Part shown: positions 1 through 60,685 of the stretch, piece by piece
How the letters are laid out: each line of letters starts with the position of its first letter
How positions within the stretch are numbered: the first letter of the stretch is position 1
DNA from: a virus
Direction: 5' to 3' (one strand)
IMG/VR virus record: IMGVR_UViG_3300005253_000613
Span: 1-60,685 of that record
Length of the DNA: 60,685 nucleotides
The notes under the pieces: model-generated
Database searches by the model: none
The model's input: the letters and a program-made list of their open reading frames with translations, nothing else
What the model was told of the DNA's origin: nothing
Program-made: the position numbers and the translations under genes

Positions 1-1
1 G

Positions 2-1273
2 ACCGCTTCTTGGGGTGACAAGGAAGATGAGAATTCAATTAAATTAAAAGAAACAGCACGTGAGAAACTATGGAGTTGGTGGGATGGGATCGCTTATGAC
101 AATCTAAAACAATTTGGTGTTACACGCAAGAGCCTCGAGACATTTAGGACTGCCGTAGAATATGGTATATTATCTGCTATGACAGATAAGAATTTCGCTA
201 CGGACGAATCATTCGGCGGTTATTTCGATCCGTTTGTAGTTTCTTCAATAGTGCGGAGTATAGAAGGTATAAAGCCAGACCGGCCGGGTATAATGAATTT
301 TATCATTGATAAAGTACCTGAATTAGTTATGCCGCAATTCGCTAAATTAACTACAAGAGCAATGATTCAATTAGCTGCCAATGAACATCAAGATACTAAA
401 GGTAACGAATTAAGAAAAGAATTTGGGTTGGGCAATGCTATTGGTTACGCATTATTTAGCCGTGATCTTGAAGATGTGATCGCTTCAAATGAAAGATTTG
501 TCGGGACGTTTAACCCTACCCGCACTGAGGATGATAAAAGAGATTTCATGCAAACTTTGCTTAGTTCGGGTAATGGGTATAATATATCCAAAGGTAAGTT
601 GTGGAAAAGTGGTAAGAATAAAATAAGCACACAGGATTTGATCTGGCAACAGAATTATAACCCACAGTTTAAAGATTTTTACAATAATGCAACTGACACT
701 AAATATGCTATTCAAGATATTTTCAATGGTTCAGAGTTGCCGGATAAACAGGGAAAAAGCATAAAGAAAGCGGATGAATGGATTAAGAGGAACGAAGATT
801 TAATCAGAATTGTTGCTCGTGGAGATATGTCGGCTTATGATGAATACATCGAAACTGGTAAATATAAGCCAATATATCAGGAAACAGGCAGGGCAGAAGA
901 ATATGACAGATTAAGAAAGGCATTCAGGAAGGACGTTGGCAAGTATTACGCCGCCATAGCACTGGGCGAAGGCTTGCAAGGTTCACTTGATATAACAGTG
1001 AACCAAAATAGAGAGGGAGGCAAGAGATTTATAGTTAATCTAAGATGGCCGGAAGAAAGAGCTTATAACCCAAATCCATATATTAATATTAAAATCAAAG
1101 ATTTCCCGCCCGAAGATAGGGGATACCAATACGCATTAAAGAAATTCCATGCTAAAATGGTTAGAGAACAACTATTGCCTAAATACCCTAAAAGACGAGT
1201 AAGGCAATCTCCACAGACATATAAACGTCAATTAGAATTAAGGCAACCACAGTATCAAGACGTATTCAGGTAA
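2..1273 (+). CDS. C-terminal part of a large uncharacterised phage protein (5' truncated by the window)
   Basis: The reading frame is open from base 2, and the first in-frame Met is only at 179, so the gene starts outside the window and 423 residues are visible. I recognise no domain. The visible part is hydrophilic and ends in a basic tail ('PKYPKRRVRQSP'). It lies at the far end of the rightward late block if the genome continues leftwards, so a virion or DNA-ejection protein is possible, but that is inference from position. The next gene starts 4 nt downstream. Confidence 0.6.
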   Translation, partial: TASWGDKEDENSIKLKETAREKLWSWWDGIAYDNLKQFGVTRKSLETFRTAVEYGILSAMTDKNFATDESFGGYFDPFVVSSIVRSIEGIKPDRPGIMNFIIDKVPELVMPQFAKLTTRAMIQLAANEHQDTKGNELRKEFGLGNAIGYALFSRDLEDVIASNERFVGTFNPTRTEDDKRDFMQTLLSSGNGYNISKGKLWKSGKNKISTQDLIWQQNYNPQFKDFYNNATDTKYAIQDIFNGSELPDKQGKSIKKADEWIKRNEDLIRIVARGDMSAYDEYIETGKYKPIYQETGRAEEYDRLRKAFRKDVGKYYAAIALGEGLQGSLDITVNQNREGGKRFIVNLRWPEERAYNPNPYINIKIKDFPPEDRGYQYALKKFHAKMVREQLLPKYPKRRVRQSPQTYKRQLELRQPQYQDVFR

Positions 1274-1276
1274 ATC

Positions 1277-2032
1277 ATGTCAACACATAAAAGCCAATCG
1301 GACGAGCATAATCATTTTGTTGTCTCTACTCCCAATATAGAGAAATATAACGACAGAACTCATCCACAGGAGATAGTTAGTTCATTGAATGAATTAGTAT
1401 CGGCTGCGAAAGAATATCCTCGTCAGGAGGCTGAAAGGTACTTTGATATAGGTTGTGTGATGGCTAAGAGTAGTTCGGGATTGACAATAAGGGAAATGGC
1501 ACAATTGTTAAAAACTAAAACGTATATTTTAAGTAGAGCAAAGACAGTGGCTGAAAGGCTCGATTGTGATAAAGAAAAGTTCCTAAAGATATTAGATGAA
1601 GTAGAAAGATGGAGTGCGGTTGAGTTGAGGGTACTCCCGCCAACGAAAAAGAATTACAAGAATTTACTTGCGAATGCCTTTAAAAATGTCCGCACAATAA
1701 CTAATGAACTGAAAAAGAATCCATCCGATACCAACGCATCGGCTTCCCTATTAGCAATGAGGGATATGATGAATAGGATATTGCCACCAGCTGCTGATAT
1801 ATTTGATAAGAATTACTTGCTTTATTATCCTTGCGTTTCTTGTGGGGTAGAAGCAATTGAAGATGGGCATACAATTAAAATACATCATACCTACGATTAC
1901 CTGCGTTACCCTTATTGCGAGGTATGCAATAAGGAAAACCGCCCTCCCGATATGACACGTGTAGCTGCTATGTATGCGAGTTACGCTATTAATACTGACC
2001 AAGCATATAATCAAATAATGGATTATGAGTAA
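1277..2032 (+). CDS. Uncharacterised protein with C-terminal Cys/His metal-binding motif
   Basis: 251 residues. A Cys-x2-Cys at 'CVSC' (about residue 185), a His pair and a second Cys-x2-Cys at 'CEVC' suggest a zinc-binding module of roughly 35 residues. The segment 'LTIREMAQLLKTKTYILSRA' around residue 75 looks like a helix-turn-helix. A DNA-binding role is therefore plausible but not shown. It overlaps the next gene by 8 nt, so the two are probably co-translated. Confidence 0.6.
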   Translation: MSTHKSQSDEHNHFVVSTPNIEKYNDRTHPQEIVSSLNELVSAAKEYPRQEAERYFDIGCVMAKSSSGLTIREMAQLLKTKTYILSRAKTVAERLDCDKEKFLKILDEVERWSAVELRVLPPTKKNYKNLLANAFKNVRTITNELKKNPSDTNASASLLAMRDMMNRILPPAADIFDKNYLLYYPCVSCGVEAIEDGHTIKIHHTYDYLRYPYCEVCNKENRPPDMTRVAAMYASYAINTDQAYNQIMDYE

Positions 2033-2480
2033 ACGAATTATCCAAGTCTATAAAAGTGCGTATTCCGACTTGAATATAATAAAAAGATGGTTTTATGATA
2101 ATTTTGGTTTTAAGATAGCCACATATCAGGCGGTAGCATTCGCACTTACTACATTAAAATCATTCGATTTAGCAGCGGTTAAACATATTAACAAAATCAG
2201 GGTTCCACCTGGGATAACTTCTATTGAGAAATTTAGCGTAACTCTTGATGCTGAATTAGTTGAAAGGGTTGATACCTTTATGCGTGCCCATGACAGAATA
2301 CTAATCCCTGACAGGCCCGCTTTGATCGCAGCACTTATCACTTATAGGGCGGTATCGTTGCCCGCTTGTTTGCCAATTGAACCCCTGGATTATAAATATC
2401 CAGAATATGCGAAAAGACCGGATGAAGAAAGATATATTAGGCGTATGCCGGAATTGGTTAAGACTGCATTGGAACTTTGA
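2025..2480 (+). CDS. Uncharacterised protein
   Basis: 151 residues, mostly helical in appearance, with no signal peptide or membrane segment. The stretch 'KFSVTLDAELVERVDTFM' near residue 70 resembles the strand-helix part of a ribbon-helix-helix DNA-binding fold (beta strand, then 'AELVERVDTF'), which is a weak hint of a regulator. It is the last rightward gene before the leftward operon. The gap to the convergent gene is only 18 nt and holds no clear terminator. Confidence 0.55.
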   Translation: MSKRIIQVYKSAYSDLNIIKRWFYDNFGFKIATYQAVAFALTTLKSFDLAAVKHINKIRVPPGITSIEKFSVTLDAELVERVDTFMRAHDRILIPDRPALIAALITYRAVSLPACLPIEPLDYKYPEYAKRPDEERYIRRMPELVKTALEL

Positions 2481-2498
2481 GAACCCTAAACAGTGTCA

Positions 2499-2840
2499 TT
2501 ATAATCTCACCTTCTTATTACAATGAGGGCATAGGTCTCCTATTAGTGCATAGTATCCGCATGAACATTTCTTAAACCATACGGGATTCCTTGTGGGTGT
2601 ATCTTCTATCGCAGAATCAATTAGGCAGCGTAGATTTTCTGTATTTTCATACTTTTTTTTAAGTCTTTTGTATTTCTTCTCTATTTTGCGGGCACGTTTC
2701 AATTGTTTGTTGATTTGGTTAATGAATTTCACCACTCCACCATCATTATAATAGATTGGTCTATCGTTCTCAGTTTTACAATAGATAGTGCCTGTACTAC
2801 TAAGTTCTTTTATATGAATTATCTTTAAAATCTTTTCCAT
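2499..2840 (-). CDS. Small protein with C-terminal zinc ribbon
   Basis: 113 residues. A lysine-rich, probably coiled middle (residues 45-65) is followed by a C-terminal CxC...CxxC motif ('CSCG' and 'CPHC'), typical of a rubredoxin-like zinc ribbon. It is the last gene of the leftward integrase operon and converges with the gene ending at 2480. The function is unknown. Confidence 0.6.
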   Translation of the reverse strand: MEKILKIIHIKELSSTGTIYCKTENDRPIYYNDGGVVKFINQINKQLKRARKIEKKYKRLKKKYENTENLRCLIDSAIEDTPTRNPVWFKKCSCGYYALIGDLCPHCNKKVRL

Positions 2841-2849
2841 ATTCTCTCC

Positions 2850-3119
2850 TCATTGAAATTTAAAATCATCTGGCAATCTCATTACAGTCAAAGTAGCTGT
2901 CCCCCAGTTAGGATTCTTATCTCTTAGGTGTTTTAGAGCGTATTTGATACCATTGTGTTCAAATATTCTCAATGTCTCGTTATGAGAAAGGATTATCCCA
3001 TGTCTCAAAAAATAAGAACGAATTATTCTTCGCCTCGACGTTTTGAGCAGTTTAACCGGAGCGAACTTTTTGCTAAATGATGCACCGTCATATTCACGTA
3101 TTTCTAATATATTAAACAT
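2850..3119 (-). CDS. Uncharacterised small basic protein
   Basis: 89 residues with the basic patch 'LLKTSRRRIIRSYF' in the middle. No family recognised. The start codon directly abuts the stop of the upstream gene at 3119, consistent with one operon. Confidence 0.5.
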   Translation of the reverse strand: MFNILEIREYDGASFSKKFAPVKLLKTSRRRIIRSYFLRHGIILSHNETLRIFEHNGIKYALKHLRDKNPNWGTATLTVMRLPDDFKFQ

Positions 3120-3346
3120 TATAGCATTGCTTTGATTCTGTCTAAGGTATCTTCTTTGTCTTTTTCTATAAGACGCAACCTGTATTCAACTTCTTTTATA
3201 AATTTCGTGTTGCCGGTTCGTTTATATGACGTATAGAACCTGCTATAAAAGATTTTATACGGTACTTTTCCCCCCTCTTTGTCCCTTGCTATTTTGTGAT
3301 TATTATAGAACCACAACAATAATTCCCTTGTAAGGTATTTAATCAT
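3119..3346 (-). CDS. Uncharacterised small protein
   Basis: 75 residues, rich in Lys, Arg and aromatic residues. The N-terminal part ('MIKYLTRELLLWFYNNHKIA') recalls the winged-helix 'DNA primase/D5-like' linker seen in phage proteins, but it is too short to assign. It overlaps the upstream Imm5-like gene by 4 nt (ATGA). Confidence 0.5.
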   Translation of the reverse strand: MIKYLTRELLLWFYNNHKIARDKEGGKVPYKIFYSRFYTSYKRTGNTKFIKEVEYRLRLIEKDKEDTLDRIKAML

Positions 3347-3978
3347 TTCTTTTCTCCTTTTAATATATCAATTAATTTCTGCTTTTGCCATTTCCTCACT
3401 GGTGAAGGGCGTATCTGAACCCCTTTTACGGCTTCTAATTGTGATGCTGAAATAGCTGCATATAGTGCCGCTTCATCTGACAAACCAACTGAAATAGTTG
3501 CGTCTGCTGTTCCTGCTGCATGTGCTAAATAAGATGCTGAAATAGATGCAGCAGATGCTGCCGCACGTATCCTTGCATCACCTGATGAATTTCCTACGAA
3601 AAGTGCTGCATGTGCTGGCATATACGCTCTATATGCTAATTCTCTATTTTTCTTTGTGTCTGAGATCAACACCAATCTTGCTGCTTCTATTGCCTTGCGG
3701 GGACGGTTGTCATTAGTGTAAAGATTCTCAAAGTTTGGCAATACGTGTTCAGCACACGCTATTGTAAATTCTAATGCGATTTTACGCTTCTTTTTCTTGC
3801 CAATAATCGCCCGTAAGGCCCAGATAGCAACGTCTAACCCGCTGATTTCTATTATTTGTAGCATCGAGATTTTTGATGCCGGGTTGTAGTCCGGGACATT
3901 GGTTGTCAAATGTTCAAATATGTCATTAGGGATTCTATGCTTTTGTAATTCCTCGCCCGTTGTGTATATTTCTTTCAT
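3343..3978 (-). CDS. Imm5-like putative immunity protein
   Basis: 211 residues. The central motif 'NDNRPRKAIEAARLVL' (about residue 90) preceded by 'CAEHVLPNFE', and the following Ala-rich helical repeats, match the Imm5 family of 'putative immunity proteins', which occur beside polymorphic toxins and also in phages and mobile elements. In phages the role is unknown. Protection against a toxin, or a structural helical-repeat function, are both possible. No toxin partner is visible next to it. The first 30 or so codons are duplicated in inverted orientation at 13882-13970. Confidence 0.65.
   Translation of the reverse strand: MKEIYTTGEELQKHRIPNDIFEHLTTNVPDYNPASKISMLQIIEISGLDVAIWALRAIIGKKKKRKIALEFTIACAEHVLPNFENLYTNDNRPRKAIEAARLVLISDTKKNRELAYRAYMPAHAALFVGNSSGDARIRAAASAASISASYLAHAAGTADATISVGLSDEAALYAAISASQLEAVKGVQIRPSPVRKWQKQKLIDILKGEKK
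3881..3969. repeat. 89-bp inverted duplicate, copy 1 (inside the Imm5-like gene)
   Basis: Read on the minus strand this segment is identical, base for base over 89 bp, to 13882-13970 on the plus strand. It starts 9 nt after the Imm5-like start codon. The sequence diverges abruptly at the far end. Perfect identity points to a recent duplication or ongoing recombination between the two sites. Confidence 0.9.
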
Positions 3979-4293
3979 TTAATTACCTGTTAAAAAACGA
4001 ATTTCTTCTTTACTAAAGTATTCTTTTAATTCTAATGGCCTGTTAGATTTGACTATATCAGCATGAGAAGGCAATGAATCTGATATTTCAAATGTTAATA
4101 ATTCAAAACGATGACCTAATTCAAGTTTCTCCACTTGACGTTCAAATTCCATCAGCATAACCTTTTTTTTAAATTCATCTACCAATTGCATATTATTTAA
4201 CCATAGTTTATGTTTGATTTGAATACTAAAACCACGAAGCCAAAGAATGATAGCAGCCGATATTACAAACATTACAATAAATACATTCATCAC
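3979..4293 (-). CDS. Membrane-anchored small protein
   Basis: 104 residues. One N-terminal hydrophobic helix (residues 3-18) is followed by a charged, helical cytoplasmic part, so a single-pass N-in or N-out anchor is likely. Family unknown. It lies 1 nt upstream of the Imm5-like gene. Confidence 0.55.
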   Translation of the reverse strand: MMNVFIVMFVISAAIILWLRGFSIQIKHKLWLNNMQLVDEFKKKVMLMEFERQVEKLELGHRFELLTFEISDSLPSHADIVKSNRPLELKEYFSKEEIRFLTGN

Positions 4294-4312
4294 TTCCTCC
4301 TATGTAATCAAT

Positions 4313-4753
4313 TTAAAAATCACCATAATTAGTTTGTAAGCATATCAACCCTAAATCTTTTCTCCACATATTAACCATTTGATCCCTGTCATCAAATACC
4401 ATAATTACGTTAAAATTGCCAGCTATTACCTCATCATATATTTCACGCTTAACTATACTGTCCTTTCTGTAATCTTTAACTTTTCTCATAAATAATTCGT
4501 AATTGTAGGGTTTTTCCCAATCAAAATGTTTGTTAATCCAATAAATAGTTTGTGCTTTGCATGATGGTGTCCCTTCTCTGCCTGATACGAAATATACTTT
4601 TGCAGCATTGCATATTGACAATGCTTTCACACAATCTATTACTGGTTTAATTGGCGTATCAGTTTCTATTTTATCATATTCGTATGGTTCTCTATTCTTT
4701 CTTTTTGCAATAGTTCCATCAATATCACAAATTATAATTGGTGTTTTGGACAT
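4313..4753 (-). CDS. Polynucleotide 3'-phosphatase (T4 Pnk phosphatase-domain type, HAD fold)
   Basis: 146 residues, the length of the phosphatase half of T4 polynucleotide kinase without its kinase half. The HAD nucleophile motif 'DIDGT' is at residues 10-14, followed by 'SGRE' near 58, the typical 'LFMR...DYRKDSIVK' block, and 'VFDDRDQ' near 119 supplying the acidic metal ligands. Such enzymes remove 3'-phosphates from nicked nucleic acid so that it can be ligated or repaired. They also serve tRNA repair in T4. No ligase is visible in the window. Confidence 0.85.
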   Translation of the reverse strand: MSKTPIIICDIDGTIAKRKNREPYEYDKIETDTPIKPVIDCVKALSICNAAKVYFVSGREGTPSCKAQTIYWINKHFDWEKPYNYELFMRKVKDYRKDSIVKREIYDEVIAGNFNVIMVFDDRDQMVNMWRKDLGLICLQTNYGDF

Positions 4754-4780
4754 CGATTTAACTCCTATTTTAAAATATAT

Positions 4781-4981
4781 TTATTTATTCTGTCTTTTTG
4801 TAGTTGCTTCCATTTCTTCATCTGTCCATCTATCACCACCAAAATGTTTCTTCCATATTTTCTTCTCTGCCTTTTTCTTTTTTTTCAATGATTTAAAGTG
4901 TATACTTATCTCTTTCCCTAATTTATTTATTTCATCTAAGCTCGGCTCCTTACCCGGTATTTCGTTAAATTCAAAGCTCAT
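4781..4981 (-). CDS. Uncharacterised small Lys-rich protein
   Basis: 66 residues with a run of lysines in the middle ('SLKKKKKAEKKIWKKH'). It is probably a helical, soluble protein. It sits between the phosphatase and a membrane protein in the leftward operon. No family recognised. Confidence 0.5.
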   Translation of the reverse strand: MSFEFNEIPGKEPSLDEINKLGKEISIHFKSLKKKKKAEKKIWKKHFGGDRWTDEEMEATTKRQNK

Positions 4982-4990
4982 ATTTCCCCT

Positions 4991-5254
4991 CTATGTAATT
5001 AATTTAAAAATCAAGCATAACAAAACCACTGTCTTGTTAGCTCTGTTTAGAACTACGGCCATTACTGCAAACCACACCATAACGGGCAATGGCAAAAACA
5101 AGGCAGTTGCCAATAAACTATAAGCAAGAATGAATATAATAGCATAATGTACAACTCCAACTTCAATTCTTTGCACTTCAACCATTTTCATAATAAAAGA
5201 CATTCCCATTAACATTGTAGCTATTGATAGACTTGTTTCATATCCGGGCAGCAT
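4991..5254 (-). CDS. Small integral membrane protein
   Basis: 87 residues with two or three hydrophobic helices (about 8-25, 38-60 and 60-80). I chose the start at 5254 ('MLPGYE...') because a purine-rich AGGAAAAG lies 5-12 nt upstream. An earlier in-frame Met at 5284 would overlap the upstream gene further. A holin-like or superinfection-exclusion role is conceivable but unsupported. Confidence 0.55.
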   Translation of the reverse strand: MLPGYETSLSIATMLMGMSFIMKMVEVQRIEVGVVHYAIIFILAYSLLATALFLPLPVMVWFAVMAVVLNRANKTVVLLCLIFKLIT

Positions 5255-5630
5255 AATCTTTTCCTTTCTTAATTGTTTTAACATGGTTGTTTTTAATTTT
5301 ACGTCTTAAGATTTTGTGTTCGCTTGAATTTGGTATAATGGTTAATAAATATTCACACTCATGTGAAGTAAGGCACATATAAACCGCTTGTGTACCGTCC
5401 CATTTAGTCATCTGTCTCTGGAGATATTTTCTGTTGCTTTCACAATATTCCTGAGCCACTAATCTGCAATGCTTTTCATCGGGACTGCTAAATTCCTTGA
5501 CAGTACCGTCAGGATGGAAACACCTGTATATATGCTGCATACCTTCCGGACTATCGACATAAGATGATGTCACTTCAATATTATTGATGACGAATTGTTT
5601 AGTCCCCTTTTTAGCGTCTGGGTTTTTCAT
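5238..5630 (-). CDS. Uncharacterised protein
   Basis: 130 residues, soluble, with scattered Cys and His but no clear metal motif. No family recognised. It overlaps its downstream neighbour by 17 nt and the upstream gene by 4 nt. Confidence 0.5.
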   Translation of the reverse strand: MKNPDAKKGTKQFVINNIEVTSSYVDSPEGMQHIYRCFHPDGTVKEFSSPDEKHCRLVAQEYCESNRKYLQRQMTKWDGTQAVYMCLTSHECEYLLTIIPNSSEHKILRRKIKNNHVKTIKKGKDYAARI

Positions 5631-5809
5631 TGTTTCCCTGTAAAATTTGTTAAGAATCGACGGTTTTTAACACGTAATCGCCTTTTTATAGACTGGCTTA
5701 TCGAGTAAAACGGTGGGCTGCATTGGGCTCCATGAGTTACCCGTTGTTTAAGCATGTGTGTAATTACAGCATATATACCAGGGTCATATTTAAATTTTAG
5801 TATTTTCAT
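5627..5809 (-). CDS. Small 'MKI...KRRLR' family protein
   Basis: 60 residues. It begins 'MKILKF' and carries 'SIKRRLRVKN' near the end, the same N- and C-terminal signature as the small proteins encoded at 34.8-39.8 kb. It is the only clear member on the minus strand and outside that cluster. Its overlap with both neighbours (4 nt downstream, 20 nt upstream) supports translation as part of the operon. Function unknown. Confidence 0.5.
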   Translation of the reverse strand: MKILKFKYDPGIYAVITHMLKQRVTHGAQCSPPFYSISQSIKRRLRVKNRRFLTNFTGKQ

Positions 5810-6062
5810 TGTGTGTTCCCTTTTTCGATTTCGGGTATAATTCCTTGTATTGCAAAGGGAAATAATGTTTAAGTGTCGCTAAATTACAAAGCATACTATG
5901 CCCATCTTTAAATACTATTAATTTTAACTTACTTTTCTTATTATATTCTTTTGCTTCATTAAGTTTTGCTTTGTATAGTTCTTCCGGTATATCAGAATGG
6001 GGGATATGCCGGAACGCTTCCTTCATTATAAAATCCGTAAATTGCTCATCATTGAATTTCAT
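5790..6062 (-). CDS. Uncharacterised small protein
   Basis: 90 residues, soluble, charged. Its start codon overlaps the stop of the methyltransferase gene upstream (shared base 6062). No family recognised. Confidence 0.5.
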   Translation of the reverse strand: MKFNDEQFTDFIMKEAFRHIPHSDIPEELYKAKLNEAKEYNKKSKLKLIVFKDGHSMLCNLATLKHYFPLQYKELYPKSKKGTHNENTKI

Positions 6063-6790
6063 TATTCGTCTCCTCTTTTCTCAAATGTTAATAAATCTTC
6101 TTTGGGGTTAACTCCAGATAGCTTTTCTGTGCCAGATAAATATTTATCATGGCGGTATACTCTGAATTTAAACCCATATTTAACAAAGTCTACGATCAAA
6201 TATTTATAGCAATATACAAGATAATGATGTGGTTCACCATAGAAATAAGTTCTTAGTTCATCTGTCTCAATATCACAGAGCTCAAAGTTGACTGGCAGAA
6301 CTCTGGAAAACGGTGTTTGTGCTATAATAGTCCCACCTGGCTTTAAGACCCTTGCCATTTCTTTTATAGCAGCCCGCACAAAATTGATGTGTTCAAGAAC
6401 GTGATTGACTATAATAAAATCGAAGGAATTGCCTCCAAATAATCTTATGTCATAAATATCCGTCCAATTAACATGAAAATCAAACAAATCGGGTTCAATA
6501 TCGCATGGGTAATATAGGCTTGGGATAGTATTACTCCTTTTTAGCATCTTATACAGAGGGAGTTCCGGTGCAAAATGAAGGACGCTTGCACCGTGAAAAG
6601 CATTCCAGAAACCTAACTTGTCAAAATACATAAACAAGTGTCTTTCACGGTCATTACAACCACAAACAGGGCAGCCATAATTCTCTAAATCACTACCTAT
6701 GACTTGGAATGACTTGTAAGTATCTGAATAGCTATGTTTGTATGGAGTGAAAGAATTGAATTCTCTTTTGCATATATAACATTGCTTCAT
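6062..6790 (-). CDS. SAM-dependent methyltransferase with N-terminal zinc motif
   Basis: 242 residues. The N-terminal Cys-x2-Cys (C4, C7) and 'CPVCG' near residue 40 form a probable zinc knuckle. The class I methyltransferase core follows: 'VLHFAPE' (motif I region), an acidic 'CDIEPDLF', 'DFIIVNHVLEHI' (motif IV) and 'VLKPGGTII' (motif V/VI), as in the methyltransferase type 11 family. The substrate is unknown; such phage enzymes are often small-molecule, sugar or nucleotide modifiers. It sits in the leftward integrase operon. Confidence 0.75.
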   Translation of the reverse strand: MKQCYICKREFNSFTPYKHSYSDTYKSFQVIGSDLENYGCPVCGCNDRERHLFMYFDKLGFWNAFHGASVLHFAPELPLYKMLKRSNTIPSLYYPCDIEPDLFDFHVNWTDIYDIRLFGGNSFDFIIVNHVLEHINFVRAAIKEMARVLKPGGTIIAQTPFSRVLPVNFELCDIETDELRTYFYGEPHHYLVYCYKYLIVDFVKYGFKFRVYRHDKYLSGTEKLSGVNPKEDLLTFEKRGDE

Positions 6791-7011
6791 TATTTGACCT
6801 CTATAAATCCACGTGGGAAAAATCTCATAAATTCCTCATCAACTTCTTTTTCCAAGTAGACAGTTGCGAATACACCGTCAAACATTTCGAACGCCTTGTT
6901 TCTGCATTCCTTATAAGTGTTACCTTCGATAACGGTCACACAATCCTTATCTAATGTTATTCCATTAACAGTATGTGTATGTTCCTGTCCAAATGTTACG
7001 TAAATTTTCAT
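6790..7011 (-). CDS. Conserved small phage protein ('MKIYVTFGQ' type)
   Basis: 73 residues from the Met at 7011; the frame is open further up to 7050 but the shorter form matches the usual start of this phage family ('MKIYVTFGQEHTH', then 'DKDCV'). The family is widespread in phage genomes and has no assigned function. It overlaps the methyltransferase start by one base. Confidence 0.6.
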   Translation of the reverse strand: MKIYVTFGQEHTHTVNGITLDKDCVTVIEGNTYKECRNKAFEMFDGVFATVYLEKEVDEEFMRFFPRGFIEVK

Positions 7012-7019
7012 AACAACTC

Positions 7020-7217
7020 CTAAATATAAGATGGTGGTTGAATAGGGCATGACAGTTTGTTATAATGTTTGCACAATTTATTATCATTGGGCATAGCACC
7101 ATTAGGTAGACGGCTACATGGATTGCCATATAACCCACACTGAAACTTGTACGGACTTCTTGAACTTGTCTGTGGAGTTAACTTCCCCACATCTTGTAGG
7201 TTGATTTTTTCTTTCAT
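7020..7217 (-). CDS. Small cysteine-containing protein
   Basis: 65 residues from the Met at 7217, preceded by GGAATGTT. Four Cys residues ('CGLYGNPC', 'LCKHYNKLSC') could bind a metal. No family recognised. An earlier in-frame Met at 7247 would overlap the upstream gene. Confidence 0.5.
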   Translation of the reverse strand: MKEKINLQDVGKLTPQTSSRSPYKFQCGLYGNPCSRLPNGAMPNDNKLCKHYNKLSCPIQPPSYI

Positions 7218-7230
7218 AACATTCCCTAAA

Positions 7231-7494
7231 TCAATAATCCCACTCACTATTATGAGCTTTATACCCGTTTTGTTCTAATAATAGGAAAGCCGCTATTGTA
7301 CAATTTTGGCATAATTCGATGGTTTTTATTTCACCACTGCCGCCACCACTACATCTATATCCTGTCCGATGTTCAAAAGTACATTCGAAAGCATCGTCCC
7401 AAGTAGTTTCTATTTTCGCCTCACATTTATCACAAATATCATAGGATTTTATTATTACATCTACTGTTTGCTTCTCTTTTATTTCAATTCTCAT
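7231..7494 (-). CDS. Small zinc-binding protein
   Basis: 87 residues. 'CDKC' at residues 21-24 pairs with 'CQNC' near residue 63, a treble-clef or ribbon arrangement, with a glycine-rich 'CSGGGSGE' loop between. This type of protein is usual in phage accessory operons. It is the first gene downstream of the integrase. Confidence 0.55.
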   Translation of the reverse strand: MRIEIKEKQTVDVIIKSYDICDKCEAKIETTWDDAFECTFEHRTGYRCSGGGSGEIKTIELCQNCTIAAFLLLEQNGYKAHNSEWDY

Positions 7495-7502
7495 AATATA
7501 TC

Positions 7503-8420
7503 CTAAATCAACAATTCTTTTGGCGAAAAAACCGCCGGGTTAATATACTTCTTTGTAGTATCGAGTGAAGAATGTCCCATTAGTATTGAAGCATTTGCTA
7601 TTCCTTTACTTGCACAGACTGCCTGACAAACGTAATGCCTGAAACAGTGGGCTGTTGTCCCTTCATAGCCTAATAAATCGGCATAGCGCTTAATTTGTTT
7701 TCCCGCTCCGCTATCACTTAATCTGTCACCACGACTGTTTATTATGTGGTATTCGCAGCCATGATAATTCTGATCTAAAAAATCAATATAATCGGTATAT
7801 AAATTATAAGCAACGAAATTGTTGATTTTATAATCAAATGGTAAATATTTGATGTCTATATTCTTTCTTAATGATTGCCTCGTATCTTTTTTCTTGACTA
7901 ATGTTAATTCAATCATATTTTCATCATATAATAAACGCACATCCAAAGAAGTTAAATCTAATACCTGAGATATTCTTGGACCAAGAGAACCTAAGATAAA
8001 CAATAGCCAGGGATCACGTGCCCTTGATAAAGCGAAAGAACTATGCAAGGCACCTTGAATAAAGTCGGATACCATTCTGGTTGTCATAAGTACGTTGCCC
8101 CAATTATCTGCTTTAGCTCTAAAGGCTTTTTGGAGTATGAGAAAATCATCTTTACTGATATACATATTCCAGTACAAAAACTTCCCCAGTCCGAACATTA
8201 AAGTCGATTTACTTGTCAGGCTTAGATTCGTTCTATTGGAAATAAACCGGGACACATCATTTCTACCGAAAGATTCTATATTAATATCATCGACAAAATC
8301 ACGTACATGTTTTGACAAGAATCTAACGGATGATTCGCTCATGCCATCTACCCGCTTTGACGTGGCGAGTTTAATGTGTTCACTAAATTTAGTTAAGAAT
8401 TCCTTTTTATAATCATTCAT
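7503..8420 (-). CDS. int: Tyrosine recombinase (integrase)
   Basis: 305 residues from the Met at 8420. An upstream extension to 8588 is open but encodes a Cys/Ile-rich, unlikely leader across the promoter region. An N-terminal SAM-like core-binding domain (about 1-110) precedes the catalytic domain. Catalytic residues can be read as R149, Lys at about 176-178, H258-x2-R261, H283 in 'MGHSS' and Y292 in 'KKYINP'. The enzyme would catalyse site-specific integration and excision, making the phage temperate or integrative. It is first in the leftward operon, behind the promoter at 8461-8489. I could not identify an attachment core. Confidence 0.92.
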   Translation of the reverse strand: MNDYKKEFLTKFSEHIKLATSKRVDGMSESSVRFLSKHVRDFVDDINIESFGRNDVSRFISNRTNLSLTSKSTLMFGLGKFLYWNMYISKDDFLILQKAFRAKADNWGNVLMTTRMVSDFIQGALHSSFALSRARDPWLLFILGSLGPRISQVLDLTSLDVRLLYDENMIELTLVKKKDTRQSLRKNIDIKYLPFDYKINNFVAYNLYTDYIDFLDQNYHGCEYHIINSRGDRLSDSGAGKQIKRYADLLGYEGTTAHCFRHYVCQAVCASKGIANASILMGHSSLDTTKKYINPAVFSPKELLI

Positions 8421-8460
8421 ATTAATCTTATGTTGAGTGTGACAACAATAGCTACAACAT

Positions 8461-8489
8461 AATATACAATATATTGTGGTATCATACAA
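8461..8489 (-). promoter_or_regulatory. Promoter of the integrase operon
   Basis: On the minus strand: TTGTAT (8489-8484), exactly 17 nt, then TATATT (8466-8461). Transcription would start near 8454, about 34 nt before the integrase start codon. The same -35/spacer/-10 geometry recurs at 33622, 39772 and 40729. Confidence 0.65.
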
Positions 8490-8586
8490 GAGGTAAATAT
8501 ATTTAATATCTATACCTATCATTATGATATAGTATAACTTGTGAATAGCACAATATATCATGCAAAATAAGAATAGGGCTATATTC

Positions 8587-8617
8587 ATTAGGAAATTATG
8601 TAATAATGTTGTATATT
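8587..8617 (+). promoter_or_regulatory. Early rightward promoter/operator, shared with 31746-31776
   Basis: ATTAGGAA, 8 nt, then ATAATGTTGTATATT. The same two blocks with the same spacing occur on the opposite strand at 31746-31776. TAGGAA and TATATT sit 17 nt apart, so the element can be read as a promoter with a weak -35 box. The TAATGTTGT arm is one half of a perfect inverted repeat at the other copy. It lies 27 nt before the first rightward gene, which starts at 8645. Confidence 0.6.
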
Positions 8618-8644
8618 AAAACCAAATAATAAACAGGATTTGGA

Positions 8645-8857
8645 ATGAATGAGATAACCAACGCATATTCAATGATAGAAAGGGATGGCATGAGCATCCT
8701 GGATATAATAAACTTAGAAATAGATTATTTCGCATTCATGGTTCTGCATACTACAATAGCTGATGTGTGCGGCGAGAAAGCGATTGTGTATGTGGGTGAT
8801 AAATGTCTCCATCTGGATTATAGTGGCGGTGGGGTTTGTGTTGTAAATGTCAATTGA
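8645..8857 (+). CDS. Uncharacterised small protein
   Basis: 70 residues, the first gene of the rightward early region, just behind the operator-like promoter. It is acidic and hydrophobic with no recognisable domain. By position it could be regulatory, but nothing in the sequence shows this. A weak AGGA lies 8 nt upstream of the start. Confidence 0.5.
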   Translation: MNEITNAYSMIERDGMSILDIINLEIDYFAFMVLHTTIADVCGEKAIVYVGDKCLHLDYSGGGVCVVNVN

Positions 8858-8900
8858 TATATTTAAAAATAATTTTTCTCACTAACTTTAAGGAACAATC

Positions 8901-9560
8901 ATGTCTTTAAACACAATCAAAGATGTAGAAGCAAAATTAGACGAAGTCATGCAGTCATACAAGGAAGCGACAAGCCTTGTAGAGAAGATGAATTTAAAAG
9001 GGGTGCTCGATGACATTGAGGTATCGTATAAATCGATATTAAGGGAGCAATTTCAAACAGTTCAAGAAGATATTGTTGCTTCAATTGAGGAAGTTGTTAT
9101 GCAGGGAATAAACGGAATTGCTGGTTATGCACTTCAATATGGGCCATATAAAGTAACGATAAGTTATTCTGATAAAGGAGACGGGAAAGTTGATATTGCA
9201 TTTGGGAAAAGCCCTGTCAGACGAAAAAGGACAAGTAAGGGCACGCAATATGTCAAGATATTACATGAAGCTACACCTGGTGTCTCGAAAAAGGTAGTAT
9301 CTCATATAACAGCGGAGCTTGACAAAGATAGGGATGTAACAGCTAAAACCCACCTTGAATTATTCAATACCTTAGCAGAGAAGAATTACAGCCATGCTGA
9401 ATTTGTGGCCGAATATAAGATAACAACACCAAACCCATTAATCAATAAAACAGCAGCTAAATTATTCTGTGATTTAGGTGTTGCAATGTATAAAGTGGAT
9501 TACACAAATGATGAGTATGATTTAATAGAGATTGTTAAGGCAGGTTTTACATTGTTGTAA
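8901..9560 (+). CDS. Uncharacterised early protein
   Basis: 219 residues with an N-terminal helical, probably coiled-coil part (1-60) and a basic middle ('SPVRRKRTSKGTQYVK', about residue 105). The basic stretch and the early position fit a nucleic-acid-binding protein, but no family is recognised. The start is preceded by TAAGGAAC. Confidence 0.6.
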   Translation: MSLNTIKDVEAKLDEVMQSYKEATSLVEKMNLKGVLDDIEVSYKSILREQFQTVQEDIVASIEEVVMQGINGIAGYALQYGPYKVTISYSDKGDGKVDIAFGKSPVRRKRTSKGTQYVKILHEATPGVSKKVVSHITAELDKDRDVTAKTHLELFNTLAEKNYSHAEFVAEYKITTPNPLINKTAAKLFCDLGVAMYKVDYTNDEYDLIEIVKAGFTLL

Positions 9561-9569
9561 GGTGTAATC

Positions 9570-9935
9570 ATGAAAGTATCTGAATTAAAGAAATTATCTC
9601 ATCGTAACTGGAATGAAATAAAAGTTTATGATTCAATATGTGTAATCAATAGTGGGTATAAACATGATTCAGGTTATGCTGTAATGTATATTATTGGCAT
9701 GATTTCAGGTACGTTTATCGAAATAGCTGCCTCTTGTGATGACATCCGCTGGTCTTTTCCAAATCATATGCGAAAGGGAGATTTACAAAATGATATGTTT
9801 TATCAGAGTGGTGTTTTGCATTATCATTCAAACCGTTACAATTTTGAAGTAGGACATAGTTCATCAACCGTTGATGTCAAATTAATACATAAACCGTGCA
9901 AATCATATCCCTCAAACAAAGCACGGAGTAGATAA
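9570..9935 (+). CDS. Uncharacterised protein
   Basis: 121 residues, soluble, beginning 'MKVSELKKLSHRNWNEI'. No motif recognised. It lies 9 nt downstream of the previous gene, in the same transcription unit. Confidence 0.5.
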   Translation: MKVSELKKLSHRNWNEIKVYDSICVINSGYKHDSGYAVMYIIGMISGTFIEIAASCDDIRWSFPNHMRKGDLQNDMFYQSGVLHYHSNRYNFEVGHSSSTVDVKLIHKPCKSYPSNKARSR

Positions 9936-9963
9936 AACATTCAATATTGTTGTAAGAGTGATT

Positions 9964-10317
9964 ATGGAAAAATTTAATCCAGAAAACAAAGGCGTACTAA
10001 CTTATGGGGAATGTCTGGAACCAGCAATGGAAATCACAGGCTCAAGAGAAGCAAAGCAATATTTAGCTGATTACATAAAATATCAAGAATCCAATATGCC
10101 ATCAGTATCCGATGGTCAAACTGCGGAAGAGATATGCAAAAGCAATCTTGGGTATTGGGCTGGGTATTATGGTGACAGAATACGTAAAAGGGTTGAAAGG
10201 CTATTTGCTTGTCAACACCCTATATTTGGTAGTTTTAAAAAGAACGGTCGAGCAACAGGCAAAGAAGCCTTTGAATGTGGTAGAACTAGTCAAACATTAG
10301 ATGAAATTCGTAGTTAG
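9964..10317 (+). CDS. Conserved phage protein ('NLGYWAGYY' family)
   Basis: 117 residues from the ATG at 9964; a GTG at 9958 is the alternative. The block 'NLGYWAGYYGDRIRKRVERL' followed by 'FACQHPIFG' is the hallmark of a small conserved protein found in many phages, without known function. Another frame across the same region (10112-10300) is open but lacks any such match. Confidence 0.65.
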   Translation: MEKFNPENKGVLTYGECLEPAMEITGSREAKQYLADYIKYQESNMPSVSDGQTAEEICKSNLGYWAGYYGDRIRKRVERLFACQHPIFGSFKKNGRATGKEAFECGRTSQTLDEIRS

Positions 10318-10326
10318 TTCAAAACC

Positions 10327-10617
10327 ATGACACTAAAACAAAGCACAACGCAAATAGTTAATTCAATGATAGATGAATATGGGTTTTTATTCTGTCAGTA
10401 TTGTAATCGTTCTGACGGGCCTCTAAGTCCTCCGCACCATATAATATTCAAATCAGAGCGTCCGGGACATCCTGAGCTGCATAATGTGCGAAATTTGATA
10501 CTTTTGTGCTTTGAATGCCATGATAAATTTCACGGGAAAATTAAAGGGTTTACTAAGCACGGAATGAGAAAAGAATTGATAGTAGAACGAAATTTAAATA
10601 AATTGTTTGGAGATTGA
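10327..10617 (+). CDS. HNH endonuclease-like protein
   Basis: 96 residues. 'CQYC' (about 24-27), 'PPHHIIF', an Asn ('NVRNLILLC'), 'CFECHDKFHG' supply the two Cys pairs and the H-N-H metal/catalytic residues of an HNH nuclease. Small HNH proteins in phages often assist packaging or act as free-standing homing enzymes. Here it sits far from the terminase, in the early region. Confidence 0.75.
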   Translation: MTLKQSTTQIVNSMIDEYGFLFCQYCNRSDGPLSPPHHIIFKSERPGHPELHNVRNLILLCFECHDKFHGKIKGFTKHGMRKELIVERNLNKLFGD

Positions 10618-10619
10618 AT

Positions 10620-10874
10620 ATGATAAGTTTTAATGCAATAAAAAGTTGGTTCTATCAACAATGGGTTTTGTGGGGATTAATAATACTGGCAATTATAGTT
10701 ATATTATGTGGCTTTGTTTATCTTGCATCTTATTTGGGGAGTCACCTGCAAACAAGTGCAGATAATACCTTGTTAGAATTGTCATCCTTAACAGACCCAA
10801 CAGAAAGAGGGCTTGCATATATTGGGGTGGCAATTATAATTTCAGCTATAATAAGAGCCATATTTAACAAATAG
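10620..10874 (+). CDS. Small membrane protein
   Basis: 84 residues with two hydrophobic helices (about 12-37 and 66-80). The start at 10620 is preferred; a TTG two codons earlier overlaps the HNH stop. First of a run of small membrane proteins up to 12905 that lies upstream of the lysozyme gene, so some could be holins. Confidence 0.5.
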   Translation: MISFNAIKSWFYQQWVLWGLIILAIIVILCGFVYLASYLGSHLQTSADNTLLELSSLTDPTERGLAYIGVAIIISAIIRAIFNK

Positions 10875-10911
10875 TAGAGCATAATTTAAATCAGTTATTT
10901 GGAAACGTGCC

Positions 10912-11139
10912 ATGAAAATAATAATACCACCATATATTTGTGAAACAATCGACAAAATGATTGAAGTTTGTATCCAAACCGAAATTGAACATTTCAAAGC
11001 ATTCGAAGATGGCACAGGTGAAAATTGCTTAATCAGTGCAGATGATGGCTATGATGACGTTACAGAGGAACTAAGGGAGCGAATAATAGACTTACTTAAT
11101 TCAGAGCAGAAAATTAATCATAATATAATAAAGATGTGA
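10912..11139 (+). CDS. Uncharacterised small acidic protein
   Basis: 75 residues, acidic ('DGTGENCLISADDGYDDVTE'), soluble. No family recognised. It stops 1 nt before the next small gene. Confidence 0.5.
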   Translation: MKIIIPPYICETIDKMIEVCIQTEIEHFKAFEDGTGENCLISADDGYDDVTEELRERIIDLLNSEQKINHNIIKM

Positions 11140-11140
11140 A

Positions 11141-11245
11141 ATGTGGAAACGGTTAAAAAAAGAAGATAGGTGGCTTATAGTATTGGCTATGCCTTTTATA
11201 TTAATGTGGGCATACGTGATTATTAGTAGTTTATTTTTAATATAG
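11141..11245 (+). CDS. Single-pass membrane peptide
   Basis: 34 residues: a basic N-terminus ('MWKRLKKEDRW') and one hydrophobic helix to the end. Encoded 1 nt after the previous stop. Too short for family assignment. The composition and operon position support translation. Confidence 0.4.
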   Translation: MWKRLKKEDRWLIVLAMPFILMWAYVIISSLFLI

Positions 11246-11298
11246 GAGAAGAAATGAAATGCCTGATTTAGAAATATCTGAATTTATAGAGGTGTAAA

Positions 11299-11406
11299 AT
11301 GGAATTCAATTTTTGTGGAATAATAGCAAGTGTAGTAATAGGATTTGTGTTGGGAGCATTTGCGTCACTAATCTTTATAATAATTCATAAATGGAAGCAA
11401 AGTTGA
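11299..11406 (+). CDS. Single-pass membrane peptide
   Basis: 35 residues with a Gly/Ala-rich hydrophobic helix (about 6-29) and a basic C-terminal 'HKWKQS'. Preceded by GAGGTG. The topology resembles small phage membrane peptides; function unknown. Confidence 0.4.
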   Translation: MEFNFCGIIASVVIGFVLGAFASLIFIIIHKWKQS

Positions 11407-11414
11407 GGTGTGAA

Positions 11415-11663
11415 ATGAGGAAAAGACAATTCGATGATTTTCGAGGTGAATTAGATGTTTACGAAAACGAATTAGAGTTTATAACGGATTTGATGAATAA
11501 TGTAGGTATAGAATTCATTGATTATTGCGGCAGATCATGGAAGTATAAGAATCGGTTATTTTGGCATAAGGATTTGGGGGATAATATTTGGATCAAAGGC
11601 ATATTTTGCTTGCATTTATATGCGGAGGGAATAAAGCAGCTAATCAATCAGGAGCAACAATGA
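11415..11663 (+). CDS. Uncharacterised small protein
   Basis: 82 residues. I prefer the ATG at 11415, which has GAGGTGTG 4-11 nt upstream, over the in-frame ATG at 11391 that lies inside the previous gene. It ends in Gln-Glu-Gln-Gln encoded by the repeated junction at 11649-11663, where its TGA overlaps the next ATG. Confidence 0.5.
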   Translation: MRKRQFDDFRGELDVYENELEFITDLMNNVGIEFIDYCGRSWKYKNRLFWHKDLGDNIWIKGIFCLHLYAEGIKQLINQEQQ

Positions 11664-11842
11664 ACAAGAAAATGATAATAATTGGCTTTATACTCCTCTT
11701 CCTTTGTTCAATTGGTGCCGGATATGCAATAGGGACTATTATTTTTGACGGCATATCTGCATTACGGATGGTCGTGGCGATAGTACAGATTATCTTAATA
11801 GTAGTCAATGCTATTTTTCTCAGAAAATGGATAAATCAATAG
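11660..11842 (+). CDS. Small two-helix membrane protein
   Basis: 60 residues from the ATG at 11660, whose AGGAG is in the repeated junction. Two hydrophobic helices (about 4-25 and 33-54) with a basic end. Holin-like in size and topology, but located 1.5 kb from the lysozyme with other candidates between. Confidence 0.55.
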   Translation: MNKKMIIIGFILLFLCSIGAGYAIGTIIFDGISALRMVVAIVQIILIVVNAIFLRKWINQ

Positions 11843-11850
11843 GTGGTGAA

Positions 11851-11990
11851 ATGAAAAACCAATATGGTTAAAAAGAATTGATAATGCACTTAGTGAATGG
11901 GTCGGCGATTCAATAATAAGATGGTTCAGTATACCGATATCAGCCGTTATATTGGGTCTGATTATTGGTTACTTTGTATTTATTTATTAA
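11851..11990 (+). pseudogene. Frameshifted small membrane protein gene
   Basis: An ATG behind a GGTG stops after six codons, but the frame one base over is open from 'KPIWLKRIDNALSEWVG' through a hydrophobic helix ('AVILGLIIGYFVFIY') to the TAA at 11990, with no start codon of its own. One more A in the A-run at 11854-11858 would join them into a protein of about 46 residues. Either a real indel mutation, an assembly error in a homopolymer, or slippage. Confidence 0.45.
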
Positions 11991-12006
11991 CTATTCAGGA
12001 GCAACA

Positions 12007-12156
12007 ATGACTAAATTAGAATTAATAACCGAAAATAAAAAACTACGCAAACGACTCCAAGAATCCAAAGAGGGGTACAAAATTTTAATGATTTTTTACC
12101 GAAGTGCAAAAAAAGAGATAAAAATGTTTAAAAAGCAATATGGCAAACTTTTTTAA
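12007..12156 (+). CDS. Small basic, probably coiled-coil protein
   Basis: 49 residues from the ATG in the second repeated junction (AGGAG 7 nt upstream). Lys/Glu-rich and helical throughout. Unknown function. Confidence 0.5.
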   Translation: MTKLELITENKKLRKRLQESKEGYKILMIFYRSAKKEIKMFKKQYGKLF

Positions 12157-12171
12157 TATGGGAGGCAGAAA

Positions 12172-12276
12172 ATGAAAAAGAAATATAAAATTCAAATAGG
12201 TTTTTGGCTATACTTAATTTTAGCATTCTCGGTTGTTATCGTTGGCATACCAGCGATTATTGGAATATTTTTTTGA
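12172..12276 (+). CDS. Single-pass membrane peptide
   Basis: 34 residues: basic 'MKKKYKIQ' and then a hydrophobic helix to the stop in a T-run. GGGAGG lies 6-12 nt upstream, a strong ribosome-binding site. It ends just where the next hydrophobic frame begins, so the two may be one gene split by an indel in the T-run at 12268-12274. Confidence 0.4.
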   Translation: MKKKYKIQIGFWLYLILAFSVVIVGIPAIIGIFF

Positions 12277-12418
12277 TAAGATAACAGAAAATTTGTGGGC
12301 ATTATTAATATTAATAATATCGTCTACAATCGCTTGTAGTTTGCTCACATTATATTTTATAAATATTTACTCTGGGATAATTAATAACAATAGAAAAAAA
12401 GATGAAGTACCATTTTAA
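12260..12418 (+). CDS. Small membrane protein (start uncertain)
   Basis: 52 residues if started at the TTG at 12260; no ATG is available in this frame. One hydrophobic helix ('LLILIISSTIACSLLTLYFI') and a charged tail ending 'KKDEVPF'. It may really be the second half of the gene at 12172, reached by a frameshift in the T-run. Confidence 0.35.
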   Translation: MEYFFDKITENLWALLILIISSTIACSLLTLYFINIYSGIINNNRKKDEVPF

Positions 12419-12432
12419 ATTAGGAGCGAATT

Positions 12433-12726
12433 ATGAACTGGAAAAAGATAAAAAAATGTCCGTTGGCATATGAATTACTGATAGCCAGCCGTGACGCTCC
12501 CACTATATTCTATGGTTACATCCGATACTTATTCGATTTCTTTGATGAGAACAGGGTGATAATGATTATTGCATTAGACGAATTAACTGATAAATTCGAA
12601 GCATGGGCAATAGCTCCCGGTTCCGATGGGTATATAGGTACTTATGACAATAGGAAAGTCGCTGAAGAACATGCGATTCTAAAATCTTTTCAAATATTAG
12701 AAAACCAATTACAGGAGCAACAATGA
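12433..12726 (+). CDS. Uncharacterised small protein
   Basis: 97 residues, soluble, with AGGAG 7 nt before the start. It ends with the Gln-Glu-Gln-Gln of the third repeated junction. No family recognised. Confidence 0.55.
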   Translation: MNWKKIKKCPLAYELLIASRDAPTIFYGYIRYLFDFFDENRVIMIIALDELTDKFEAWAIAPGSDGYIGTYDNRKVAEEHAILKSFQILENQLQEQQ

Positions 12727-12905
12727 AAAAACTGATATTAATAATAATAGCAATATTTATGGTGAGTGCATGGTGTTTTTTCCTGTTGGGTAATTACATA
12801 GTAACAGATGAACACATAGAGCCTTATAAATGGTTTTTTACATCATTCTTTGCTATATATTTTTGCATAATGGGCATTGTTAAAATACGGGGGTTAAAGC
12901 AATGA
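12723..12905 (+). CDS. Small two-helix membrane protein
   Basis: 60 residues. Hydrophobic helices at about 3-24 and 37-53, with a short charged loop. It overlaps the gene before (ATGA) and the gene after. Together with the protein at 11660 it is a plausible holin candidate near the lysozyme. Confidence 0.55.
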   Translation: MKKLILIIIAIFMVSAWCFFLLGNYIVTDEHIEPYKWFFTSFFAIYFCIMGIVKIRGLKQ

Positions 12906-13339
12906 AAAAGACACCGTGGGATGATTTAAGCGATGAACAGAAAAATTTGTTTTGGGATAAAGCATCTGCAATAAATCTTAGTAAATTACAAGAATGTGAT
13001 ACCAATGATATTGCTAATATTACCAGTGTTTTTATCAACACCATTACCGACATTGCCCGTGTCATATATGAGGGGATAGATAATGAACAAACGTTCAAGA
13101 TAAAACCGCTGGGGTGGGTGGATATAGGGAATGACATATATGATGCACACATACCGGAAGGTTTATATCGAGTATTTATGGTAACTGAATATGACGAGTT
13201 AAAATATATTTGGTATTATATGAAATGGTATATTGAAGAATATAAGGAACAGAAAAATTGCGAATCAATCGAACACGGCAAGCAACTTTGCCAAGCTCAC
13301 TACGAAGAACAAATGATGAAAAAATTAATTAAGGCATAA
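12902..13339 (+). CDS. Uncharacterised protein
   Basis: 145 residues, soluble, beginning 'MKKTPWDDLSDEQKNLFWDK'. No recognised domain. An antisense frame across 12880-13152 is only a shadow. It lies just upstream of the lysozyme. Confidence 0.55.
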   Translation: MKKTPWDDLSDEQKNLFWDKASAINLSKLQECDTNDIANITSVFINTITDIARVIYEGIDNEQTFKIKPLGWVDIGNDIYDAHIPEGLYRVFMVTEYDELKYIWYYMKWYIEEYKEQKNCESIEHGKQLCQAHYEEQMMKKLIKA

Positions 13340-13366
13340 CTAAAGTTCCACTAATTTGAGGCTCAT

Positions 13367-13882
13367 TTGATACTAATAATAACATTACTACTGTTAACTC
13401 AGGGATTACACTGTCAGGATATTACTGGAGCAATAGATATAATAAAGCACTGTGAGGTTTACAGCAGCACGCCTTACATGGATTTAGACAGCAATCTTGC
13501 AATAGGTTATGGATATAAGGTAAATGTTCGATACGGACAATTTATGAGCGAAATAGAGGCATCGAATAAAATGGTTGAAGATTTACGTTGCCGGATAAAG
13601 CGATTAAACAAATTAGTCAAAGTAAAATTGAATAACAACCAACTCAATGCTTTGTTATCATTAGTTTATAATATTGGGATTGGAAATTTTGCACGGTCAG
13701 ATTTACTACGAAAATTGAATAAAGGGAATTACGAGTTAGAATCAGAATTTATGAGGTGGATTTATGTCAGGTGCAGAAACCAAGAATGTGATATTGAAAA
13801 TTGCAAGAAAAAGCAAGGTGGATTAGTTAAACGGCGTATAAAGGAATGGAAGTTGTTTAATTTAAATGAGAAAATAAAATGA
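13367..13882 (+). CDS. GH24 lysozyme (phage endolysin) with signal-like N-terminus
   Basis: 171 residues from a TTG start at 13367 with GAGG 7-10 nt upstream. The hydrophobic N-terminus ('MILIITLLLLTQGLHC') looks like a signal or signal-arrest sequence. The T4-type core follows: catalytic E30 eight residues before D39, then 'LAIGYGY', later 'LVYNIGIGNF', 'LNKGNYELE' and 'GGLVKRRIKEW'. The Thr of the usual E-D-T triad (expected at 45) is Ala here. It should cleave peptidoglycan during lysis, though the substitution may lower activity. Confidence 0.85.
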   Translation: MILIITLLLLTQGLHCQDITGAIDIIKHCEVYSSTPYMDLDSNLAIGYGYKVNVRYGQFMSEIEASNKMVEDLRCRIKRLNKLVKVKLNNNQLNALLSLVYNIGIGNFARSDLLRKLNKGNYELESEFMRWIYVRCRNQECDIENCKKKQGGLVKRRIKEWKLFNLNEKIK

Positions 13883-13992
13883 TATACACAACGGGCGAGG
13901 AATTACAAAAGCATAGAATCCCTAATGACATATTTGAACATTTGACAACCAATGTCCCGGACTACAACCCTAATAGAGAAATATTAAAATGA
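13879..13992 (+). pseudogene. Truncated duplicate of the Imm5-like gene start
   Basis: 37 codons from the ATG at 13879, overlapping the lysozyme stop. Residues 2-31 equal residues 4-33 of the Imm5-like protein at 3343-3978, and the DNA is identical over 89 bp. After that the frame runs into unrelated sequence and stops. It may still be expressed as a peptide, but it looks like a duplicated fragment. Confidence 0.7.
13882..13970. repeat. 89-bp inverted duplicate, copy 2
   Basis: Identical to the minus strand of 3881-3969. The junctions are sharp: upstream the ATG of the small frame, downstream an abrupt change after 'ACTACAACCC'. Confidence 0.9.
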
Positions 13993-14153
13993 CAACCGAA
14001 GAAAAATCACTTAAAATATTAGATGTAAATACTTTAACGATTTCAATGCCAGATGGGAATCATGTACATCTCGGTTCTATGGAATGCGAAGATGCCAGAG
14101 GTTTTATATACTTAATAGATGATTTATATAATTATTTTTGTGAGGATAAATAA
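13989..14153 (+). CDS. Small acidic protein
   Basis: 54 residues, acidic, soluble, starting in an ATGA overlap with the duplicated fragment. No family recognised. Confidence 0.5.
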   Translation: MTTEEKSLKILDVNTLTISMPDGNHVHLGSMECEDARGFIYLIDDLYNYFCEDK

Positions 14154-14154
14154 A

Positions 14155-14238
14155 ATGATATTTTTCGATAATATAATACTCGAATTCTTAGCTATTGGGG
14201 GATGTCTGATATTAGTGATTTTATGCTTTGGAGAATAG
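14155..14238 (+). CDS. Very small hydrophobic peptide
   Basis: 27 residues, a single hydrophobic helix ('FLAIGGCLILVILCF'). It overlaps the next gene by 37 nt. Translation is possible but supported only by the ORF and spacing. Confidence 0.3.
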   Translation: MIFFDNIILEFLAIGGCLILVILCFGE

Positions 14239-14441
14239 AAGAAACATCCGTTAAGGTGGCCAAGGATTTGATTGAGCCTTTAACTAATGGATTGGAAAAA
14301 CTAAAGGCAAAACCAGAATTTTACAAAAATTTTGATGCTAAGAACGGATGGGGAACTTATGATGACTTTGTCCCGTGGGTAGAAAAGCTCTTAATTGCCT
14401 GCCTGGAAAATCCAGAAGCAACTATTTCAACAAATAGATGA
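14202..14441 (+). CDS. Uncharacterised small protein
   Basis: 79 residues, soluble and helical, with TTGGGGG directly before the start. No domain recognised. Confidence 0.5.
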   Translation: MSDISDFMLWRIEETSVKVAKDLIEPLTNGLEKLKAKPEFYKNFDAKNGWGTYDDFVPWVEKLLIACLENPEATISTNR

Positions 14442-14469
14442 ATAAACCGTTTTTTATTTTAGGTTATAT

Positions 14470-15099
14470 ATGAGAATTCTAATAGCTTGTGAAGAAAGCC
14501 AAATAGTAACAAAGGAATTTAGAAAGTTAGGGCATGAAGCATATAGTTGTGATTTAATTGAAACTTCAGGCGAACATCCAGATTGGCATATTAAAGGGGA
14601 TGTTTTGACAATATTAAATGATGGTTGGGACATGATGGTTGGATTCCCCCCTTGCACATATTTGAGTTATGCAGGCACGAGGCATTGGGATAATCCCGGG
14701 AGGTTAAGAAAACGATTAGATGCTTTGGAATTCTTTGCCAAATTATGGCTCGCACCTATAAATAAAATATGTTTAGAAAACCCAAGGGGGTGTGCCTCCC
14801 CAACAATTGCGAAATACACACAACTCATAAATCCGTATTATTTCGGGGATAATTATAGCAAACCAACTTGTTTATATTTAAAAAAATTACCGCAATTAAT
14901 ACACCATAATCAAGATGGTTTATTTGACAAAGCAACATGGGTGAGCAAAGGGGAGTTTGTAGAATATAAAAGAAAAGACGGTACGATAAAAAAAGAATCG
15001 AAATGGTTTAGGGAACTGTCCGGCAATGCTAAGGAACTGAGCAAAACATTCCCTGGAATAGCGAAAGTAATGGCTGAGCAATGGGGTGGGAACCTATGA
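14470..15099 (+). CDS. DNA (cytosine-5) methyltransferase-like protein
   Basis: 209 residues. It starts with a motif I-like 'MRILIACEESQIVTKEFRKL', has 'CDLIE' (motif II), 'MMVGFPPCTYLS' with the catalytic Pro-Cys of motif IV near residue 60, and 'ICLENPRG' in place of the ENV motif VI near 100. It is shorter than cellular enzymes and typical of the compact phage family. It may modify phage DNA against restriction; no cognate nuclease is present nearby. Confidence 0.7.
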   Translation: MRILIACEESQIVTKEFRKLGHEAYSCDLIETSGEHPDWHIKGDVLTILNDGWDMMVGFPPCTYLSYAGTRHWDNPGRLRKRLDALEFFAKLWLAPINKICLENPRGCASPTIAKYTQLINPYYFGDNYSKPTCLYLKKLPQLIHHNQDGLFDKATWVSKGEFVEYKRKDGTIKKESKWFRELSGNAKELSKTFPGIAKVMAEQWGGNL

Positions 15100-15938
15100 A
15101 AGATACTTACTGGTTCAAACACGACTCAAACGCTCGTAATGATTTAAAATTAGTCAAGTTAAGACGGTTATCAGGATTGGAAGGAATAGGATTGTTTTGG
15201 TGTGTGATTGAAATGCTTAGAGAATCTGAAAATTATAAATTGCCGTATAAAGAAAAAGAAGATATATGTTTTGATTTAAGAAGCAGTGAAAAGGCTTTCG
15301 ATGATATGTTTGAAGCTGGATTATTACACAAAAAAGACGATATGTTTTTTTCAAATGCATTAAATAATCGAATGGAAAAACTTGATATTCAACGTGAAAA
15401 ATCAAGGGAAGGCGGTATTAAATCTGGTATTTCAAGAAGAGAAAAACCTAAGTTAGGTTCAACCAAAAGCGAAGGCCCTTCAAAGGGTGCTCCAACCACC
15501 CTTGAACCATTAGATAAGATAAGAGTAGATAAGATAAGAGTAGATAAGATAAGAGTAGATAAGATAAGAGTAGATAAGATAAGAGTAGATAAGAATATAA
15601 TACTGTTAAACAAATTACAGCAATATGTTTTAGATACTTTTCCTGCTGTAAAAACCGTAAAAACACAGTTAACAAATGAACAATGTGAAAAGTTATTAAA
15701 AGATTACGGATGGGAGATAGTAATAGAGAAATTAGAGGTTATGGAAAATAGAGATGCCAAACTCAATAATGGCAGGAAATATAAATCAGTTTATTTAACA
15801 ATAAAAGGGTGGTGCAAAGATGGAACAGATAAAAGATATAATCAAACAGGGCAAAATTTTCAAAATAGAAAAGCCGGTAGGAAAAATTCAGCTGAACAGT
15901 TCATCGAAAACGCTAAGGAAAATACAATCCTTAGATAA
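15096..15938 (+). CDS. Replication protein with Lin1244/Lin1753-like (DUF4373) N-terminus
   Basis: 280 residues from the ATG at 15096, which overlaps the methyltransferase stop. The first 90 residues ('YWFKHDSNARNDLKLVKLRR', 'GLEGIGLFWCVIEMLRE') match the Lin1244/Lin1753-like domain that heads many phage replisome-organiser or helicase-loader proteins. A five-fold Asp-Lys-Ile-Arg-Val repeat forms the linker (residues 140-164), followed by a DnaD-like helical C-terminus. It should act at the replication origin with the DnaA-like protein two genes downstream. Confidence 0.7.
   Translation: MKDTYWFKHDSNARNDLKLVKLRRLSGLEGIGLFWCVIEMLRESENYKLPYKEKEDICFDLRSSEKAFDDMFEAGLLHKKDDMFFSNALNNRMEKLDIQREKSREGGIKSGISRREKPKLGSTKSEGPSKGAPTTLEPLDKIRVDKIRVDKIRVDKIRVDKIRVDKNIILLNKLQQYVLDTFPAVKTVKTQLTNEQCEKLLKDYGWEIVIEKLEVMENRDAKLNNGRKYKSVYLTIKGWCKDGTDKRYNQTGQNFQNRKAGRKNSAEQFIENAKENTILR
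15513..15587 (+). repeat. Five tandem 15-bp repeats in the replication gene
   Basis: The unit GATAAGATAAGAGTA is repeated five times without change, encoding Asp-Lys-Ile-Arg-Val each time. Being a multiple of 3, copy-number changes keep the frame, so the linker length can vary. The repeats could also serve as iterons for origin binding. Confidence 0.9.
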
Positions 15939-16518
15939 ACCAATTGTGGCATCAAGGCTTTGGCCCGGAGAAATAGACAAACAAGAATTAAGAGAAATGG
16001 TTCTAATGCTGGCAAGAAAATTTGATAAACCAGATTATAGTGAGGAAGGGTCTCTTAAATTCCAAAAAGCACGGAATATTTGGGAAAATGCAATTAAAGA
16101 GAATATGAGTAAGTTAGAATTCCGTAAATATATTGAATTATTTGATAAGGGGAAATTTTACGATAGTGGTTATAATATATGGCAAGAATCGGATTTTTTC
16201 GGAACAAATATGAAAGTATTATATACACGGGTCCAGGTAGAAGACTTGCAAGAACAGACGGGAGATATAAACATGTTCGGCAAAATGGTAATGTATGTGT
16301 TCGATTATAATGGAAAAGAATTAATTATGTATAGCTTCCATCATGATTTACCGTATGATAAATATTTACCAAAACAGATCGAAGGTGAATCTATGATTAA
16401 GGATTTTACAGAGGATGAACTTGATTTAAGTAAAGCAATCATAAACCTACAACTTGAAAACATAGAATTAAAAGATGAAATTGATAAATTGAATGTAATT
16501 ATTGCAAAAATGAAATAA
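15820..16518 (+). CDS. Uncharacterised replication-region protein (start uncertain)
   Basis: 232 residues from the ATG at 15820, which overlaps the previous gene by 119 nt in another frame. A GTG at 15946 would remove the overlap. The C-terminal 35 residues are a coiled coil ('LENIELKDEIDKLNVIIAKM'). No family recognised. By position, between a replisome organiser and a DnaA-like protein, it may take part in replication. Confidence 0.6.
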   Translation: MEQIKDIIKQGKIFKIEKPVGKIQLNSSSKTLRKIQSLDKPIVASRLWPGEIDKQELREMVLMLARKFDKPDYSEEGSLKFQKARNIWENAIKENMSKLEFRKYIELFDKGKFYDSGYNIWQESDFFGTNMKVLYTRVQVEDLQEQTGDINMFGKMVMYVFDYNGKELIMYSFHHDLPYDKYLPKQIEGESMIKDFTEDELDLSKAIINLQLENIELKDEIDKLNVIIAKMK

Positions 16519-16519
16519 T

Positions 16520-16879
16520 ATGAAAGACTTTATATTAAATAGGGTAATATTTTATTCGGGTTTGAATTATGATTCATTAAAATCAAAATGTTGTTTAAAA
16601 ATCTATTGCCGGGCAAGGCAAGTATTAATATATCTACTTTATGAATATACAATAATGTCATTAAAACAAATAGGCAAGCTATTAAACAGAGATCATTCAA
16701 CAATACATCACAATAAAAAAGTAATAATAAATATGAAAACCATACTTAGTTATGCAAATGACCCTCAAATGGTAATGCTAAGAACGATAGAAAAAGAAAC
16801 GATACAATACCGTCAAAATCAAGAAATTAAACAAGACTGGGAAACTGATTCTTCATTAGGTATCAATATTAATTATTAA
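16520..16879 (+). CDS. Free-standing DnaA domain IV-like DNA-binding protein
   Basis: 119 residues. Residues 30-75 match the C-terminal DNA-binding domain of DnaA: 'ARQVLIYLLYEYTIMSLKQI' and then the signature 'NRDHSTIHH' at 56-64 that reads DnaA boxes. The ATPase domain III is absent, so it cannot oligomerise like DnaA. It may bind DnaA boxes at a phage origin or recruit or compete with host DnaA. It follows the previous gene by one base. Confidence 0.85.
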   Translation: MKDFILNRVIFYSGLNYDSLKSKCCLKIYCRARQVLIYLLYEYTIMSLKQIGKLLNRDHSTIHHNKKVIINMKTILSYANDPQMVMLRTIEKETIQYRQNQEIKQDWETDSSLGININY

Positions 16880-16890
16880 TTAGGAAAGAA

Positions 16891-17562
16891 ATGAGTGAAA
16901 AACTAAACACCATAAATATACAAGGCAAGCCCTATGTAATGGTTCACGACCGGGTAATCAAGTTCCATAAATTGTATGAAAATGGCTGTATTCAAACTAT
17001 TTTAGTAAGTTCTTATGAATCAGACATTGTAGTTATCAAAGCCAAAGCAATACCGGATATTGACAAATCAGAGCGTTATTTCACAGGTTATGCCCAAGAA
17101 ATAAAAGGTGAAGGCTATATTAATAAAACTTCGGCACTTGAAAATGCAGAGACTTCGGCAATTGGCAGGGCTTTGGGATTGTTGGGGATAGGCATAGTAC
17201 ATGGGCTCCCCTCTGCCGATGAAATAAATAAAGCCCACAATTATAAATCTCCGGTTCAAGAACCAAACGAAAGTGAGTACAGACAAACCCCAAAATCAAG
17301 CAACCGGTCCAGTGATTACAAACAAAAACCGCGACAGCTATCTTCAAAGCAAAAAGATATGATTATTAAAGCGGCAGCAGATAATATGGTTGAAAATGAT
17401 ACTATGGCCAAATACATCCAAATAGTATGGGAAGCAGAGGATTTGAATAAGTTGGAAGCAACTTATGAAGATGTAAATGATATGATACAAACAATCAAAA
17501 ACGGCAAAATACAAGCTGAAATAGACGCTAAAATAGATATGGACACAGGGGAAATAAAATGA
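16891..17562 (+). CDS. Putative single-strand annealing / ssDNA-binding recombination protein
   Basis: 223 residues. The motif 'SALENAETSAIGRALGLLGI' at about 84-103 is the hallmark of a phage protein family placed with Erf/Rad52-like annealing proteins. A Gln/Lys-rich linker follows (125-155), then a helical C-terminal domain. Expected role: annealing of single strands in phage recombination and replication. It lies between the DnaA-like gene and accessory genes, as usual for such modules. Function is by family resemblance only. Confidence 0.6.
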   Translation: MSEKLNTINIQGKPYVMVHDRVIKFHKLYENGCIQTILVSSYESDIVVIKAKAIPDIDKSERYFTGYAQEIKGEGYINKTSALENAETSAIGRALGLLGIGIVHGLPSADEINKAHNYKSPVQEPNESEYRQTPKSSNRSSDYKQKPRQLSSKQKDMIIKAAADNMVENDTMAKYIQIVWEAEDLNKLEATYEDVNDMIQTIKNGKIQAEIDAKIDMDTGEIK

Positions 17563-17870
17563 CAGCAGAAGAAATATTAGAAGACTATAAAACAGCGTAT
17601 CCAGATAGTTATAATAACGATTACAATATTATACAGGCTATCAAAGAAGGCTTGGAAGGTAGTAAAAAAGCAAATGACAACCAAAAATATAACGACTTAC
17701 TTGATAGTTACAATCGTTTAGATCGTTGGTGGCGGAAATTAAAAATGGAAAACCACAGTTTGAAAATGGAATATGATCCTGAGTATGCTAAACAACATAG
17801 ATTCTTAGCAGAATCAAATGCAAAATTCTTTCATCGACATCCACATCGCAAAGTCTATTATGAATTATAA
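17559..17870 (+). CDS. Uncharacterised protein
   Basis: 103 residues, charged, helical, ending in a His-rich 'KFFHRHPHRKVYYEL'. It overlaps the annealing-protein gene by 4 nt. No family recognised. Confidence 0.5.
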   Translation: MTAEEILEDYKTAYPDSYNNDYNIIQAIKEGLEGSKKANDNQKYNDLLDSYNRLDRWWRKLKMENHSLKMEYDPEYAKQHRFLAESNAKFFHRHPHRKVYYEL

Positions 17871-18066
17871 GTTAAAACCAGATATAATTAAATTATGGGA
17901 TCAGGCAAACACGCAAAAACCGGGAAGTTCTGGCTGGAATGCAATAATGAATGAAATTGATTATAAGCTCAAGAAATTAACTAAAATGGAAGGTATTTTC
18001 AAAGTAAATGAATTTTTACAATATGAAGTCTATCAATTAAAAAATGAATCAGGTTTAACAGAATGA
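17860..18066 (+). CDS. Uncharacterised small protein
   Basis: 68 residues from the ATG at 17860 ('MNYKLKPDIIKLW'). An earlier in-frame ATG at 17818 lies deeper in the previous gene and gives an unlikely leader. Soluble, helical. No family recognised. Confidence 0.45.
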   Translation: MNYKLKPDIIKLWDQANTQKPGSSGWNAIMNEIDYKLKKLTKMEGIFKVNEFLQYEVYQLKNESGLTE

Positions 18067-18100
18067 CACAAGACGTTTCTAATAACTTTGGAGAATGATT

Positions 18101-18355
18101 ATGAAAAAGTTAATATTTGTAATATTGATTGCATTAACTATAACAGGCTGTGCAAGGAGTTGTGATGATTTCGAAAGGACAACACAAGGGAATGCAGACT
18201 ACCAGGTAATTCAATATAGTGGTGGCGTAGTAGTTGGGCAATGGTCTTTTAATGGCATTGTTAACAGTAGCTTAAGCTCGGACGGATATTATTTTATTAT
18301 TAATGATCGAATGATAGAAGTGTCTGGAACAATTAAGATAATAAGAATAGATTAA
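18101..18355 (+). CDS. Small lipoprotein
   Basis: 84 residues from the ATG at 18101, seven bases after GGAGA; an ATG at 18095 is too close to that site. The N-terminal signal 'MKKLIFVILIALTITGC' ends in a lipobox-type ITGC, so cleavage and lipidation at Cys17 is expected. The mature part has a Gly/Val-rich beta character. Phage lipoproteins can act as spanins or superinfection-exclusion factors. This one is too beta-rich for an o-spanin and is not next to the lysozyme. Confidence 0.65.
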   Translation: MKKLIFVILIALTITGCARSCDDFERTTQGNADYQVIQYSGGVVVGQWSFNGIVNSSLSSDGYYFIINDRMIEVSGTIKIIRID

Positions 18356-18389
18356 GGCTGGTTTTTCTGATAAACTTTCTAGTCTGAAA

Positions 18390-18451
18390 GGCTACTGTTG
18401 GCACTTAGGAAGTGATCGTCCTAACTCAGGTTCAAATCCTGTCAGTAGCCC
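18390..18451 (+). tRNA. D-arm-less tRNA-like element (A), possibly His(GTG)-like
   Basis: Acceptor arms GCTACTG (18391-18397) and CAGTAGC (18443-18449) pair perfectly, and G18390 pairs with C18450, the G-1:C73 feature of tRNA-His. The T arm is canonical (GGTTCAAATCC at 18429-18439). Between them is a single 6-bp stem TTAGGA/TCCTAA with the loop AGTGATCG, which contains GTG. There is no D arm: only about 7 nt link acceptor and anticodon stem. It is either a minimal tRNA or a degenerate one. Confidence 0.4.
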
Positions 18452-18488
18452 AAAAATAAATGTTTGTTCTTTAATTATAGGAGTTAAT

Positions 18489-18632
18489 ATGGATGTCTTT
18501 GAAAAAGCAGAATTGTATGATAAAATTGATGAAGATGATGAAATGACCGATAAGGAAAAGCGGGATGCTTATCGTTCAGAAATAGCCTGGGAAGAACAGC
18601 AAGAAGAAGAATGGGAAAACGATTATCAATAG
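18489..18632 (+). CDS. Small acidic protein between tRNA-like elements
   Basis: 47 residues, strongly acidic (Glu/Asp runs), with ATAGGAGTT just upstream of the start. It lies between tRNA-like elements A and B. Negative charge over the whole length could mimic DNA or RNA, but this is speculation. Confidence 0.55.
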   Translation: MDVFEKAELYDKIDEDDEMTDKEKRDAYRSEIAWEEQQEEEWENDYQ

Positions 18633-18644
18633 TTCTTTAACATA

Positions 18645-18848
18645 GGGACGGTGGCGGAATAGGTAGGCGCGTGACAAGTTATGTGGTGGAAAGTCAATTA
18701 ATCCGATTCAGTGTGCCAATAGAAATAGAGAAGAGGCAGGATCAAACACTGATGCAACATTCACATAATATGCAAGGTGACTTAATAATAAGGTTGGATT
18801 AACGGTATACACTGCTTCTGGCCGGCTTATCAAATCCTTGCCCGTCCC
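18645..18848 (+). ncRNA. Expanded tRNA-like element (B), Leu-type D arm
   Basis: GGGACGG (18645-18651) pairs perfectly with CCGTCCC (18842-18848). U8 and a Leu-type D arm follow (stem GCG/CGC, loop with GG at 18662-18663). The T stem GCAAGG (18772-18777) pairs with CCTTGC (18836-18841), but the loop is about 58 nt instead of 7. Removing about 51 nt would restore TTCAAAT. The middle part (18672-18771) holds further stems, for example CAGTGT/ACACTG. Total 204 nt against about 85 for a normal tRNA-Leu. Confidence 0.4.
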
Positions 18849-18873
18849 TTTAAATTTTAGTTCTTTTTAAAAT

Positions 18874-19002
18874 CATGCAATGGTTATGACAACAACCAAG
18901 GTAAGCGTTAAGAACCGGTAGCGTGAATTCGCTCCCGGGGGGGGATCTCTGATTTGTCTATATGAGATCGAAGGCACGGGGTGGGGAATCCCGTTTGCGT
19001 GA
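18874..19002 (+). ncRNA. Expanded tRNA-like element (C)
   Basis: CATGCAA (18874-18880) pairs with TTGCGTG (18995-19001), and the pairing extends outward to 11 bp. U8 and a possible D arm GGTT/AACC follow. The T stem ACGGG/CCCGT abuts the acceptor, but its loop is GTGGGGAAT, not TTCGAAT. Between lie two strong hairpins: CCGG/AGCG with CGCT/CCGG (18915-18938), and GATCTC/GAGATC (18944-18969). 129 nt. The anticodon arm cannot be assigned. Confidence 0.35.
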
Positions 19003-19030
19003 TTTTAATTTATAGGGGCGGTGGTTAATT

Positions 19031-19495
19031 ATGGAAAATTTATTGGGGCAGAAATTATTTACACTCAATGGTGAGAATTTAATAATTAGGTTTAACAGAG
19101 AATTGTTAGAAGTATTTACCAACATGAGATCGCATCCAAATACATTTAGCAGGTGTTGGTTTTCAACATATCCTTATAGAAGATTGGGTGAGAATTTAAT
19201 TTACGCCAAAAATCATTTTAATATAAAGTTTGCAGCCGGATCATCAACTTTGTGGATAAGAGCAAATGTTAAATATGATGCTAAAATTGGCGGTTGGTGG
19301 TATGATGTAAGTGAATGGTATAGTTTGCATGATGGGAGAGAGTACAATAAGAATATGACGATTAATGATTTGCTGACAATATTTAAACGACATAAAATAG
19401 ACACAAAAATAGATTTTAACAGAGGGACGGTGGAAACACTGACAGAGCTTAAGGGCAACCACTATACACGAAATGGCTATAACATGCCTCCGTAG
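19031..19495 (+). CDS. Uncharacterised protein embedded in the tRNA-like cluster
   Basis: 154 residues, soluble, beta-rich in look ('STLWIRANVKYDAKIGGWWY'). No family recognised and no homing-endonuclease motif visible. GGGGCGGTGG just upstream serves as a poor ribosome-binding site. Its 3' end overlaps a further possible acceptor pair (GGGACGG at 19424, CCGTTCC at 19554-19560). Confidence 0.5.
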   Translation: MENLLGQKLFTLNGENLIIRFNRELLEVFTNMRSHPNTFSRCWFSTYPYRRLGENLIYAKNHFNIKFAAGSSTLWIRANVKYDAKIGGWWYDVSEWYSLHDGREYNKNMTINDLLTIFKRHKIDTKIDFNRGTVETLTELKGNHYTRNGYNMPP

Positions 19496-19567
19496 CTGAG
19501 GAAAGGCAATCGAATAGCGATCGAGGGAGTGTATAACTGGAGTCAGGCAAGCCCCGTTCCTTTTAAC

Positions 19568-19642
19568 ACGCTCTTAGCTCAGATGGTTAGCAGCACTTGC
19601 CTTTTAAGCAAGGGGTCGTTGGTTCAAATCCAGCAGGGCGTA
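19568..19642 (+). tRNA. tRNA-Lys (anticodon TTT)
   Basis: 75 nt. Acceptor ACGCTCT/AGGGCGT (7 bp with one G-T), D arm TTAGCTCAGATGGTTAGCAG, anticodon stem CTTGC/GCAAG with loop CTTTTAA, T arm GTTGGTTCAAATCCAGC, discriminator A. CCA is not fully encoded (CAA follows). UUU reads AAA/AAG, fitting the Lys-rich, AT-rich phage genes. It is the only regular tRNA in the cluster. Confidence 0.9.
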
Positions 19643-19645
19643 CAA

Positions 19646-19872
19646 TTTAGTTCTTAAATATCCCAAGCGGTGGCTGAACGATGAAGGCAATACTGCAAAA
19701 GGTTGGTTGAAAACCTTATAAAACTAAGCATACTGGGTAACTTATTTATAGGTGAGGAAGCTGAGTAAATCTTTTCCGGTTTAGATTAACAACAAACCGT
19801 TGCAGGTAGGTATGATTGAAAGACGTTTTAATTATAAATCCTGTTCGCTTGGGGTGTTATTTAGTTCTTAAA
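19646..19872 (+). repeat. Spacer repeat TTTAGTTCTTAAA flanking element D
   Basis: The identical 13-mer TTTAGTTCTTAAA occurs at 19646-19658 and 19860-19872. Close variants lie at 18463 (TTTGTTCTTTAA), 18630 (TAGTTCTTTAA) and 18856 (TTTAGTTCTTTTTAA), each between two RNA elements or between an element and a gene. They could be processing or promoter signals, or traces of how the units were duplicated. Confidence 0.7.
19662..19853 (+). ncRNA. Expanded tRNA-like element (D), Ser/Leu-type D arm
   Basis: CAAGCGG (19664-19670) pairs with TCGCTTG (19845-19851), extended outward by two C-G pairs. U8 and a short D stem GCT/GGC follow, with the TGGCTGAA look of a Ser/Leu tRNA. The T stem GCAGG (19802-19806) pairs with CCTGT (19840-19844), but the loop is 33 nt. 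The middle holds hairpins AAGGTT/AACCTT and CGGTTT/AAACCG. About 190 nt. Anticodon unclear. Confidence 0.35.
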
Positions 19873-19897
19873 GTATTTATTAAAACATGGTGAAATT

Positions 19898-20203
19898 ATG
19901 AATGAAGACATTGAGAGGCTTATAAGTCCATTTAATTTAAAAGAATTACAGTATATACTTTGGAAAGTTGAATTAGTTACAATAAAAGAAGACTTTTGGA
20001 ACATAATGAATAATCATTTTCCGGGGGAATATGATAAACATGATAAAAAAGCATTTTTCGATAAATATGCCGGTAGAGACACGCATGTTCAAGAATGGTG
20101 TGGTGATTGGTGGATTTGCGAAGATGACAGTCACCCTATCACAAAAGAATGCTTTATGGTAATAAATAGATATAGCCCGAATTTAATTAACAAGAAGAGT
20201 TGA
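19898..20203 (+). CDS. Uncharacterised protein
   Basis: 101 residues, soluble, with a Trp-rich 'HVQEWCGDWWICEDD' segment. First gene after the RNA-rich segment. No family recognised. Confidence 0.5.
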   Translation: MNEDIERLISPFNLKELQYILWKVELVTIKEDFWNIMNNHFPGEYDKHDKKAFFDKYAGRDTHVQEWCGDWWICEDDSHPITKECFMVINRYSPNLINKKS

Positions 20204-20204
20204 A

Positions 20205-20435
20205 ATGAAGCAAATAACACATACAAGCGTGAATCTTAAAGGCCTGTTACGAAATATGAAAGGACGTAAGATTGATTTTATGACCGATGATGATGGGAAA
20301 TTCCTGTCAGATAAAGAAGTTCGTAATGAGATTGATAAGTTACTGGCAAAAGGTCATAAATTAATGTGTAACAGTACAGAATGTAATGGTTTTGATCCTT
20401 ATAGCGGTGGTTGTCCGGGACATATAATAGATTAA
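20205..20435 (+). CDS. Small protein with Cys-rich C-terminus
   Basis: 76 residues. Three Cys in 'LMCNSTECNGFDPYSGGCPG' might bind a metal. No family recognised. It follows the previous stop by one base. Confidence 0.5.
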   Translation: MKQITHTSVNLKGLLRNMKGRKIDFMTDDDGKFLSDKEVRNEIDKLLAKGHKLMCNSTECNGFDPYSGGCPGHIID

Positions 20436-20453
20436 TTAACAATAGGAGTTTTA

Positions 20454-20687
20454 ATGAATATACTTAATAAGATAGAATCATTTGAGTATGATAAAAATAG
20501 ACATCAACAATTCGGTGTTAAATCTGCTATAATTTGGGGCAATTCAAAAGATACAAACGGATGTTTCCCTATATTATATATATCAAAACCAAAACATATT
20601 TCACAAGAAGATTACGAATTATTATTAGATAGTATTGATATTCAATTTATTATAAAGGGGCGAAAAGATGGAAAAGACAATCAATGA
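20454..20687 (+). CDS. Uncharacterised small protein
   Basis: 77 residues, soluble, with ATAGGAG 7-13 nt upstream. It overlaps the next gene by 20 nt. No family recognised. Confidence 0.5.
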   Translation: MNILNKIESFEYDKNRHQQFGVKSAIIWGNSKDTNGCFPILYISKPKHISQEDYELLLDSIDIQFIIKGRKDGKDNQ

Positions 20688-20862
20688 ATTAAAGAGTGAC
20701 AAGGAACAATTAGAAATAGCAACACAATCAATTGTTGCTGAATTTGAATCTAAATATCCAGATATTGCAGTTGAACTACTTTCTGTATGGCATCCAACGA
20801 ATGATTCTGGAGAAGGAGAATGTTATGTGAAGGCTAAACTTAAAGTTTTTGAAAGTGAATGA
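20668..20862 (+). CDS. Uncharacterised small protein
   Basis: 64 residues, acidic, helix then strands ('CYVKAKLKVFESE'). AGGGGCG (20657) lies upstream of the start within the preceding gene. No family recognised. Confidence 0.45.
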   Translation: MEKTINELKSDKEQLEIATQSIVAEFESKYPDIAVELLSVWHPTNDSGEGECYVKAKLKVFESE

Positions 20863-20863
20863 A

Positions 20864-21151
20864 ATGCAAAGACTTATTAAAGAATGTATTAAACAATATA
20901 AATATGAGAAGGAGCAACAGGATTGCGGGATAGAAGAGAATATTTATATGAAAGAATCAAATTGTCTTTGTGGTTATCTATCATGGGTTCAAAAAAAATA
21001 TAAAAGATTAAAACAAGAACACTTCGATTTAATATCTAAATATCCCGGTTTTGATTTATGTCAGAGGCATGGTGGCAGCATGTATTTTGATTATAAAGAT
21101 TGGGTAAAGCCGGATTTATCATTTACAGGACATAAACCCACATTAAATTAA
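20864..21151 (+). CDS. Uncharacterised small protein
   Basis: 95 residues from the ATG at 20864, one base after the previous stop; a TTG at 20849 is the alternative. Cys at 'DCGIEENIYMKESNCLCGYL' may bind metal. No family recognised. Confidence 0.45.
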   Translation: MQRLIKECIKQYKYEKEQQDCGIEENIYMKESNCLCGYLSWVQKKYKRLKQEHFDLISKYPGFDLCQRHGGSMYFDYKDWVKPDLSFTGHKPTLN

Positions 21152-21188
21152 TGGGATTTAAAATCGCATCAATAATAGATAAAGGGAC

Positions 21189-21572
21189 ATGAAACACGAA
21201 TCATTAATTCAAACACAATGTATAAATTTCTTGGTAAACAAGGGCTGGCATGTAATAAGAATAAATTCAGGCAGTCACACAAGGAAAACAGGTGATAAAA
21301 AGCGTTATATAGCATATTACAGGCAATTCTCCTGTCATTTGGATATAATGGGTGCGAATGCAAAGAAAACGTATTCATCGGCAGGTATGACTGATTTATT
21401 GGCATTCAAAAATAATAGGGTATTACAAATTGAAACTAAGAAACCGCATGGTATGCAAAGAATGACACAAATGACCTTCGAAACAATAACAAATAAGCAT
21501 GGGAACGATTATTATATTATTCGGGATATATCGGAATTAAGGAAATTATTGAGGGAATTAAAAAATGATTAA
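21189..21572 (+). CDS. VRR-NUC domain nuclease
   Basis: 127 residues. The PD-(D/E)xK core reads G66-x2-D69 in 'AGMTDLLAF', then E82-x-K84 in 'QIETKKP', with the downstream 'DYYIIRDISELRKLL' typical of the VRR-NUC family. Such small phage nucleases act on structured DNA (resolvase-like or repair-like) in replication and recombination. AAAGGGAC precedes the start. Confidence 0.85.
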   Translation: MKHESLIQTQCINFLVNKGWHVIRINSGSHTRKTGDKKRYIAYYRQFSCHLDIMGANAKKTYSSAGMTDLLAFKNNRVLQIETKKPHGMQRMTQMTFETITNKHGNDYYIIRDISELRKLLRELKND

Positions 21573-21774
21573 AGAAATAACAATATACACAGTTATTTGT
21601 GATAATTGTGGTGTGGACAGTAATGCCAATGGTGAATACATAGGCTGGAATGATTTAGAATATGCAGAATCTCTGGCCTCAGAAGACGATTGGATTAAAG
21701 ACATCGACAAACATTATTGCAATGATTGTTATAATTATGATGATGAGGATAATCTAATTATAAATAAAGGATGA
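21565..21774 (+). CDS. Small zinc-binding acidic protein
   Basis: 69 residues. 'CDNC' at 12-15 and 'CNDC' near 52-55 form a likely zinc site in an otherwise acidic protein. It overlaps the nuclease gene by 8 nt. Confidence 0.55.
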   Translation: MIKEITIYTVICDNCGVDSNANGEYIGWNDLEYAESLASEDDWIKDIDKHYCNDCYNYDDEDNLIINKG

Positions 21775-21837
21775 GCAAAATGATTAATATACCTAAACGT
21801 GCCGGATTGTATTAGTATTATCATTTGAGGACTGAGT

Positions 21838-22005
21838 ATGGGATTAGAATTAGAGAGGGAACTTTTTCCTGAGTTTGGTACTGTTCAACCGATAGAAAAA
21901 GAAGAAAAAGAGATTAGCGAAATCGAAATAGTTGAAATCGAAGTTTGGGAATGTAAGGATATAAAAGAATTTTTAGAACGGTTAGAATCGATGAGAAATG
22001 AATAA
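21838..22005 (+). CDS. Small acidic protein
   Basis: 55 residues, Glu/Ile-rich with a pseudo-repeat ('IEKEEKEISEIEIVEIEVWE'), probably helical. It overlaps the radical-SAM-like gene by 8 nt. Function unknown. Confidence 0.5.
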   Translation: MGLELERELFPEFGTVQPIEKEEKEISEIEIVEIEVWECKDIKEFLERLESMRNE

Positions 22006-22630
22006 AACAAAAATAAACTGGCCAGATTTGGATTACACCTGGAATTCCGTTGTGGGCTGTCGAAGGAATTGTTATTATTGTTATGCAAGGGAACTTAATA
22101 ATCGCTTTAAATTTATTAAAAAGTGGAATAAGCCTCAGTTTTTTGAAGAACGTTTAGAGCAGCCGGGAAAAGTGAAAAAACCAAGTGTGATTTTTGTGGG
22201 TTCAATGTGTGATTTATTCGGGGAATGGGTACCTGATGAGTGGATTGATAAAATAATTGAAGTTTGTAAAATAGAGACACAACATACATATATGTTTTTA
22301 ACTAAAAATCCAATTAGGTATTTTGATTTTCGATTTCCTGAGAACTGTCAACTTGGGGCGACTGTGACAAATCCAAGAACAAGAGAAAATGTTATGATAT
22401 TTGAGGATATACTATATGTTGCTTTTCATTATAAAAATAAAATATTTCTAAGCATAGAACCACTTTTAGGTTCTTTTAAAGATTTCGATTTATCCAAATT
22501 TAATCAAATTATTGTCGGTGCCATGACAGGTAAGAATGCAGTTGTCCCGGAACAGGAATGGATAAAATCAATTCAACATACTAATATACATTTTAAAACA
22601 AACATACATAAATACTTAGGTACAAAATGA
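21998..22630 (+). CDS. Phage Gp37/Gp68 family protein (DUF5131, radical-SAM-like)
   Basis: 210 residues. The start 'KINWPDLDYTWNSVVGC' and the Cys cluster C21-x3-C25-x2-C28 ('GCRRNCYYCYA') match the Gp37/Gp68 family, which carries a radical-SAM-like 4Fe-4S motif. 'IFVGSMCDLFGEWVP' is also typical, although this protein is slightly shorter than usual. The reaction is unknown; nucleotide or DNA-base modification has been suggested for the family. Confidence 0.8.
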   Translation: MNKTKINWPDLDYTWNSVVGCRRNCYYCYARELNNRFKFIKKWNKPQFFEERLEQPGKVKKPSVIFVGSMCDLFGEWVPDEWIDKIIEVCKIETQHTYMFLTKNPIRYFDFRFPENCQLGATVTNPRTRENVMIFEDILYVAFHYKNKIFLSIEPLLGSFKDFDLSKFNQIIVGAMTGKNAVVPEQEWIKSIQHTNIHFKTNIHKYLGTK

Positions 22631-23007
22631 GACCATATAAAGCAAAGAAAAAAGGCACTGATATTTGGCTCTATGGGTGGTATACTTATGACGATCGTAC
22701 GGATACTCATTTCCTTTATGTTTATGACAAAGATAACAATGTATCACATAAATATATCATTGACCCTTCTACCGTTTGCCAACAAATAGGTTTACCAGAT
22801 AACGAAGGCAATGAGATATATGATAAACAAATAATGGAAAGTATACAGTATACGTTTGCTGTAATATGGAATAATGAGGAATCTATATATGAATTGCACC
22901 GCAATAATGGCACGGCATTAGCTGATGCAAGGGATATGGAACTCAATAGATGTGAAAGTATCGGCAACACCATCGATAATCCAGATTTCTTTGGGAGTAA
23001 AGAGTGA
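22627..23007 (+). CDS. YopX-family protein
   Basis: 126 residues. The pattern 'IDPSTVCQQIGLPDNEGNEI' followed by 'FAVIWNNEESIYELH' and the terminal 'SIGNTIDNPDFF' is that of YopX-like phage proteins, which form beta-rich oligomers of unknown role. It overlaps the previous gene by 4 nt. Confidence 0.75.
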   Translation: MRPYKAKKKGTDIWLYGWYTYDDRTDTHFLYVYDKDNNVSHKYIIDPSTVCQQIGLPDNEGNEIYDKQIMESIQYTFAVIWNNEESIYELHRNNGTALADARDMELNRCESIGNTIDNPDFFGSKE

Positions 23008-23222
23008 AACCATATTTATATCTAACTGAAATATCGTATAATTGTCCAAAGTGTGGAACTGTCAATCAAATAGAGTGTTATGATAATCTTGATTTGCACA
23101 TAAAAACAAATTACACCAATTCCATACATGAAACATGCAATAATTGCCATGCTAAAATAGATGTATATTTTGTATTGGAACAAAAAGAGATGATAATAAA
23201 AGAAAAACTCAAGAAAGGTTGA
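23004..23222 (+). CDS. Small zinc-ribbon protein
   Basis: 72 residues with 'CPKC' at 14-17 and 'CNNC' near 45-48, a standard zinc ribbon. It overlaps the YopX-like gene (4 nt). Function unknown. Confidence 0.6.
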   Translation: MKPYLYLTEISYNCPKCGTVNQIECYDNLDLHIKTNYTNSIHETCNNCHAKIDVYFVLEQKEMIIKEKLKKG

Positions 23223-23243
23223 ATTAATATTTAGGAGCTAAAA

Positions 23244-24884
23244 ATGACTAACACAGATAAAGTTTACAGATCGCTTAATCTATCTATGCGGGAATGGACA
23301 ACTGACATCTTTCACGGCATGTCACAATATGATGAACATACTGATCTAAGCAGATCACAATGGAGTGAGGCAATTCAATCAAATATCAGGAATGGGGATA
23401 TAGCAGGATATGATTTAGGTCAGAAAATTGGTAGAGCCTTGAAACTTGATAAAGGAATGTATTTTTTAATTCGCAAAGAGCGGTATGTCGATATTAAAGA
23501 AGAGGATTTGAGTAATGTTGATGAAAATGATTCTATAATATGTAGCTCACCGGAATTGCCTATATATCTTAAAATCATCGGGTTTCCCGAATATGGTTTT
23601 GAATCATTTAATGATATTAAGATTTTCCTCAAAATAATTCCTGAATCCGAATATCAAAATCAGATAGCAGCTAAAAAGCTGAATGAAGAATTCCCCCCTG
23701 AGAAACCAAAGATAATTTACGGCAAAAATAAGCAAACTACAGATGATTTCCCTGAAACGGATTGTGAACTTATAGTTCCGTTTAAACCAACAAAATCATT
23801 CAAGACGAAAATAAAGGTATTGGATATTAAGGAAAACACAGAGCTTAAAGCAGGGGATTATGTGAGGATTAAACAGAATATAGAAGAATTATGTCAAACC
23901 AGTGGTGTTTATTATAACCCATTGATGAAACGAATTAAAATTGGCATCCATAAGGTCAATGACATAGAAGTTGGCAAGTTTTATAGTGAAACTGCTATAA
24001 ATATAAGCAACAAACAATGGGACGTGCCTATATCGGCTATCAAAAAGATAATCAAACTACCAGAACAATTCAAGATAGATGCAGGAGAACAAGGAAAAGA
24101 TGTGCTAAACGAGTTAATTCAATTAGGATATGAGCTTGTGGGTTATCCTTATAAAAAGTTCGAACATATCTTCGTTGACAAAAAAACATATCAGACAAAA
24201 CCGGGTGGGGATAAATTATTCTTTAGCAAACAGGAATACCCTGAACTAAACCTCGCTGAATTCTATACAGAAGTAGGCTTAGAAATGCCAGCAATAACCA
24301 AAGAAGGTAAATTGGCAGGTGAACCTAAATATACAGATGAAGAACGAGAAGAAATGGAAATGTTATATTGTGAAAGCAAGAAAATGAAGTTAAATATTTC
24401 AGACGCAAAAGAATTGTTAAATAAATATCATAATTTCAAAACTTACGTACATGGTGTTGATGATATATACTCATCGGACGACGAATTTACAGCCACAGAT
24501 GTAGAAAAAGAGATAGAATGCCATCCAACAGCTGTACCAGGCAAGGTAACATTAAAGGTGGCACGGTATATTGATGAATTAACAGATGACGAAATGCAAG
24601 AAGCGATATACGGCAAAAGCGGGACTAAGATGGCTGACAAACATCCTCGCCTTGTCGAGAAAATGCAGGCAGATGGATATTTACATGAAGACTTAAAAAA
24701 ATGTGCAACCGAGACTGCTAAGAGGGTATTGGAATCACGTATCGAGCGTTTACCAGATAGATTAGACTATCTAACATCGGCTATAAGAAACAAACTTGAT
24801 AGAAGGGAGGTAATCAAATTTAGTTGGATAGATGATAGGAATTTAATAATCGAAGAATTAAATCAATTAACAGGAGAAAAGTAA
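23244..24884 (+). CDS. Uncharacterised 546-residue protein
   Basis: The longest gene of the accessory region. No catalytic motif is obvious. The middle ('ELKAGDYVRIKQNIEELCQ', about 210) is reminiscent of the KOW/SH3-like barrels of other phage proteins, and the C-terminal 100 residues are helical and charged. AGGAGCT precedes the start. Coding quality is good over the whole length, so it is surely a gene; its role is unknown. Confidence 0.7.
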   Translation: MTNTDKVYRSLNLSMREWTTDIFHGMSQYDEHTDLSRSQWSEAIQSNIRNGDIAGYDLGQKIGRALKLDKGMYFLIRKERYVDIKEEDLSNVDENDSIICSSPELPIYLKIIGFPEYGFESFNDIKIFLKIIPESEYQNQIAAKKLNEEFPPEKPKIIYGKNKQTTDDFPETDCELIVPFKPTKSFKTKIKVLDIKENTELKAGDYVRIKQNIEELCQTSGVYYNPLMKRIKIGIHKVNDIEVGKFYSETAINISNKQWDVPISAIKKIIKLPEQFKIDAGEQGKDVLNELIQLGYELVGYPYKKFEHIFVDKKTYQTKPGGDKLFFSKQEYPELNLAEFYTEVGLEMPAITKEGKLAGEPKYTDEEREEMEMLYCESKKMKLNISDAKELLNKYHNFKTYVHGVDDIYSSDDEFTATDVEKEIECHPTAVPGKVTLKVARYIDELTDDEMQEAIYGKSGTKMADKHPRLVEKMQADGYLHEDLKKCATETAKRVLESRIERLPDRLDYLTSAIRNKLDRREVIKFSWIDDRNLIIEELNQLTGEK

Positions 24885-25027
24885 TGAAAACAGAACAAAT
24901 AATTGATAAAGCAGATACGAAGTATCAATATGAATCAAAATGCTGTGGTGTAAAAGTATATTCGACTGATATACCTTTTTGTCCCAAATGCCATGAATGG
25001 TGTAAATTAATTAAAATTGAGAAGTAA
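24884..25027 (+). CDS. Small zinc-ribbon peptide
   Basis: 47 residues. 'KCCGVKV' and 'FCPKCHEWC' provide the Cys pairs of a compact ribbon. The start codon shares a base with the preceding stop. Confidence 0.5.
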   Translation: MKTEQIIDKADTKYQYESKCCGVKVYSTDIPFCPKCHEWCKLIKIEK

Positions 25028-25030
25028 GCA

Positions 25031-25297
25031 ATGAGTAAATTCATAGAAGAAATCGTAACCTCAATTAAAAGTGAACCATTGTCATGGGAAGATAATGATG
25101 GTGGAGAGTTGGTCAACAGATCAAAAGGTGTTTTGTTATTGCAATATGGGAATGGTGTGCTATTGTCTTGTATTAATGTATTAATTAATGGTAAAGAAAC
25201 ACCCACAACATATTTTGATGGGATGAAACTTGAACATGCTATAAAGAAATGGTATAAAGGCATAGGATTGGAGCATTTACGGGGGAAGACAAGATGA
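25031..25297 (+). CDS. Uncharacterised small protein
   Basis: 88 residues, soluble, 'WEDNDGGELVNRSKGVLLLQ' in the middle. No family recognised. GAAGTAAGC precedes the start. Confidence 0.5.
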   Translation: MSKFIEEIVTSIKSEPLSWEDNDGGELVNRSKGVLLLQYGNGVLLSCINVLINGKETPTTYFDGMKLEHAIKKWYKGIGLEHLRGKTR

Positions 25298-25421
25298 AGA
25301 AACTTTCTTGCGGTTTTGTGATCAAAATTGTGAAGTTCAATACGATCACAAATATAGATTGCCAGATAATTATGAAAGATGCCCACATCAAATAATGAAA
25401 GATGAAACAACAAGTATTTAA
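25294..25421 (+). pseudogene. Probably frameshifted small Cys-containing gene
   Basis: The ATG at 25294 (overlapping the previous TGA) gives only 33 codons. The frame one base over is protein-like ('LRFCDQNCEVQYDHKYRLPD', then 'NYERCPHQ') to the TAA at 25419-25421, but it has no start. A one-base change in the 'CTTTCTTG' stretch would join them. Indel mutation or sequencing error are both possible. Confidence 0.4.
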
Positions 25422-25501
25422 ATAAATGTTTTATATATAAAATCACCGAGCGAATATTAACGAATAATTTGATATTAAACTCAACAACTAAAGGATTAAT
25501 T

Positions 25502-25723
25502 ATGGAATTAAAAATCAAACTACCTGACCATTATAAATTAATTGATATTGGAGATTGGGTAACTATAAGAGGCAAAGGTATTAAGCAAACTCAAATAATG
25601 GATATAACACCTTTGTATGCTATTTTAAATGACAACAAAGAACTCGAATTATATTATCATAGTGAGTTAGCGCTTAGAAGAAAAGAATCTGCATACGAAC
25701 GATCAAAAAGATTAAGCCCATAA
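25502..25723 (+). CDS. Uncharacterised small protein
   Basis: 73 residues from the ATG at 25502; an earlier start at 25469 gives an unlikely leader. Beta-rich ('IDIGDWVTIRGKGIKQTQIM') with a basic C-terminus. No family recognised. Confidence 0.5.
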   Translation: MELKIKLPDHYKLIDIGDWVTIRGKGIKQTQIMDITPLYAILNDNKELELYYHSELALRRKESAYERSKRLSP

Positions 25724-25762
25724 TTTGATATTAAACTATTTATTTATAAATTACATATAAAG

Positions 25763-26434
25763 ATGAAGACTATTTTACATATCGTTGGTGCGGGTGGCTT
25801 CGCAAAAGAAGTAATCCAAATGATAGAAAGCCAGAACCATTTAGATATGGTTTATTATTCAAGAAACGAGGAAATTAAAATATCCGGTTTATATATAGAC
25901 CAAGAATGCCTCACAGACAAGGCTCAATACATGGGCATCCCAATATGGGACATAGCCTCTTTGCCTAAATTTAACGAATCATCAAGAACGATAATAGCGA
26001 TTGGCAATTCTAAGGCAAGGAAGCGGATAGTTGAGGAAGTATTGCCAAGAGACATGAATTATTATTGTATCATATCTTCTGATATTAACATTAAGGATTT
26101 TGGGACCAACTTAAATTCACCTGGGACAATCATAGCGAGAGGAAATTTATTTACAACAGAGATAGAAATAGGCAAGCATTCGATTATTAATCCCGGTTGC
26201 ACTATCGGGCACGATGTAAAGATAGGCAATTATTGCACTATATCACCTGGTTGTAATATATCAGGGAATGTAAAGATAGGCGAATGTGTAGAAATCGGAA
26301 CGAATACCTGCATCCGGGAAAATATTTCGATTTGTGATGATGTAATAATTGGGATGGGTTCAGTAGTTGTTAAAGATATATATAGATCAGGTATATATTA
26401 CGGGAATCCAGCCAAAGAGAAAGATTATAACTAA
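25763..26434 (+). CDS. NeuD/PglD-like sugar O- or N-acetyltransferase (hexapeptide repeat)
   Basis: 223 residues. An N-terminal Rossmann-like nucleotide-sugar binding part ('LHIVGAGGFAKEVIQMIESQ') is followed, from about residue 125, by left-handed beta-helix hexapeptide repeats ('IGKHSIINPGCTIGHDVKIG', then 'IGEC...IGTN...IGMG') and 'YYGNPAKEK'. Enzymes of this type acetylate sugars such as sialic acid or bacillosamine precursors. In a phage it may alter host surface glycans (serotype change, exclusion) or decorate virions. No other sugar genes adjoin it. Confidence 0.8.
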   Translation: MKTILHIVGAGGFAKEVIQMIESQNHLDMVYYSRNEEIKISGLYIDQECLTDKAQYMGIPIWDIASLPKFNESSRTIIAIGNSKARKRIVEEVLPRDMNYYCIISSDINIKDFGTNLNSPGTIIARGNLFTTEIEIGKHSIINPGCTIGHDVKIGNYCTISPGCNISGNVKIGECVEIGTNTCIRENISICDDVIIGMGSVVVKDIYRSGIYYGNPAKEKDYN

Positions 26435-26463
26435 CTATATTCTATTAAACAGAGGAGGCTATC

Positions 26464-26988
26464 ATGCCAGTAATGCAAAGAGACATAGACAACTTACAGC
26501 GTCAGATTACAGTTTTACAAGATCAAATGGAAGTTCGGCCGACAAATGGCGGCGACGACTGTTCTGAAATCAAGTTGCCTCAAACACAATCCGAAAGTTT
26601 GGAGGTATTGGGAGATATTACCTTAACTGGGGTAGTAAATGGAGTTGATGTGACTGATTTACAGCGTCAGATCACAGCGGTTGAAACTAAAATGGATAAA
26701 TGCAAAGCAGAGGGGAACTATGATTTAATTGAGGTAAAAGCGGAATTACGCAAGAATTTTGAGAAGATAGCTGGGTTCACAACGGCTACAATACAAAGGA
26801 TGAAGAATATTGAGGCGGATATTGTCTTTTTAAAGACAATGAAACATACAGATAGTCAGGAAAAAACAAGAAAGACGAAAGAAGCTATTAAAGCGGACAA
26901 GTTACAAAGGGAGAATAGAATGGGACAACTGTCAAAGAAATCAGCACCCATTTCGGTAGGCAGTCTAAAAAAGGCTAAGAAGAAATAA
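26464..26988 (+). CDS. Coiled-coil protein with duplicated heptad segment
   Basis: 174 residues behind a very strong ribosome-binding site (AGAGGAGG). 'NLQRQITVLQDQM' (about 9-21) recurs as 'DLQRQITAVETKM' (about 67-79). Both are probable trimeric coiled coils, separated by a short beta segment. The C-terminus is lysine-rich. A structural role such as a fibre stem or assembly factor is plausible, though the gene lies outside the late block. Confidence 0.55.
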   Translation: MPVMQRDIDNLQRQITVLQDQMEVRPTNGGDDCSEIKLPQTQSESLEVLGDITLTGVVNGVDVTDLQRQITAVETKMDKCKAEGNYDLIEVKAELRKNFEKIAGFTTATIQRMKNIEADIVFLKTMKHTDSQEKTRKTKEAIKADKLQRENRMGQLSKKSAPISVGSLKKAKKK

Positions 26989-27071
26989 TGCCAACGTTGA
27001 CAGAAGATATTCGTAGAGGTGTATCATTCCAACATATGAATACAAATGTCCTTTATGCAACACAACATTAA
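26988..27071 (+). CDS. Short peptide overlapping the zinc-ribbon gene
   Basis: 27 codons starting in an ATGA-type overlap with the previous stop ('MPTLTEDIRRGVSF...'). It overlaps the FmdB-like frame at 27026 in a different phase. It may be only the 5' part of that gene, separated from it by a frameshift. Confidence 0.3.
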   Translation: MPTLTEDIRRGVSFQHMNTNVLYATQH

Positions 27072-27211
27072 TAAAGGACGAGCCGATAAACCGGGTAAGG
27101 TTGACACGCTGTCCGAAATGTCCTGGCAGGTTAAAAATTGTCATTCAGCGTACTTTCATTGATTTGAGGGGGGAAGGCTGGACTGAGAAGAGTTATAGCA
27201 AGGCTAAATAG
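27026..27211 (+). CDS. FmdB-like zinc-ribbon protein (ATT start or frameshifted)
   Basis: 61 codons. 'PTYEYKCPLC' and 'TRCPKCPG' match the beginning of FmdB-type zinc-ribbon proteins, which normally start Met-Pro-x-Tyr-Glu-Tyr. Here the expected start codon is ATT, with AGAGGTG four bases upstream. An in-frame stop lies further upstream. Either a rare ATT start or a frameshift from the ATG at 26988 must be used. Confidence 0.5.
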   Translation: MPTYEYKCPLCNTTLIKDEPINRVRLTRCPKCPGRLKIVIQRTFIDLRGEGWTEKSYSKAK

Positions 27212-27281
27212 CAATTTGCAACGAGCGTATTAAATAATGTGTCTTTTGATAGTCTCTCACAGCAACCAATTGGGCACAAAA

Positions 27282-27313
27282 AAGGCAGGGTTTAGTCGCC
27301 CTGCCTTGATTTT
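27282..27313 (-). terminator. Bidirectional intrinsic terminator
   Basis: AAGGCAGGG (27282-27290) pairs over 9 bp with CCCTGCCTT (27299-27307), with an 8-nt loop. On the minus strand it is followed by TTTTTTGTG, a good U-tract; on the plus strand by GATTTTGATT. It separates the converging rightward 26-27 kb genes and the leftward 27.3-31.7 kb operon. Confidence 0.85.
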
Positions 27314-27334
27314 GATTATATATAATTGTAGAAC

Positions 27335-27451
27335 TCACACCTCCTCTAAACTATTAATATTATCATAATGCTCGGCGAATGAATGAATTGCACTTTCGAA
27401 TGATTCCTCAGAAAAAATAAAACCAAGAATGAAACTTGCTAAATCTTTCAT
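27335..27451 (-). CDS. Small acidic peptide
   Basis: 38 residues ('MKDLASFILGFIFSEESFES...'), last gene of the leftward operon, ending 22 nt before the terminator. Its ATG overlaps the stop of the next frame (ATGA). It may be the second half of one gene with 27448-27528. Confidence 0.4.
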   Translation of the reverse strand: MKDLASFILGFIFSEESFESAIHSFAEHYDNINSLEEV

Positions 27452-27528
27452 TTTTTGATCGTCAACTGATTCATCGTCTCGTTATTGTCCTGTCGTGTAC
27501 CAACAGGTATTTCTTTTGGAATACTCAT
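27448..27528 (-). CDS. Very short peptide
   Basis: 26 residues starting 'MSIPKEIPVGTRQDNNE'. Coupled by an ATGA overlap to the next small frame. One base change would fuse both into a protein of about 65 residues. Confidence 0.3.
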   Translation of the reverse strand: MSIPKEIPVGTRQDNNETMNQLTIKK

Positions 27529-27538
27529 AATAAACACC

Positions 27539-27793
27539 TTAAATATTAGACTGAAAAAATATTTCAAGTTCATCAATAAATTCATCGTTACTTACAACCG
27601 GCATATTAACACTTTCGAATTCATCGGTAAGCACAACAGCGAAATTATACATTCCTTCTTCACCTTGATTTTTTAGGATAAAGTATAATTTATTAGGCGA
27701 ATCATGTTCTTTTAACATCTCAAGCGTAATAGCTCTTGCTATCGCATAGTGTGTGCGTTGCCAGGAATCAAAACCATTTGCAAATTCTTTCAT
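27539..27793 (-). CDS. Uncharacterised small protein
   Basis: 84 residues from the ATG at 27793, which overlaps the upstream stop (ATGA); an earlier Met at 27814 is less likely. Soluble, acidic. No family recognised. Confidence 0.5.
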   Translation of the reverse strand: MKEFANGFDSWQRTHYAIARAITLEMLKEHDSPNKLYFILKNQGEEGMYNFAVVLTDEFESVNMPVVSNDEFIDELEIFFQSNI

Positions 27794-28452
27794 TTCGTCT
27801 CCGGATCTTGACAATGACTTAATTTACCATCTGAATTAATTGAATATTCCAGACCGTAGCCGAATAATTTCTGGCAAACGAGTTTACCGTCTAACCAGTC
27901 TTTATCATCACCATCTGTACTAATTACAACATCTTCGCCAAAGAAATGCTTGAAAGCAATTAGGCAAGCCGTAACAGTGAGATCGTAAGGCTTGTAAGCA
28001 GTTTTGCAAAAAGCAAAAAGGAGTTCTTGATTTCTTACTTTAGCGAATTCTCTTGAAAGATCATCTGGCGGAACAATCTTTTCAATATACATTGTTTCGT
28101 GGTCTCCTTCCCCCAAACCGGTACCATTATTGATTGGTGCGGTACGTTTAGCGAGTGTTTTACCGGCGAACCAGTCACCATCAACTTTAGATGTGCAAGG
28201 GTCAGCCAGAACATCAACTAACCCTGCATATTCAGAAGGCCAAGCGATACCAAGCGGTTCATTTGTAGTCCATTCTCCAACGGGCTGTACATCAGAGCCG
28301 TTAAAAAACACAGTGTTCTTATCAGAATCATTGTCAATTTTAATACCTAACCGCTCTGATTCAGCGATAATCTTTTCAGTAGCGTCTGCAAATTCAGCAA
28401 ACTTAGCGTCGTCTAATTCTGGTTTACGGTACCAGTAATGAGTGTAACCCAT
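27790..28452 (-). CDS. Conserved 'MGYTHYWYR' family protein
   Basis: 220 residues. The invariant opening 'MGYTHYWYR' and the later 'FCKTAYKPYDLTVTACLIAF' identify a protein family found in many phages and bacteria, without assigned function. The largest gene of the leftward 27-31.7 kb operon. Confidence 0.7.
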   Translation of the reverse strand: MGYTHYWYRKPELDDAKFAEFADATEKIIAESERLGIKIDNDSDKNTVFFNGSDVQPVGEWTTNEPLGIAWPSEYAGLVDVLADPCTSKVDGDWFAGKTLAKRTAPINNGTGLGEGDHETMYIEKIVPPDDLSREFAKVRNQELLFAFCKTAYKPYDLTVTACLIAFKHFFGEDVVISTDGDDKDWLDGKLVCQKLFGYGLEYSINSDGKLSHCQDPETK

Positions 28453-28480
28453 AATATCTCCTATTGAGTGTGAGTAAAAG

Positions 28481-28669
28481 TTAGTTCTTTAATTCGTCGG
28501 GGTATTCACCGATAAGCCAATAAGAATTATCATCATCATCGGCAATAAACTCCCACCAGCAGCCGTAATAATCAATATTATAGTTACCTGTTAGTGTGCC
28601 GGTTTTAGGTATATTATCAATTCTCATACCTTGTTCGGCATCAACGAATCCCTTATTTTGCTGTTCCAT
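28481..28669 (-). CDS. Small acidic protein
   Basis: 62 residues with 'EFIADDDDNSYWLIGEYPDEL' at the end, a pattern also seen in 30494-30697 ('VWNIDEYPHELS'), so the two may be distant relatives. AGAGGTG lies upstream of the start. Confidence 0.5.
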   Translation of the reverse strand: MEQQNKGFVDAEQGMRIDNIPKTGTLTGNYNIDYYGCWWEFIADDDDNSYWLIGEYPDELKN

Positions 28670-28700
28670 TTTACACCTCTTTTAAAAAGTGAGTTAAAAA

Positions 28701-28949
28701 TCAATTATATCTATACTTAATAAAACTTCTTATATCTGCTATAAGTTCCTTAACGTCACTGGTAAATTGTTCCTTAGAATCCTTCAATATAACGTCAGGT
28801 TTAGACTTATACTCAATGATAAATCCCAAAGACTTTTCAATTTGTTCCAGCGTCTTTATAATATCTATCCTCAAAGGAACAGAATCTTTGTTTTTCAAAG
28901 TTGCTTCGAGCGTGTTGAGTGAAGCGTGTATTTTAGTTAGGTTGTTCAT
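28701..28949 (-). CDS. Uncharacterised helical small protein
   Basis: 82 residues from the ATG at 28949; an upstream TTG at 29003 would overlap the previous gene. Helical throughout. No family recognised. Confidence 0.45.
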   Translation of the reverse strand: MNNLTKIHASLNTLEATLKNKDSVPLRIDIIKTLEQIEKSLGFIIEYKSKPDVILKDSKEQFTSDVKELIADIRSFIKYRYN

Positions 28950-28990
28950 ATTATATTTTAATAGTGAGAAGTCTGTATTGAGGAAATTAT

Positions 28991-29203
28991 TTATAAATTC
29001 CAACTCATATAATCAAGTTCAATCAATGCTTTTTTAACATCAAAAGAAGATTGGATACCATTAGCTTTCATAATGCCATAATATTCATACATTCCCAGCC
29101 CATCAATGCCAAAGTTATCCAAAATCCAATTAACTTTCCAAGCGAGTATATCGTCACTTTCTAACCAGTCTTTCAACCTATTTGTTGTTATGCGATATTT
29201 CAT
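28991..29203 (-). CDS. Uncharacterised small protein
   Basis: 70 residues. The second Met (29203) is chosen because AAGGA lies 7 nt upstream and the codon overlaps the preceding stop (ATGA). Helical, soluble. No family recognised. Confidence 0.45.
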   Translation of the reverse strand: MKYRITTNRLKDWLESDDILAWKVNWILDNFGIDGLGMYEYYGIMKANGIQSSFDVKKALIELDYMSWNL

Positions 29204-29415
29204 AAACATTTCCTTGCTTGATAAATAAAACCATTAATCCCTTGTGCTTCGACTTCACCAAATTCTGATTTGAATTCTACAAAATACGGTATGCGATCTT
29301 GTTTATCTCCCGTATTTTCTACAATATCAACAATTACAACCCGGCCGTGACAATCATGTTCATAATGAGTATTAATTCTTATGTGATGCACCATAGAATA
29401 GACAATATTATTCAT
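29200..29415 (-). CDS. Uncharacterised small protein
   Basis: 71 residues, His-rich at the N-terminus ('MVHHIRINTHYEHDCHG'), beta-rich. ATGA overlaps on both sides fix its limits well. Confidence 0.5.
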   Translation of the reverse strand: MNNIVYSMVHHIRINTHYEHDCHGRVVIVDIVENTGDKQDRIPYFVEFKSEFGEVEAQGINGFIYQARKCL

Positions 29416-29501
29416 ATCAAACTCTTGTTAATATATTCAACAAACTCAATTTCAGGAATGCAGCCAGGATTTGAATTTGAGCAACGCCGTCCGTTCTGCA
29501 T
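29412..29501 (-). CDS. Short peptide
   Basis: 29 residues ('MQNGRRCSNSNPGCIPEIEF...'), with two Cys. Its TGA overlaps the ATG of the next gene, which supports coupled translation. Confidence 0.35.
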   Translation of the reverse strand: MQNGRRCSNSNPGCIPEIEFVEYINKSLI

Positions 29502-29513
29502 TCTTTTAGTTAT

Positions 29514-29612
29514 TTATGTATAAGTTCCAGTTTGTCTTATTGTTAATTCCGCATCTCCGTCTGTTTTATGATAGTATAATTTTATACTCCCTTCTAATGT
29601 GCCGTTTTTCAT
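29514..29612 (-). CDS. Short peptide
   Basis: 32 residues ('MKNGTLEGSIKLYYHKTDGD...'), beta-like. GGAGTTTGAA lies directly upstream, a good ribosome-binding site. Confidence 0.45.
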   Translation of the reverse strand: MKNGTLEGSIKLYYHKTDGDAELTIRQTGTYT

Positions 29613-29613
29613 T

Positions 29614-29955
29614 TCAAACTCCTTTTGTGCAAAGTGACTGATCTAAAACAGAGGTTGTAGTTTCTGATATGAATTTATCTACTTCACAGCTACCATCAGA
29701 ATAAACCGCTGAGAAATATAACGTAGCTTCCGTTATTTCATCGCAACCATACCCACCATCATTAACACAACGGTTAAGTATTTCTTCAGTTATTAATTGT
29801 TCCAAGTCAAGCGTTGACGGTGTAATCATAACACCGATAACAGAGCCATCATATAATTTAATTGTGGCTTGGCCCTCAACTTTTATCTTGGTTAATTCCA
29901 ATGTTATTGATTTAGCCACCTCATTCAATCCGAGTTCTTTTCTCAAGTCTTTCAT
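29614..29955 (-). CDS. Uncharacterised protein
   Basis: 113 residues from the Met at 29955 ('MKDLRKELGLNEVAKSI'), with AAGGAAAC upstream; an in-frame Met at 30000 is less likely as it overlaps the preceding gene. Mixed alpha/beta. No family recognised. Confidence 0.5.
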   Translation of the reverse strand: MKDLRKELGLNEVAKSITLELTKIKVEGQATIKLYDGSVIGVMITPSTLDLEQLITEEILNRCVNDGGYGCDEITEATLYFSAVYSDGSCEVDKFISETTTSVLDQSLCTKGV

Positions 29956-29989
29956 AATAGTTTCCTTATAAGTGAGTGTATAAAAATAA

Positions 29990-30157
29990 TCAGTCTTCAA
30001 CTCCAGTCAATCTATGTGCATTAGCCACAATAGTTATAGCAGTACACACAATCCCTATGAAGCTAAAAAACAGCATGTTCATATTGACATTTACCGAATA
30101 GTAAATGAATACGAGCGTAAGAATCGTTAAGATCAGTAGTAATTTTGGCAAGTTCAT
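29990..30157 (-). CDS. Small two-helix membrane protein
   Basis: 55 residues with hydrophobic helices at about 4-20 and 27-47. Compact, well placed between genes. Function unknown. Confidence 0.5.
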   Translation of the reverse strand: MNLPKLLLILTILTLVFIYYSVNVNMNMLFFSFIGIVCTAITIVANAHRLTGVED

Positions 30158-30167
30158 AATAGCACCT

Positions 30168-30467
30168 TTATTTAAAATTTATTGATTCCAATATTAATTT
30201 AAAATCACCTTGAGCTACACTATATTTTAAGTAATGTTTCAACAACCCATTCAAAAACATAGGCTTGCAAAGCCACATGTGCAACAAGTTGAGCTGTTTG
30301 TGTGTGAATTGTACATACAAACATAAATTAGAATTAACTTGATATATTTTGGCTACAATATTATCAGCTTCGATTGTGATTTTAGATTTATAGCCAAAAG
30401 CAGTTGCATTATCCCATTCGTTATAATCGTACAAACGATAAGCAGAGATTTTATGCGTAGTTTCCAT
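30168..30467 (-). CDS. Uncharacterised protein
   Basis: 99 residues, mixed, beginning 'METTHKISAYRLYDYNEWDN'. AAGGAATTAAAAC lies upstream. No family recognised. Confidence 0.5.
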   Translation of the reverse strand: METTHKISAYRLYDYNEWDNATAFGYKSKITIEADNIVAKIYQVNSNLCLYVQFTHKQLNLLHMWLCKPMFLNGLLKHYLKYSVAQGDFKLILESINFK

Positions 30468-30493
30468 AGTTTTAATTCCTTATATTAATTTTG

Positions 30494-30697
30494 TTAGCTT
30501 AATTCATGTGGGTATTCATCAATATTCCAAACATATAATGTATTCTTTGCTACTTTAAATTCAGCAGTAGCTTCATTGTTATATTCTCCCAATATCAGCA
30601 TCATTTGTTGATAGTGTTTCTCAACTTTATTAAACATAAATGCTTCGAAGTCATTATAATGTAACAATTCTTTAATACCCATTATTGATGTTTTCAT
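30494..30697 (-). CDS. Uncharacterised small protein
   Basis: 67 residues, helical, ending 'VWNIDEYPHELS', similar to the end of the product of 28481-28669. AAAAGGAAC precedes the start. About 120 nt upstream (30698-30817) hold no convincing gene. Confidence 0.5.
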   Translation of the reverse strand: MKTSIMGIKELLHYNDFEAFMFNKVEKHYQQMMLILGEYNNEATAEFKVAKNTLYVWNIDEYPHELS

Positions 30698-30817
30698 TGT
30701 TTTGTTCCTTTTGATAAGTGATTGAATACAATTAGTGTGTTAGTTTAGTATCAATATCACCTTAAAAGTGCAGTAGCGTCCATTTATAGCTGTCGAATAT
30801 TAGCCAACCTCTTGATT

Positions 30818-31231
30818 TTATAACATTTCGGTTAATTCCTTGCCGAGTTTCTTGATTTGCTTTTTGCTTAGGCTTTCACCCTGGTTAGAGCTTATAACCT
30901 CACATTCATTTAATATTTCTTCTCCAATGATATAAGCTAACATATTAGCAACCTTTTCAGAATCCCCAAAATCAATAAGACACTCGCCGTATAAATCTTT
31001 ATCATATTCTTGAATTGTCTTAATAGCCCAAAACACATTGGTTTTGTTAAGGAATTGTTCAGCTTTATAATAACCATTGATAAAATAATCTTCATTGTAT
31101 AAATGATGATGGAGCTTATCGACTTCAATGTTTTCCAAATCCTCTACTTTGGAAATACCATGTTGTATAATTTCGTTTAAGGCTTCCTGCTCTAACATAG
31201 TGCCGTTTTGTAAAACTTTTAAATAACTCAT
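30818..31231 (-). CDS. Uncharacterised acidic protein
   Basis: 137 residues from the ATG at 31231, six bases after GAGG; an earlier ATG at 31243 lacks a site. Acidic and helical. No family recognised. Confidence 0.5.
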   Translation of the reverse strand: MSYLKVLQNGTMLEQEALNEIIQHGISKVEDLENIEVDKLHHHLYNEDYFINGYYKAEQFLNKTNVFWAIKTIQEYDKDLYGECLIDFGDSEKVANMLAYIIGEEILNECEVISSNQGESLSKKQIKKLGKELTEML

Positions 31232-31256
31232 TTTAAACCTCATTAAATTATTGAAT

Positions 31257-31559
31257 TTATTTCCCTACTCGCATTGCCTGGTAGTTATATCCAGCCTTCT
31301 TTGAGTGACGGGCTACAATATTATTATCTTTGTAATAACTTCCAAACATAGTTTCGTCAGTAACAATAAGACCTTTGTTTTTCAAGGTCTCGAATGCACA
31401 GTCTTTATAATGGCCTTCATAACCATACTGGAACGGCAATCGAAACATAAGTTCATTCTTTAGCCCAAGATTAACAGTAACAATTGCATCAAAATATGAA
31501 TTGCCATTTGAAGCGTCGAAGCACTCCCTCGCTAATACGTCAATTGTTTTGATTTTCAT
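31257..31559 (-). CDS. Uncharacterised protein
   Basis: 100 residues from the ATG at 31559, with AAGGAAAAATGC upstream; the frame is open to 31601 but would overlap the small membrane gene. Mixed alpha/beta with 'AFETLKNKGLIVTDETMFGS'. No family recognised. Confidence 0.5.
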   Translation of the reverse strand: MKIKTIDVLARECFDASNGNSYFDAIVTVNLGLKNELMFRLPFQYGYEGHYKDCAFETLKNKGLIVTDETMFGSYYKDNNIVARHSKKAGYNYQAMRVGK

Positions 31560-31570
31560 TGCATTTTTCC

Positions 31571-31696
31571 TTATTTTAAAAGATGCATTACATAACCACA
31601 CAAGATGCCGAGAAAGACTAACCCGGTTAGTTTTCCAATCGTAGAGGTTATAAGGCTAATTGTATTGAAAAGATAGTTACTTAGTTTTACATACAT
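31571..31696 (-). CDS. Small membrane peptide, first gene of the leftward operon
   Basis: 41 residues with a hydrophobic C-terminal helix ('LTGLVFLGILCGYVMHLL'). It lies about 50 nt behind the operator-like promoter at 31746-31776. Function unknown. Confidence 0.45.
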   Translation of the reverse strand: MYVKLSNYLFNTISLITSTIGKLTGLVFLGILCGYVMHLLK

Positions 31697-31745
31697 TATG
31701 GTGAGTTCCCTTATGTTATTGTAATTGAGTGACTTAACTATAATC

Positions 31746-31776
31746 AATATACAACATTATGCTCATCATTCCTAAT
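31746..31776 (-). promoter_or_regulatory. Leftward early promoter/operator, shared with 8587-8617
   Basis: On the minus strand: ATTAGGAA, 8 nt, ATAATGTTGTATATT, matching the site at 8587-8617 in both blocks and the spacing. Here the site also contains a perfect 9-bp inverted repeat, TAATGTTGT (31773-31781 read on plus) against ACAACATTA (31751-31759), with 13 nt between. A dimeric repressor could bind it. Confidence 0.65.
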
Positions 31777-31781
31777 GTTGT

Positions 31782-32280
31782 TTTAATATAGTGTATATAT
31801 ATTTACTACCCACTAAGCTATGGTTGACTTATGAGGTTCTAATTGTGGATGGTGGGGAATGGTGGTTAGGGGTGATGTATAGGGGTTGTGACAAATTTTA
31901 GATAGTAATTTTAGTTTTTTTAGTGCTTAAATATAGTTTCTATCCTACTCCTGTTTATCAATTATAATCAGGAGCTTATATCCCTAAACGTAGACTGGAT
32001 GGGGGATTTAAATAATCAAATACCCACCCCTGTTCACATTTGATCGCCCCAAGGGTGAGTGGTATCAGCCCGCCCCAAACTCAGGAAAACGAAAAAACAA
32101 ACTAAACGCTCAAAAGGTAATAGTGTCTTAGCACACCGTATTAAAGCGTAGCACCACCAAAGCGGTTAATATGGTGTTAGGATAGTTTAAGGGGATTAAA
32201 GTGTCTTAGGGACGAGTTATGTACTCCTGATTAGTACATAAAAATTAGGAAGTTAAGGGAGGTGGAGTTAGATTGTGGTT
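31782..32280. other. Gene-poor strand-switch region
   Basis: About 500 nt with no gene I can support. It contains a purine-rich G-cluster strand (31849-31890), the 13-mer CTACTCCTGTTTA (31945, again at 33596), an inverted repeat TTATGTAC/GTACATAA (32217-32241), and two AGTGTCTTAG copies (32129 and 32201). It could hold control or origin sequences. No classical iteron array is visible. Confidence 0.4.
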
Positions 32281-32370
32281 ATGAAAGTAATAAAAATAGA
32301 GCAAAAGCAACGGTTTAGTGTTTCATCACATTTATCAGTGTTTGATAAGGTATGTGGTTCAATACTGTAG
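32281..32370 (+). CDS. Short peptide, possible MKI-family remnant
   Basis: 29 residues starting 'MKVIKIEQKQRFS', behind GGGAGGTGGAG (about 11-21 nt upstream). The N-terminus recalls the MKI/KRRLRE family, but the C-terminal signature is missing; another frame downstream has 'ECLKRLDF'. Possibly a frameshifted member. Confidence 0.3.
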   Translation: MKVIKIEQKQRFSVSSHLSVFDKVCGSIL

Positions 32371-32419
32371 ACGAGTGCTTAAAAAGGCTCGATTTTATTT
32401 AGCAACTATCAAAGGCGAA

Positions 32420-32518
32420 ATGAATAATGCTTTAAACATATTGTCGCTTGGTGCGGGGCTTCAATCATCAGCTATGGTTTGTATGATGAATGAATGTGAA
32501 GGTTTATGTGGGGTGTAA
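32420..32518 (+). pseudogene. Remnant of a PAPS-reductase-like (alpha hydrolase) gene
   Basis: 32 codons, 'NILSLGAGLQSSAMVCMMNE', carry the P-loop-like 'SLGAGxQSS' that opens phage PAPS-reductase-family (adenine nucleotide alpha hydrolase) proteins. The frame then stops, where the intact family continues for over 200 residues. This is the 5' stub of a deleted gene. Confidence 0.6.
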
Positions 32519-32534
32519 ATTAACTAAAACCGGC

Positions 32535-32927
32535 GATACTTGAAGAATTTCCCGCTAAAACACTTAAAACGAAAATATTAAAAATAACAGGGCATCCTTA
32601 TCTGAATACTTCTATCAATTATAAAGGATTAGTAATATCAGGGAGATTGGTAGTAGAGCGGGTGGCTCCACAAAGTGCTGGAATTAAGGGTTATATAATT
32701 AGGAGACTACATGGAAGTAATAGCTATAAAAGAAAAGATAAAGTCTGAGGTGCATAAACGGATACTAGGGAGTTGTCATGTTCCTATATTAAGCCTTAAG
32801 ATGGCAGGAGAGGTGCGGAGGGAATTGCGAGGATTAGACCCTGCTATTATGATTGCAATTAAAAGAAAACTACGTAGTTAAGTACAGCTAAAATCGCTGA
32901 TACTTGAAGAATTTCCCGCTAAAACAC
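32535..32927 (+). repeat. 29-bp direct repeats (32535-32563 and 32899-32927)
   Basis: Two identical 29-nt copies, beginning GATACTTGAAG and ending CTAAAACAC, with degenerate similarity continuing upstream. They are 364 nt apart and bracket a small intact gene. Deletion or duplication between such repeats may explain the decay of the module. Confidence 0.8.
32711..32881 (+). CDS. Small protein ending in 'IKRKLRS' (MKI/KRRLRE family-like)
   Basis: 56 residues, with AGGAG six bases upstream of the start, a strong site. The basic C-terminal 'MIAIKRKLRS' fits the signature of the small proteins at 34.8-39.8 kb; the N-terminus ('MEVIAIKEK') is looser. Intact in the midst of remnants. Confidence 0.5.
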   Translation: MEVIAIKEKIKSEVHKRILGSCHVPILSLKMAGEVRRELRGLDPAIMIAIKRKLRS

Positions 32928-33001
32928 AAAAATATGAAAAGAATCGAATTACGAAAAAAGTAAAAGATTATCTAAGTCCCGCCAGAAACTATGAAATTAA
33001 A

Positions 33002-33505
33002 ATGAACATATCAGAAATAGAAAACACAGTTATATTTGGTGACGCTTTGGAACAGGTCAGGAAACTGACGGACAAGTCTGTCAATTGTGTTATTACCTCC
33101 CCGCCTTACTGGCAATTGCGGTGCTACGGATTTGACGGTCAGTGGGGATGGGAACCGACGTTTCAGGAATATCTCGAAAATCTCTGGAGTTTAATGGATG
33201 AGATATATCGAGTGCTTACGGATGACGGAACTGTTTTTATCAACTTGGGTGATTCTTACGCAAGTAAAGGCTCTGGCCGTGAGCCAGGTTCAGGCAAGTT
33301 TCAATACGAATTTAATAAGTAAGCCAATTATCGCAGGTTGCCCGGAAGGAGGAGTTATCCTTGATCCGTTCTGTGGGACGGGAACCACGTTAATACGTGC
33401 TATTGAGTTGAACCGTAAATTCATATAGACGGGAAGAAGGAATACTGTGTTATAGCTAATAAAAGAATTAAGCCATTATTGAAACAAACAAATATATTTG
33501 ATTAA
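33002..33505 (+). pseudogene. Decayed DNA N4-cytosine/N6-adenine methyltransferase gene
   Basis: An N-terminal part of 106 codons includes the catalytic 'TSPPYWQLRCYG' (motif IV), then stops at 33322. The frame at 33323-33428 has 'GGVILDPFCGTGTTLIRAIE' (SAM-binding motif I), and a third frame continues 'KKEYCVIANKRIKPLL' to 33505. The intact family is about 250-350 residues, so the central target-recognition part is deleted and at least two frameshifts are present. Not expected to be active. Confidence 0.8.
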
Positions 33506-33564
33506 TAGATTGTTATTCATTAAATTGCAGCATCGTTTTCCTTATTGACGATGTTGAGTGTGAG

Positions 33565-33591
33565 GGGAGTTAGAAATAACTCCCTTTTTTT
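33565..33591 (+). terminator. Intrinsic terminator
   Basis: GGGAGTTA (33565-33572), tetraloop GAAA, TAACTCCC (33577-33584), then seven T. A textbook rho-independent terminator insulating the decayed module from the operon beginning at 33622. Confidence 0.92.
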
Positions 33592-33621
33592 ATTTCTACT
33601 CCTGTTTAGTGCAAGAAGTGG

Positions 33622-33650
33622 TTGACAATGTAATTTAAATGATTTATATT
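33622..33650 (+). promoter_or_regulatory. Rightward promoter
   Basis: TTGACA (33622-33627), exactly 17 nt, TATATT (33645-33650): nearly perfect sigma-70 boxes. It follows the terminator and precedes the gene at 33685, so it should drive the 33.7-39.8 kb operon. Confidence 0.85.
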
Positions 33651-33684
33651 GTAGCTAAAATATTATGAATAACCAGAAGATGAC

Positions 33685-33912
33685 ATGGAACAAGATAACT
33701 TAATAGCGATCTGCCCTACTGACAGGCTGCCGGAAAGGTATCCTAATATAGGGAAAAGCGATGATATATTATTTATGCCTCATAAGTTTGACAAGGCATA
33801 TAAGGGTTTTACACGGAAAATAGGTCACAACAGGGATATATTAATATTTCAGGATTACAATAATAACGTATGGCATGTTTCAGAAATACATCGGTGGTAT
33901 GAACTGCCATGA
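33685..33912 (+). CDS. Uncharacterised small protein
   Basis: 75 residues, mixed alpha/beta with a Trp-containing C-terminus ('VWHVSEIHRWYELP'). First gene behind the promoter at 33622, about 28 nt after the likely start of transcription. No family recognised. Confidence 0.5.
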   Translation: MEQDNLIAICPTDRLPERYPNIGKSDDILFMPHKFDKAYKGFTRKIGHNRDILIFQDYNNNVWHVSEIHRWYELP

Positions 33913-34112
33913 AGAAGGGACTTACAATATATTCGCCAATGGATATATCACGTCATTATCACCGATTATCTGACAGGGAAAAGGCTGACATATTAGATCA
34001 CATTATCAATGAAGACACTATTGCCACAAGCTCTTTTGGTTTTCTAAGAATAGCTATGGGTTATGAGTTAATAGGGTATAATGAATATATTAAAAAGTCT
34101 GAACTACCATGA
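33909..34112 (+). CDS. Uncharacterised small protein
   Basis: 67 residues, helical, linked by ATGA overlaps to both neighbours. No family recognised. Confidence 0.5.
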   Translation: MKKGLTIYSPMDISRHYHRLSDREKADILDHIINEDTIATSSFGFLRIAMGYELIGYNEYIKKSELP

Positions 34113-34354
34113 AATACGCTAAATTAAAAAATATAGAAGAAAACAAGCGATATGGTGTATCCTTTTGGCCGGGTGGCGTATATCCAGTAGACAGAGAATA
34201 TAAAAAATCAGTTAGAATAAAGGGAGTGTTCTATGAATTAAATATATTTTTTGATGGAAATAAAACAAACATCCAGGAATATAATGAAACAACAGCAAGA
34301 TTGATACCACGAGAACAAATAGAATGTATAAATGAATTGTCGGAGTTGATGTGA
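34109..34354 (+). CDS. Uncharacterised small protein
   Basis: 81 residues, beta-rich ('RYGVSFWPGGVYPVDREY'). ATGA overlap with the gene before. No family recognised. Confidence 0.5.
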   Translation: MKYAKLKNIEENKRYGVSFWPGGVYPVDREYKKSVRIKGVFYELNIFFDGNKTNIQEYNETTARLIPREQIECINELSELM

Positions 34355-34497
34355 TTGATTATACACCACAAGAACGTGAATTTGTTGATGCGATGTCAGA
34401 AATACTTAGAAGAGGCCCTAAATATAGTAGTTTAAAAGAAGCAAAGGTAGCTATTGAGCATTTTAAAAAGGGAATAGTATATTACAACATAGATTAA
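34351..34497 (+). CDS. Small helical protein (GTG start)
   Basis: 48 residues from a GTG that overlaps the previous TGA. Helical ('FVDAMSEILRRGPKYSSLKE'). Coding is supported by the tight coupling. Confidence 0.45.
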   Translation: MIDYTPQEREFVDAMSEILRRGPKYSSLKEAKVAIEHFKKGIVYYNID

Positions 34498-34507
34498 TGA
34501 AACTGAA

Positions 34508-34813
34508 ATGAAAGCCTATCATCAAGTCGAATTCAAAGATTTAACACCTGACCTTGAAATATTATCGGATGTTATCGGTATTGAGAATGTTAGGTTGTTA
34601 ATAGAAAAAGTATCGGGTGTTCAGTTCCGCATACCAAGATTGCCTACATTAAATGGCTTTTGCAGAAAATATATTAAAAACAATATAGAAAAGAGCAATA
34701 TGGTTTTAGCTTTTGAACTTGATAGTTCTGATAATTTTGTTAGATTGTTGAAAATACAAATAAAGAAGGAAGAAAAAGACAAAGAAGAAATGTTAAAACG
34801 GTTATATGGATGA
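34508..34813 (+). CDS. Mor-like putative transcription regulator
   Basis: 101 residues. 'LEILSDVIGIENVRLLIEKV' and 'VQFRIPRLPTLNGF' resemble the dimerisation part of Mor-type activators (Ile/Leu-rich helix, then 'GGxxxYIP'). A helix-turn-helix might lie in the rest, but the C-terminus is a charged coil. The resemblance is weak. If true, it may regulate the late genes downstream. Confidence 0.4.
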   Translation: MKAYHQVEFKDLTPDLEILSDVIGIENVRLLIEKVSGVQFRIPRLPTLNGFCRKYIKNNIEKSNMVLAFELDSSDNFVRLLKIQIKKEEKDKEEMLKRLYG

Positions 34814-35073
34814 AAATAATAACCAATCATATATTATGGAATTGCGGCCCGCCCGGAATATATGCACGTTTTGCTGATTTTGATAGAGATGGGAATATTA
34901 TTGAGAGGGGCATCTGCGAAAAATATGGGGCATTCAAATATATGAAGTCTTCACGAAGGATTGGTGAGATAATTCCAAATATAATTATAGAAACGAATAT
35001 CGGTTTATTAACCAATTTAAAAATAATATCAGTAACAGGATTTCTAAATAAACGATTAAAGGAGAATTTATGA
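34810..35073 (+). CDS. MKI/KRRLRE family small protein
   Basis: 87 residues, 'MKIITNHIL...' at the start and '...GFLNKRLKENL' at the end. Middle beta-rich. ATGA overlap with the previous gene. Function unknown. Confidence 0.5.
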   Translation: MKIITNHILWNCGPPGIYARFADFDRDGNIIERGICEKYGAFKYMKSSRRIGEIIPNIIIETNIGLLTNLKIISVTGFLNKRLKENL

Positions 35074-35303
35074 GACACGTAATTGCACACGGAGAAAGCG
35101 GGAATACCCACGCTATTTTGGATGATGTCATTATTTCAGAAAAAGATGGCAATAAAGTCATCAAAGCGGATAAACCCTACACTGCTATCCATGAAGAACA
35201 TGGCCCAATAACTATTAATCCCGAAACCAAAGGTGATGTAACCGTCGGTTTTGTTCAGGAATTCGATCACGCAGAAGAAGAAGCAAAGAATGTGATAGAT
35301 TGA
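35070..35303 (+). CDS. Conserved small protein ('HGESGNTHA' type)
   Basis: 77 residues. 'RHVIAHGESGNTHAILDDV' and 'HEEHGPITINPE' followed by 'VGFVQEFDHAEEEAKNVID' match a widespread small family encoded near DUF6745-like genes in phages and bacteria; one lies just downstream here. Beta-barrel-like. No known function. AAAGGAG lies upstream. Confidence 0.55.
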   Translation: MRHVIAHGESGNTHAILDDVIISEKDGNKVIKADKPYTAIHEEHGPITINPETKGDVTVGFVQEFDHAEEEAKNVID

Positions 35304-35650
35304 AAGTATTAAACATCACTGGCATAGAGCAAATAGGCCCAGATGGTACACCTATCATTTTTTTAGCTCATAATGTAAATGTCGTTTTGAATAAGGGTGC
35401 GCCCCTGCCTTATTTAGATTTCTCGGCGGCTAATTCAAAATTTCCATTTCTTGCCTTTACGGAAGAAGAACAAAAGCAAAGAGAAATAAGGTATTTATTT
35501 GGTATTAGCGTAAGCCTGTTACGCAATATTCCAGGGGATAATGTCATTAATATGTTAAATATAAAACTGAGGGGGATTATTCCTGCCCCCGGACGGCAAT
35601 GGAATTATTTTGATATGCTCGAATATAAAAAAAGATATGGTATTGAATGA
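35300..35650 (+). CDS. Uncharacterised protein (TTG start)
   Basis: 116 residues. The TTG start overlaps the preceding TGA. Mixed alpha/beta, Pro-rich in the second half ('GIIPAPGRQWNYFDMLEYKK'). No family recognised. Confidence 0.5.
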   Translation: MKVLNITGIEQIGPDGTPIIFLAHNVNVVLNKGAPLPYLDFSAANSKFPFLAFTEEEQKQREIRYLFGISVSLLRNIPGDNVINMLNIKLRGIIPAPGRQWNYFDMLEYKKRYGIE

Positions 35651-35874
35651 AAATATTAGATGTTATATATAGATGTAACATTGGTAGAGGCTGCAAGTAT
35701 GCGCCTATTGTAGCCGACTATTTTTATACCGCATATAGGTTTACGCCGCCCGGATGCCGGGGTTTAATCTCATCTGACCGAATAATAACAGATGATGGCT
35801 ATTTAAGTGATTTGCAAGTAATGCCGGATAATACTATAAGAATTTTAACTCAACATTTAAGGGAAAAACTATGA
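35647..35874 (+). CDS. MKI/KRRLRE family small protein
   Basis: 75 residues, 'MKILDVIYRCNIG...' to '...IRILTQHLREKL'. It shares the N-terminal strand and C-terminal 'LRE' helix with other members. ATGA overlap with both neighbours. Confidence 0.5.
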   Translation: MKILDVIYRCNIGRGCKYAPIVADYFYTAYRFTPPGCRGLISSDRIITDDGYLSDLQVMPDNTIRILTQHLREKL

Positions 35875-36872
35875 TAGAACGAATTGATGAATTAACACCA
35901 GATCAAGAAGCCCGGATGCCGGAGTTCAAAGAAAAATGGACTAAGATTAATTTGTCTACCGCTGAATGCGATAGGGACCAAGCTAAATACTGGATGGATG
36001 AAGCCTACCGCTTAGCAGGTTATGAACCTGTAAATGAAATACATTGGGTGCGATCACCTAAAGAAGGGCTTGATCTTGCTAAGGATATGATGCTATCCGC
36101 TAATAACGACAATCGGGATTATATAGATGAATTAATCCATGGCTATAATTATGGCTGCCATGAAGCGAGTTATTTAAGTTTCTATGAATTCTTTTATGTA
36201 GTTTGCGAACTTGATATCCTTAAACCGCTTGTACCACAGTTTAATATAGCCCCACACTCTGGATGGTGGATACCATTCGATACTTGTATTATAGCATGTG
36301 CGAAACCAACATCTATTCATGTAGTGGGAGATGTATTGCATAAGGATTTAGTCCCTGCGGTAAATCATGCCGACGGCTTCGATGTTTATATTCTCAATGG
36401 GATATACATGCCGGATAATATTGTGATAACACCTGCCAATGAATTAGATTCGCAATTAATATTAAGTGAGGGGAATGTAGATGTAAGACGAGAAATAATA
36501 AGGAAAATCGGCTATGATAAAATGTATGAAGATTTAGGCGGTGAAACAATAGAAACAGTTTCTATGACTGACCTGTATAAGAAACATTCGATATTATCCT
36601 ATGAACAACAAGGTGATGTGATATTTAAACCCGATAATCTTGAAGAAGTGAAATATAAAAATCTAAAAGATGATTTTAAGAAAAGCCTTGAAGGTAAATC
36701 TTATTCATTGGTTAATATGCGTTTCGGTGACGGTTCAAAGCCGTTCTTGGTTATGGATAATATGTCAATAGGTGCTAAACATGTGGAAGGAGTGCCACCG
36801 AATATTACTAATGTATTCGATGCAATATGCTTCCGTAACCAAATGAAAGGCCTGCCACAGGAATTGAAATGA
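35871..36872 (+). CDS. DUF6745-like protein
   Basis: 333 residues. 'YGCHEASYLSFYEFFYVVCE', then 'GWWIPFDTCIIACAKPTSIH', 'HADGFDVYILNGIYMP' and 'RREIIRKIGYDKMYEDLGGE' follow the motif order of DUF6745-type proteins, in which a GWW-(P)-(F/Y) motif and an x-DG-x-(x)-Y-x-x-(H/N)-G motif recur. Function unknown; in bacteria such genes travel with leucine-rich or zinc proteins. It is the largest gene of this operon and is ATGA-coupled. Confidence 0.55.
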   Translation: MIERIDELTPDQEARMPEFKEKWTKINLSTAECDRDQAKYWMDEAYRLAGYEPVNEIHWVRSPKEGLDLAKDMMLSANNDNRDYIDELIHGYNYGCHEASYLSFYEFFYVVCELDILKPLVPQFNIAPHSGWWIPFDTCIIACAKPTSIHVVGDVLHKDLVPAVNHADGFDVYILNGIYMPDNIVITPANELDSQLILSEGNVDVRREIIRKIGYDKMYEDLGGETIETVSMTDLYKKHSILSYEQQGDVIFKPDNLEEVKYKNLKDDFKKSLEGKSYSLVNMRFGDGSKPFLVMDNMSIGAKHVEGVPPNITNVFDAICFRNQMKGLPQELK

Positions 36873-37084
36873 AAATACTTAGACTAATATCACAAGAGAA
36901 ATCGGATTCATTACATGGTTTTACTACAAATAGTTCTATTGGTTTTAGATATACATGGAATTGTTGGCCAGGTGATTTATCTCACACTTTAGTGGAGCCA
37001 TATTATTTAGGCAGACCTATGTTATCCCAGAACAAACTTGAGATTATTAGGAAACTCAAGGAAAGGTTGAGGGAATTGAAATGA
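36869..37084 (+). CDS. MKI/KRRLRE family small protein
   Basis: 71 residues, 'MKILRLISQEK...' to '...IIRKLKERLRELK'. First of four consecutive members linked by ATGA-type overlaps. Confidence 0.55.
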   Translation: MKILRLISQEKSDSLHGFTTNSSIGFRYTWNCWPGDLSHTLVEPYYLGRPMLSQNKLEIIRKLKERLRELK

Positions 37085-37323
37085 AAATAATTAAAGAATT
37101 TGGGACAGATTACATCTTAGGTAACAAATTCTTTTATAATGATTATACTGTTGAAAATCAACCAATTATTATATTTTGTCACGAGCCTGGAAAGACCTTT
37201 AATCACATTAGCTTATCTATACCATTATTTAAGAGGATTCACTCAACACTGTATAATCTTTCTCCTGTGGATTTGGATGAAAAGATCAAAAGGCGTTTAA
37301 ATGAAAGTCATAGATATAAATAA
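37081..37323 (+). CDS. MKI/KRRLRE family small protein
   Basis: 80 residues, 'MKIIKEFGTDY...' to '...DEKIKRRLNESHRYK'. It overlaps the next member by 23 nt in another frame. Confidence 0.55.
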   Translation: MKIIKEFGTDYILGNKFFYNDYTVENQPIIIFCHEPGKTFNHISLSIPLFKRIHSTLYNLSPVDLDEKIKRRLNESHRYK

Positions 37324-37477
37324 ATGTACTGATAATGCACAAAGGTTATGTTACAGAAGACATTTTCAATATGCGACTGCCAAGACACATGAGAAATTCG
37401 GCGATTTAACCCCAGTATTTCAATCATATTTCCGTATACCTGAAGTTGTAAAGAGGAAGCTAAGGGAATTAAAATGA
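37301..37477 (+). CDS. MKI/KRRLRE family small protein
   Basis: 58 residues, 'MKVIDINKCTDN...' to '...IPEVVKRKLRELK'. Its start lies inside the previous member, and its TGA overlaps the next ATG. Confidence 0.55.
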   Translation: MKVIDINKCTDNAQRLCYRRHFQYATAKTHEKFGDLTPVFQSYFRIPEVVKRKLRELK

Positions 37478-37719
37478 AAATACTAACAACTAGCAGTACG
37501 GTTGTAAAACCGGTCTACTGGGATTATAGATGGAGAAAGAGTATCCATATAAGTATATCTGATGGTATAGAGGTTATCATGAAGGCGAATGAGGTGTTAT
37601 ATACCACCCCAAAGGAATTTACAGATTGTATCGTGCCAGATTTTATAAGCTGCGACTTTGGAAGACATAACCCTCGTTCATTAGTTGCCGTACTTAAAAG
37701 GAAATTGCGTGAAAAATAA
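37474..37719 (+). CDS. MKI/KRRLRE family small protein
   Basis: 81 residues, 'MKILTTSSTVV...' to '...LVAVLKRKLREK'. Its last codons overlap the GTG start of the glycosyltransferase. Confidence 0.55.
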   Translation: MKILTTSSTVVKPVYWDYRWRKSIHISISDGIEVIMKANEVLYTTPKEFTDCIVPDFISCDFGRHNPRSLVAVLKRKLREK

Positions 37720-38548
37720 TAGAACCACAGTATCATTAGTTATATTAGTTCATAATGTAAAAGATCACATTGAGTTGTGCTTGAAAAGTGCCTGTCAATT
37801 AGAGAACAGTATTGTTCCGTTAATAGATGAAGTGATTTTTGTTGACCATAATTCAACCGATGGGACTATAAATAAAGCGATAGATTACCTAAGTTCTTTA
37901 AATATTAAGCATAGCATAGCTCATTATACAGGTAAATTTGAGTTTGATAAAGCACGTAATATGGGTATAGCACTTTGTAATAGCAAAGTTATCCTTATGT
38001 TAGATGCAGACGAAAGGCTTGTAATCACACATGAAGAATTATTCCGGCAGTTTATAGATAATGTCAGTCATGGCTGGACGGCTGGGATTATGGCAACAAA
38101 AAACCCAACCACACAATACGATGGCAGCACTGACTTTATTGCTTCCGGTATGAGAAGGATATTCCCTAATGATGTCAGCTATTTTTACAAAACACCTATC
38201 CATGAAGTTCTCCAGCACCCGCCCGATGCTTTAATGGTTGCTGTGCCAGGTGCTTATATAGCACATTTAGGCTATGATATGTTCTTAAAAGAAATAGGTG
38301 AAAAATATGATAGGAATATGAAAGGACTTGTTAGTGAAATAGACAGAGATATTACTAATGGTGTGACTTGGTATTTCATAGGTAACACTTTGGGTTTGAA
38401 AGGAAAATTTATCGAACAAAAGCAGGCTTATGCTTTAGCACTTGTGCATGGTAAATTAGGGATTGGGATAGGAAATTATATAAAAGAAAAACTTGAGTAT
38501 TTAGAACAAAATTTAATTAACCAACGGTATTTAAAGGAGACATTATGA
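37709..38548 (+). CDS. Family 2 glycosyltransferase
   Basis: 279 residues from a GTG at 37709 (AAGGA eight bases upstream); a TTG at 37685 is the alternative. GT-A fold motifs: 'VSLVILVHNVKDHIELCLKS', 'VDHNSTDGT', 'ARNMGIALC' and the metal-binding 'LDADER', then 'HEVLQHPP', as in TPR-linked GT2 proteins. It would transfer a sugar from a nucleotide-sugar to an unknown acceptor, perhaps phage DNA, virion protein or host surface. It lies between small-protein genes and groES. Confidence 0.85.
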   Translation: MKNNRTTVSLVILVHNVKDHIELCLKSACQLENSIVPLIDEVIFVDHNSTDGTINKAIDYLSSLNIKHSIAHYTGKFEFDKARNMGIALCNSKVILMLDADERLVITHEELFRQFIDNVSHGWTAGIMATKNPTTQYDGSTDFIASGMRRIFPNDVSYFYKTPIHEVLQHPPDALMVAVPGAYIAHLGYDMFLKEIGEKYDRNMKGLVSEIDRDITNGVTWYFIGNTLGLKGKFIEQKQAYALALVHGKLGIGIGNYIKEKLEYLEQNLINQRYLKETL

Positions 38549-38862
38549 AGAAGTGCAATTTAACACTACTATATGATAATATATTAGTACGTGAAGATAA
38601 GCCGGATGACATATCGCCTGGTGGTATTCATATACCAGACATGGCCAAGCGGGCGAAAAGGGTTGGTGAGGTTTTTGCGGTGGGACACGGTAGATTATCA
38701 AGGATGACAGATGAGGTTATTCCTCTTATGGTTAAAGTAGGTGACAGGGTAAGAATTAAGGATTTTAGCTTAGATGAGATAGAATATGAAGGCGAAACTT
38801 TATTGCATTTACACGAATCTGATTTGCTCTGGATAGAAAGAGAGGAAGAAGATGAAGGATAA
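38545..38862 (+). CDS. groES: GroES-like co-chaperonin
   Basis: 105 residues, the length of Cpn10. 'LTLLYDNILVREDKPDDISP' and 'GGIHIPDMAKRAKRVGEVFA' with 'VGHGR', then 'VKVGDRVRIKDFSLDEIEYE' and 'LHLHESDLLWIE' match GroES throughout. The mobile loop ('DDISPGGIHIPD') that binds GroEL is intact. It would work with host GroEL, like T4 gp31, in capsid protein folding. ATGA-coupled to the glycosyltransferase. Confidence 0.9.
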   Translation: MKKCNLTLLYDNILVREDKPDDISPGGIHIPDMAKRAKRVGEVFAVGHGRLSRMTDEVIPLMVKVGDRVRIKDFSLDEIEYEGETLLHLHESDLLWIEREEEDEG

Positions 38863-39415
38863 ATTAATAACAGAAGAAGTAGACTACTTGGTGGAAAAAA
38901 AATTGGGGATTCAAGATGATGACTATTCAGAAAAAGCAAGGGAGAAATTAGAAAGCATCAAAGAAAAAGCAAAAGCCTTACTCCCTGATTTAAATAAGAT
39001 AAAAGAACAGGCTAAAGATCAGGGCGTGCCGGAGGATGAACACCCGCTCCCTGACCTGAAACGTCATGCAAAAATATATGACACACCATTACAGCCCAAT
39101 ACTGTGTCAGTTCTTAGTAAAAAGACAAAGCAAAGTTATCAGAAGGATATGAACTTCGACAGTACGAATTTGAATTATCTCTTCGGCTTTTACGCTTACA
39201 GGGCCATCCGAAGTTTTATTACACAAGCATTAAATGAGAAATCAGGCTTCCCTCAGACGGATAAAACTTATGCAGTATATCCTCATTTCTACAATATGAT
39301 GAAAAAATTCAAGGAAAAGGATTTCGACGATTTAAACAGGAAAAGCCAAGAACCGTTTATGAAAATAGGTGATAGGGCGCTAAGTAGCTTTATGGCCCAT
39401 TTATTGGAGAAGTGA
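38852..39415 (+). CDS. Uncharacterised charged protein
   Basis: 187 residues. The N-terminal 70 are Lys/Glu-rich helices; the rest has 'LNYLFGFYAYRAIRSFITQA'. No family recognised. It overlaps groES by 11 nt. By neighbourhood it may assist assembly. Confidence 0.55.
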   Translation: MKDKLITEEVDYLVEKKLGIQDDDYSEKAREKLESIKEKAKALLPDLNKIKEQAKDQGVPEDEHPLPDLKRHAKIYDTPLQPNTVSVLSKKTKQSYQKDMNFDSTNLNYLFGFYAYRAIRSFITQALNEKSGFPQTDKTYAVYPHFYNMMKKFKEKDFDDLNRKSQEPFMKIGDRALSSFMAHLLEK

Positions 39416-39416
39416 G

Positions 39417-39605
39417 ATGAAGATAATTTATAACCCCTTGTATGGACAGCATATTAACACTTCCTATCCGTTTTCCAAAAACGTTGGAGTGGTATCCTAT
39501 ACTGATATAACTAACATTGAATTGGCCAGTTATTTGTATCATTACTTTAAACAGCCCAATATCAAAAGATTAATACGGCGAAGGCTTAGAAATGAAAATA
39601 ATTAA
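39417..39605 (+). CDS. MKI/KRRLRE family small protein
   Basis: 62 residues, 'MKIIYNPLYGQ...' to '...IKRLIRRRLRNENN'. It overlaps the next member by 14 nt. Confidence 0.55.
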   Translation: MKIIYNPLYGQHINTSYPFSKNVGVVSYTDITNIELASYLYHYFKQPNIKRLIRRRLRNENN

Positions 39606-39786
39606 ACCATTACCATTATTACTAAAGCAATACAAAATACGTTCATACTCGAACCATCGAAGATATAATTGGGTCGGGGACAATTACTTAGATTGCAAGC
39701 TGCATCTTGCTAATGTGAGCGAGCTGCGTTTAGAACAAAATATAAATTGTGCAATTCATATCAAACGCCGTTTGTTAATGAAATGA
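39592..39786 (+). CDS. MKI/KRRLRE family small protein
   Basis: 64 residues, 'MKIIKPLPLLL...' to '...AIHIKRRLLMK'. Last member in the row and last gene of this operon before the promoter at 39772. Confidence 0.55.
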   Translation: MKIIKPLPLLLKQYKIRSYSNHRRYNWVGDNYLDCKLHLANVSELRLEQNINCAIHIKRRLLMK

Positions 39787-39800
39787 ATTCTTCGTATATT
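39772..39800 (+). promoter_or_regulatory. Rightward promoter
   Basis: TTGTTA (39772-39777), 17 nt, TATATT (39795-39800). It overlaps the end of the previous gene and lies 20 nt before the start of the gene at 39820. Confidence 0.6.
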
Positions 39801-39819
39801 AGCTATTTTGAGGGATATA

Positions 39820-40029
39820 ATGGCAAGGTATATAAAAGTAGCGACAGTTGTTGATGGTGAACAAATAGTCACATCCGCAGATTTTGGGGCGTTAGGTAAT
39901 CTTGTAACTGATGATTGGATATTAACTCTTAAAGATGGGTCGTTCCAAACAATGAATTCAACTGATTTTGCAAATAAATATATATCTACATCTGGTAGCA
40001 CTGCACTAACGGGTAGCGATTACGATTAA
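39820..40029 (+). CDS. Uncharacterised small protein
   Basis: 69 residues from the ATG at 39820 with GAGGG 6-10 nt upstream. Beta-rich ('MARYIKVATVVDGEQIVTSA'), Ser/Thr-rich end. Its last 24 nt overlap the 3' end of the leftward peptidase gene. Confidence 0.5.
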   Translation: MARYIKVATVVDGEQIVTSADFGALGNLVTDDWILTLKDGSFQTMNSTDFANKYISTSGSTALTGSDYD

Positions 40030-40707
40030 CGAACTTGCTTTCTGAGTTATTACCTCTAATCCCGTTTTCCTGTTAGAACAGTTGACATGCTGTGATTTTA
40101 TCGGTTCCTTAATGTAAAGAGCCAGTGACTTAGTCCCTATTTTAAAACATTCGAAATGGATATATCCCCCGCAATTACGGATTATCCCTTTAAAATTCTT
40201 ATTCTCTAATTCCTTTTTAACTATTCCAATAAACCAATCAAAGTCTGTATTAACTACTATATCAACAGCTCTGCCATTTATATGTGGCGATAGTTTATAC
40301 AGTGGCATATAACCGCCGGTAATAATAAAATTGAGTTTATTAGCATCGCATAAAGTGTCGATAATAACAACCATTTCCTTTAGTTCCGGTGTAATAATCA
40401 GTAAGTCATCATTTAAATATGCTAAGTCTTTTATCTTAACATTGGTGGAAATACTTTCTTCGCCATTACCGCTTACATGATATAAGTAAATGTGGCTTTT
40501 AGTATGGAAATGAGTTTCGTAAGATATTTCACGTTTAATCACTGTCAATGTATTGATGATTTTATCGAGTGTCCTATTCAAATTACGCCCGCATTTAATG
40601 TTACCATCTTCGTAAAATCTTTCAAAATCATCAATTAAAAGATTGAACCTGTATGCGGTATCACCAATAGTACGTATTACTTTTTGCATTTCTTCTTTGG
40701 ATTTCAT
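40006..40707 (-). CDS. M15-type zinc peptidase domain protein
   Basis: 233 residues. An uncharacterised helical N-terminus (1-90) precedes a C-terminal domain with 'SPHINGRAVDIVV' (the SxHxxGxAxD ligand motif) and 'GGYIHFECF' (the third ligand), as in M15 D-Ala-D-Ala carboxypeptidase-like endolysins. It may cut cell-wall peptide cross-links for lysis or entry. It is the only leftward gene between two rightward operons, facing away from the packaging genes. Confidence 0.65.
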   Translation of the reverse strand: MKSKEEMQKVIRTIGDTAYRFNLLIDDFERFYEDGNIKCGRNLNRTLDKIINTLTVIKREISYETHFHTKSHIYLYHVSGNGEESISTNVKIKDLAYLNDDLLIITPELKEMVVIIDTLCDANKLNFIITGGYMPLYKLSPHINGRAVDIVVNTDFDWFIGIVKKELENKNFKGIIRNCGGYIHFECFKIGTKSLALYIKEPIKSQHVNCSNRKTGLEVITQKASSLIVIATR

Positions 40708-40728
40708 TATTTAAGATATAAAATAAAC

Positions 40729-40757
40729 TTGTTTAATCAAATAGATTTATTTATATT
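40729..40757 (+). promoter_or_regulatory. Late-operon promoter
   Basis: TTGTTT (40729-40734), 17 nt, TATATT (40752-40757), immediately before the packaging and head genes. It lies in the divergent gap between the M15-type peptidase gene and the gene at 40791. Confidence 0.7.
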
Positions 40758-40790
40758 AGCACAGTATGTTAGATATTAGTGTTTGGGATT

Positions 40791-41102
40791 ATGAACGGTA
40801 CAAATGGAATACGAGATGAATCAAAGGACTTAGTACCGCTTCTTATACATCCTGCAATGGATATGGAAAGGTTGCAAAATGGTTTGAACCATGTGTTGTG
40901 TGAAGGTGTGAAAAGTTTGCAAGATGTATTTGAAATTACAAAGAATATTCCCGTTCACAGCACAGATGACCGTGTCAAAACGTTTAATGCACTCGTTGGT
41001 TTCGGACGCTATATTGAAACATGCAAACTCAACTCGTCGTCAGGAGATGAAGATGTAAAATTTCCAGGCGATTTGAAGATTAATGTTGAAGAAGACAATT
41101 GA
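40791..41102 (+). CDS. Candidate terminase small subunit
   Basis: 103 residues from the ATG at 40791; a GTG at 40779 is the alternative. Position directly before the large terminase, overlapping it by 20 nt, is the main argument. The sequence is helical with an acidic C-terminus and has no clear helix-turn-helix, so it may be something else. Confidence 0.45.
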   Translation: MNGTNGIRDESKDLVPLLIHPAMDMERLQNGLNHVLCEGVKSLQDVFEITKNIPVHSTDDRVKTFNALVGFGRYIETCKLNSSSGDEDVKFPGDLKINVEEDN

Positions 41103-42594
41103 CATTGGTGAATACATTAAATTCATCCCGAAACAACTTGAAGCTAAAAAGTACATAGGAAAAGGATTCCGTATTTTTTATGGCGGTGCTCGTGGTGGGG
41201 GGAAGACAGCGTTTTCTTTAATAATGGCTGTGTTGAGTTGCATGCAATTCCCCGGACTTAGTGTTGTTTGCATCAGAGAAACCTATTCCGAACTTGAAGA
41301 AGCCTTCATAAATAATCTCCTAAGACACTACCCAACTAAAATATTCAAATATAAATATCAAGTAAAATCCCGTACGGCATGGTTTGCCAATGGGAGCAGA
41401 ATTATTTTCAGGGCTTGTGATTCCGAAAAGGCAACAAAGAAGATACAAGGCTTGGAATATCAATTAATGATAATTGACGAAGCCAATAATTTCGATGAAA
41501 TGACGCTTCAAAGATTACAAGGTTCACTTCGTAATGCCCATGTAAAAGGATTTGTTAGTACATTATTAATGACAGGCAATCCTGGTGGCCGGGCGGATAT
41601 GTATTTCAGAACACGGTTTATCTCACCGGATTATGAACGATGGACAGAGGGTGAACTTGAGAATAAGGAATTATATAAATTCGTCAAAGCAACTGTATAC
41701 GACAACCCATATATTGAAAAAGACTATATTACAACTCTAAAAGGTCTTGATCCAGCGTTAAGAGCGGCATGGCTTGACGGGCGTTGGGACACTTTCTTCG
41801 GACAATTCTTCATGGAATGGAACTTGAACGCACATGTGATAGAACCATTCAATATTCCACATTCATGGCCTAAAGCATTTGGTTTGGATTTAGGCTATAC
41901 AGTAAAACATCCTACTATTGGGCTTTGGGCGGCACAAGACCCGGAGACACTTAGGTTGTATATATACCGTGAATATGTCGGGCCTCCTACATCGGAGGGA
42001 GGAGCAACGGAACAATATGCACTTGATATTAAAGATATGAGCTATAATGATAATTGCGATTTAAGATTTGCCGATCCGTCTATGTGGAACTCAACAAGTA
42101 AAGACAGATGGGACGATGAATCACCGGCGCAAATATTTCTTAGGACAGGCATCCATTTAGAACCCGCAAATAACGACAGAATAAATGGTTGGCGTATGTT
42201 AAAAGCATGGTTGCACTGGACTAAAAACAATCCGCCACGATTACAAATATTCAATACATGCACGAACCTCATCCAGACTTTGCCGAGTAACAGGTATGAT
42301 ACGGGCTTAAAGAAGAAAACAGAGGATTTGGATACACGTGGCCCTGATGATGCCGCTGATGCCTTGCGGTATTTAATTATGAATGCCTTCGGTTATCCTA
42401 CCGGATATGAACAGACGGTAGTCCTTAATGAAGCAAAAGAAATAATAAAACGTGCCGAGGAGGTTAGTCTGGAGAGGTTACAGCAAATAGCTAAATCAAT
42501 GGAATATGAAGAATACCAGGGTTCGCCTCTTGAAAGTGTAAAGTATGATTACCATAATGATGTATTTGAAAGTGAGGCTTCGTATTATGGGTAA
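41083..42594 (+). CDS. terL: Terminase large subunit
   Basis: 503 residues. Walker A 'GGARGGGKT' at 34-42, Walker B 'LMIIDEA' at 128-134, coupling motif 'LLMTGNP' near 161-167. The nuclease domain has 'FGLDLGY' (D269), 'RFADPSMW' and 'DDAADALRY'. It cuts and pumps DNA into the prohead through the portal. It overlaps both neighbours, as usual in packaging operons. Confidence 0.95.
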   Translation: MLKKTIDIGEYIKFIPKQLEAKKYIGKGFRIFYGGARGGGKTAFSLIMAVLSCMQFPGLSVVCIRETYSELEEAFINNLLRHYPTKIFKYKYQVKSRTAWFANGSRIIFRACDSEKATKKIQGLEYQLMIIDEANNFDEMTLQRLQGSLRNAHVKGFVSTLLMTGNPGGRADMYFRTRFISPDYERWTEGELENKELYKFVKATVYDNPYIEKDYITTLKGLDPALRAAWLDGRWDTFFGQFFMEWNLNAHVIEPFNIPHSWPKAFGLDLGYTVKHPTIGLWAAQDPETLRLYIYREYVGPPTSEGGATEQYALDIKDMSYNDNCDLRFADPSMWNSTSKDRWDDESPAQIFLRTGIHLEPANNDRINGWRMLKAWLHWTKNNPPRLQIFNTCTNLIQTLPSNRYDTGLKKKTEDLDTRGPDDAADALRYLIMNAFGYPTGYEQTVVLNEAKEIIKRAEEVSLERLQQIAKSMEYEEYQGSPLESVKYDYHNDVFESEASYYG

Positions 42595-44734
42595 TAACGG
42601 TAAACCAGTACATGATATATTAGATGTAGACGGACAGGTTGCGGTACAAGCCCCTACTGGTTTTGATGTCAGTGACTATAAATATATAATCGACTATATA
42701 TTTAATGATCTTGACAGCGTCAAAGAGGTATTCCGTGAAAAAGTAGCAGTCAGGAACCGCAATTTTGATTTTTACGCCGGGCGGCAATGGACAAACGAAG
42801 AATATCAAATGCACAAGAAACAGTTCAGGGTACCTTATGTGTTTAACGAAATTAAAAGCAAGGTCGACCATCTTGTAGGAACTCAAACTCAAACAAGGCT
42901 TGATGCAAGGCTTGTGCCACGTGAAAAAGGAGATGAGGCAGCGGCTGAATTGCTAACTTTTATAGTTAAGTGGGCAGAGCAAATGAACAATCTCGAATAC
43001 GTCGAAACAGATGTATTTACCGAAGGTCTGATAGGCGGTGTCAGCATAGCGGTTGTTTCATGGAAAAATGATGACATCCAAAATGGTTATCCTTGTGTTG
43101 AGAAAGTACCTACAAATGAAATGTACTGGGATTCACGTGCACGTAATCTAAATCTATCGGATGCAAGATGGATGGCACGTGTGGCTTATGTCCCTAAAAT
43201 AGACTTAATAGAATTAATGCCTGAAAAGGAAAAGGAAATATCAGAGGCTTCAAATATCGGTACTGAAATAGGGGATAATACAGGCAGGTTCTTTAAGGTA
43301 TTGACACAAAGGCAAAGTGCTTCAATACGAAACCGTTTCCAAACTTCACGGAATTATGAAAGAGATGTAGTGCAGTATATAGAATATTATGAAAGAAGAA
43401 AGATATATCAATATGTGGTAGCGGATGAGGTGCAAGGTAAAGTCCGTAATTTCGATATAAAAGAAGAAGCGGAAGAATTCTATGAAGGATTAATTGACCA
43501 ATATCTTGATGAAGGGCAATCATTACAAAATCCAGATGGCTCACCAAGAGTGGTTACAGATGTCATCTTGAAAAACAGTTTATATCAAACAATTATAGTA
43601 GGCGATCAAGTAATATCATGTGAGTTATTGGAATTGACAGATTTTCCGTATGTAGTGTTCTTTGCGTATTTCGATGAAGGCGATTATTGGGGCTTTGTAG
43701 ATGATTTAATATCACCGCAGATACTTGTGAACAGGTCGTTTTCACAATGGGACTATCAGATAGGCACATCACTCAAAAATGCCGTTACAGTAGTAGAGAA
43801 CATGCTAAAGCGTGGATTTACCATAGAAAAAGTGAGACAGGAACTATCAAAGACAGGGCCTGTTATCCCTGTGGCATCACATAATGCCATTAATCCATTG
43901 CCTAATTCACAAGTAACACCTGATTTATTCCAATCAATTAGTTGGAGCATATCAAGGATGAACGATTACGCAGGCGGGCGTAATGCTCTTGGCTTGCAAG
44001 AAAATGCGGCTGAATCTGGCAGGGCGGTGTTGGCACGTGCTGAGGCAGGCGGTGTTGGCAGGCTGCCACTGTTTGATAAACTTAGATTATGGCGGGCGGG
44101 CATAACCATGAGGCTGGTTTGGTTTATTAAGAATTTTATGGTTCCCGGCCAAGTGTTGAGGATAGTAGGTATGGATGAAAGCACGCAATATGTAGAGCTT
44201 GATGATGGTATATTAGACACTTTCAAGGAAATACAGATTGACGTTAAAATAGATGAAGCGATTAAGTCAGATAGTATTAAGGAGAGAAACTTCCAACAAC
44301 TGAAAGAGCTATTCAGTGTAATACCGGGCTTACCGCCTGAGATAGTAACTAAAATGTTACTCGAATATTCAGGAATCCCACAGAGTAAAAAGAGGGAGAT
44401 CACTGATATGTTAGAATTTTACCAACAATACATACAAGAAAAGGCGAAATTATCTAATGATGAAAAATTACAGAAAGAAGTAGTAGATTCACTCCAGAAG
44501 AAGCAGTTAAAAGAGCAAATGGAGAGAGGGGATCAAGTAAAAGAACAACAACAAGAAGTAGAGAAAGAAATCAAAAGCGTAAAAGTAAAAATGGATGACC
44601 TCGACAAAAAAAGAGAGGAAATGAGCAACCAGAATTTATCAATACAACAATTAAACACAGCAAATAACAGATTAAATACGCCAGCCGAAATGAAAGGCGG
44701 AATGGCGGCAAGCATCACAAGTGCATTAATGTAA
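42587..44734 (+). CDS. Portal protein (P22-like)
   Basis: 715 residues from the ATG at 42587, which overlaps the terminase stop. 'NEIKSKVDHLVGTQTQTRLD' and 'DVFTEGLIGGVSIAVVSWKN', then 'VPTNEMYWDS', are typical of the P22-type portal family. The C-terminal 130 residues are coiled coil, a possible barrel. Twelve copies would form the DNA gate at one capsid vertex. Confidence 0.9.
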   Translation: MGNNGKPVHDILDVDGQVAVQAPTGFDVSDYKYIIDYIFNDLDSVKEVFREKVAVRNRNFDFYAGRQWTNEEYQMHKKQFRVPYVFNEIKSKVDHLVGTQTQTRLDARLVPREKGDEAAAELLTFIVKWAEQMNNLEYVETDVFTEGLIGGVSIAVVSWKNDDIQNGYPCVEKVPTNEMYWDSRARNLNLSDARWMARVAYVPKIDLIELMPEKEKEISEASNIGTEIGDNTGRFFKVLTQRQSASIRNRFQTSRNYERDVVQYIEYYERRKIYQYVVADEVQGKVRNFDIKEEAEEFYEGLIDQYLDEGQSLQNPDGSPRVVTDVILKNSLYQTIIVGDQVISCELLELTDFPYVVFFAYFDEGDYWGFVDDLISPQILVNRSFSQWDYQIGTSLKNAVTVVENMLKRGFTIEKVRQELSKTGPVIPVASHNAINPLPNSQVTPDLFQSISWSISRMNDYAGGRNALGLQENAAESGRAVLARAEAGGVGRLPLFDKLRLWRAGITMRLVWFIKNFMVPGQVLRIVGMDESTQYVELDDGILDTFKEIQIDVKIDEAIKSDSIKERNFQQLKELFSVIPGLPPEIVTKMLLEYSGIPQSKKREITDMLEFYQQYIQEKAKLSNDEKLQKEVVDSLQKKQLKEQMERGDQVKEQQQEVEKEIKSVKVKMDDLDKKREEMSNQNLSIQQLNTANNRLNTPAEMKGGMAASITSALM

Positions 44735-44754
44735 TAATAATAGGAGATAGTATT

Positions 44755-45801
44755 ATGGATTTAGAACTTACAGATCAAGAAAGAGAAGAATACCGTATCC
44801 AAATGGAAGGTACACCCGAAGAAAAGACTGAATTAGAACAGGCGGGGCGTAAAGAAGAAGAAGTAGAGACCACCGAAGAACCGGAGCAACCAACCGAGGA
44901 ACCGATTAAAGAACCAGTGGAATCTACCCAAGAACCGGTAGTAGAAACCACCGAAGAACCAGTGGTGGAATCTACCGAAGAAGAGGACGCTTTCGCTGGT
45001 ATGAAAATACCTATATCAGTAACAAATGAAGAAGGTGAAGCAGTCATAGAAGAAATACCCTATGACCAGCTTGTTCAAGAACATAATGCTTTTATAGCTA
45101 TCAAGGAACAATCAGAAGCGGATAAAAATTATGTAAGTCAGGCATCTCCTATAATAGAGGCTTTCAATAAAAGTAAAGTTCTACAAGATGCTTTAATGTA
45201 TTTGAAACAAGGATATAATGATGAACAAGTCAAGCAAGGTTTGATGCAATTTTGGAGCGATGCAAAAACTGAGCCGGGAGAAGATGATTCTCAGACTGAC
45301 TATAACAAGGATATGGCTGAGCTTAATAACCGAATGCTGAGAGCAGAAAAAATTGCAGGCCAGCAAGCCGACCAATTAAAGAAGCAACAGGTTTGGAATG
45401 AGAATGAAGCGGTATTGCAGAAGGCTGTGAGAAAATATGGGCTTGATCCCAAGCAGGTTGAAACTGATCCTGAATTCCAGCAAAAATTAAATAGTTCATT
45501 TACTCAATTTTATGGGAACATGGACCTTACAATGGAAGTGCTGAACCAGAATCAGGCCAATGGTATTATAAACCATGCTTTAAATGTTATAGGTAATACA
45601 ACACACGCAGACGCACGTAAGCAAACTGCTGAATTAGTGCGTGCTAAATCAATTGTCAAGAAAACGCAAGCTCCAACTATACTCCAGGGACGAACAGCAA
45701 CCAACCGTGATGGCAGTGGCGGCACGCAGGAAAAAGAAAAACAATGGCCTGCGAGCGGAGTGCCTATGGCTGAGAGGGTGCGTCGTTGGGAAGAAATTTA
45801 A
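44755..45801 (+). CDS. Scaffolding protein
   Basis: 348 residues between portal and capsid genes, the usual place. Residues 25-80 are a Glu/Pro/Thr-rich acidic repeat ('EEPVVESTEEED' and variants). The rest is helical and charged, ending in a basic segment near the C-terminus that could bind the capsid protein. ATAGGAG is upstream. Confidence 0.8.
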   Translation: MDLELTDQEREEYRIQMEGTPEEKTELEQAGRKEEEVETTEEPEQPTEEPIKEPVESTQEPVVETTEEPVVESTEEEDAFAGMKIPISVTNEEGEAVIEEIPYDQLVQEHNAFIAIKEQSEADKNYVSQASPIIEAFNKSKVLQDALMYLKQGYNDEQVKQGLMQFWSDAKTEPGEDDSQTDYNKDMAELNNRMLRAEKIAGQQADQLKKQQVWNENEAVLQKAVRKYGLDPKQVETDPEFQQKLNSSFTQFYGNMDLTMEVLNQNQANGIINHALNVIGNTTHADARKQTAELVRAKSIVKKTQAPTILQGRTATNRDGSGGTQEKEKQWPASGVPMAERVRRWEEI

Positions 45802-45821
45802 TTTACTAACAAAGGAATATA

Positions 45822-47117
45822 ATGAATCAATATCAAAACAAAAACCGCCCAGGGTTACGTAGTTCAACTACGGCTGACCCCAAAGCGGCCATGCAGGATA
45901 TTGACTATCGTATAAGGCGATTAGACCCGGATGCGACACCTTTACAGGTGTTGTCACGTTATTTTGGCCGGGGGCCTGTGCCTAAATCACATAAAGTACA
46001 AGTAGTACAGTATCATTCATTCGATAATTTCGATTATTGCTCATCTAACGGTGCTGGCGATGCTGGTGAGGAGAGGATGTTAAGGCTGGTCTTAGATCAG
46101 AGAAGTCGTCCATCTACTAATTCCGCAATGTTATATTATCCGCAGGATAAATTTTTCATTGCAGAAACAGGGCAGGTAGTCGAAGTAGTTATGAATGAAA
46201 GAGCGGCTTTACAGCTTGGCGAGAATACGAACGCTGAGATTACAGTATCAACTACTTTGTCGGGTAACACTACATCCCGTTCATTGGCTGGTACTGTTGT
46301 AGTTCGTAATATTGAGCCGGCGGCGCTGTTGCCGTTTACTACTTCTGATGTGATATATTTAGGCAGAACGATAGCCGAATCCCAGAGCATACAGGCAGAG
46401 CCTCAACAGCGAGACTATGTATATGATTGTAATTTTGTTGAGCATAAAGAAGCTGTCATTATAATGACAGAAGACCAGAAGAACTTAGTTCAGATGGAAG
46501 GGGTAGCCCCTGACTGGAATATGCAGCAAACAGAATGCTTTAAGGAATTTACTCGCAATGTCGAATTTACTGCTATGTTTGGAGAACGCAGCCCAGGTTT
46601 ATCTGTGGACAAGCGTCCAACAAGGCACATGCGAGGTTTATTCAATGCAATCAGGACTAACGTAGCATATTACGATCCAATCAACGTTGTAGGATTTGAA
46701 GAAATGTTCATCAATTTTTTGGTAGAACAAGGCTTTAGATATAATCCCAACAAACGCAAGAAAATCGCCTTATGTGGTGCGAGATTCTTGATTAATTTTA
46801 ACTTGGCGTTTAGAGATTATCGCCGTACATCCGATTTAAGCGGTATTGGTAAAACATTAGGGCTGAATGCGGATACATATATAATTCCCGGAGGCTTTGA
46901 AGTACAGCTTATCCGTTCTGAAATGCTTCACCAGAACACTAAACTTGAAAATTGGTGTTTCATTATTGATCCTACTATGGCTGAGTGGTGTGTCAACAAA
47001 GACTACAACTCACGCATGTACAAGAATCCAAGTGAACGTGATTTCAAGTTGATGGTTGAATGGCAGGGAACAATTAAATGGCAATTAGAACAAACACATG
47101 CGTTACTACGCACATAA
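45822..47117 (+). CDS. Major capsid protein (HK97 fold, DUF5309/SU10-like)
   Basis: 431 residues. 'RRLDPDATPLQVLSRYFGRG' at the N-terminus, central 'TRHMRGLFNAIRTNVAYYDP' and 'PNKRKKIALCGARFLINFNL' resemble the DUF5309/SU10-type capsid proteins. Order (portal, scaffold, this gene) and length support it. AAAGGAATATA precedes the start. Confidence 0.85.
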   Translation: MNQYQNKNRPGLRSSTTADPKAAMQDIDYRIRRLDPDATPLQVLSRYFGRGPVPKSHKVQVVQYHSFDNFDYCSSNGAGDAGEERMLRLVLDQRSRPSTNSAMLYYPQDKFFIAETGQVVEVVMNERAALQLGENTNAEITVSTTLSGNTTSRSLAGTVVVRNIEPAALLPFTTSDVIYLGRTIAESQSIQAEPQQRDYVYDCNFVEHKEAVIIMTEDQKNLVQMEGVAPDWNMQQTECFKEFTRNVEFTAMFGERSPGLSVDKRPTRHMRGLFNAIRTNVAYYDPINVVGFEEMFINFLVEQGFRYNPNKRKKIALCGARFLINFNLAFRDYRRTSDLSGIGKTLGLNADTYIIPGGFEVQLIRSEMLHQNTKLENWCFIIDPTMAEWCVNKDYNSRMYKNPSERDFKLMVEWQGTIKWQLEQTHALLRT

Positions 47118-47127
47118 GGAGGACAAG

Positions 47128-47784
47128 ATGAGATATATATCACATATTAGCAACTTAGTGCTCTACACAAAAAATGGTGCGATAGTTGATCGTTTTGATT
47201 ATAATGGTGTTTTAGTTAAAGGTGATGGCACTACTAACTTAGGTACTGGCAACCAGATTGACGTAGTGCTGAAAAGCTCTACGCCAAATGATGAAACAAT
47301 GCGTGTTTACACAACTGATCTTTTAGGTAATTCTGCAATATCAGAAGAAATGTGCGGTTTAGGTAATCTTGCCAGTCTCGATTTGGCATTGGCTGGTTTA
47401 GACAGCTTACAGCAGGGTTATAATCGAAATTATTTCGAAGCCGCTGTACTTACAAGTACAACAGATGTCGTATCTGATCTATCTGCCAATATATACTACG
47501 AAGTATTAACTGGCACTACGATTTATGACGGTACGACTTATACGGTAGGCCAAGTATTTTATACCGATGGCAGCACAACTGCCACAACAGGTACAGGTAC
47601 ATTTGCCTTGACGATCCCACCTGCTCTTAACAGAGAATGCCAAGCATTCCGTCCAGAGCATTTCAAGATCAAATCGTTACTTACAGGCAATGAATCGAGT
47701 GCTGACTGGAGTTATGCAGAAGGGTTCGCCCCTCGTGATAACATGACTACAGATGATCCCGATTACTTTGCTTATACTGAGTAA
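47128..47784 (+). CDS. Putative head decoration or minor capsid protein
   Basis: 218 residues from the ATG at 47128 behind AAGGAGG, the strongest ribosome-binding site of the head block, which suggests high expression. Thr/Gly/Ser-rich beta segments in the middle ('LTGTTIYDGTTYTVGQVFYT'). No family recognised. A terminator-like hairpin follows. Confidence 0.55.
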   Translation: MRYISHISNLVLYTKNGAIVDRFDYNGVLVKGDGTTNLGTGNQIDVVLKSSTPNDETMRVYTTDLLGNSAISEEMCGLGNLASLDLALAGLDSLQQGYNRNYFEAAVLTSTTDVVSDLSANIYYEVLTGTTIYDGTTYTVGQVFYTDGSTTATTGTGTFALTIPPALNRECQAFRPEHFKIKSLLTGNESSADWSYAEGFAPRDNMTTDDPDYFAYTE

Positions 47785-47788
47785 AACA

Positions 47789-47811
47789 ATAGCGCCTGTA
47801 ACGGGCGCTAT
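47789..47811 (+). terminator. Terminator-like hairpin after the capsid genes
   Basis: ATAGCGCC (47789-47796), 7-nt loop, GGCGCTAT (47804-47811), then CTTTAATATTAATTT. The T-run is short, so partial read-through is likely, giving more capsid than neck transcript. Confidence 0.65.
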
Positions 47812-47835
47812 CTTTAATATTAATTTAGGTGTATA

Positions 47836-48354
47836 ATGAAAAAAAATATAGTAAAAAAGAGGAACAGGATACCCAGACCGGGGATGCCCGTGAAAGAACA
47901 ATTGCCCAAAATCCAGCCTCCTGAAAAAAAGGAGGAAAAAATACCCGAACCGAAAATGTCCGAGATAAAACAATTGCCCAAAATCCAGCCTCCTGAAAAA
48001 AAGGAGAAAGAAATCGTTTATGTCAGGGATGCGTCTGCTTTTCAAAAACCAACGGTAAAATACGTTGGGCGTACATCGGATGTAGATGATACGAAAAAGG
48101 CTGTGATTTTCTTGTCTAAACATAAGAGTTTAATGATTAATGCAGATGATGGTTCAATATATATGTTTTCGAACAATCACTTTTTCACTAATGATTCAAA
48201 GGCAAAAGAGGTATTGAGGTCATGTGGTGCTTTCAATTTTGAAATGTGGGAAGGCCAATATCCAAAAGACTTTGTGGCGAAAAAGAAGATAGAAGATCAA
48301 TATTTAACACGTGATCCTTATGAACATGATCCGATGGGAGTTGGGATATTATGA
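47836..48354 (+). CDS. Uncharacterised protein with Pro/Lys-rich repeats
   Basis: 172 residues. The N-terminal 60 are Lys/Pro-rich with a duplicated 'QLPKIQPPEKKE'. The remainder is globular ('AVIFLSKHKSLMINADDGSI'). It sits between the capsid and neck genes, where a head-completion or fibritin-like role is possible. ATGA overlap with the next gene. Confidence 0.55.
   Translation: MKKNIVKKRNRIPRPGMPVKEQLPKIQPPEKKEEKIPEPKMSEIKQLPKIQPPEKKEKEIVYVRDASAFQKPTVKYVGRTSDVDDTKKAVIFLSKHKSLMINADDGSIYMFSNNHFFTNDSKAKEVLRSCGAFNFEMWEGQYPKDFVAKKKIEDQYLTRDPYEHDPMGVGIL
47898..48006 (+). repeat. 37-bp direct repeat pair (47898-47934 and 47970-48006)
   Basis: Two identical 37-nt copies, 72 nt apart, inside the gene at 47836. 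The 72-nt offset keeps the frame, so copies can be gained or lost without harm. Confidence 0.9.
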
Positions 48355-48773
48355 TCTATTCAGATGATTATTCGTCTGGCCAGCCCAAACGGAAAAACAA
48401 GAAGAAAAAAGAAACCGCAGAAGAGTATTATCGTCTTGGCAGGCGTTCGGCTTCTTTAGACCAAACGGCTAAAGACAATAAGCAAACCGCCGAAATGAAC
48501 ATGGTCCAATCAATAATGCTTCAGAATCAAAAGAATGAACTGTTAGATGTTCTGTCAGAAGTGAACCGCAGGCAAAACCAATTGGATCAGGCTATGGCAG
48601 AGGCTCTTGCCCCGCCACCATTGGGTATGGATGTAGGCCCGCCTGGTGGAATGCCGTTTGGAGAGATGCCTCCTGGCGGGATGGCATCACCACCTGAATT
48701 GGGTCCGCCGCAAGGACTGCCACAAGAATTACCACAATCAGCAACACCTATGGGGCCTCCCCCAATTATATAG
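48351..48773 (+). CDS. Uncharacterised structural-operon protein with Pro/Gly-rich C-terminus
   Basis: 140 residues: a Lys-rich start, a helical middle (35-85) and a low-complexity Pro/Gly/Met tail ('PPGGMPFGEMPPGGMASPPE'). No family recognised. It lies just before the neck genes. Confidence 0.55.
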   Translation: MIYSDDYSSGQPKRKNKKKKETAEEYYRLGRRSASLDQTAKDNKQTAEMNMVQSIMLQNQKNELLDVLSEVNRRQNQLDQAMAEALAPPPLGMDVGPPGGMPFGEMPPGGMASPPELGPPQGLPQELPQSATPMGPPPII

Positions 48774-48782
48774 AGGTTGGTA

Positions 48783-49445
48783 ATGAATGGTGATCCGTTA
48801 ATAGTCAGAGTGAGGCGGATATTAAAAGATGTGGAATCAGTGGTTTCACTTGGTGAGTTCTGGAGTGATGAGGAGATAATCCTTGTTCTCAATGCCAGCC
48901 AGTCCATACTATTGAATTTTGCTATTCGTAATAATAGATTATCGCTAATTGAAACTCTGTTGACATCGACTATTTTAGGCAGCCCGCTTGTACTGCCCGA
49001 TGATTATTTACATTATTCCTCAGCCCAAGTAGGCATAGCCGATGATGATTTACAAATGGCAGGTGTCTATATCGGCGGGGATGCTTATTCATATCTTTAT
49101 GTCAAACTTGATGGCTGCTTTATTTTAAATGACGAATTATATTTCGCAAGGAATAGGAATATTAATAGTTTAGGTATCCTCTATTACTATAAACAGCCGA
49201 GTTATATAGGTGCAACGTCTTTGGGCAATGATGTCAGTCCACAATTCCTCAGATATGATTTCCATGATTATATTTACAATGATATTATCGTTATGGGCGC
49301 TGTGTATTTACTGGGCATGAAGGAAACACAGACACAACGTGATTTTAAGAAATACAAAAGACAATTAGAACTGTTACGCACAGAACCTCCTTTCATATTG
49401 AGGTACATAACAGATTCGAATAAAACCTTAACAAAGACTGCATAA
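48783..49445 (+). CDS. Neck/adaptor-like protein 1
   Basis: 220 residues from the ATG at 48783 with GAGGTTG upstream. N-terminal helices ('EIILVLNASQSILLNFAI'), then strands with 'LVLPDDYLHYSSAQVG', then C-terminal helices. This build is shared with the next four genes and is like the P22 gp4 / ring-protein group. Expected to sit between portal and tail. Confidence 0.55.
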   Translation: MNGDPLIVRVRRILKDVESVVSLGEFWSDEEIILVLNASQSILLNFAIRNNRLSLIETLLTSTILGSPLVLPDDYLHYSSAQVGIADDDLQMAGVYIGGDAYSYLYVKLDGCFILNDELYFARNRNINSLGILYYYKQPSYIGATSLGNDVSPQFLRYDFHDYIYNDIIVMGAVYLLGMKETQTQRDFKKYKRQLELLRTEPPFILRYITDSNKTLTKTA

Positions 49446-50152
49446 TGGACGCTTTGCAAACAGTAAATATGGTTAGATTATTATTAGATGATAGCATCGA
49501 TTGGTTTCACGATGATATAATATCAGCTATTAACGAATCGCAAATGCGGTTAATTAGACAGTATTATTTAGCAGGTGACGAACGTTCTTTACGGACATTA
49601 TATTTCAAAAACGAAGCACTCAGTGATGGCGATTATATTACATACACAATTCCAAGTGATCCAACGGCTACTCCTACACTGCTTTTATATCCACGTGCTT
49701 GCCGTATATATAATAAGGGCCTTGATACCGGTATCGAATCTTTGACCGCAACATATTTAGAGCCGCAATTATATTATAATTACGATAAGCCAGGTTATTA
49801 TATAGATGACGAATTCCCAAGAGCGGCTTATTATACAATCGAGAAGAAACAGTTCTTAATAGATAACTCTGACCCGTTAAACCCCGTATATGAATGGGGA
49901 ACTAAAATCAGGTTCATTAAACAACTACAAGAATCTCATGCGACTTTATGGTTTATAGCCGAGCCTCCACTGTTCGCATATACAACAGGCATAGGACAAT
50001 CCCGAAGTCTTTGGCTGCCGGAGGAGTGCCATATTGAAGTAGCAACTTTAGCTGCTGAATTGCTGAATGATTATGATGTGGGTGAACGGGAACGTGGCGA
50101 GGCGGTATTTGAAAATCAAAGACTGACATTAACGGGGGTTGGCAATGGTTAG
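49445..50152 (+). CDS. Neck/adaptor-like protein 2
   Basis: 235 residues. N-terminal 'DDIISAINESQMRLIRQYYL' corresponds to the helical start of its neighbours, and 'WLPEECHIEVATLAAELL' to their C-terminal helix. Its start shares the last base of the previous stop. Confidence 0.55.
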   Translation: MDALQTVNMVRLLLDDSIDWFHDDIISAINESQMRLIRQYYLAGDERSLRTLYFKNEALSDGDYITYTIPSDPTATPTLLLYPRACRIYNKGLDTGIESLTATYLEPQLYYNYDKPGYYIDDEFPRAAYYTIEKKQFLIDNSDPLNPVYEWGTKIRFIKQLQESHATLWFIAEPPLFAYTTGIGQSRSLWLPEECHIEVATLAAELLNDYDVGERERGEAVFENQRLTLTGVGNG

Positions 50153-50921
50153 CTATTCTAATATAACATTAGGCGAAGTATTCCATGAAGTTATATCGGC
50201 AATAAATAAATATCGTTCAGGTATGAACATTGATTATACTACTATAACTAATTTTGTTAACCGTGCTGTAATTGAAGTAGTGACAAAAACACTTCCATTT
50301 AAGGACTGGGCTTATGTAAGTTCTGTAAATGTTACAAATCAAATGCAATTGCCGGTTAATTATTTGAAATATCAGAGGGTTCTTTTATCTGAGGATGGCG
50401 ATTATCCTTATCAGGAAGCACGTTATGTTGATATAAGAGAATATTATACACTGACTAATTGGCTAAATGGCCATTCATGGAATAGAAGTTCGGAGGAAAA
50501 GCCTGTTTTCACTATTTGGGGGACAGGTCTTCGCCCAACTATATTCCTTGCACCAAATACTGATTATCAAACAGGCATACAGCCAAGTGGACATATCTAT
50601 GACACGATTAATGTTTCAGGTATATTGGAATATCACCCCAGTCCAGATAAAGTGTCATTAGCTACTGATAGATTGCCTATTCCTTATGAATTTGAGGATA
50701 TGGTAATATTATCTACAATAATGAGAATGTACGCAAAAATAGGTGCTTCTCAATTATTACAGAACACTCAGATGAAATTTATTGAAGAAACATCTAAAAT
50801 ATCTGAATTATTTGTTGAAAAACGAAGAACTGAAAAGCGGGAACTTGATTCATTTGTTGAACCAGTTGTGCCACTTGTGGCAGCGAGTGAAGAACCCGGT
50901 GAATTAAAAGGTGAATTATGA
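50145..50921 (+). CDS. Neck/adaptor-like protein 3
   Basis: 258 residues from the ATG at 50145 (GGGGGTTGG upstream, in the preceding gene). 'TTITNFVNRAVIEVVTKTLP', 'QLPVNYLKYQRVLL', a Trp-containing 'KPVFTIWGTGLRPTIFLAPN' and 'IPYEFEDMVILSTIMRMYAK' give the shared order of helix, strand, and Pro-x-(E/D)-led helix. Confidence 0.55.
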   Translation: MVSYSNITLGEVFHEVISAINKYRSGMNIDYTTITNFVNRAVIEVVTKTLPFKDWAYVSSVNVTNQMQLPVNYLKYQRVLLSEDGDYPYQEARYVDIREYYTLTNWLNGHSWNRSSEEKPVFTIWGTGLRPTIFLAPNTDYQTGIQPSGHIYDTINVSGILEYHPSPDKVSLATDRLPIPYEFEDMVILSTIMRMYAKIGASQLLQNTQMKFIEETSKISELFVEKRRTEKRELDSFVEPVVPLVAASEEPGELKGEL

Positions 50922-51661
50922 CGGGCCGGGATTATATAGATGAATTAATATTGAGGCTGGCAAGACATGATGTTAGCACAGATATGAATACACCGTCTTT
51001 ATTAACTTTTATCAACAGGGCAAGACAAAGGGTCCAGAAAGCAACCATGCCCTTATACCCTGAACGTTATGGTAAAATATTCAGATTCTCAGTAGGTGGC
51101 CCTATCGGTAGTAACGGTTTTTTAACACTACAATTACCAATAGATTTTTTGGACGTTTTTGTTATATTATTGGAATGGCGGGCATCGTCAAATGTGACTT
51201 ACAGGACAGAAGCCCGTAGAACGGATGCACGTGAAATATCTAGTGTAGTGGAACATTCATGGAACGGGCCGTCGGAATGGACACCCGTTTACACTATTCA
51301 GAGGCCCATCAATTCCAGTCCGCCGTTTGTGACCGATTATTATTATAATTGTCTGATTTCATTAGGTGCTAACGGGCAGGCATTTTTAGATAATGTGACA
51401 AATGTTGTAGCCGAAATAGTTTACACGTCCGCATTGGATGATTTGGAACTTGATGACGATGACGAGACAATACCTGTTGATGTAGAAGAATTGGTGATTT
51501 ATTATGCCATGCTATTATCATTGCAACGCTCACAGGAAGAAATAGCCGTACAAAGCGTTCAGGCAGAAATTAATATGTTAATGGAATTATTCAAAACCAC
51601 TTATGATGTTGGCAAAGCTAAAGAGACCGTTCTATTGCCAAGTAAAGAAGGAGAGGACTAA
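50918..51661 (+). CDS. Neck/adaptor-like protein 4
   Basis: 247 residues, ATGA-coupled. 'SLLTFINRARQRVQKATMPL' and 'LQLPIDFLDVFVILLEWRAS', 'EWTPVYTIQRPINSSPPFV' and 'IPVDVEELVIYYAMLLSLQR' line up with the protein encoded just before it. The closest pair of the five. Confidence 0.55.
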   Translation: MTGRDYIDELILRLARHDVSTDMNTPSLLTFINRARQRVQKATMPLYPERYGKIFRFSVGGPIGSNGFLTLQLPIDFLDVFVILLEWRASSNVTYRTEARRTDAREISSVVEHSWNGPSEWTPVYTIQRPINSSPPFVTDYYYNCLISLGANGQAFLDNVTNVVAEIVYTSALDDLELDDDDETIPVDVEELVIYYAMLLSLQRSQEEIAVQSVQAEINMLMELFKTTYDVGKAKETVLLPSKEGED

Positions 51662-52470
51662 TGGGTTCTACATTTAAAGAAATATATGGTGATTATCAGG
51701 ATTCTATTAAGAATTATGTGGAAAAACTCGATGTGACCCCGCTCTCATTTATGAGACAATATACAAAAGGTATGCAGGTATTCCAGAGGGAAACAGAGTA
51801 TTTCGAGAAAACGACTGTGGTCCAGAGGGACACAACTACTTCAAATTTCTTAGTACCGGATGATTTTGACAGGTTAATCGAGGCAAAGGATTATGACGGT
51901 AAGACACTGTTATATGTGGATTATATTCAATTCACAAGAATAGCGGAGAAATTCGACAACGGGCTTCTTGAAACTCCGGTTGATTACAGCACAAGGCTTA
52001 TAAACACATTCTTATATGGCAATTTAAGTTATCTTTATCAATATTCCGGCAATAATAGGTACGGTTTATTAAGCAGTGGTACTGACACTTTGACTAAGAT
52101 AATAACTATGTACAACAGGGTATTCTATATAAATAATGACGATACGACTAACAATACGGAAATAACAATTAATTACATACCCATACTTGAGCCAATATCC
52201 GGTTCGAGTTCTCAATGGACTAATTGGCAGCCATTGAACGGTGTGAATTTCAACACTGCTTTTGCTAATTTTAGATTATCGCCTGAAATCATCAATTACG
52301 AGGATACATTTTTAAATTATGCCATAAGCAGGTTTTTACGATCTCAGGGCAGTGTTAATTACAAAGTATATGAGCAGGAATTTTGGGCAGACGTTAAACG
52401 AGCGATAGCAAATAAACCAGTTAAATTCAGGGAGGGTGTCAGGTCATATAATATGGCACCTTTTAGTTAA
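51661..52470 (+). CDS. Neck/adaptor-like protein 5
   Basis: 269 residues. 'TPLSFMRQYTKGMQVFQRET', 'NFLVPDDFDRLIEAKD' and 'LSPEIINYEDTFLNYAISRF' keep the same order as in the preceding four. More diverged and without the Trp-Pro central motif. It lies just before the giant tail gene. Confidence 0.5.
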   Translation: MGSTFKEIYGDYQDSIKNYVEKLDVTPLSFMRQYTKGMQVFQRETEYFEKTTVVQRDTTTSNFLVPDDFDRLIEAKDYDGKTLLYVDYIQFTRIAEKFDNGLLETPVDYSTRLINTFLYGNLSYLYQYSGNNRYGLLSSGTDTLTKIITMYNRVFYINNDDTTNNTEITINYIPILEPISGSSSQWTNWQPLNGVNFNTAFANFRLSPEIINYEDTFLNYAISRFLRSQGSVNYKVYEQEFWADVKRAIANKPVKFREGVRSYNMAPFS

Positions 52471-52472
52471 TT

Positions 52473-55400
52473 ATGTACGCAAAAACATCAACGACTAAAT
52501 TCAAGGGATTGAATTCAACAGTAGCACCGGAACTAATAGATGATGGTGAGGCAAGGGATTTGCTTAATTTCCGTATGGAGAAGATAGGTAAATTAGTCAC
52601 ACGTGACAGATATATTGTAGGATTGAAAACTGACCCTGATCTATTTTCAATACTTGTGACACGCCCTACGCCTGCGACTGAGCAAGCTATGTCATATTTA
52701 GTTGGCAGTGGCATAATTGGGTTAGGGGAACTAATATTAGAGGAGAAATGGGAGGACGAACTTGATACCGGAGGCAACACGGTTAAGTACGGTTGGGATA
52801 CAGACAGAGTGATGGTTTATTTTATAAGAGGGAGAGAATTTACCCAAGAAGAGCGAGATGGTGTTATTGTCCCGATTGATTCCGATAAAAGAAACAGGGG
52901 CATATATTTATTTTCACCTATGACAGGAAGATACCGCAATAAATTAATAATCAATCAAAATATAGAAGTCCCCTTAACAACCCCCCATGTGGAGGTCGGC
53001 GATAAAAGAGACGCTATCCCACAAGGCTCAAACGAGAATGAGACACAACTCTACGCACCCAACAGGTATATTCCGGTCAAAGACGACCCTGATGATGCCT
53101 CAGCACGTTCTAATGACGCTCCCTGGATAGATCATTATGTCGATATGTCGCAATACAGGCATCAGTTGATTATATCCGACAGGACGAATGGGGATTTATT
53201 GTTAGAAGATGAATTCGGTAGAAGGGAGATACAGCAGTGCGATGAGGAGCAGATTCACGGTCTGCACTTACGGCCTAATACTTTACATAAATTTGATATA
53301 GACGCAATAGAACTTGATGACAGATTAACAGATGAAAATGACGAAACGGAAGGTGTGGAAAGTGGGATGGCGTTGTATCAGTTCGAATTGCCTAAGATAG
53401 TGCAGAAGATTTCTGAGGATAATTATAAAGAAGTATTTGAAAGTTTGGTTGATGAAACAGAGATTGACAGTGAGCTACAAAAAAGAGGGGCATTAATAAA
53501 ATTGTATAATTGGCAGAATGTGCCAAGTTCAAGCCAGGCCTATATCAATTTATATAGCTATGCACAATTAGAGACGCAAGAAGCATACGTATTTTCTAAC
53601 GCAGAGGGTAGGGAAATTGTGCCTCATTTGGAGGGCAAGCCTAAATTGCCAGAGGATGAGTTCTCTGATGAAGACGGACAAATAAGAAAAGAAACATCGG
53701 CGAATACCTATATTTGGGACGACTATAAACTCCAATACTACCCATCGTCTGGCGGAACTCAAGGGGCCATATATTTACGAGATATAGATCGTATTTTTTC
53801 TAAGCTATCATCTGGCCCGTCAATTACTAAGTTAAATCCAAAGACAGGCCCCGCCCAAGATGTACCACTTGGTGTATGGAGGTATAAATATGTATGGGAT
53901 TTCGGTGATGGAGTTTATTCTGCTCCGTCCGCTGAACTATTATGTCCTGACATATTATGGTCGGCGACTAATGATACTGATTTGTTAGATGGAGAGACAC
54001 CTTATGAAAGAGGCAGGTTATATAAAGGCGATGAATTCTTAGATCAGCATTTCCCCAAACAGCATCCTTACAATGATTCGGATATAGTATCCGATACATT
54101 AATAATACCACGCATTTTCGACGATACCTTACCTTCCCCACAATTAACTAACTTTGGTGGGCTATTCTTTGATTTAAAAGCTAAGGTATATGAAGGGTTG
54201 AATCATAGGTTCGGCATTAAAAACTGGTCAGTTATTGCTGATGTAAACGCTGCGACGAATATAGAGAAAGGTGAGTTCGCTACTATGGTTACGGTGTTTT
54301 ATTCTGCGAGTAGCGTAGATTTAAAAGGGGTAATATGGCAAGGCTTCGCATTATCAGGTAATATATTTAGCAGCTCAGGGCCTTCTGTGTTGAGTGATTG
54401 GAGAAACGTCATAGATTTGAAAGAGGGAAATGCACCACCTTATTTTAGGCATGAAGGTAGATTAATTGTTCCTATCTTTGGGAAAAAAATAGGTGATTTT
54501 GATGTAAGGACTTTAAATTCATTATTTGATAATTATGGTAGATTAAGACTTGGGTGGGCGGAGACAACGCCATTTGTATCGGGGAACCCTAATTCTTCTC
54601 CTCGTCACATGTTTGTTGCACCAGGGATAAATCAATCATTTGATAAAGATGGATGGACGACTAATCCGACACTTATTCATCAGGCTCTGACGATAGTATT
54701 AAGTTTGTACTCCAGTGGGTTCGCTGATTCAAATTTATATTACAACATAGTCTGTCAAAGCCCAAGTGGCTCGACTATCGACCCTGGGGACTGGAATAAT
54801 TCAGAAGATCATGTTTACAACGGTGTCAATTTAAACTTATTAAGGCCCAATACTATATTAAGGGCTGTCCAAGACGAGGGCGATAGGTTGAGCGTCACAT
54901 CGTCTGATATACCCGTTCAGGTATTAGATAGGTTGATATTGTCTGGTGTAAGTGAAATTCATGTAGTGGATACAAAAGATTCGAACCATAACATTTTCTT
55001 TGCTTCGGAAAAAGACGAAACCGGTTTTCCTGTAATCGATTATGATGATGCCCGCTATAGTTCCGGTCTTGAAATAAGCAATACAACCGGCGTGCAACAA
55101 GCAGCCAATAACCCCGTTGTGGGCACTAATGTAATCGATAATGTAGATATTTATGTTTACGGTGAAGGTGAGAGATTTATGGGTGTTGAGCAATTATCTG
55201 CTTATTTCCCTTCTTCACTATTGTTTAACGCACCACGAATAGCAATTAAGATACCGAAAGATAAAGTACCCGCACGAGCGAGGAAATTATTAATCTACCG
55301 CACAAGGGCTTCTCATAACAATCAATACCAGCCGAATGAATATGGCTTAGTCGATGTAATCGATGTCAAGAGAAATGATGCAGGTGAAGCTACTTATGAA

Positions 55401-57344
55401 GATAATGATGGTGATGTACTATATGAGGGCTTTTATTATTTCGATAAAGTTAAAGATTCCTTATTGGATTTTAGTTCAACACCGACTGAATACGAAGGGC
55501 TCAGGGACGCTTTGAAATCAAGATTCAACATGGCATTAAATGAAAGGATGTATTATGCTAATTTCATAGAAACCTATCGCCCTATTAATCCACGTTCTAT
55601 GTTCGAATATGCAGATTCGATTAACAATACTTATTATTTGGAACTGCCGTCGGAGACATCACAAGGATTCTCGGCAGGAGATATTATAGATTATAAATAT
55701 GTTTATGAAGATGTGAGCGGGATTATTTCAAAGCCGGCTACATCATTGCCAATTACTATCGCAGGTGCTTCCAATAGGGCAGTTGTACTTTACTTCATTC
55801 CCGCTACATTCGAGACTTACATCGAAAGGGTGAAGATATACAGGGCGGAGGGAACTAACGCAGATAGAAAGTATTATTTCATCGGCGAGATAACAGCTGA
55901 AGATGAGGGTGTATTTGTTGATGATAAGATAAACCCGGGGGATCAATTACCATGTACGGATGCGGATATTATCAATACCGAAAGCGGGGTTAGATGGAGT
56001 GAGCCGTTCCGTCCCGATCATATTAAATTAACAAGTTTAGCAGAGTACAGGTCAGGTGATGGTCTCCAAATAACAGGTCTTGAGACTTTGTATGGTAATC
56101 TCGTCATATTCAAAGAGACATCTTTTCACAGGGTAGCAGTACAAGCAACAGACCCGCCGCTTTCACGTACCGATGAAATTGATTCAAGAGTTGGCTGTAT
56201 AGCACCTAATACCTTAATTAATGTAGATAATATGCTTTATTTTCTCTCTTGGAAGGGATTTATGAAGTATGATAATAATGTGTTGTCTAAGGTAGACGGA
56301 TTATTCGATGAAGAACTGCAATTTATTCTGCAAAATGCTTCTCATGAATCAATCAGAGACGCATCTTGTGGCTATAATCCTTCTTATAATGAAATATATT
56401 TAAATATTCCCATGCTTCCGACAACTAATAATAACGGCAGGCAGGACGTTAAAGGGCATGGTGATATGTATGGTTATGAACGTGAATTATACGGTCATAT
56501 ATACGTAATATGTTTGAGCAAGGGTTACGCTACGAAATTTGCTTATCAGACCTCCCCGAATACTTCTTTATTGGGAACACCGCCTATTAAATATTATAAG
56601 GATGTTTATGATGTCAGACAGTTGGGGAGGCATTATCATACAAATTCTTTAGGTGAACTTAGAAGTGGTGATATATTGCCGGCCCGGTATTATTCAGATT
56701 ATGTAAGTCCTGCGAATAGTCTGTCAGATGATACCTTTTGGGCTGGCATTTACATTGAAACACCTTATGACCCATTGAATGGTCTTGCGGCTTATGAGGA
56801 TTACGATGAAATAATGGACGGCAATTTCGATCAGAGCTTTCTTAACGGTGAACCCGTGTTCAATTTCGGGACAACTAATTTTCCACCTACTTTATTGCTG
56901 CCTGTTATTAGCGGGTTTAAAAGCAAGTTCTTTACAGGCAATGCAGAGACGATGATGAAAAGAGTGAGGAAGGCATTACTGAATATATTCAGTAAAGGCC
57001 CGATTAAAATGAAAGGGGTTACTTTACACATAGATCAGGAAGACGACGTAATAGAAGCTACATTAGGCGATGATAGGATAAGTAATTCGGAATACACACA
57101 GGAATTCGATTATAACCCGACGGTTAAATTAACAGATTATATATTGACAAATACTACGTTCAATGGTACTTTTAGCAATATATTATCGTTTGTGCCACGT
57201 TCCCCTCGAGATGATTTTAACAATGTAAATGATGACGCTCCGGGCAAGCCTATCCGGTTTTCTATTGAAGTGGAATCACAATTACGAACACAAATAAATG
57301 AAGTAGCTATACATTGGAGACCGATTTATACATATTTGTCCTAA
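52473..57344 (+). CDS. Giant tail hub/stabilisation-like protein
   Basis: 1623 residues, the largest gene. The opening 'TKFKGLNSTVAPELIDDGEA' and 'RDLLNFRMEKIGKLVTR' recall P22 gp10-type tail stabilisation proteins. The later segment 'GCIAPNTLINVDNMLYFLSW' with 'KGFMKYDNNVLSKVDGLFDE' is typical of the propeller-like tail proteins of short-tailed phages. It is about three times longer than P22 gp10, with acidic insertions (about 90-320). It probably closes the neck and carries the fibre. Confidence 0.65.
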   Translation: MYAKTSTTKFKGLNSTVAPELIDDGEARDLLNFRMEKIGKLVTRDRYIVGLKTDPDLFSILVTRPTPATEQAMSYLVGSGIIGLGELILEEKWEDELDTGGNTVKYGWDTDRVMVYFIRGREFTQEERDGVIVPIDSDKRNRGIYLFSPMTGRYRNKLIINQNIEVPLTTPHVEVGDKRDAIPQGSNENETQLYAPNRYIPVKDDPDDASARSNDAPWIDHYVDMSQYRHQLIISDRTNGDLLLEDEFGRREIQQCDEEQIHGLHLRPNTLHKFDIDAIELDDRLTDENDETEGVESGMALYQFELPKIVQKISEDNYKEVFESLVDETEIDSELQKRGALIKLYNWQNVPSSSQAYINLYSYAQLETQEAYVFSNAEGREIVPHLEGKPKLPEDEFSDEDGQIRKETSANTYIWDDYKLQYYPSSGGTQGAIYLRDIDRIFSKLSSGPSITKLNPKTGPAQDVPLGVWRYKYVWDFGDGVYSAPSAELLCPDILWSATNDTDLLDGETPYERGRLYKGDEFLDQHFPKQHPYNDSDIVSDTLIIPRIFDDTLPSPQLTNFGGLFFDLKAKVYEGLNHRFGIKNWSVIADVNAATNIEKGEFATMVTVFYSASSVDLKGVIWQGFALSGNIFSSSGPSVLSDWRNVIDLKEGNAPPYFRHEGRLIVPIFGKKIGDFDVRTLNSLFDNYGRLRLGWAETTPFVSGNPNSSPRHMFVAPGINQSFDKDGWTTNPTLIHQALTIVLSLYSSGFADSNLYYNIVCQSPSGSTIDPGDWNNSEDHVYNGVNLNLLRPNTILRAVQDEGDRLSVTSSDIPVQVLDRLILSGVSEIHVVDTKDSNHNIFFASEKDETGFPVIDYDDARYSSGLEISNTTGVQQAANNPVVGTNVIDNVDIYVYGEGERFMGVEQLSAYFPSSLLFNAPRIAIKIPKDKVPARARKLLIYRTRASHNNQYQPNEYGLVDVIDVKRNDAGEATYEDNDGDVLYEGFYYFDKVKDSLLDFSSTPTEYEGLRDALKSRFNMALNERMYYANFIETYRPINPRSMFEYADSINNTYYLELPSETSQGFSAGDIIDYKYVYEDVSGIISKPATSLPITIAGASNRAVVLYFIPATFETYIERVKIYRAEGTNADRKYYFIGEITAEDEGVFVDDKINPGDQLPCTDADIINTESGVRWSEPFRPDHIKLTSLAEYRSGDGLQITGLETLYGNLVIFKETSFHRVAVQATDPPLSRTDEIDSRVGCIAPNTLINVDNMLYFLSWKGFMKYDNNVLSKVDGLFDEELQFILQNASHESIRDASCGYNPSYNEIYLNIPMLPTTNNNGRQDVKGHGDMYGYERELYGHIYVICLSKGYATKFAYQTSPNTSLLGTPPIKYYKDVYDVRQLGRHYHTNSLGELRSGDILPARYYSDYVSPANSLSDDTFWAGIYIETPYDPLNGLAAYEDYDEIMDGNFDQSFLNGEPVFNFGTTNFPPTLLLPVISGFKSKFFTGNAETMMKRVRKALLNIFSKGPIKMKGVTLHIDQEDDVIEATLGDDRISNSEYTQEFDYNPTVKLTDYILTNTTFNGTFSNILSFVPRSPRDDFNNVNDDAPGKPIRFSIEVESQLRTQINEVAIHWRPIYTYLS

Positions 57345-57374
57345 ATATTTAGTATATTGCTAACCAGGAGTAGA

Positions 57375-59852
57375 ATGATGAGAAATGAAAAAATAAATGT
57401 TTTAACAGTAAACGAAGTCAACATTGCGTCCGTATTGCGAATGCCATATTTGGCTCCTACCCCAGGTATATTGTCAATCGGTAGTGATGGTCTGGTAGTT
57501 GTAAGCGGGGCATCCGGGTCAGAAGTAACGGCTGCGGCAGTCTTAGCGGACAATGCTATTGTAAGGGGAGATGGTGGTGTTAGGGGAATCCAGGATAGTT
57601 TGCCGACGATAAGTGACACTGGTGATTTAATCATTCCCGATGGTGGAGAATTACAATTAGGAACAGGATTAGATGGCCGTATTTATTCTTTAAATGATGA
57701 TTTAATAATTAAAAATCAGACTCAGGATAAGGATATAATATTCAATGTTAATGACGGTAGTGTTGATACAACTCTTATGACGTTGAATGCCTCTGATATT
57801 AATGTTGGTATTGGGAAAGCACCGGAGGTTAATTATGCACTTGATGTATTTACTAACTTTAAAAGAGCTGGTAGTACCGTTGCCATAAAAGCAGAAGTAG
57901 ATTATGAAAATGATGCTGATGTAACAGCACAATCTTATGGCATTATAAGTTTAGTAAGATATAGAGGCACTGCTTCCAGTACTGAAAGTAAAGGTCAGCG
58001 AGCAATGGATAGTTCTATGTTTTCTTATAATACCGGAACAACAAACCGAATAGCAGGATATAGACTTGATCTACGCAACTTGGGTCCTGGAACAGTGACT
58101 AATGCAACAGGGCTTTTTATAGAGAATTACACAAATACCGGTGGTGGTACAATTGATAATGCGCAAGGATTATTAATTGAAAATCATAATGTAGCAACTA
58201 ATAATTATGCAGCTCGTCTTGAATTGAACACAGGAGGAAATAATGCTTGGAATGTTTATGCTTCAGGCACTGCACCTAATTATTTTAAAGGCAATGTTGG
58301 TGTTAATGTAGTTGACCCTGATGTTGCATTAGAAGTATTAGGAAGCACAGGTGTTAAAATCAGTTTTAATGCTACAGATAACACAACTATAGTAACGGAT
58401 ACAAACGGTTATTTGACAATTACACCGAGTGGTAGTCGTGTAATCGTGGCCGGTGATATAGAGATTGGCTCTGCTGATGGATTTTATTATGGCGATCCGG
58501 TAACTGATACAAGTTGGAGAGAGATCCGAAGTGGAACAAAATTATCTTTCCAACGTCGTGAATCTTCGGCATGGGTGGAAAAGGGATTTTTCGATACAGC
58601 TTCATTTCATAGTGATGCTTTTCATGCCGAGGCTGATGCGGGTATTGCGGGTTCATATTGCTGGCATCCTGGAACTACACCTGAAGCCAATCCAGATGGG
58701 CCGAGGCTGTGGATAGATGGGAGTGGTGATTTATATTTGCTGGAACAGAATGCTTCTCCCACTACAAGGGTGCAAAATAAGATAGTCAGAACGGATGCGA
58801 ATGGAAAGGTATCGTTTGGGATAAGTTCTCCAAGTTCTGCATTACATATTAAAGCAGGCACTCCGGGGGCAGTCGGCTCACACCCCGCAGGACAAGTAAT
58901 TATTCAAAATCCGGCTGATGATGTAACCGCCAATGTAGCAATTACTGCTTATGAATCAGATGTCAGTGGTGATCCCGACCAACAACTCTGGTATCTTGGA
59001 AGCTCAACGGGTAGCAATTCAGATATTACTTTCCTAAACCGAAGAGATGCTGCACTTACGCTGGGAACAAACGACAACGTCCGTATAACAATTTTAGGTA
59101 ACGGTAATGTAGGAATTGGAACTGTACCTGATAATACTTTTCATGTTTACAGTACTTCTGCAAACGTAATAAAAGCTGAAAGAAGTTCATCTACAGTAGA
59201 TACAGTATTAAGAGTTCTTGAATTACATAGGAGAACAACAGGGACAGCCGCAAGTGGGATAGGTGCAGAAATGGCATTCCGAGTTGAGGATGGAGGAGGA
59301 GGCCTTGAAACTGTTGCAGTAATACAAGGTATTTTAACGGATGTAAGTGAAACAAGTGAGGAAGGAACACTATGTTTTGAAGTCGTTTCTGATTCAGAAC
59401 TTATAGAAGCACTGAGAATTCAAGGTGTATCTGGAGGTTCTGCTAAGATAATGGCAAACTGTTCTATAAATGCAAAAGATGGCTTTGCGACTGAACTATG
59501 GGATGTGGCAGGCAGTAATTTTGAAACCGCTGTGGTGAATACAGAATACTATTCGTCTAATCAACACGGTGGAATATATGGAACTATTTATAGGCAATAC
59601 TTTAATACAGTTTTAACCTCAACCAATCCACGACTTGATACTGGGAGTCGTGTTACAAAAATGGTGGATTTTGTCCTTCATACTAAATATACAGGGAATG
59701 ACCGTGGTCTGGCTCACGGTAATATGACCGCTTATGGAAGTAGTGATGATCACGCCTATATTATGTTAAGCGGGGCATCTGGCGGTGGAAATTTGTCTTT
59801 CTCTCTTACTGGTTATTCAATAATTACTGGCTGGGTTGATTACACGAAATAG
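57375..59852 (+). CDS. Tail fibre protein
   Basis: 825 residues from the ATG at 57375, four bases after AGGAG. It contains repeats of the fibre type: 'GKVSFGISSPSSALHIKAG', 'GNGNVGIGTVPDNTFHVYST', 'GNVGVNVVDPDVALEVLG' and a similar 'NVGIGKAPEVNYALDV'. Such Asn-Val-Gly-Ile-Gly repeats form trimeric beta stems. The C-terminal part is Ser/Gly-rich and could be the receptor-binding tip. Confidence 0.85.
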   Translation: MMRNEKINVLTVNEVNIASVLRMPYLAPTPGILSIGSDGLVVVSGASGSEVTAAAVLADNAIVRGDGGVRGIQDSLPTISDTGDLIIPDGGELQLGTGLDGRIYSLNDDLIIKNQTQDKDIIFNVNDGSVDTTLMTLNASDINVGIGKAPEVNYALDVFTNFKRAGSTVAIKAEVDYENDADVTAQSYGIISLVRYRGTASSTESKGQRAMDSSMFSYNTGTTNRIAGYRLDLRNLGPGTVTNATGLFIENYTNTGGGTIDNAQGLLIENHNVATNNYAARLELNTGGNNAWNVYASGTAPNYFKGNVGVNVVDPDVALEVLGSTGVKISFNATDNTTIVTDTNGYLTITPSGSRVIVAGDIEIGSADGFYYGDPVTDTSWREIRSGTKLSFQRRESSAWVEKGFFDTASFHSDAFHAEADAGIAGSYCWHPGTTPEANPDGPRLWIDGSGDLYLLEQNASPTTRVQNKIVRTDANGKVSFGISSPSSALHIKAGTPGAVGSHPAGQVIIQNPADDVTANVAITAYESDVSGDPDQQLWYLGSSTGSNSDITFLNRRDAALTLGTNDNVRITILGNGNVGIGTVPDNTFHVYSTSANVIKAERSSSTVDTVLRVLELHRRTTGTAASGIGAEMAFRVEDGGGGLETVAVIQGILTDVSETSEEGTLCFEVVSDSELIEALRIQGVSGGSAKIMANCSINAKDGFATELWDVAGSNFETAVVNTEYYSSNQHGGIYGTIYRQYFNTVLTSTNPRLDTGSRVTKMVDFVLHTKYTGNDRGLAHGNMTAYGSSDDHAYIMLSGASGGGNLSFSLTGYSIITGWVDYTK

Positions 59853-59905
59853 AGATATAAAAATATTTTTAAATTAAGAGAAAAATTGTCTTTATAGGAG
59901 ATATT

Positions 59906-60187
59906 ATGAGTTTCACACAAAACAGAGAAAACAGCAAAGGGCATACGAATACTTTGCATGAAGTAACGACAGTATATGCAAACCAAGATGAGGATATTAT
60001 CAAAACTGTCATTACCTCGTATAAAGATCAAGCAAGTAAAGATGCTGGTTTGCACCATGAACGAATACAGGTAGGGATTCCTTTATCGACAGCCCCTCAG
60101 AGTATAGTTGATCCTGCAATAGCTTTCAAAACGGCAATGGAAACGGCGGTACAGGCTGTCGTTGACTGGGACACTATCAAAATGTAA
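59906..60187 (+). CDS. Uncharacterised small protein after the fibre
   Basis: 93 residues, soluble ('NTLHEVTTVYANQDEDIIKT'), with ATAGGAG seven bases upstream. Position suggests a fibre chaperone or tail protein, but no family is recognised. Confidence 0.55.
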   Translation: MSFTQNRENSKGHTNTLHEVTTVYANQDEDIIKTVITSYKDQASKDAGLHHERIQVGIPLSTAPQSIVDPAIAFKTAMETAVQAVVDWDTIKM

Positions 60188-60220
60188 TTGTTGAATTAAT
60201 ACTAACAGCAGGAGTTTATA

Positions 60221-60685
60221 ATGGCGGAAAAAAGAAAAGAGAAAAAACTAACGAACAATGATTTATACAGCGTTCTACAGGGGATACGTAATATAAATGA
60301 TTACAATAACAACCCCGATATTAAACCGGAAATGAAGCTATACGGTAAGAAGTTTTCTTATGCTTTAGCCAAAAATCAGAAAGAGCTCGAAAATGAAGGC
60401 CTTTATTTAGAGACAATACTAAAGCATTCCGATAAATATAGTGAATATGATAAGAAACGAATGGAATTGCGTAAAAAGCACGCAAAAAAAGACAAGAATG
60501 GTACGGAATTGATAATGAATAATATGTTCGTGCTAGAGAATCAAAAGAAATATGACAAGGAAGCCGAGGATTTGCAAACAGAATATAAAGATGAAATAGA
60601 AACGCATGAAAAGCATATAGAGAAATTCAATGAATCCTTGCTTGACGAAGCTGACTTCAAATTCCATTTACTTGAAGAAAAACAT
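60221..60685 (+). CDS. DUF1617-like protein (3' end outside the window)
   Basis: 155 codons are visible and the frame stays open to the end. 'LTNNDLYSVLQGIRNINDYN', 'YALAKNQKELENEG', 'KKRMELRKKHAKKDKNGTEL' and 'YDKEAEDLQTEYKDEI' follow the pattern of DUF1617-type phage proteins, found near tail genes. GCAGGAG precedes the start. Nearly all helical. Joining the window ends would stop it after five more codons. Confidence 0.55.
   Translation, partial: MAEKRKEKKLTNNDLYSVLQGIRNINDYNNNPDIKPEMKLYGKKFSYALAKNQKELENEGLYLETILKHSDKYSEYDKKRMELRKKHAKKDKNGTELIMNNMFVLENQKKYDKEAEDLQTEYKDEIETHEKHIEKFNESLLDEADFKFHLLEEKH

What the first reader, a model, noticed from the sequence alone, without database searches (positions are those of the whole stretch)
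18390..19853. Cluster of tRNA-like elements with canonical ends but greatly expanded interiors
Seen: in 1.5 kb there is one normal tRNA-Lys and at least three longer units (B 204 nt, C 129 nt, D about 190 nt). Their ends are tRNA-like: a perfect or near-perfect 7-bp acceptor, U8, a D-like arm, and a T stem directly next to the acceptor. Their interiors carry extra hairpins instead of a simple anticodon arm. Known: tRNA introns in phages are usually group I introns of over 200 nt in the anticodon loop; these insertions are smaller and elsewhere. Inference: a new class of expanded tRNA-like RNAs, intron-bearing tRNAs, or decayed tRNAs whose terminal stems are still selected.
Basis: partly seen in the sequence, partly recalled or inferred. 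Interest (0 to 1): 0.75.

Follow-up and report, generated by a model that had tools for sequence, protein, structure and literature searches.

The report
Phage tRNA mimics carrying variable cargo
The window holds members of a large, apparently undescribed group of phage RNAs that look like transfer RNAs at both ends but have lost the part that reads codons and carry a changeable RNA insert instead; related units lie unannotated in well-studied phages such as SPP1, so the idea can be tested directly.

Summary
B fits a widespread class of viral RNAs: freely covarying 7-bp acceptor, U8, near-invariant tRNA-Leu-type D arm, A15 and U48, T arm abutting the acceptor, but no anticodon arm (0 of 131 units; 128 of 180 tRNAs have one). 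Interiors are 27 to about 150 nt. Three T-arm types occur: canonical; 6-bp stem with UGCAAAU loop (SPP1, phi3T, Listeria, Lactobacillus, Enterococcus phages, unannotated); and 6-bp stem with a hairpin inserted between U54 and U55 (window B and about 30 viral contigs). Chosen without regard to pairing, acceptors pair fully in 98/120, 29/36 and 47/66 units, against 2-3% when strands are swapped. Interiors share no sequence, yet single interiors recur at 84-100% identity in phages with no alignable flanks, always inside these ends. Rfam sees at most degenerate tRNAs; no paper found describes the class. Best reading: RNAs matured by host tRNA enzymes, tRNA shell as chassis, interior as payload. 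Expression and function are untested.

The parts
18645..18848 (+). Unit B, 204 nt: tRNA-like RNA of the T-loop-insert type (type III)
   Evidence: 7/7 acceptor, U8, tRNA-Leu-type D arm, 6-bp T stem; about 30 relatives with the same architecture
18652..18670 (+). B: U8 and D arm TGGCGGAATAGGTAGGCGC
   Evidence: blastn match of the 5' end of B to annotated phage tRNA-Leu genes; near-invariant in relatives
18678..18685 (+). B: 5' strand of helix S2 (GTTATGTG)
   Evidence: pairs with 18762-18769; the S2 rule is met in 30-54% of units against 6-7% in shuffles
18762..18769 (+). B: 3' strand of helix S2 (CACATAAT), ending exactly 2 nt before the T stem
   Evidence: sequence
18772..18841 (+). B: T arm, 6-bp stem GCAAGG/CCTTGC (18772-18777, 18836-18841) with enlarged loop
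18779..18829 (+). B: 51-nt insert between U54 and U55 of the T loop, closed by ATAAG (18788-18792) / CTTAT (18826-18830)
   Evidence: same insert position in relatives; the closing stem covaries (ACGAG/CTCGT, ACTCT/AGAGT, ACAGG/CCTGT, ACTAG/CTAGT, ATAAG/CTTAT)
19664..19851 (+). Unit D, 188 nt: tRNA-like RNA with Ser-like D arm and its own T-loop hairpin insert
   Evidence: composite rule; fold z -2.8; no sequence relatives in hand
19777..19799 (+). D: helix S2 CGGTTT/AAACCG, 3' strand ending 2 nt before the T stem
   Evidence: sequence; same rule as the class
19802..19844 (+). D: T arm GCAGG/CCTGT with a hairpin inserted after U54
   Evidence: sequence; RNAfold hairpin
18874..19001 (+). Unit C, 128 nt: acceptor CATGCAA/TTGCGTG extended by AAAAT/ATTTT, T stem ACGGG/CCCGT, two internal hairpins; doubtful member
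   Evidence: fold z -3.6; no A14, non-canonical T loop
19424..19560 (+). Unit E, 137 nt: repeats the acceptor of B; rod-like fold; doubtful member; its start overlaps ORF 19031-19495
   Evidence: fold z -3.4; sequence
18391..18449 (+). Unit A: 59-nt tRNA-like stub, acceptor GCTACTG/CAGTAGC (extended by G18390:C18450), canonical T loop, no D arm
   Evidence: fold z -2.3; a comparable stub follows the SPP1 unit (L251)
19568..19643 (+). Normal tRNA-Lys (UUU)
   Evidence: ARAGORN; Rfam RF00005 58.7 bits

Best explanation
B, and probably D, belong to a large class of phage-encoded tRNA-like RNAs without an anticodon arm. Shown by sequence: (1) the RNA keeps what builds the top half and elbow of a tRNA (covarying acceptor, U8, D stem, A14, A15 with U48, G18G19, T-loop contact bases, T stem stacked on the acceptor); (2) the anticodon and variable arms are replaced by an interior of 27 to about 150 nt, in which a helix S2 often ends exactly 2 nt before the T stem and frequently crosses an earlier helix S1, forming a pseudoknot; (3) in one type, that of window B, a further hairpin is inserted between U54 and U55; (4) interiors differ between units, but single interiors recur nearly unchanged in otherwise unrelated phages, always inside these ends. 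Inferred mechanism: the unit is transcribed within a phage operon, cut out by host RNase P and tRNase Z (and possibly given CCA), and persists as a stable RNA of about 80-250 nt. It cannot decode because it has no anticodon. The tRNA shell is the maturation and stability chassis, and the interior (plus the T-loop hairpin) is the functional payload, acting through its structure on some host, defence or competitor target. Charging with leucine is possible for the canonical type.
For: Class is real: detector gives 131 hits with 0 in reversed and complemented controls. Unbiased pairing tests: acceptors full in 29/36 vs 1.5% swapped, 47/66 vs 3%, 98/120 vs 3.3%; T stem full in 109/120 vs 28% swapped, 28 distinct stems; U48 in 120/120 although not in the search pattern. 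Covariation score 0.516 vs 0.135 shuffled, all four helices with changes on both sides. No decoding: 0/131 canonical anticodon arms vs 128/180 tRNAs. Interior structure: S2 at offset 2 in 39%, 30%, 54% and 45% vs 6-7%. Payload: interiors 84-100% identical across phages with no alignable flanks; two interiors found in 39 and 14 contigs, every complete copy but one inside a tRNA-like shell. One phage fragment (L079) has about 11 units with the same acceptor. No constant neighbour protein. An analogue is made as RNA: T4 rnaC, seen by Northern blot as a late RNA (PMC9697503), has a canonical T arm and compensatory acceptor and T-stem changes in relatives.
Against: No transcript, end mapping or phenotype for any unit except the T4 analogue. 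A73, needed for leucine charging (own knowledge), is strong only in the canonical type (70/84) and weak in the others (62/120; 18/36); window B has U73 and D has G73. Interiors show no antisense match to their own contig, so no target is known. Pseudoknot topology is only moderately enriched (52% vs 32%). Recurrence of interiors could reflect recent transfer of whole units rather than selection on the interior.
Confidence: 0.55

Rival explanations
1. Shell-as-function: the tRNA-like top half and D arm are the active part, a decoy or sponge for a tRNA-binding enzyme (leucyl-tRNA synthetase, EF-Tu, a tRNA-cleaving defence nuclease), and the interior is only a knot that prevents decoding.
For: D arm sequence, A15 and U48 are far more constant than the interior; tRNA-Leu-like identity set including A73 in the canonical type; phage tRNAs are known to counter tRNA-cleaving defences (PMC13096335); the only intact tRNA in the window is tRNA-Lys(UUU).
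Against: Interiors recur at 84-100% identity between phages with unrelated flanks, which a neutral filler would not be expected to do; one array carries about 11 mostly different interiors; many tRNA nucleases cut the anticodon or variable loop, which these RNAs lack.
Confidence: 0.25
2. Punctuation: the units are cleavage sites for RNase P and tRNase Z that cut polycistronic phage mRNA between small genes, as tRNAs do in mitochondria.
For: Units alternate with small ORFs on the same strand and lie between ArpU-like regulators and terminase genes in several Firmicutes phages.
Against: Does not need a D-arm sequence this constant, nor recurring interiors, nor T-loop hairpins.
Confidence: 0.08
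3. Intron-bearing tRNAs: the interior and T-loop insert are introns spliced out to give working tRNAs.
For: Removing the type III insert between U54 and U55 restores a perfect UUCAAAU loop; a few other loci (L047, L081, L133, L150, L157) do look like tRNAs with an insert in the anticodon loop.
Against: 0/131 units keep an anticodon arm; interiors down to about 27 nt (L199); no intron family in Rfam; T4 rnaC is annotated as an unspliced 139-nt RNA.
Confidence: 0.06
4. Decayed tRNA genes or chance inverted repeats.
For: C, E and A in the window are imperfect; L102 carries a broken acceptor.
Against: Covariation, constant U48, zero control hits, conserved type III insert motif in about 30 contigs.
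Confidence: 0.04

Closest known systems
Phage T4 species 1 RNA (rnaC, 139 nt; NC_000866 71046-70908)
   Same: Stable RNA in a phage tRNA cluster; canonical T arm CCGGG-TTCGAAT-CCCGG next to a 7-nt acceptor strand; hairpin just 5' of the T arm; expanded interior; acceptor and T-stem pairs change together in Enterobacter and Erwinia phage relatives; function unknown
   Different: Acceptor has two U-U mismatches, no tRNA-Leu-type D arm, one conserved interior, found in T4-like phages
tRNA-Leu (Rfam RF00005)
   Same: Acceptor, U8, D arm, A15/U48, T arm; many units score above the tRNA gathering cut-off with a large insertion
   Different: No anticodon arm, interior of other origin; ARAGORN finds no tRNA
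tmRNA
   Same: tRNA-like ends enclosing pseudoknotted RNA; one phage (phiSHEF16) carries a tmRNA directly upstream of a unit
   Different: Units match no tmRNA model, are 80-250 nt, have a full D stem and no recognised tag frame
RNase P-processed phage regulatory RNAs (C4 RNA of P1/P7, P4 CI RNA; own knowledge)
   Same: Phage regulatory RNAs excised by a tRNA-processing enzyme
   Different: No tRNA-like D and T arms; here no antisense match to the own contig was found

Membership tests
Canonical tRNA | 7-bp acceptor, U8, D arm, T arm adjacent to acceptor | tested here: met
   window B and D by sequence
Canonical tRNA | Anticodon arm (5 bp, 7-nt loop, U33) | tested here: not met
   0 of 131 units vs 128 of 180 tRNAs; B and D have none next to the D arm
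tmRNA | Match to the tmRNA or permuted tmRNA model over the unit | tested here: not met
tmRNA | Tag-encoding reading frame | not tested
   interiors share no sequence; frames not analysed
tRNA with group I intron | Group I core in an anticodon loop | tested here: not met
   no group I intron match; no anticodon arm
T4 rnaC type | Stable RNA with T arm and acceptor and expanded interior in a phage tRNA locus | tested here: inconclusive
   architecture shared, D arm and interior differ; no sequence homology shown
New class (this report), type III | Covarying acceptor, Leu-type D arm, U48, 6-bp T stem, hairpin between U54 and U55, S2 ending 2 nt before the T stem | tested here: met
   window B meets all
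New class (this report) | Transcribed and processed at the acceptor ends | not testable with these tools
   no RNA data available

The most novel reading that the evidence does not exclude
Phages use a natural tRNA scaffold: exchangeable structured RNA effectors carried as cassettes inside an anticodon-less, tRNA-processed chassis, in arrays of up to about a dozen per genome, shared by phages of Bacteroidota, Firmicutes and other hosts, and aimed at host or defence functions.
Probability: 0.4. Interest if true: 0.95.

Novelty: categorically new. Interest (0 to 1): 0.83.

Why it matters
It would be a large non-coding RNA class that tRNA finders miss or file as undetermined tRNAs, present unannotated in tractable phages (SPP1, phi3T, Listeria, Enterococcus and Lactobacillus phages). 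It gives a concrete handle on long-standing stable phage RNAs of unknown function such as T4 species 1 RNA, and a natural counterpart of the tRNA scaffolds used to make RNA in the laboratory.

Tried and rejected
Neighbour ORF 19898-20203 and the terminase gave no viral relatives; relatives of the neighbouring recombination-type protein carry no such cluster. A DNA search with the whole cluster found only the tRNA-Lys. Rfam on B and D alone: nothing relevant. Antisense to own contig: no excess. A shared partner protein: none, only general phage genes such as YopX, YqaJ, HNH and helicase. Strict type III motif in 380 genomes of the phylum of a Peregrinibacteria bin: none. A recalled guess that the Firmicutes units might be the Listeria RNA rli28 was tested and not met. 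Ten literature searches found T4 rnaC but no description of this class; only open-access full texts are held, no bioRxiv, so description elsewhere cannot be excluded.

Full report
1. What is in the window. The window is a 60,685-base viral record of a tailed phage with a P22-like portal, an SU10-like capsid protein, terminase, integrase and lysozyme. Between 18.39 and 19.85 kb lie a normal tRNA-Lys(UUU) at 19568-19643 and several units that ARAGORN and Rfam do not see. B (18645-18848) and D (19664-19851) have the acceptor, U8, D stem, A14, A15, U48 and a T stem adjacent to the acceptor. A composite rule for these features plus helix S2 finds only B and D in the whole window, both strands; shuffled windows give a mean of 0.5 per strand. 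C, E and the stub A share parts of this design and are weaker.

2. From one window to a class. The 5' end of B matches phage tRNA-Leu genes over 26 nt. Most were units of 103-183 nt with a perfect 7-bp acceptor of many different sequences, a near-invariant D arm, a different interior in each, and the T arm RCAGG-TTCRAAT-CCTGY, with no tRNA called. A general detector gave 131 hits in the loci held and none in reversed or complemented controls; a broader inventory had 131 units that ARAGORN does not call against 180 that it does. One phage fragment (L079) has about 11 units within 5 kb, alternating with small ORFs and sharing the acceptor AGTCAGG.

3. Three T-arm types. Type I has a 5-bp T stem and canonical loop. 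A Firmicutes type has a 6-bp stem and loop UGCAAAU; it occurs, nearly always without annotation, in SPP1 (between genes 9 and 11), phi3T, and Listeria, Lactobacillus, Lacticaseibacillus, Latilactobacillus, Weissella, Leuconostoc, Brochothrix and Enterococcus phages, and in 126 of the records held after one more scan. Type III, to which B belongs, has a 6-bp stem and a hairpin inserted between U54 and U55 with the consensus U-GACUAUACGAG...CUCG-UCAAAU; 35 complete copies, some of them duplicates of one locus, were read out after a scan that found 59 stretches.

4. Tests for structure that do not select on pairing. Type III units were chosen by the T-loop motif and the D-arm anchor only: own acceptor strands pair 6.5 of 7 on average, 29 of 36 fully, against 1.5% when strands of different units are swapped; one of the misses is B itself, because the automatic anchor fell on an inner TGGTGGAAA. 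Type I: 47 of 66 vs 3%. Firmicutes type: 98 of 120 vs 3.3%, T stem 109 of 120 vs 28%, and base 48 is U in all 120 although the pattern did not ask for it. On a 23-row alignment the pairs score 0.516 against 0.135 in shuffles, and sliding the partner destroys the pairing. Caveats: in that alignment 3 nt of B were left out to bring its insert stem into register, and most rows had been found with a paired acceptor; the swap tests above are free of this.

5. The interior. No unit has an anticodon arm after the D arm (0 of 131 vs 128 of 180 tRNAs). A 6-bp helix whose 3' strand ends exactly 2 nt before the T stem occurs in 39% (type I), 30% (III) and 45-54% (Firmicutes type) of units against 6-7% in shuffles, with a peak at or next to that offset, and it is often crossed by an earlier helix. 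Window B has it as GTTATGTG/CACATAAT and D as CGGTTT/AAACCG. Interiors have no common sequence, but particular interiors recur: pairs 84-100% identical sit in phages whose flanks (up to 2.5 kb a side) do not align, and two interiors traced through IMG/VR were found in 39 and 14 contigs, inside tRNA-like ends wherever the contig was complete, apart from one copy that has lost its 5' end (L273) and a few with a damaged acceptor. In one of these families the S2 helix changes by compensation (GTCAAC/GTTGAC, ACCAAC/GTTGGT, AATAAC/GTTATT) around a constant core. Longest antisense matches to the own contig are no longer than for shuffled interiors.

6. How it most likely works. The constant parts are those that RNase P, tRNase Z and elbow-binding proteins recognise (established knowledge), and units mostly stand on the same strand as their neighbours. 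I therefore infer excision from phage transcripts by host tRNA enzymes into stable RNAs that cannot decode. Because interiors recur as units, I favour the interior as payload and the tRNA shell as chassis. The alternative, that the shell itself is a decoy for a tRNA-binding enzyme, remains open; leucine-type features (A15, U48, and A73 in 70 of 84 type I units) point to possible charging in type I, less so in the others.

7. Comparison with the known. Rfam 15 reports at most tRNAs with a large insertion for these units, or nothing. T4 species 1 RNA (rnaC) is the nearest known RNA: it is really made, late, with unknown function, and shares T arm, acceptor and expanded interior, but lacks the D arm. 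tmRNA, group I intron-bearing tRNA and canonical tRNA each fail a defining test. Some loci met on the way look different and should be kept apart: L047 and L081 (tRNAs with an insert in the anticodon loop, archaeal-intron-like) and L133, L150 and L157 (several tRNA-like genes per locus sharing one insert).

8. Limits. D, C, E and A have no relatives of their own in hand. Literature was limited to open-access papers. No transcript evidence exists for any unit here. I rate the existence of the class near certain (about 0.95), membership of B about 0.95, of D about 0.75, of C, E and A 0.3-0.5, and the payload mechanism 0.55. The label 'categorically new' means that no described RNA family known to me or held in Rfam shows this combination; if T4 rnaC proves to be a relative, the class would be new but its first member 50 years old.

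Noticed in passing
window 18629, 18857, 19647, 19861: The spacer motif TAGTTCTT recurs next to the units (4 of 6 plus-strand occurrences of [TA]TAGTTCTT in 60.7 kb lie in this 1.2 kb); possibly a promoter or processing signal.
   Followed up: no
L251:2494-2700 (SPP1, X89721): The SPP1 unit is followed by a roughly 45-nt stub, ACGGAC...GCGGGTTCAATTCCCGGAGTCCGT, with acceptor-like stem and T arm only, comparable to window unit A.
   Followed up: partly
L150:3106-3581 and L157:5390-5911 (Trichormus, Nostoc): Three tRNA-like genes with different acceptors share a similar insert of about 50 nt (CCTTATTC ... GCCTGMAAAGGC ... GAATGAGG) with a variable pairing stem; looks like a small unknown intron-like element.
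   Followed up: partly
L133:1505-1973 and L120: Three tRNA-like genes in one viral contig share an insert with a conserved GTCATGAGCCTACAAGC-like stretch; possibly a small intron-like element in the anticodon loop.
   Followed up: no
L047:7682-8241 and L081:53-628: Several tRNAs with short inserts in the anticodon loop, two containing CCCTTAAATGGG; resembles archaeal-type tRNA introns in a virus.
   Followed up: no
L248:1144-1494 (Enterococcus phage phiSHEF16): Phage-encoded tmRNA (130 bits) next to a tRNA-like unit and inside a tRNA cluster.
   Followed up: no
window 15081-15938: The ORF with a Lin1244-type N-terminal domain holds five tandem copies of KIRVD.
   Followed up: no
L252:2857-2922 and L253:1337-1823: Known RNA families lie close to the units: DUF3800-VIII RNA in phi3T, rliG and mcrA in a Listeria phage.
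   Followed up: no

Follow-up and report, generated by a model that had tools for sequence, protein, structure and literature searches.

The accessory array and its small genes

The window analyzed here is a virus record of 60,685 bases, taken as a whole; it comes from a tailed phage whose terminase, portal, and major capsid genes are located at 41 to 47 kb. An accessory array immediately ahead of the packaging and capsid genes carries genes for a DUF6745 protein, a GT2 glycosyltransferase, and GroES. It also holds five core members of a set of small proteins with a common C-terminal tag, as well as the weak 36869. Two core members are found outside the array (genes are named here by their lowest coordinate).

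5627..5809, minus strand: core member outside the array, 60 aa; tag IKRRLRV, core codons 5689-5675
32711..32881, plus strand: core member outside the array, 56 aa; tag IKRKLRS, core codons 32858-32872
33685..39786, plus strand: accessory array of small genes, most of them overlapping
34810..35073, plus strand: nonmember by profile; MKI start; tail NKRLKENL, 6.7 bits
35647..35874, plus strand: nonmember by profile; MKI start; tail TQHLREKL, 5.0 bits
36869..37084, plus strand: weaker member, 71 aa; tail LKERLRELK, 14.7 bits versus 19 to 21
37081..37323, plus strand: core member, 80 aa; tag IKRRLNE, core codons 37285-37299
37301..37477, plus strand: core member, 58 aa; tag VKRKLRELK, core codons 37448-37462; leave-one-out rank 1
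37474..37719, plus strand: core member, 81 aa; tag LKRKLREK, core codons 37693-37707
39417..39605, plus strand: core member, 62 aa; tag IRRRLRN, core codons 39573-39587
39592..39786, plus strand: core member, 64 aa; tag IKRRLLMK, core codons 39760-39774 (AAA CGC CGT, no Shine-Dalgarno sequence)

An earlier note had grouped eight of these open reading frames (34810, 35647, 36869, 37081, 37301, 37474, 39417, and 39592) by an MKI-like start and a basic end and had named 32711 and 5627 as further likely members. All eight were recovered with the same coordinates and sizes, the two extra candidates also exist, and 36869, 37081, 37301, and 37474 are indeed consecutive, overlapping by 4, 23, and 4 bases. 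Of the six frames, the annotated one has the highest codon score in each of the ten ORFs, although these scores are lower than those of other small genes in the same phage. The tagged family is smaller and more mixed than that note described. The tag is present in five of the eight (37081, 37301, 37474, 39417, and 39592), weaker in 36869, and missing from 34810 and 35647, which share with the core only L[KR]E and whose scores of 6.7 and 5.0 bits are background, reached by 2 to 4% of unrelated ORF tails. Both 32711 and 5627 carry it; the former starts with MEV instead of the MKI attributed to it, and in the latter the tag IKRRLRV is followed by 14 further residues instead of forming the end. 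Gene 37474 overlaps the GTG start (37709) of the GT2 glycosyltransferase gene, and 120 bases separate 32711 from the next gene.

Several other features of this region can be listed. The phage-encoded GroES (Cpn10; Pfam E value, 7.5e-18) lies mid-array, at 38545-38862. A DNA methylase gene (N6_N4_Mtase, 33002-33428) is split over two overlapping frames, with the SPPYW and DPFCGTG parts in different frames, and is apparently a broken remnant. An exact 23-base repeat (36114-36136 and 50927-50949) encodes RDYIDELI both in the DUF6745 protein and in a gene of the structural block. The array contains a second pair of like tails, in which neighboring proteins end in WYELP and KSELP just 5' of the next ATGAA (junctions 33909 and 34109). 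A sigma-70-like site at 33622 with an 11/12 match is at chance level (0.6 expected), and promoter signals gave no distinction between early and late for the array genes.

The C-terminal tag and the common start

The C-terminal tag is shared beyond chance. Its full pattern is h-x3-h-[KR]-R-[KR]-L-[RKNL], with a whole signature of 12 to 15 residues. The core, [ILV][KR]R[KR]L, occurs seven times among the 108 predicted proteins of the window (17,900 residues), in every case no more than 20 residues from the C terminus of a protein of 56 to 81 residues. Tagged members were first chosen by eye on this tail feature, and chance and composition in the small basic proteins of an AT-rich phage would be in keeping with the shortness of the motif and with the look-alikes seen on one lysozyme and one antisense ORF. 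This reading is disfavored, and we regard it as very improbable: in 2,000 composition-preserving shuffles of each tail, the mean was 0.13 motif matches and the maximum was 2, with no shuffle equaling the observed seven, and 9 of the 108 window genes reach at least 12 bits with the window-trained tag profile versus 3 of 3,690 elsewhere. Among the first-round loci, which have related terminases, [KR]R[KR]L has 29 occurrences over 277,979 residues, of which a single one is in a tail.

A comparison of all pairs of tails with no preset motif gave 39 like pairs (null mean, 19.5; maximum, 29 in 20 shuffles), with the excess led by 37301, 32711, 5627, and 37474; no such excess is seen in the relatives. 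The common end also held up in a profile check of the last 15 residues. Profiles trained on six core members ranked the seventh at 1, 1, 1, 1, 1, 2, and 5 among ~1,220 six-frame segments, with single-member E values of only 0.03 to 5.

The lysozyme of the same phage (13367-13882; Pfam, 1.5e-25) ends in VKRRIKE and scores 12.7 bits; its likeness to the tag is probably due to chance, so that look-alikes of the tag do arise in this way. An unconstrained motif finder run on the tails returned a generic helix pattern (133 versus a null of 118, SD 7.6) and was dropped. In five of the seven members, a Pro residue precedes the tag core by 5 to 7 residues, which was noticed post hoc and is excluded from the evidence.

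At the N terminus, six of the seven core members start with MK[IV][ILV], the exception being 32711 (MEV). Starts of the form MK[IVL][ILV] are found in 6/7 core members versus 5/63 other small genes (Fisher P of ~2e-5). The middles differ, as had been claimed: none of 91 pairs is above a Z of 3, and because the middles are without significant similarity, common descent is not demonstrated. The bodies, taken without the tag, are more basic (P = 0.014 for body pI and P = 0.006 for the Asp+Glu fraction, both computed on ten ORFs, including 34810 and 35647).

The tag is predicted to form an amphipathic basic helix with a hydrophobic stripe and a basic face. It is helical in both AlphaFold2 models, of 37474 and 39417, with a pLDDT of 72 to 89 for this block and low confidence for the remainder (mean pLDDT of 52 and 65, respectively). 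The model of 37474 is confident only in the C-terminal helix, residues 68 to 80; that of 39417 shows two strands followed by two helices. A fold search of the low-confidence model against PDB gave no match below an E value of 6.

These data bear on the possibility that unrelated small domains each gained the same helix and were recruited through it to one host or phage partner. Such a modular origin, which we consider rather unlikely, would agree with the lack of anything detectable in common among the middles, with the occurrence of the tag at three separate places in the genome and on both strands, and with the tag being the only C-terminal segment in common. However, a bare C-terminal tag leaves unexplained the start strand MK[IVL][ILV], which is also common, and the tag has no known partner and no library match. 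The claim that it is attached to diverse domains could not be upheld: divergence of duplicates fits equally, and the low-confidence models establish no fold. It is also conceivable, if doubtful, that the tag is a phage-specific address on unrelated or freely diverging small effectors, by which one host or phage receptor would recruit the whole set.

The tag and the translational coupling junction

The array genes overlap, and their last codons hold the Shine-Dalgarno (SD) sequence of the next gene, 7 to 8 bases before its start. AGG or AAGG is found at this spacing in 34810, 35647, 36869, 37081, 37301, 37474, and 39417. Thus, the AAAGGAG in the tail of 34810 is the SD of 35070, and the AAGGGA in the tail of 35647 is the SD of 35871. 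SD-like motifs are present upstream of 53% of ATG genes versus ~10% at control positions. The repeated DNA of the gene starts, SD included, was confirmed, with the following reference copy.

36859..36892, plus strand: coupling-junction DNA, reference copy AGGAATTGAAATGAAAATACTT; repeat families D1 and D2

Other junction copies are located at 37071, 37465, and 39582. The junction GGAATTGAAATGAAAATACT has four copies of 20 nt with 80 to 95% identity to the reference, one of which follows the untagged DUF6745 gene. The tail NENN of 39417 overlaps the ATGAAAATAAT of the next gene, and the final residues of 39417 and 37081 are the ATGAAA of the next gene read in another frame.

All of these features, including the junction copy behind an untagged gene, would be expected if the SD in the tail and the A-rich start (ATGAAAATA) were one DNA junction read in two frames, with the tag as a by-product of coupling. 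The junction does account for part of the "MKI...LRE(LK)" look that had been described, namely, L[KR]E, the tails ending in ELK, and, to some extent, the MKI starts, but not for the h-KR[KR]L core, which stands. The junction repeat covers neither 5627 nor 32711 nor the KR[KR] of 39592. In four core members (5627, 32711, 39592, and, for its KRK, 37301), KR[KR] lies outside any SD window and is encoded with AGA, CGC, CGT, or distant AGG codons. Furthermore, in a set of 462 SD-coupled genes taken from other phages and prophages, no gene scores as high as 12 bits with the tag profile (four further matches were the window's own loci and were set aside). As the sole cause of the tag, coupling is contradicted by the tags outside SD windows and by these 462 genes, and we judge this explanation unlikely.

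The tag codons differ between copies, with Arg encoded by AGA, AGG, CGA, CGC, or CGG and Leu by CTA, TTA, TTG, or CTT. The tag is therefore not a copied DNA repeat, and the diversity of its codons points to a constraint at the protein level.

Relatives, known systems, and the preferred explanation

The closest relatives found include L087, a contig binned as a Bacteroidia metagenome-assembled genome (MAG), with TerL 51 to 53% and portal 51%; further viral contigs have major capsid proteins 41 to 55% identical to that of the window. These relatives share the structural block, 40.8 to 57.3 kb. No host is named here, as a MAG bin indicates a host only weakly and SD-like sites are clearly in use in the phage and its relatives. 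Over the sequence covered, homologues of the array genes (33.7 to 39.8 kb) are absent from the structural-gene relatives, with the exception of a weak GT2 match, which indicates that the array is accessory and lineage specific. The tag was likewise absent from 15 structural-gene relatives (~694 ORFs; two contigs whole and the rest in part, mostly up to 10 kb on either side of the capsid gene). The tag had been called conserved, with a lack of retention in relatives named as grounds for refuting the idea; no retention was seen in these 15, although the tag-bearing genes are absent there as well. The relative L170 has a small-protein set of its own at 882-2377, upstream of the terminase, with like starts (MTESTKN... 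and MNESQKQ...), suggesting that duplication of small genes may be common in this phage group.

In line with the earlier note, the members match no named family: PHROGs, Pfam, PADLOC, PDB, and phage records contain no usable homologue. The curated defense and antidefense models of PADLOC gave one hit only, at chance level (E value, 0.011; 12.5 bits). Scans of viral contigs with 37081, the 187-aa neighbor 38852, the DUF6745 protein, or TerL alone produced no matches, as did a strict DNA pattern of tag plus junction. A loose tag pattern in the whole relatives is about as frequent as its reversed control, and across 99 bacterial genomes related to G001, the tag profile yielded nothing beyond chance-level hits. 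Small orphan proteins are numerous in phages and can hardly ever be assigned.

Three known systems offer partial parallels. The start-associated sequences of cluster K mycobacteriophages are short DNA segments, ribosome-binding site included, repeated at the starts of small genes. They resemble the gene-start DNA repeated in the small-gene runs of the window, but the cluster K repeat is DNA before the start, whereas the stronger signal of the window is a protein tail with differing codons. In Bacillus phage SPO1, T4, and other lytic phages, host takeover clusters are runs of small orphan genes that are closely packed, as are the genes described here, which are known from their sequence alone; to our knowledge, no C-terminal helix is shared in those clusters. 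The internal proteins of phage T4 carry capsid-targeting peptides and thus also present a short common peptide, which in T4 directs them to one place, on otherwise different small phage proteins. That signal is N-terminal, whereas the tag of the window is C-terminal.

A virion-loading role was considered because the scaffold, too, ends in a basic segment. The helix would then mimic the scaffold C terminus and load the small proteins into the procapsid for injection, in agreement with the position of the array upstream of the terminase-portal-scaffold-capsid genes and with a scaffold end of ERSKR[WL][DE]EL or similar in 3/4 relatives. However, the scaffold tail of the window is not among the best 24 tails for the tag profile, and none of those from the relatives exceeds 3.4 bits. 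These scores led us to reject mimicry of the scaffold, and a virion-targeting peptide appears highly unlikely. The putative scaffolds, assigned from the portal-capsid interval, end in ERSKR[WL][DE]EL in L168 and L170 and in ERVRRWEEI in the window (44755-45801), and these three proteins are only 20 to 26% identical overall despite their like tails.

The explanation that we prefer, with roughly an even chance of being correct, is that the members are lineage-specific, diverged duplicates that have kept a start strand and a C-terminal docking helix. Most of these small basic proteins (56 to 81 aa) are encoded in an accessory operon with translational coupling, and the set probably goes back to a single small gene that was duplicated repeatedly. 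The middles would have diverged beyond recognition, with the MK[IV][ILV] start strand and the C-terminal amphipathic basic helix being kept. The helix would most likely serve as a common docking or binding surface for one partner, of which an acidic protein, a nucleic acid, or a membrane face is a candidate, and different activities would come from the variable bodies. Inside the operon, the tag codons double as the SD of the next overlapping gene, which fixes some of the Arg and Glu residues. The motif, where it sits, the diversity of its codons, its absence from the covered sequence of the relatives, and its overlap with the SD are observations; common ancestry, docking, and any host-directed role of the members are what we infer here.

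For such operons, an SD inside the last codons of the upstream gene can counterfeit part of a protein tag, and the two layers can be separated. A shared binding helix would let a single pull-down find the partner of seven proteins.
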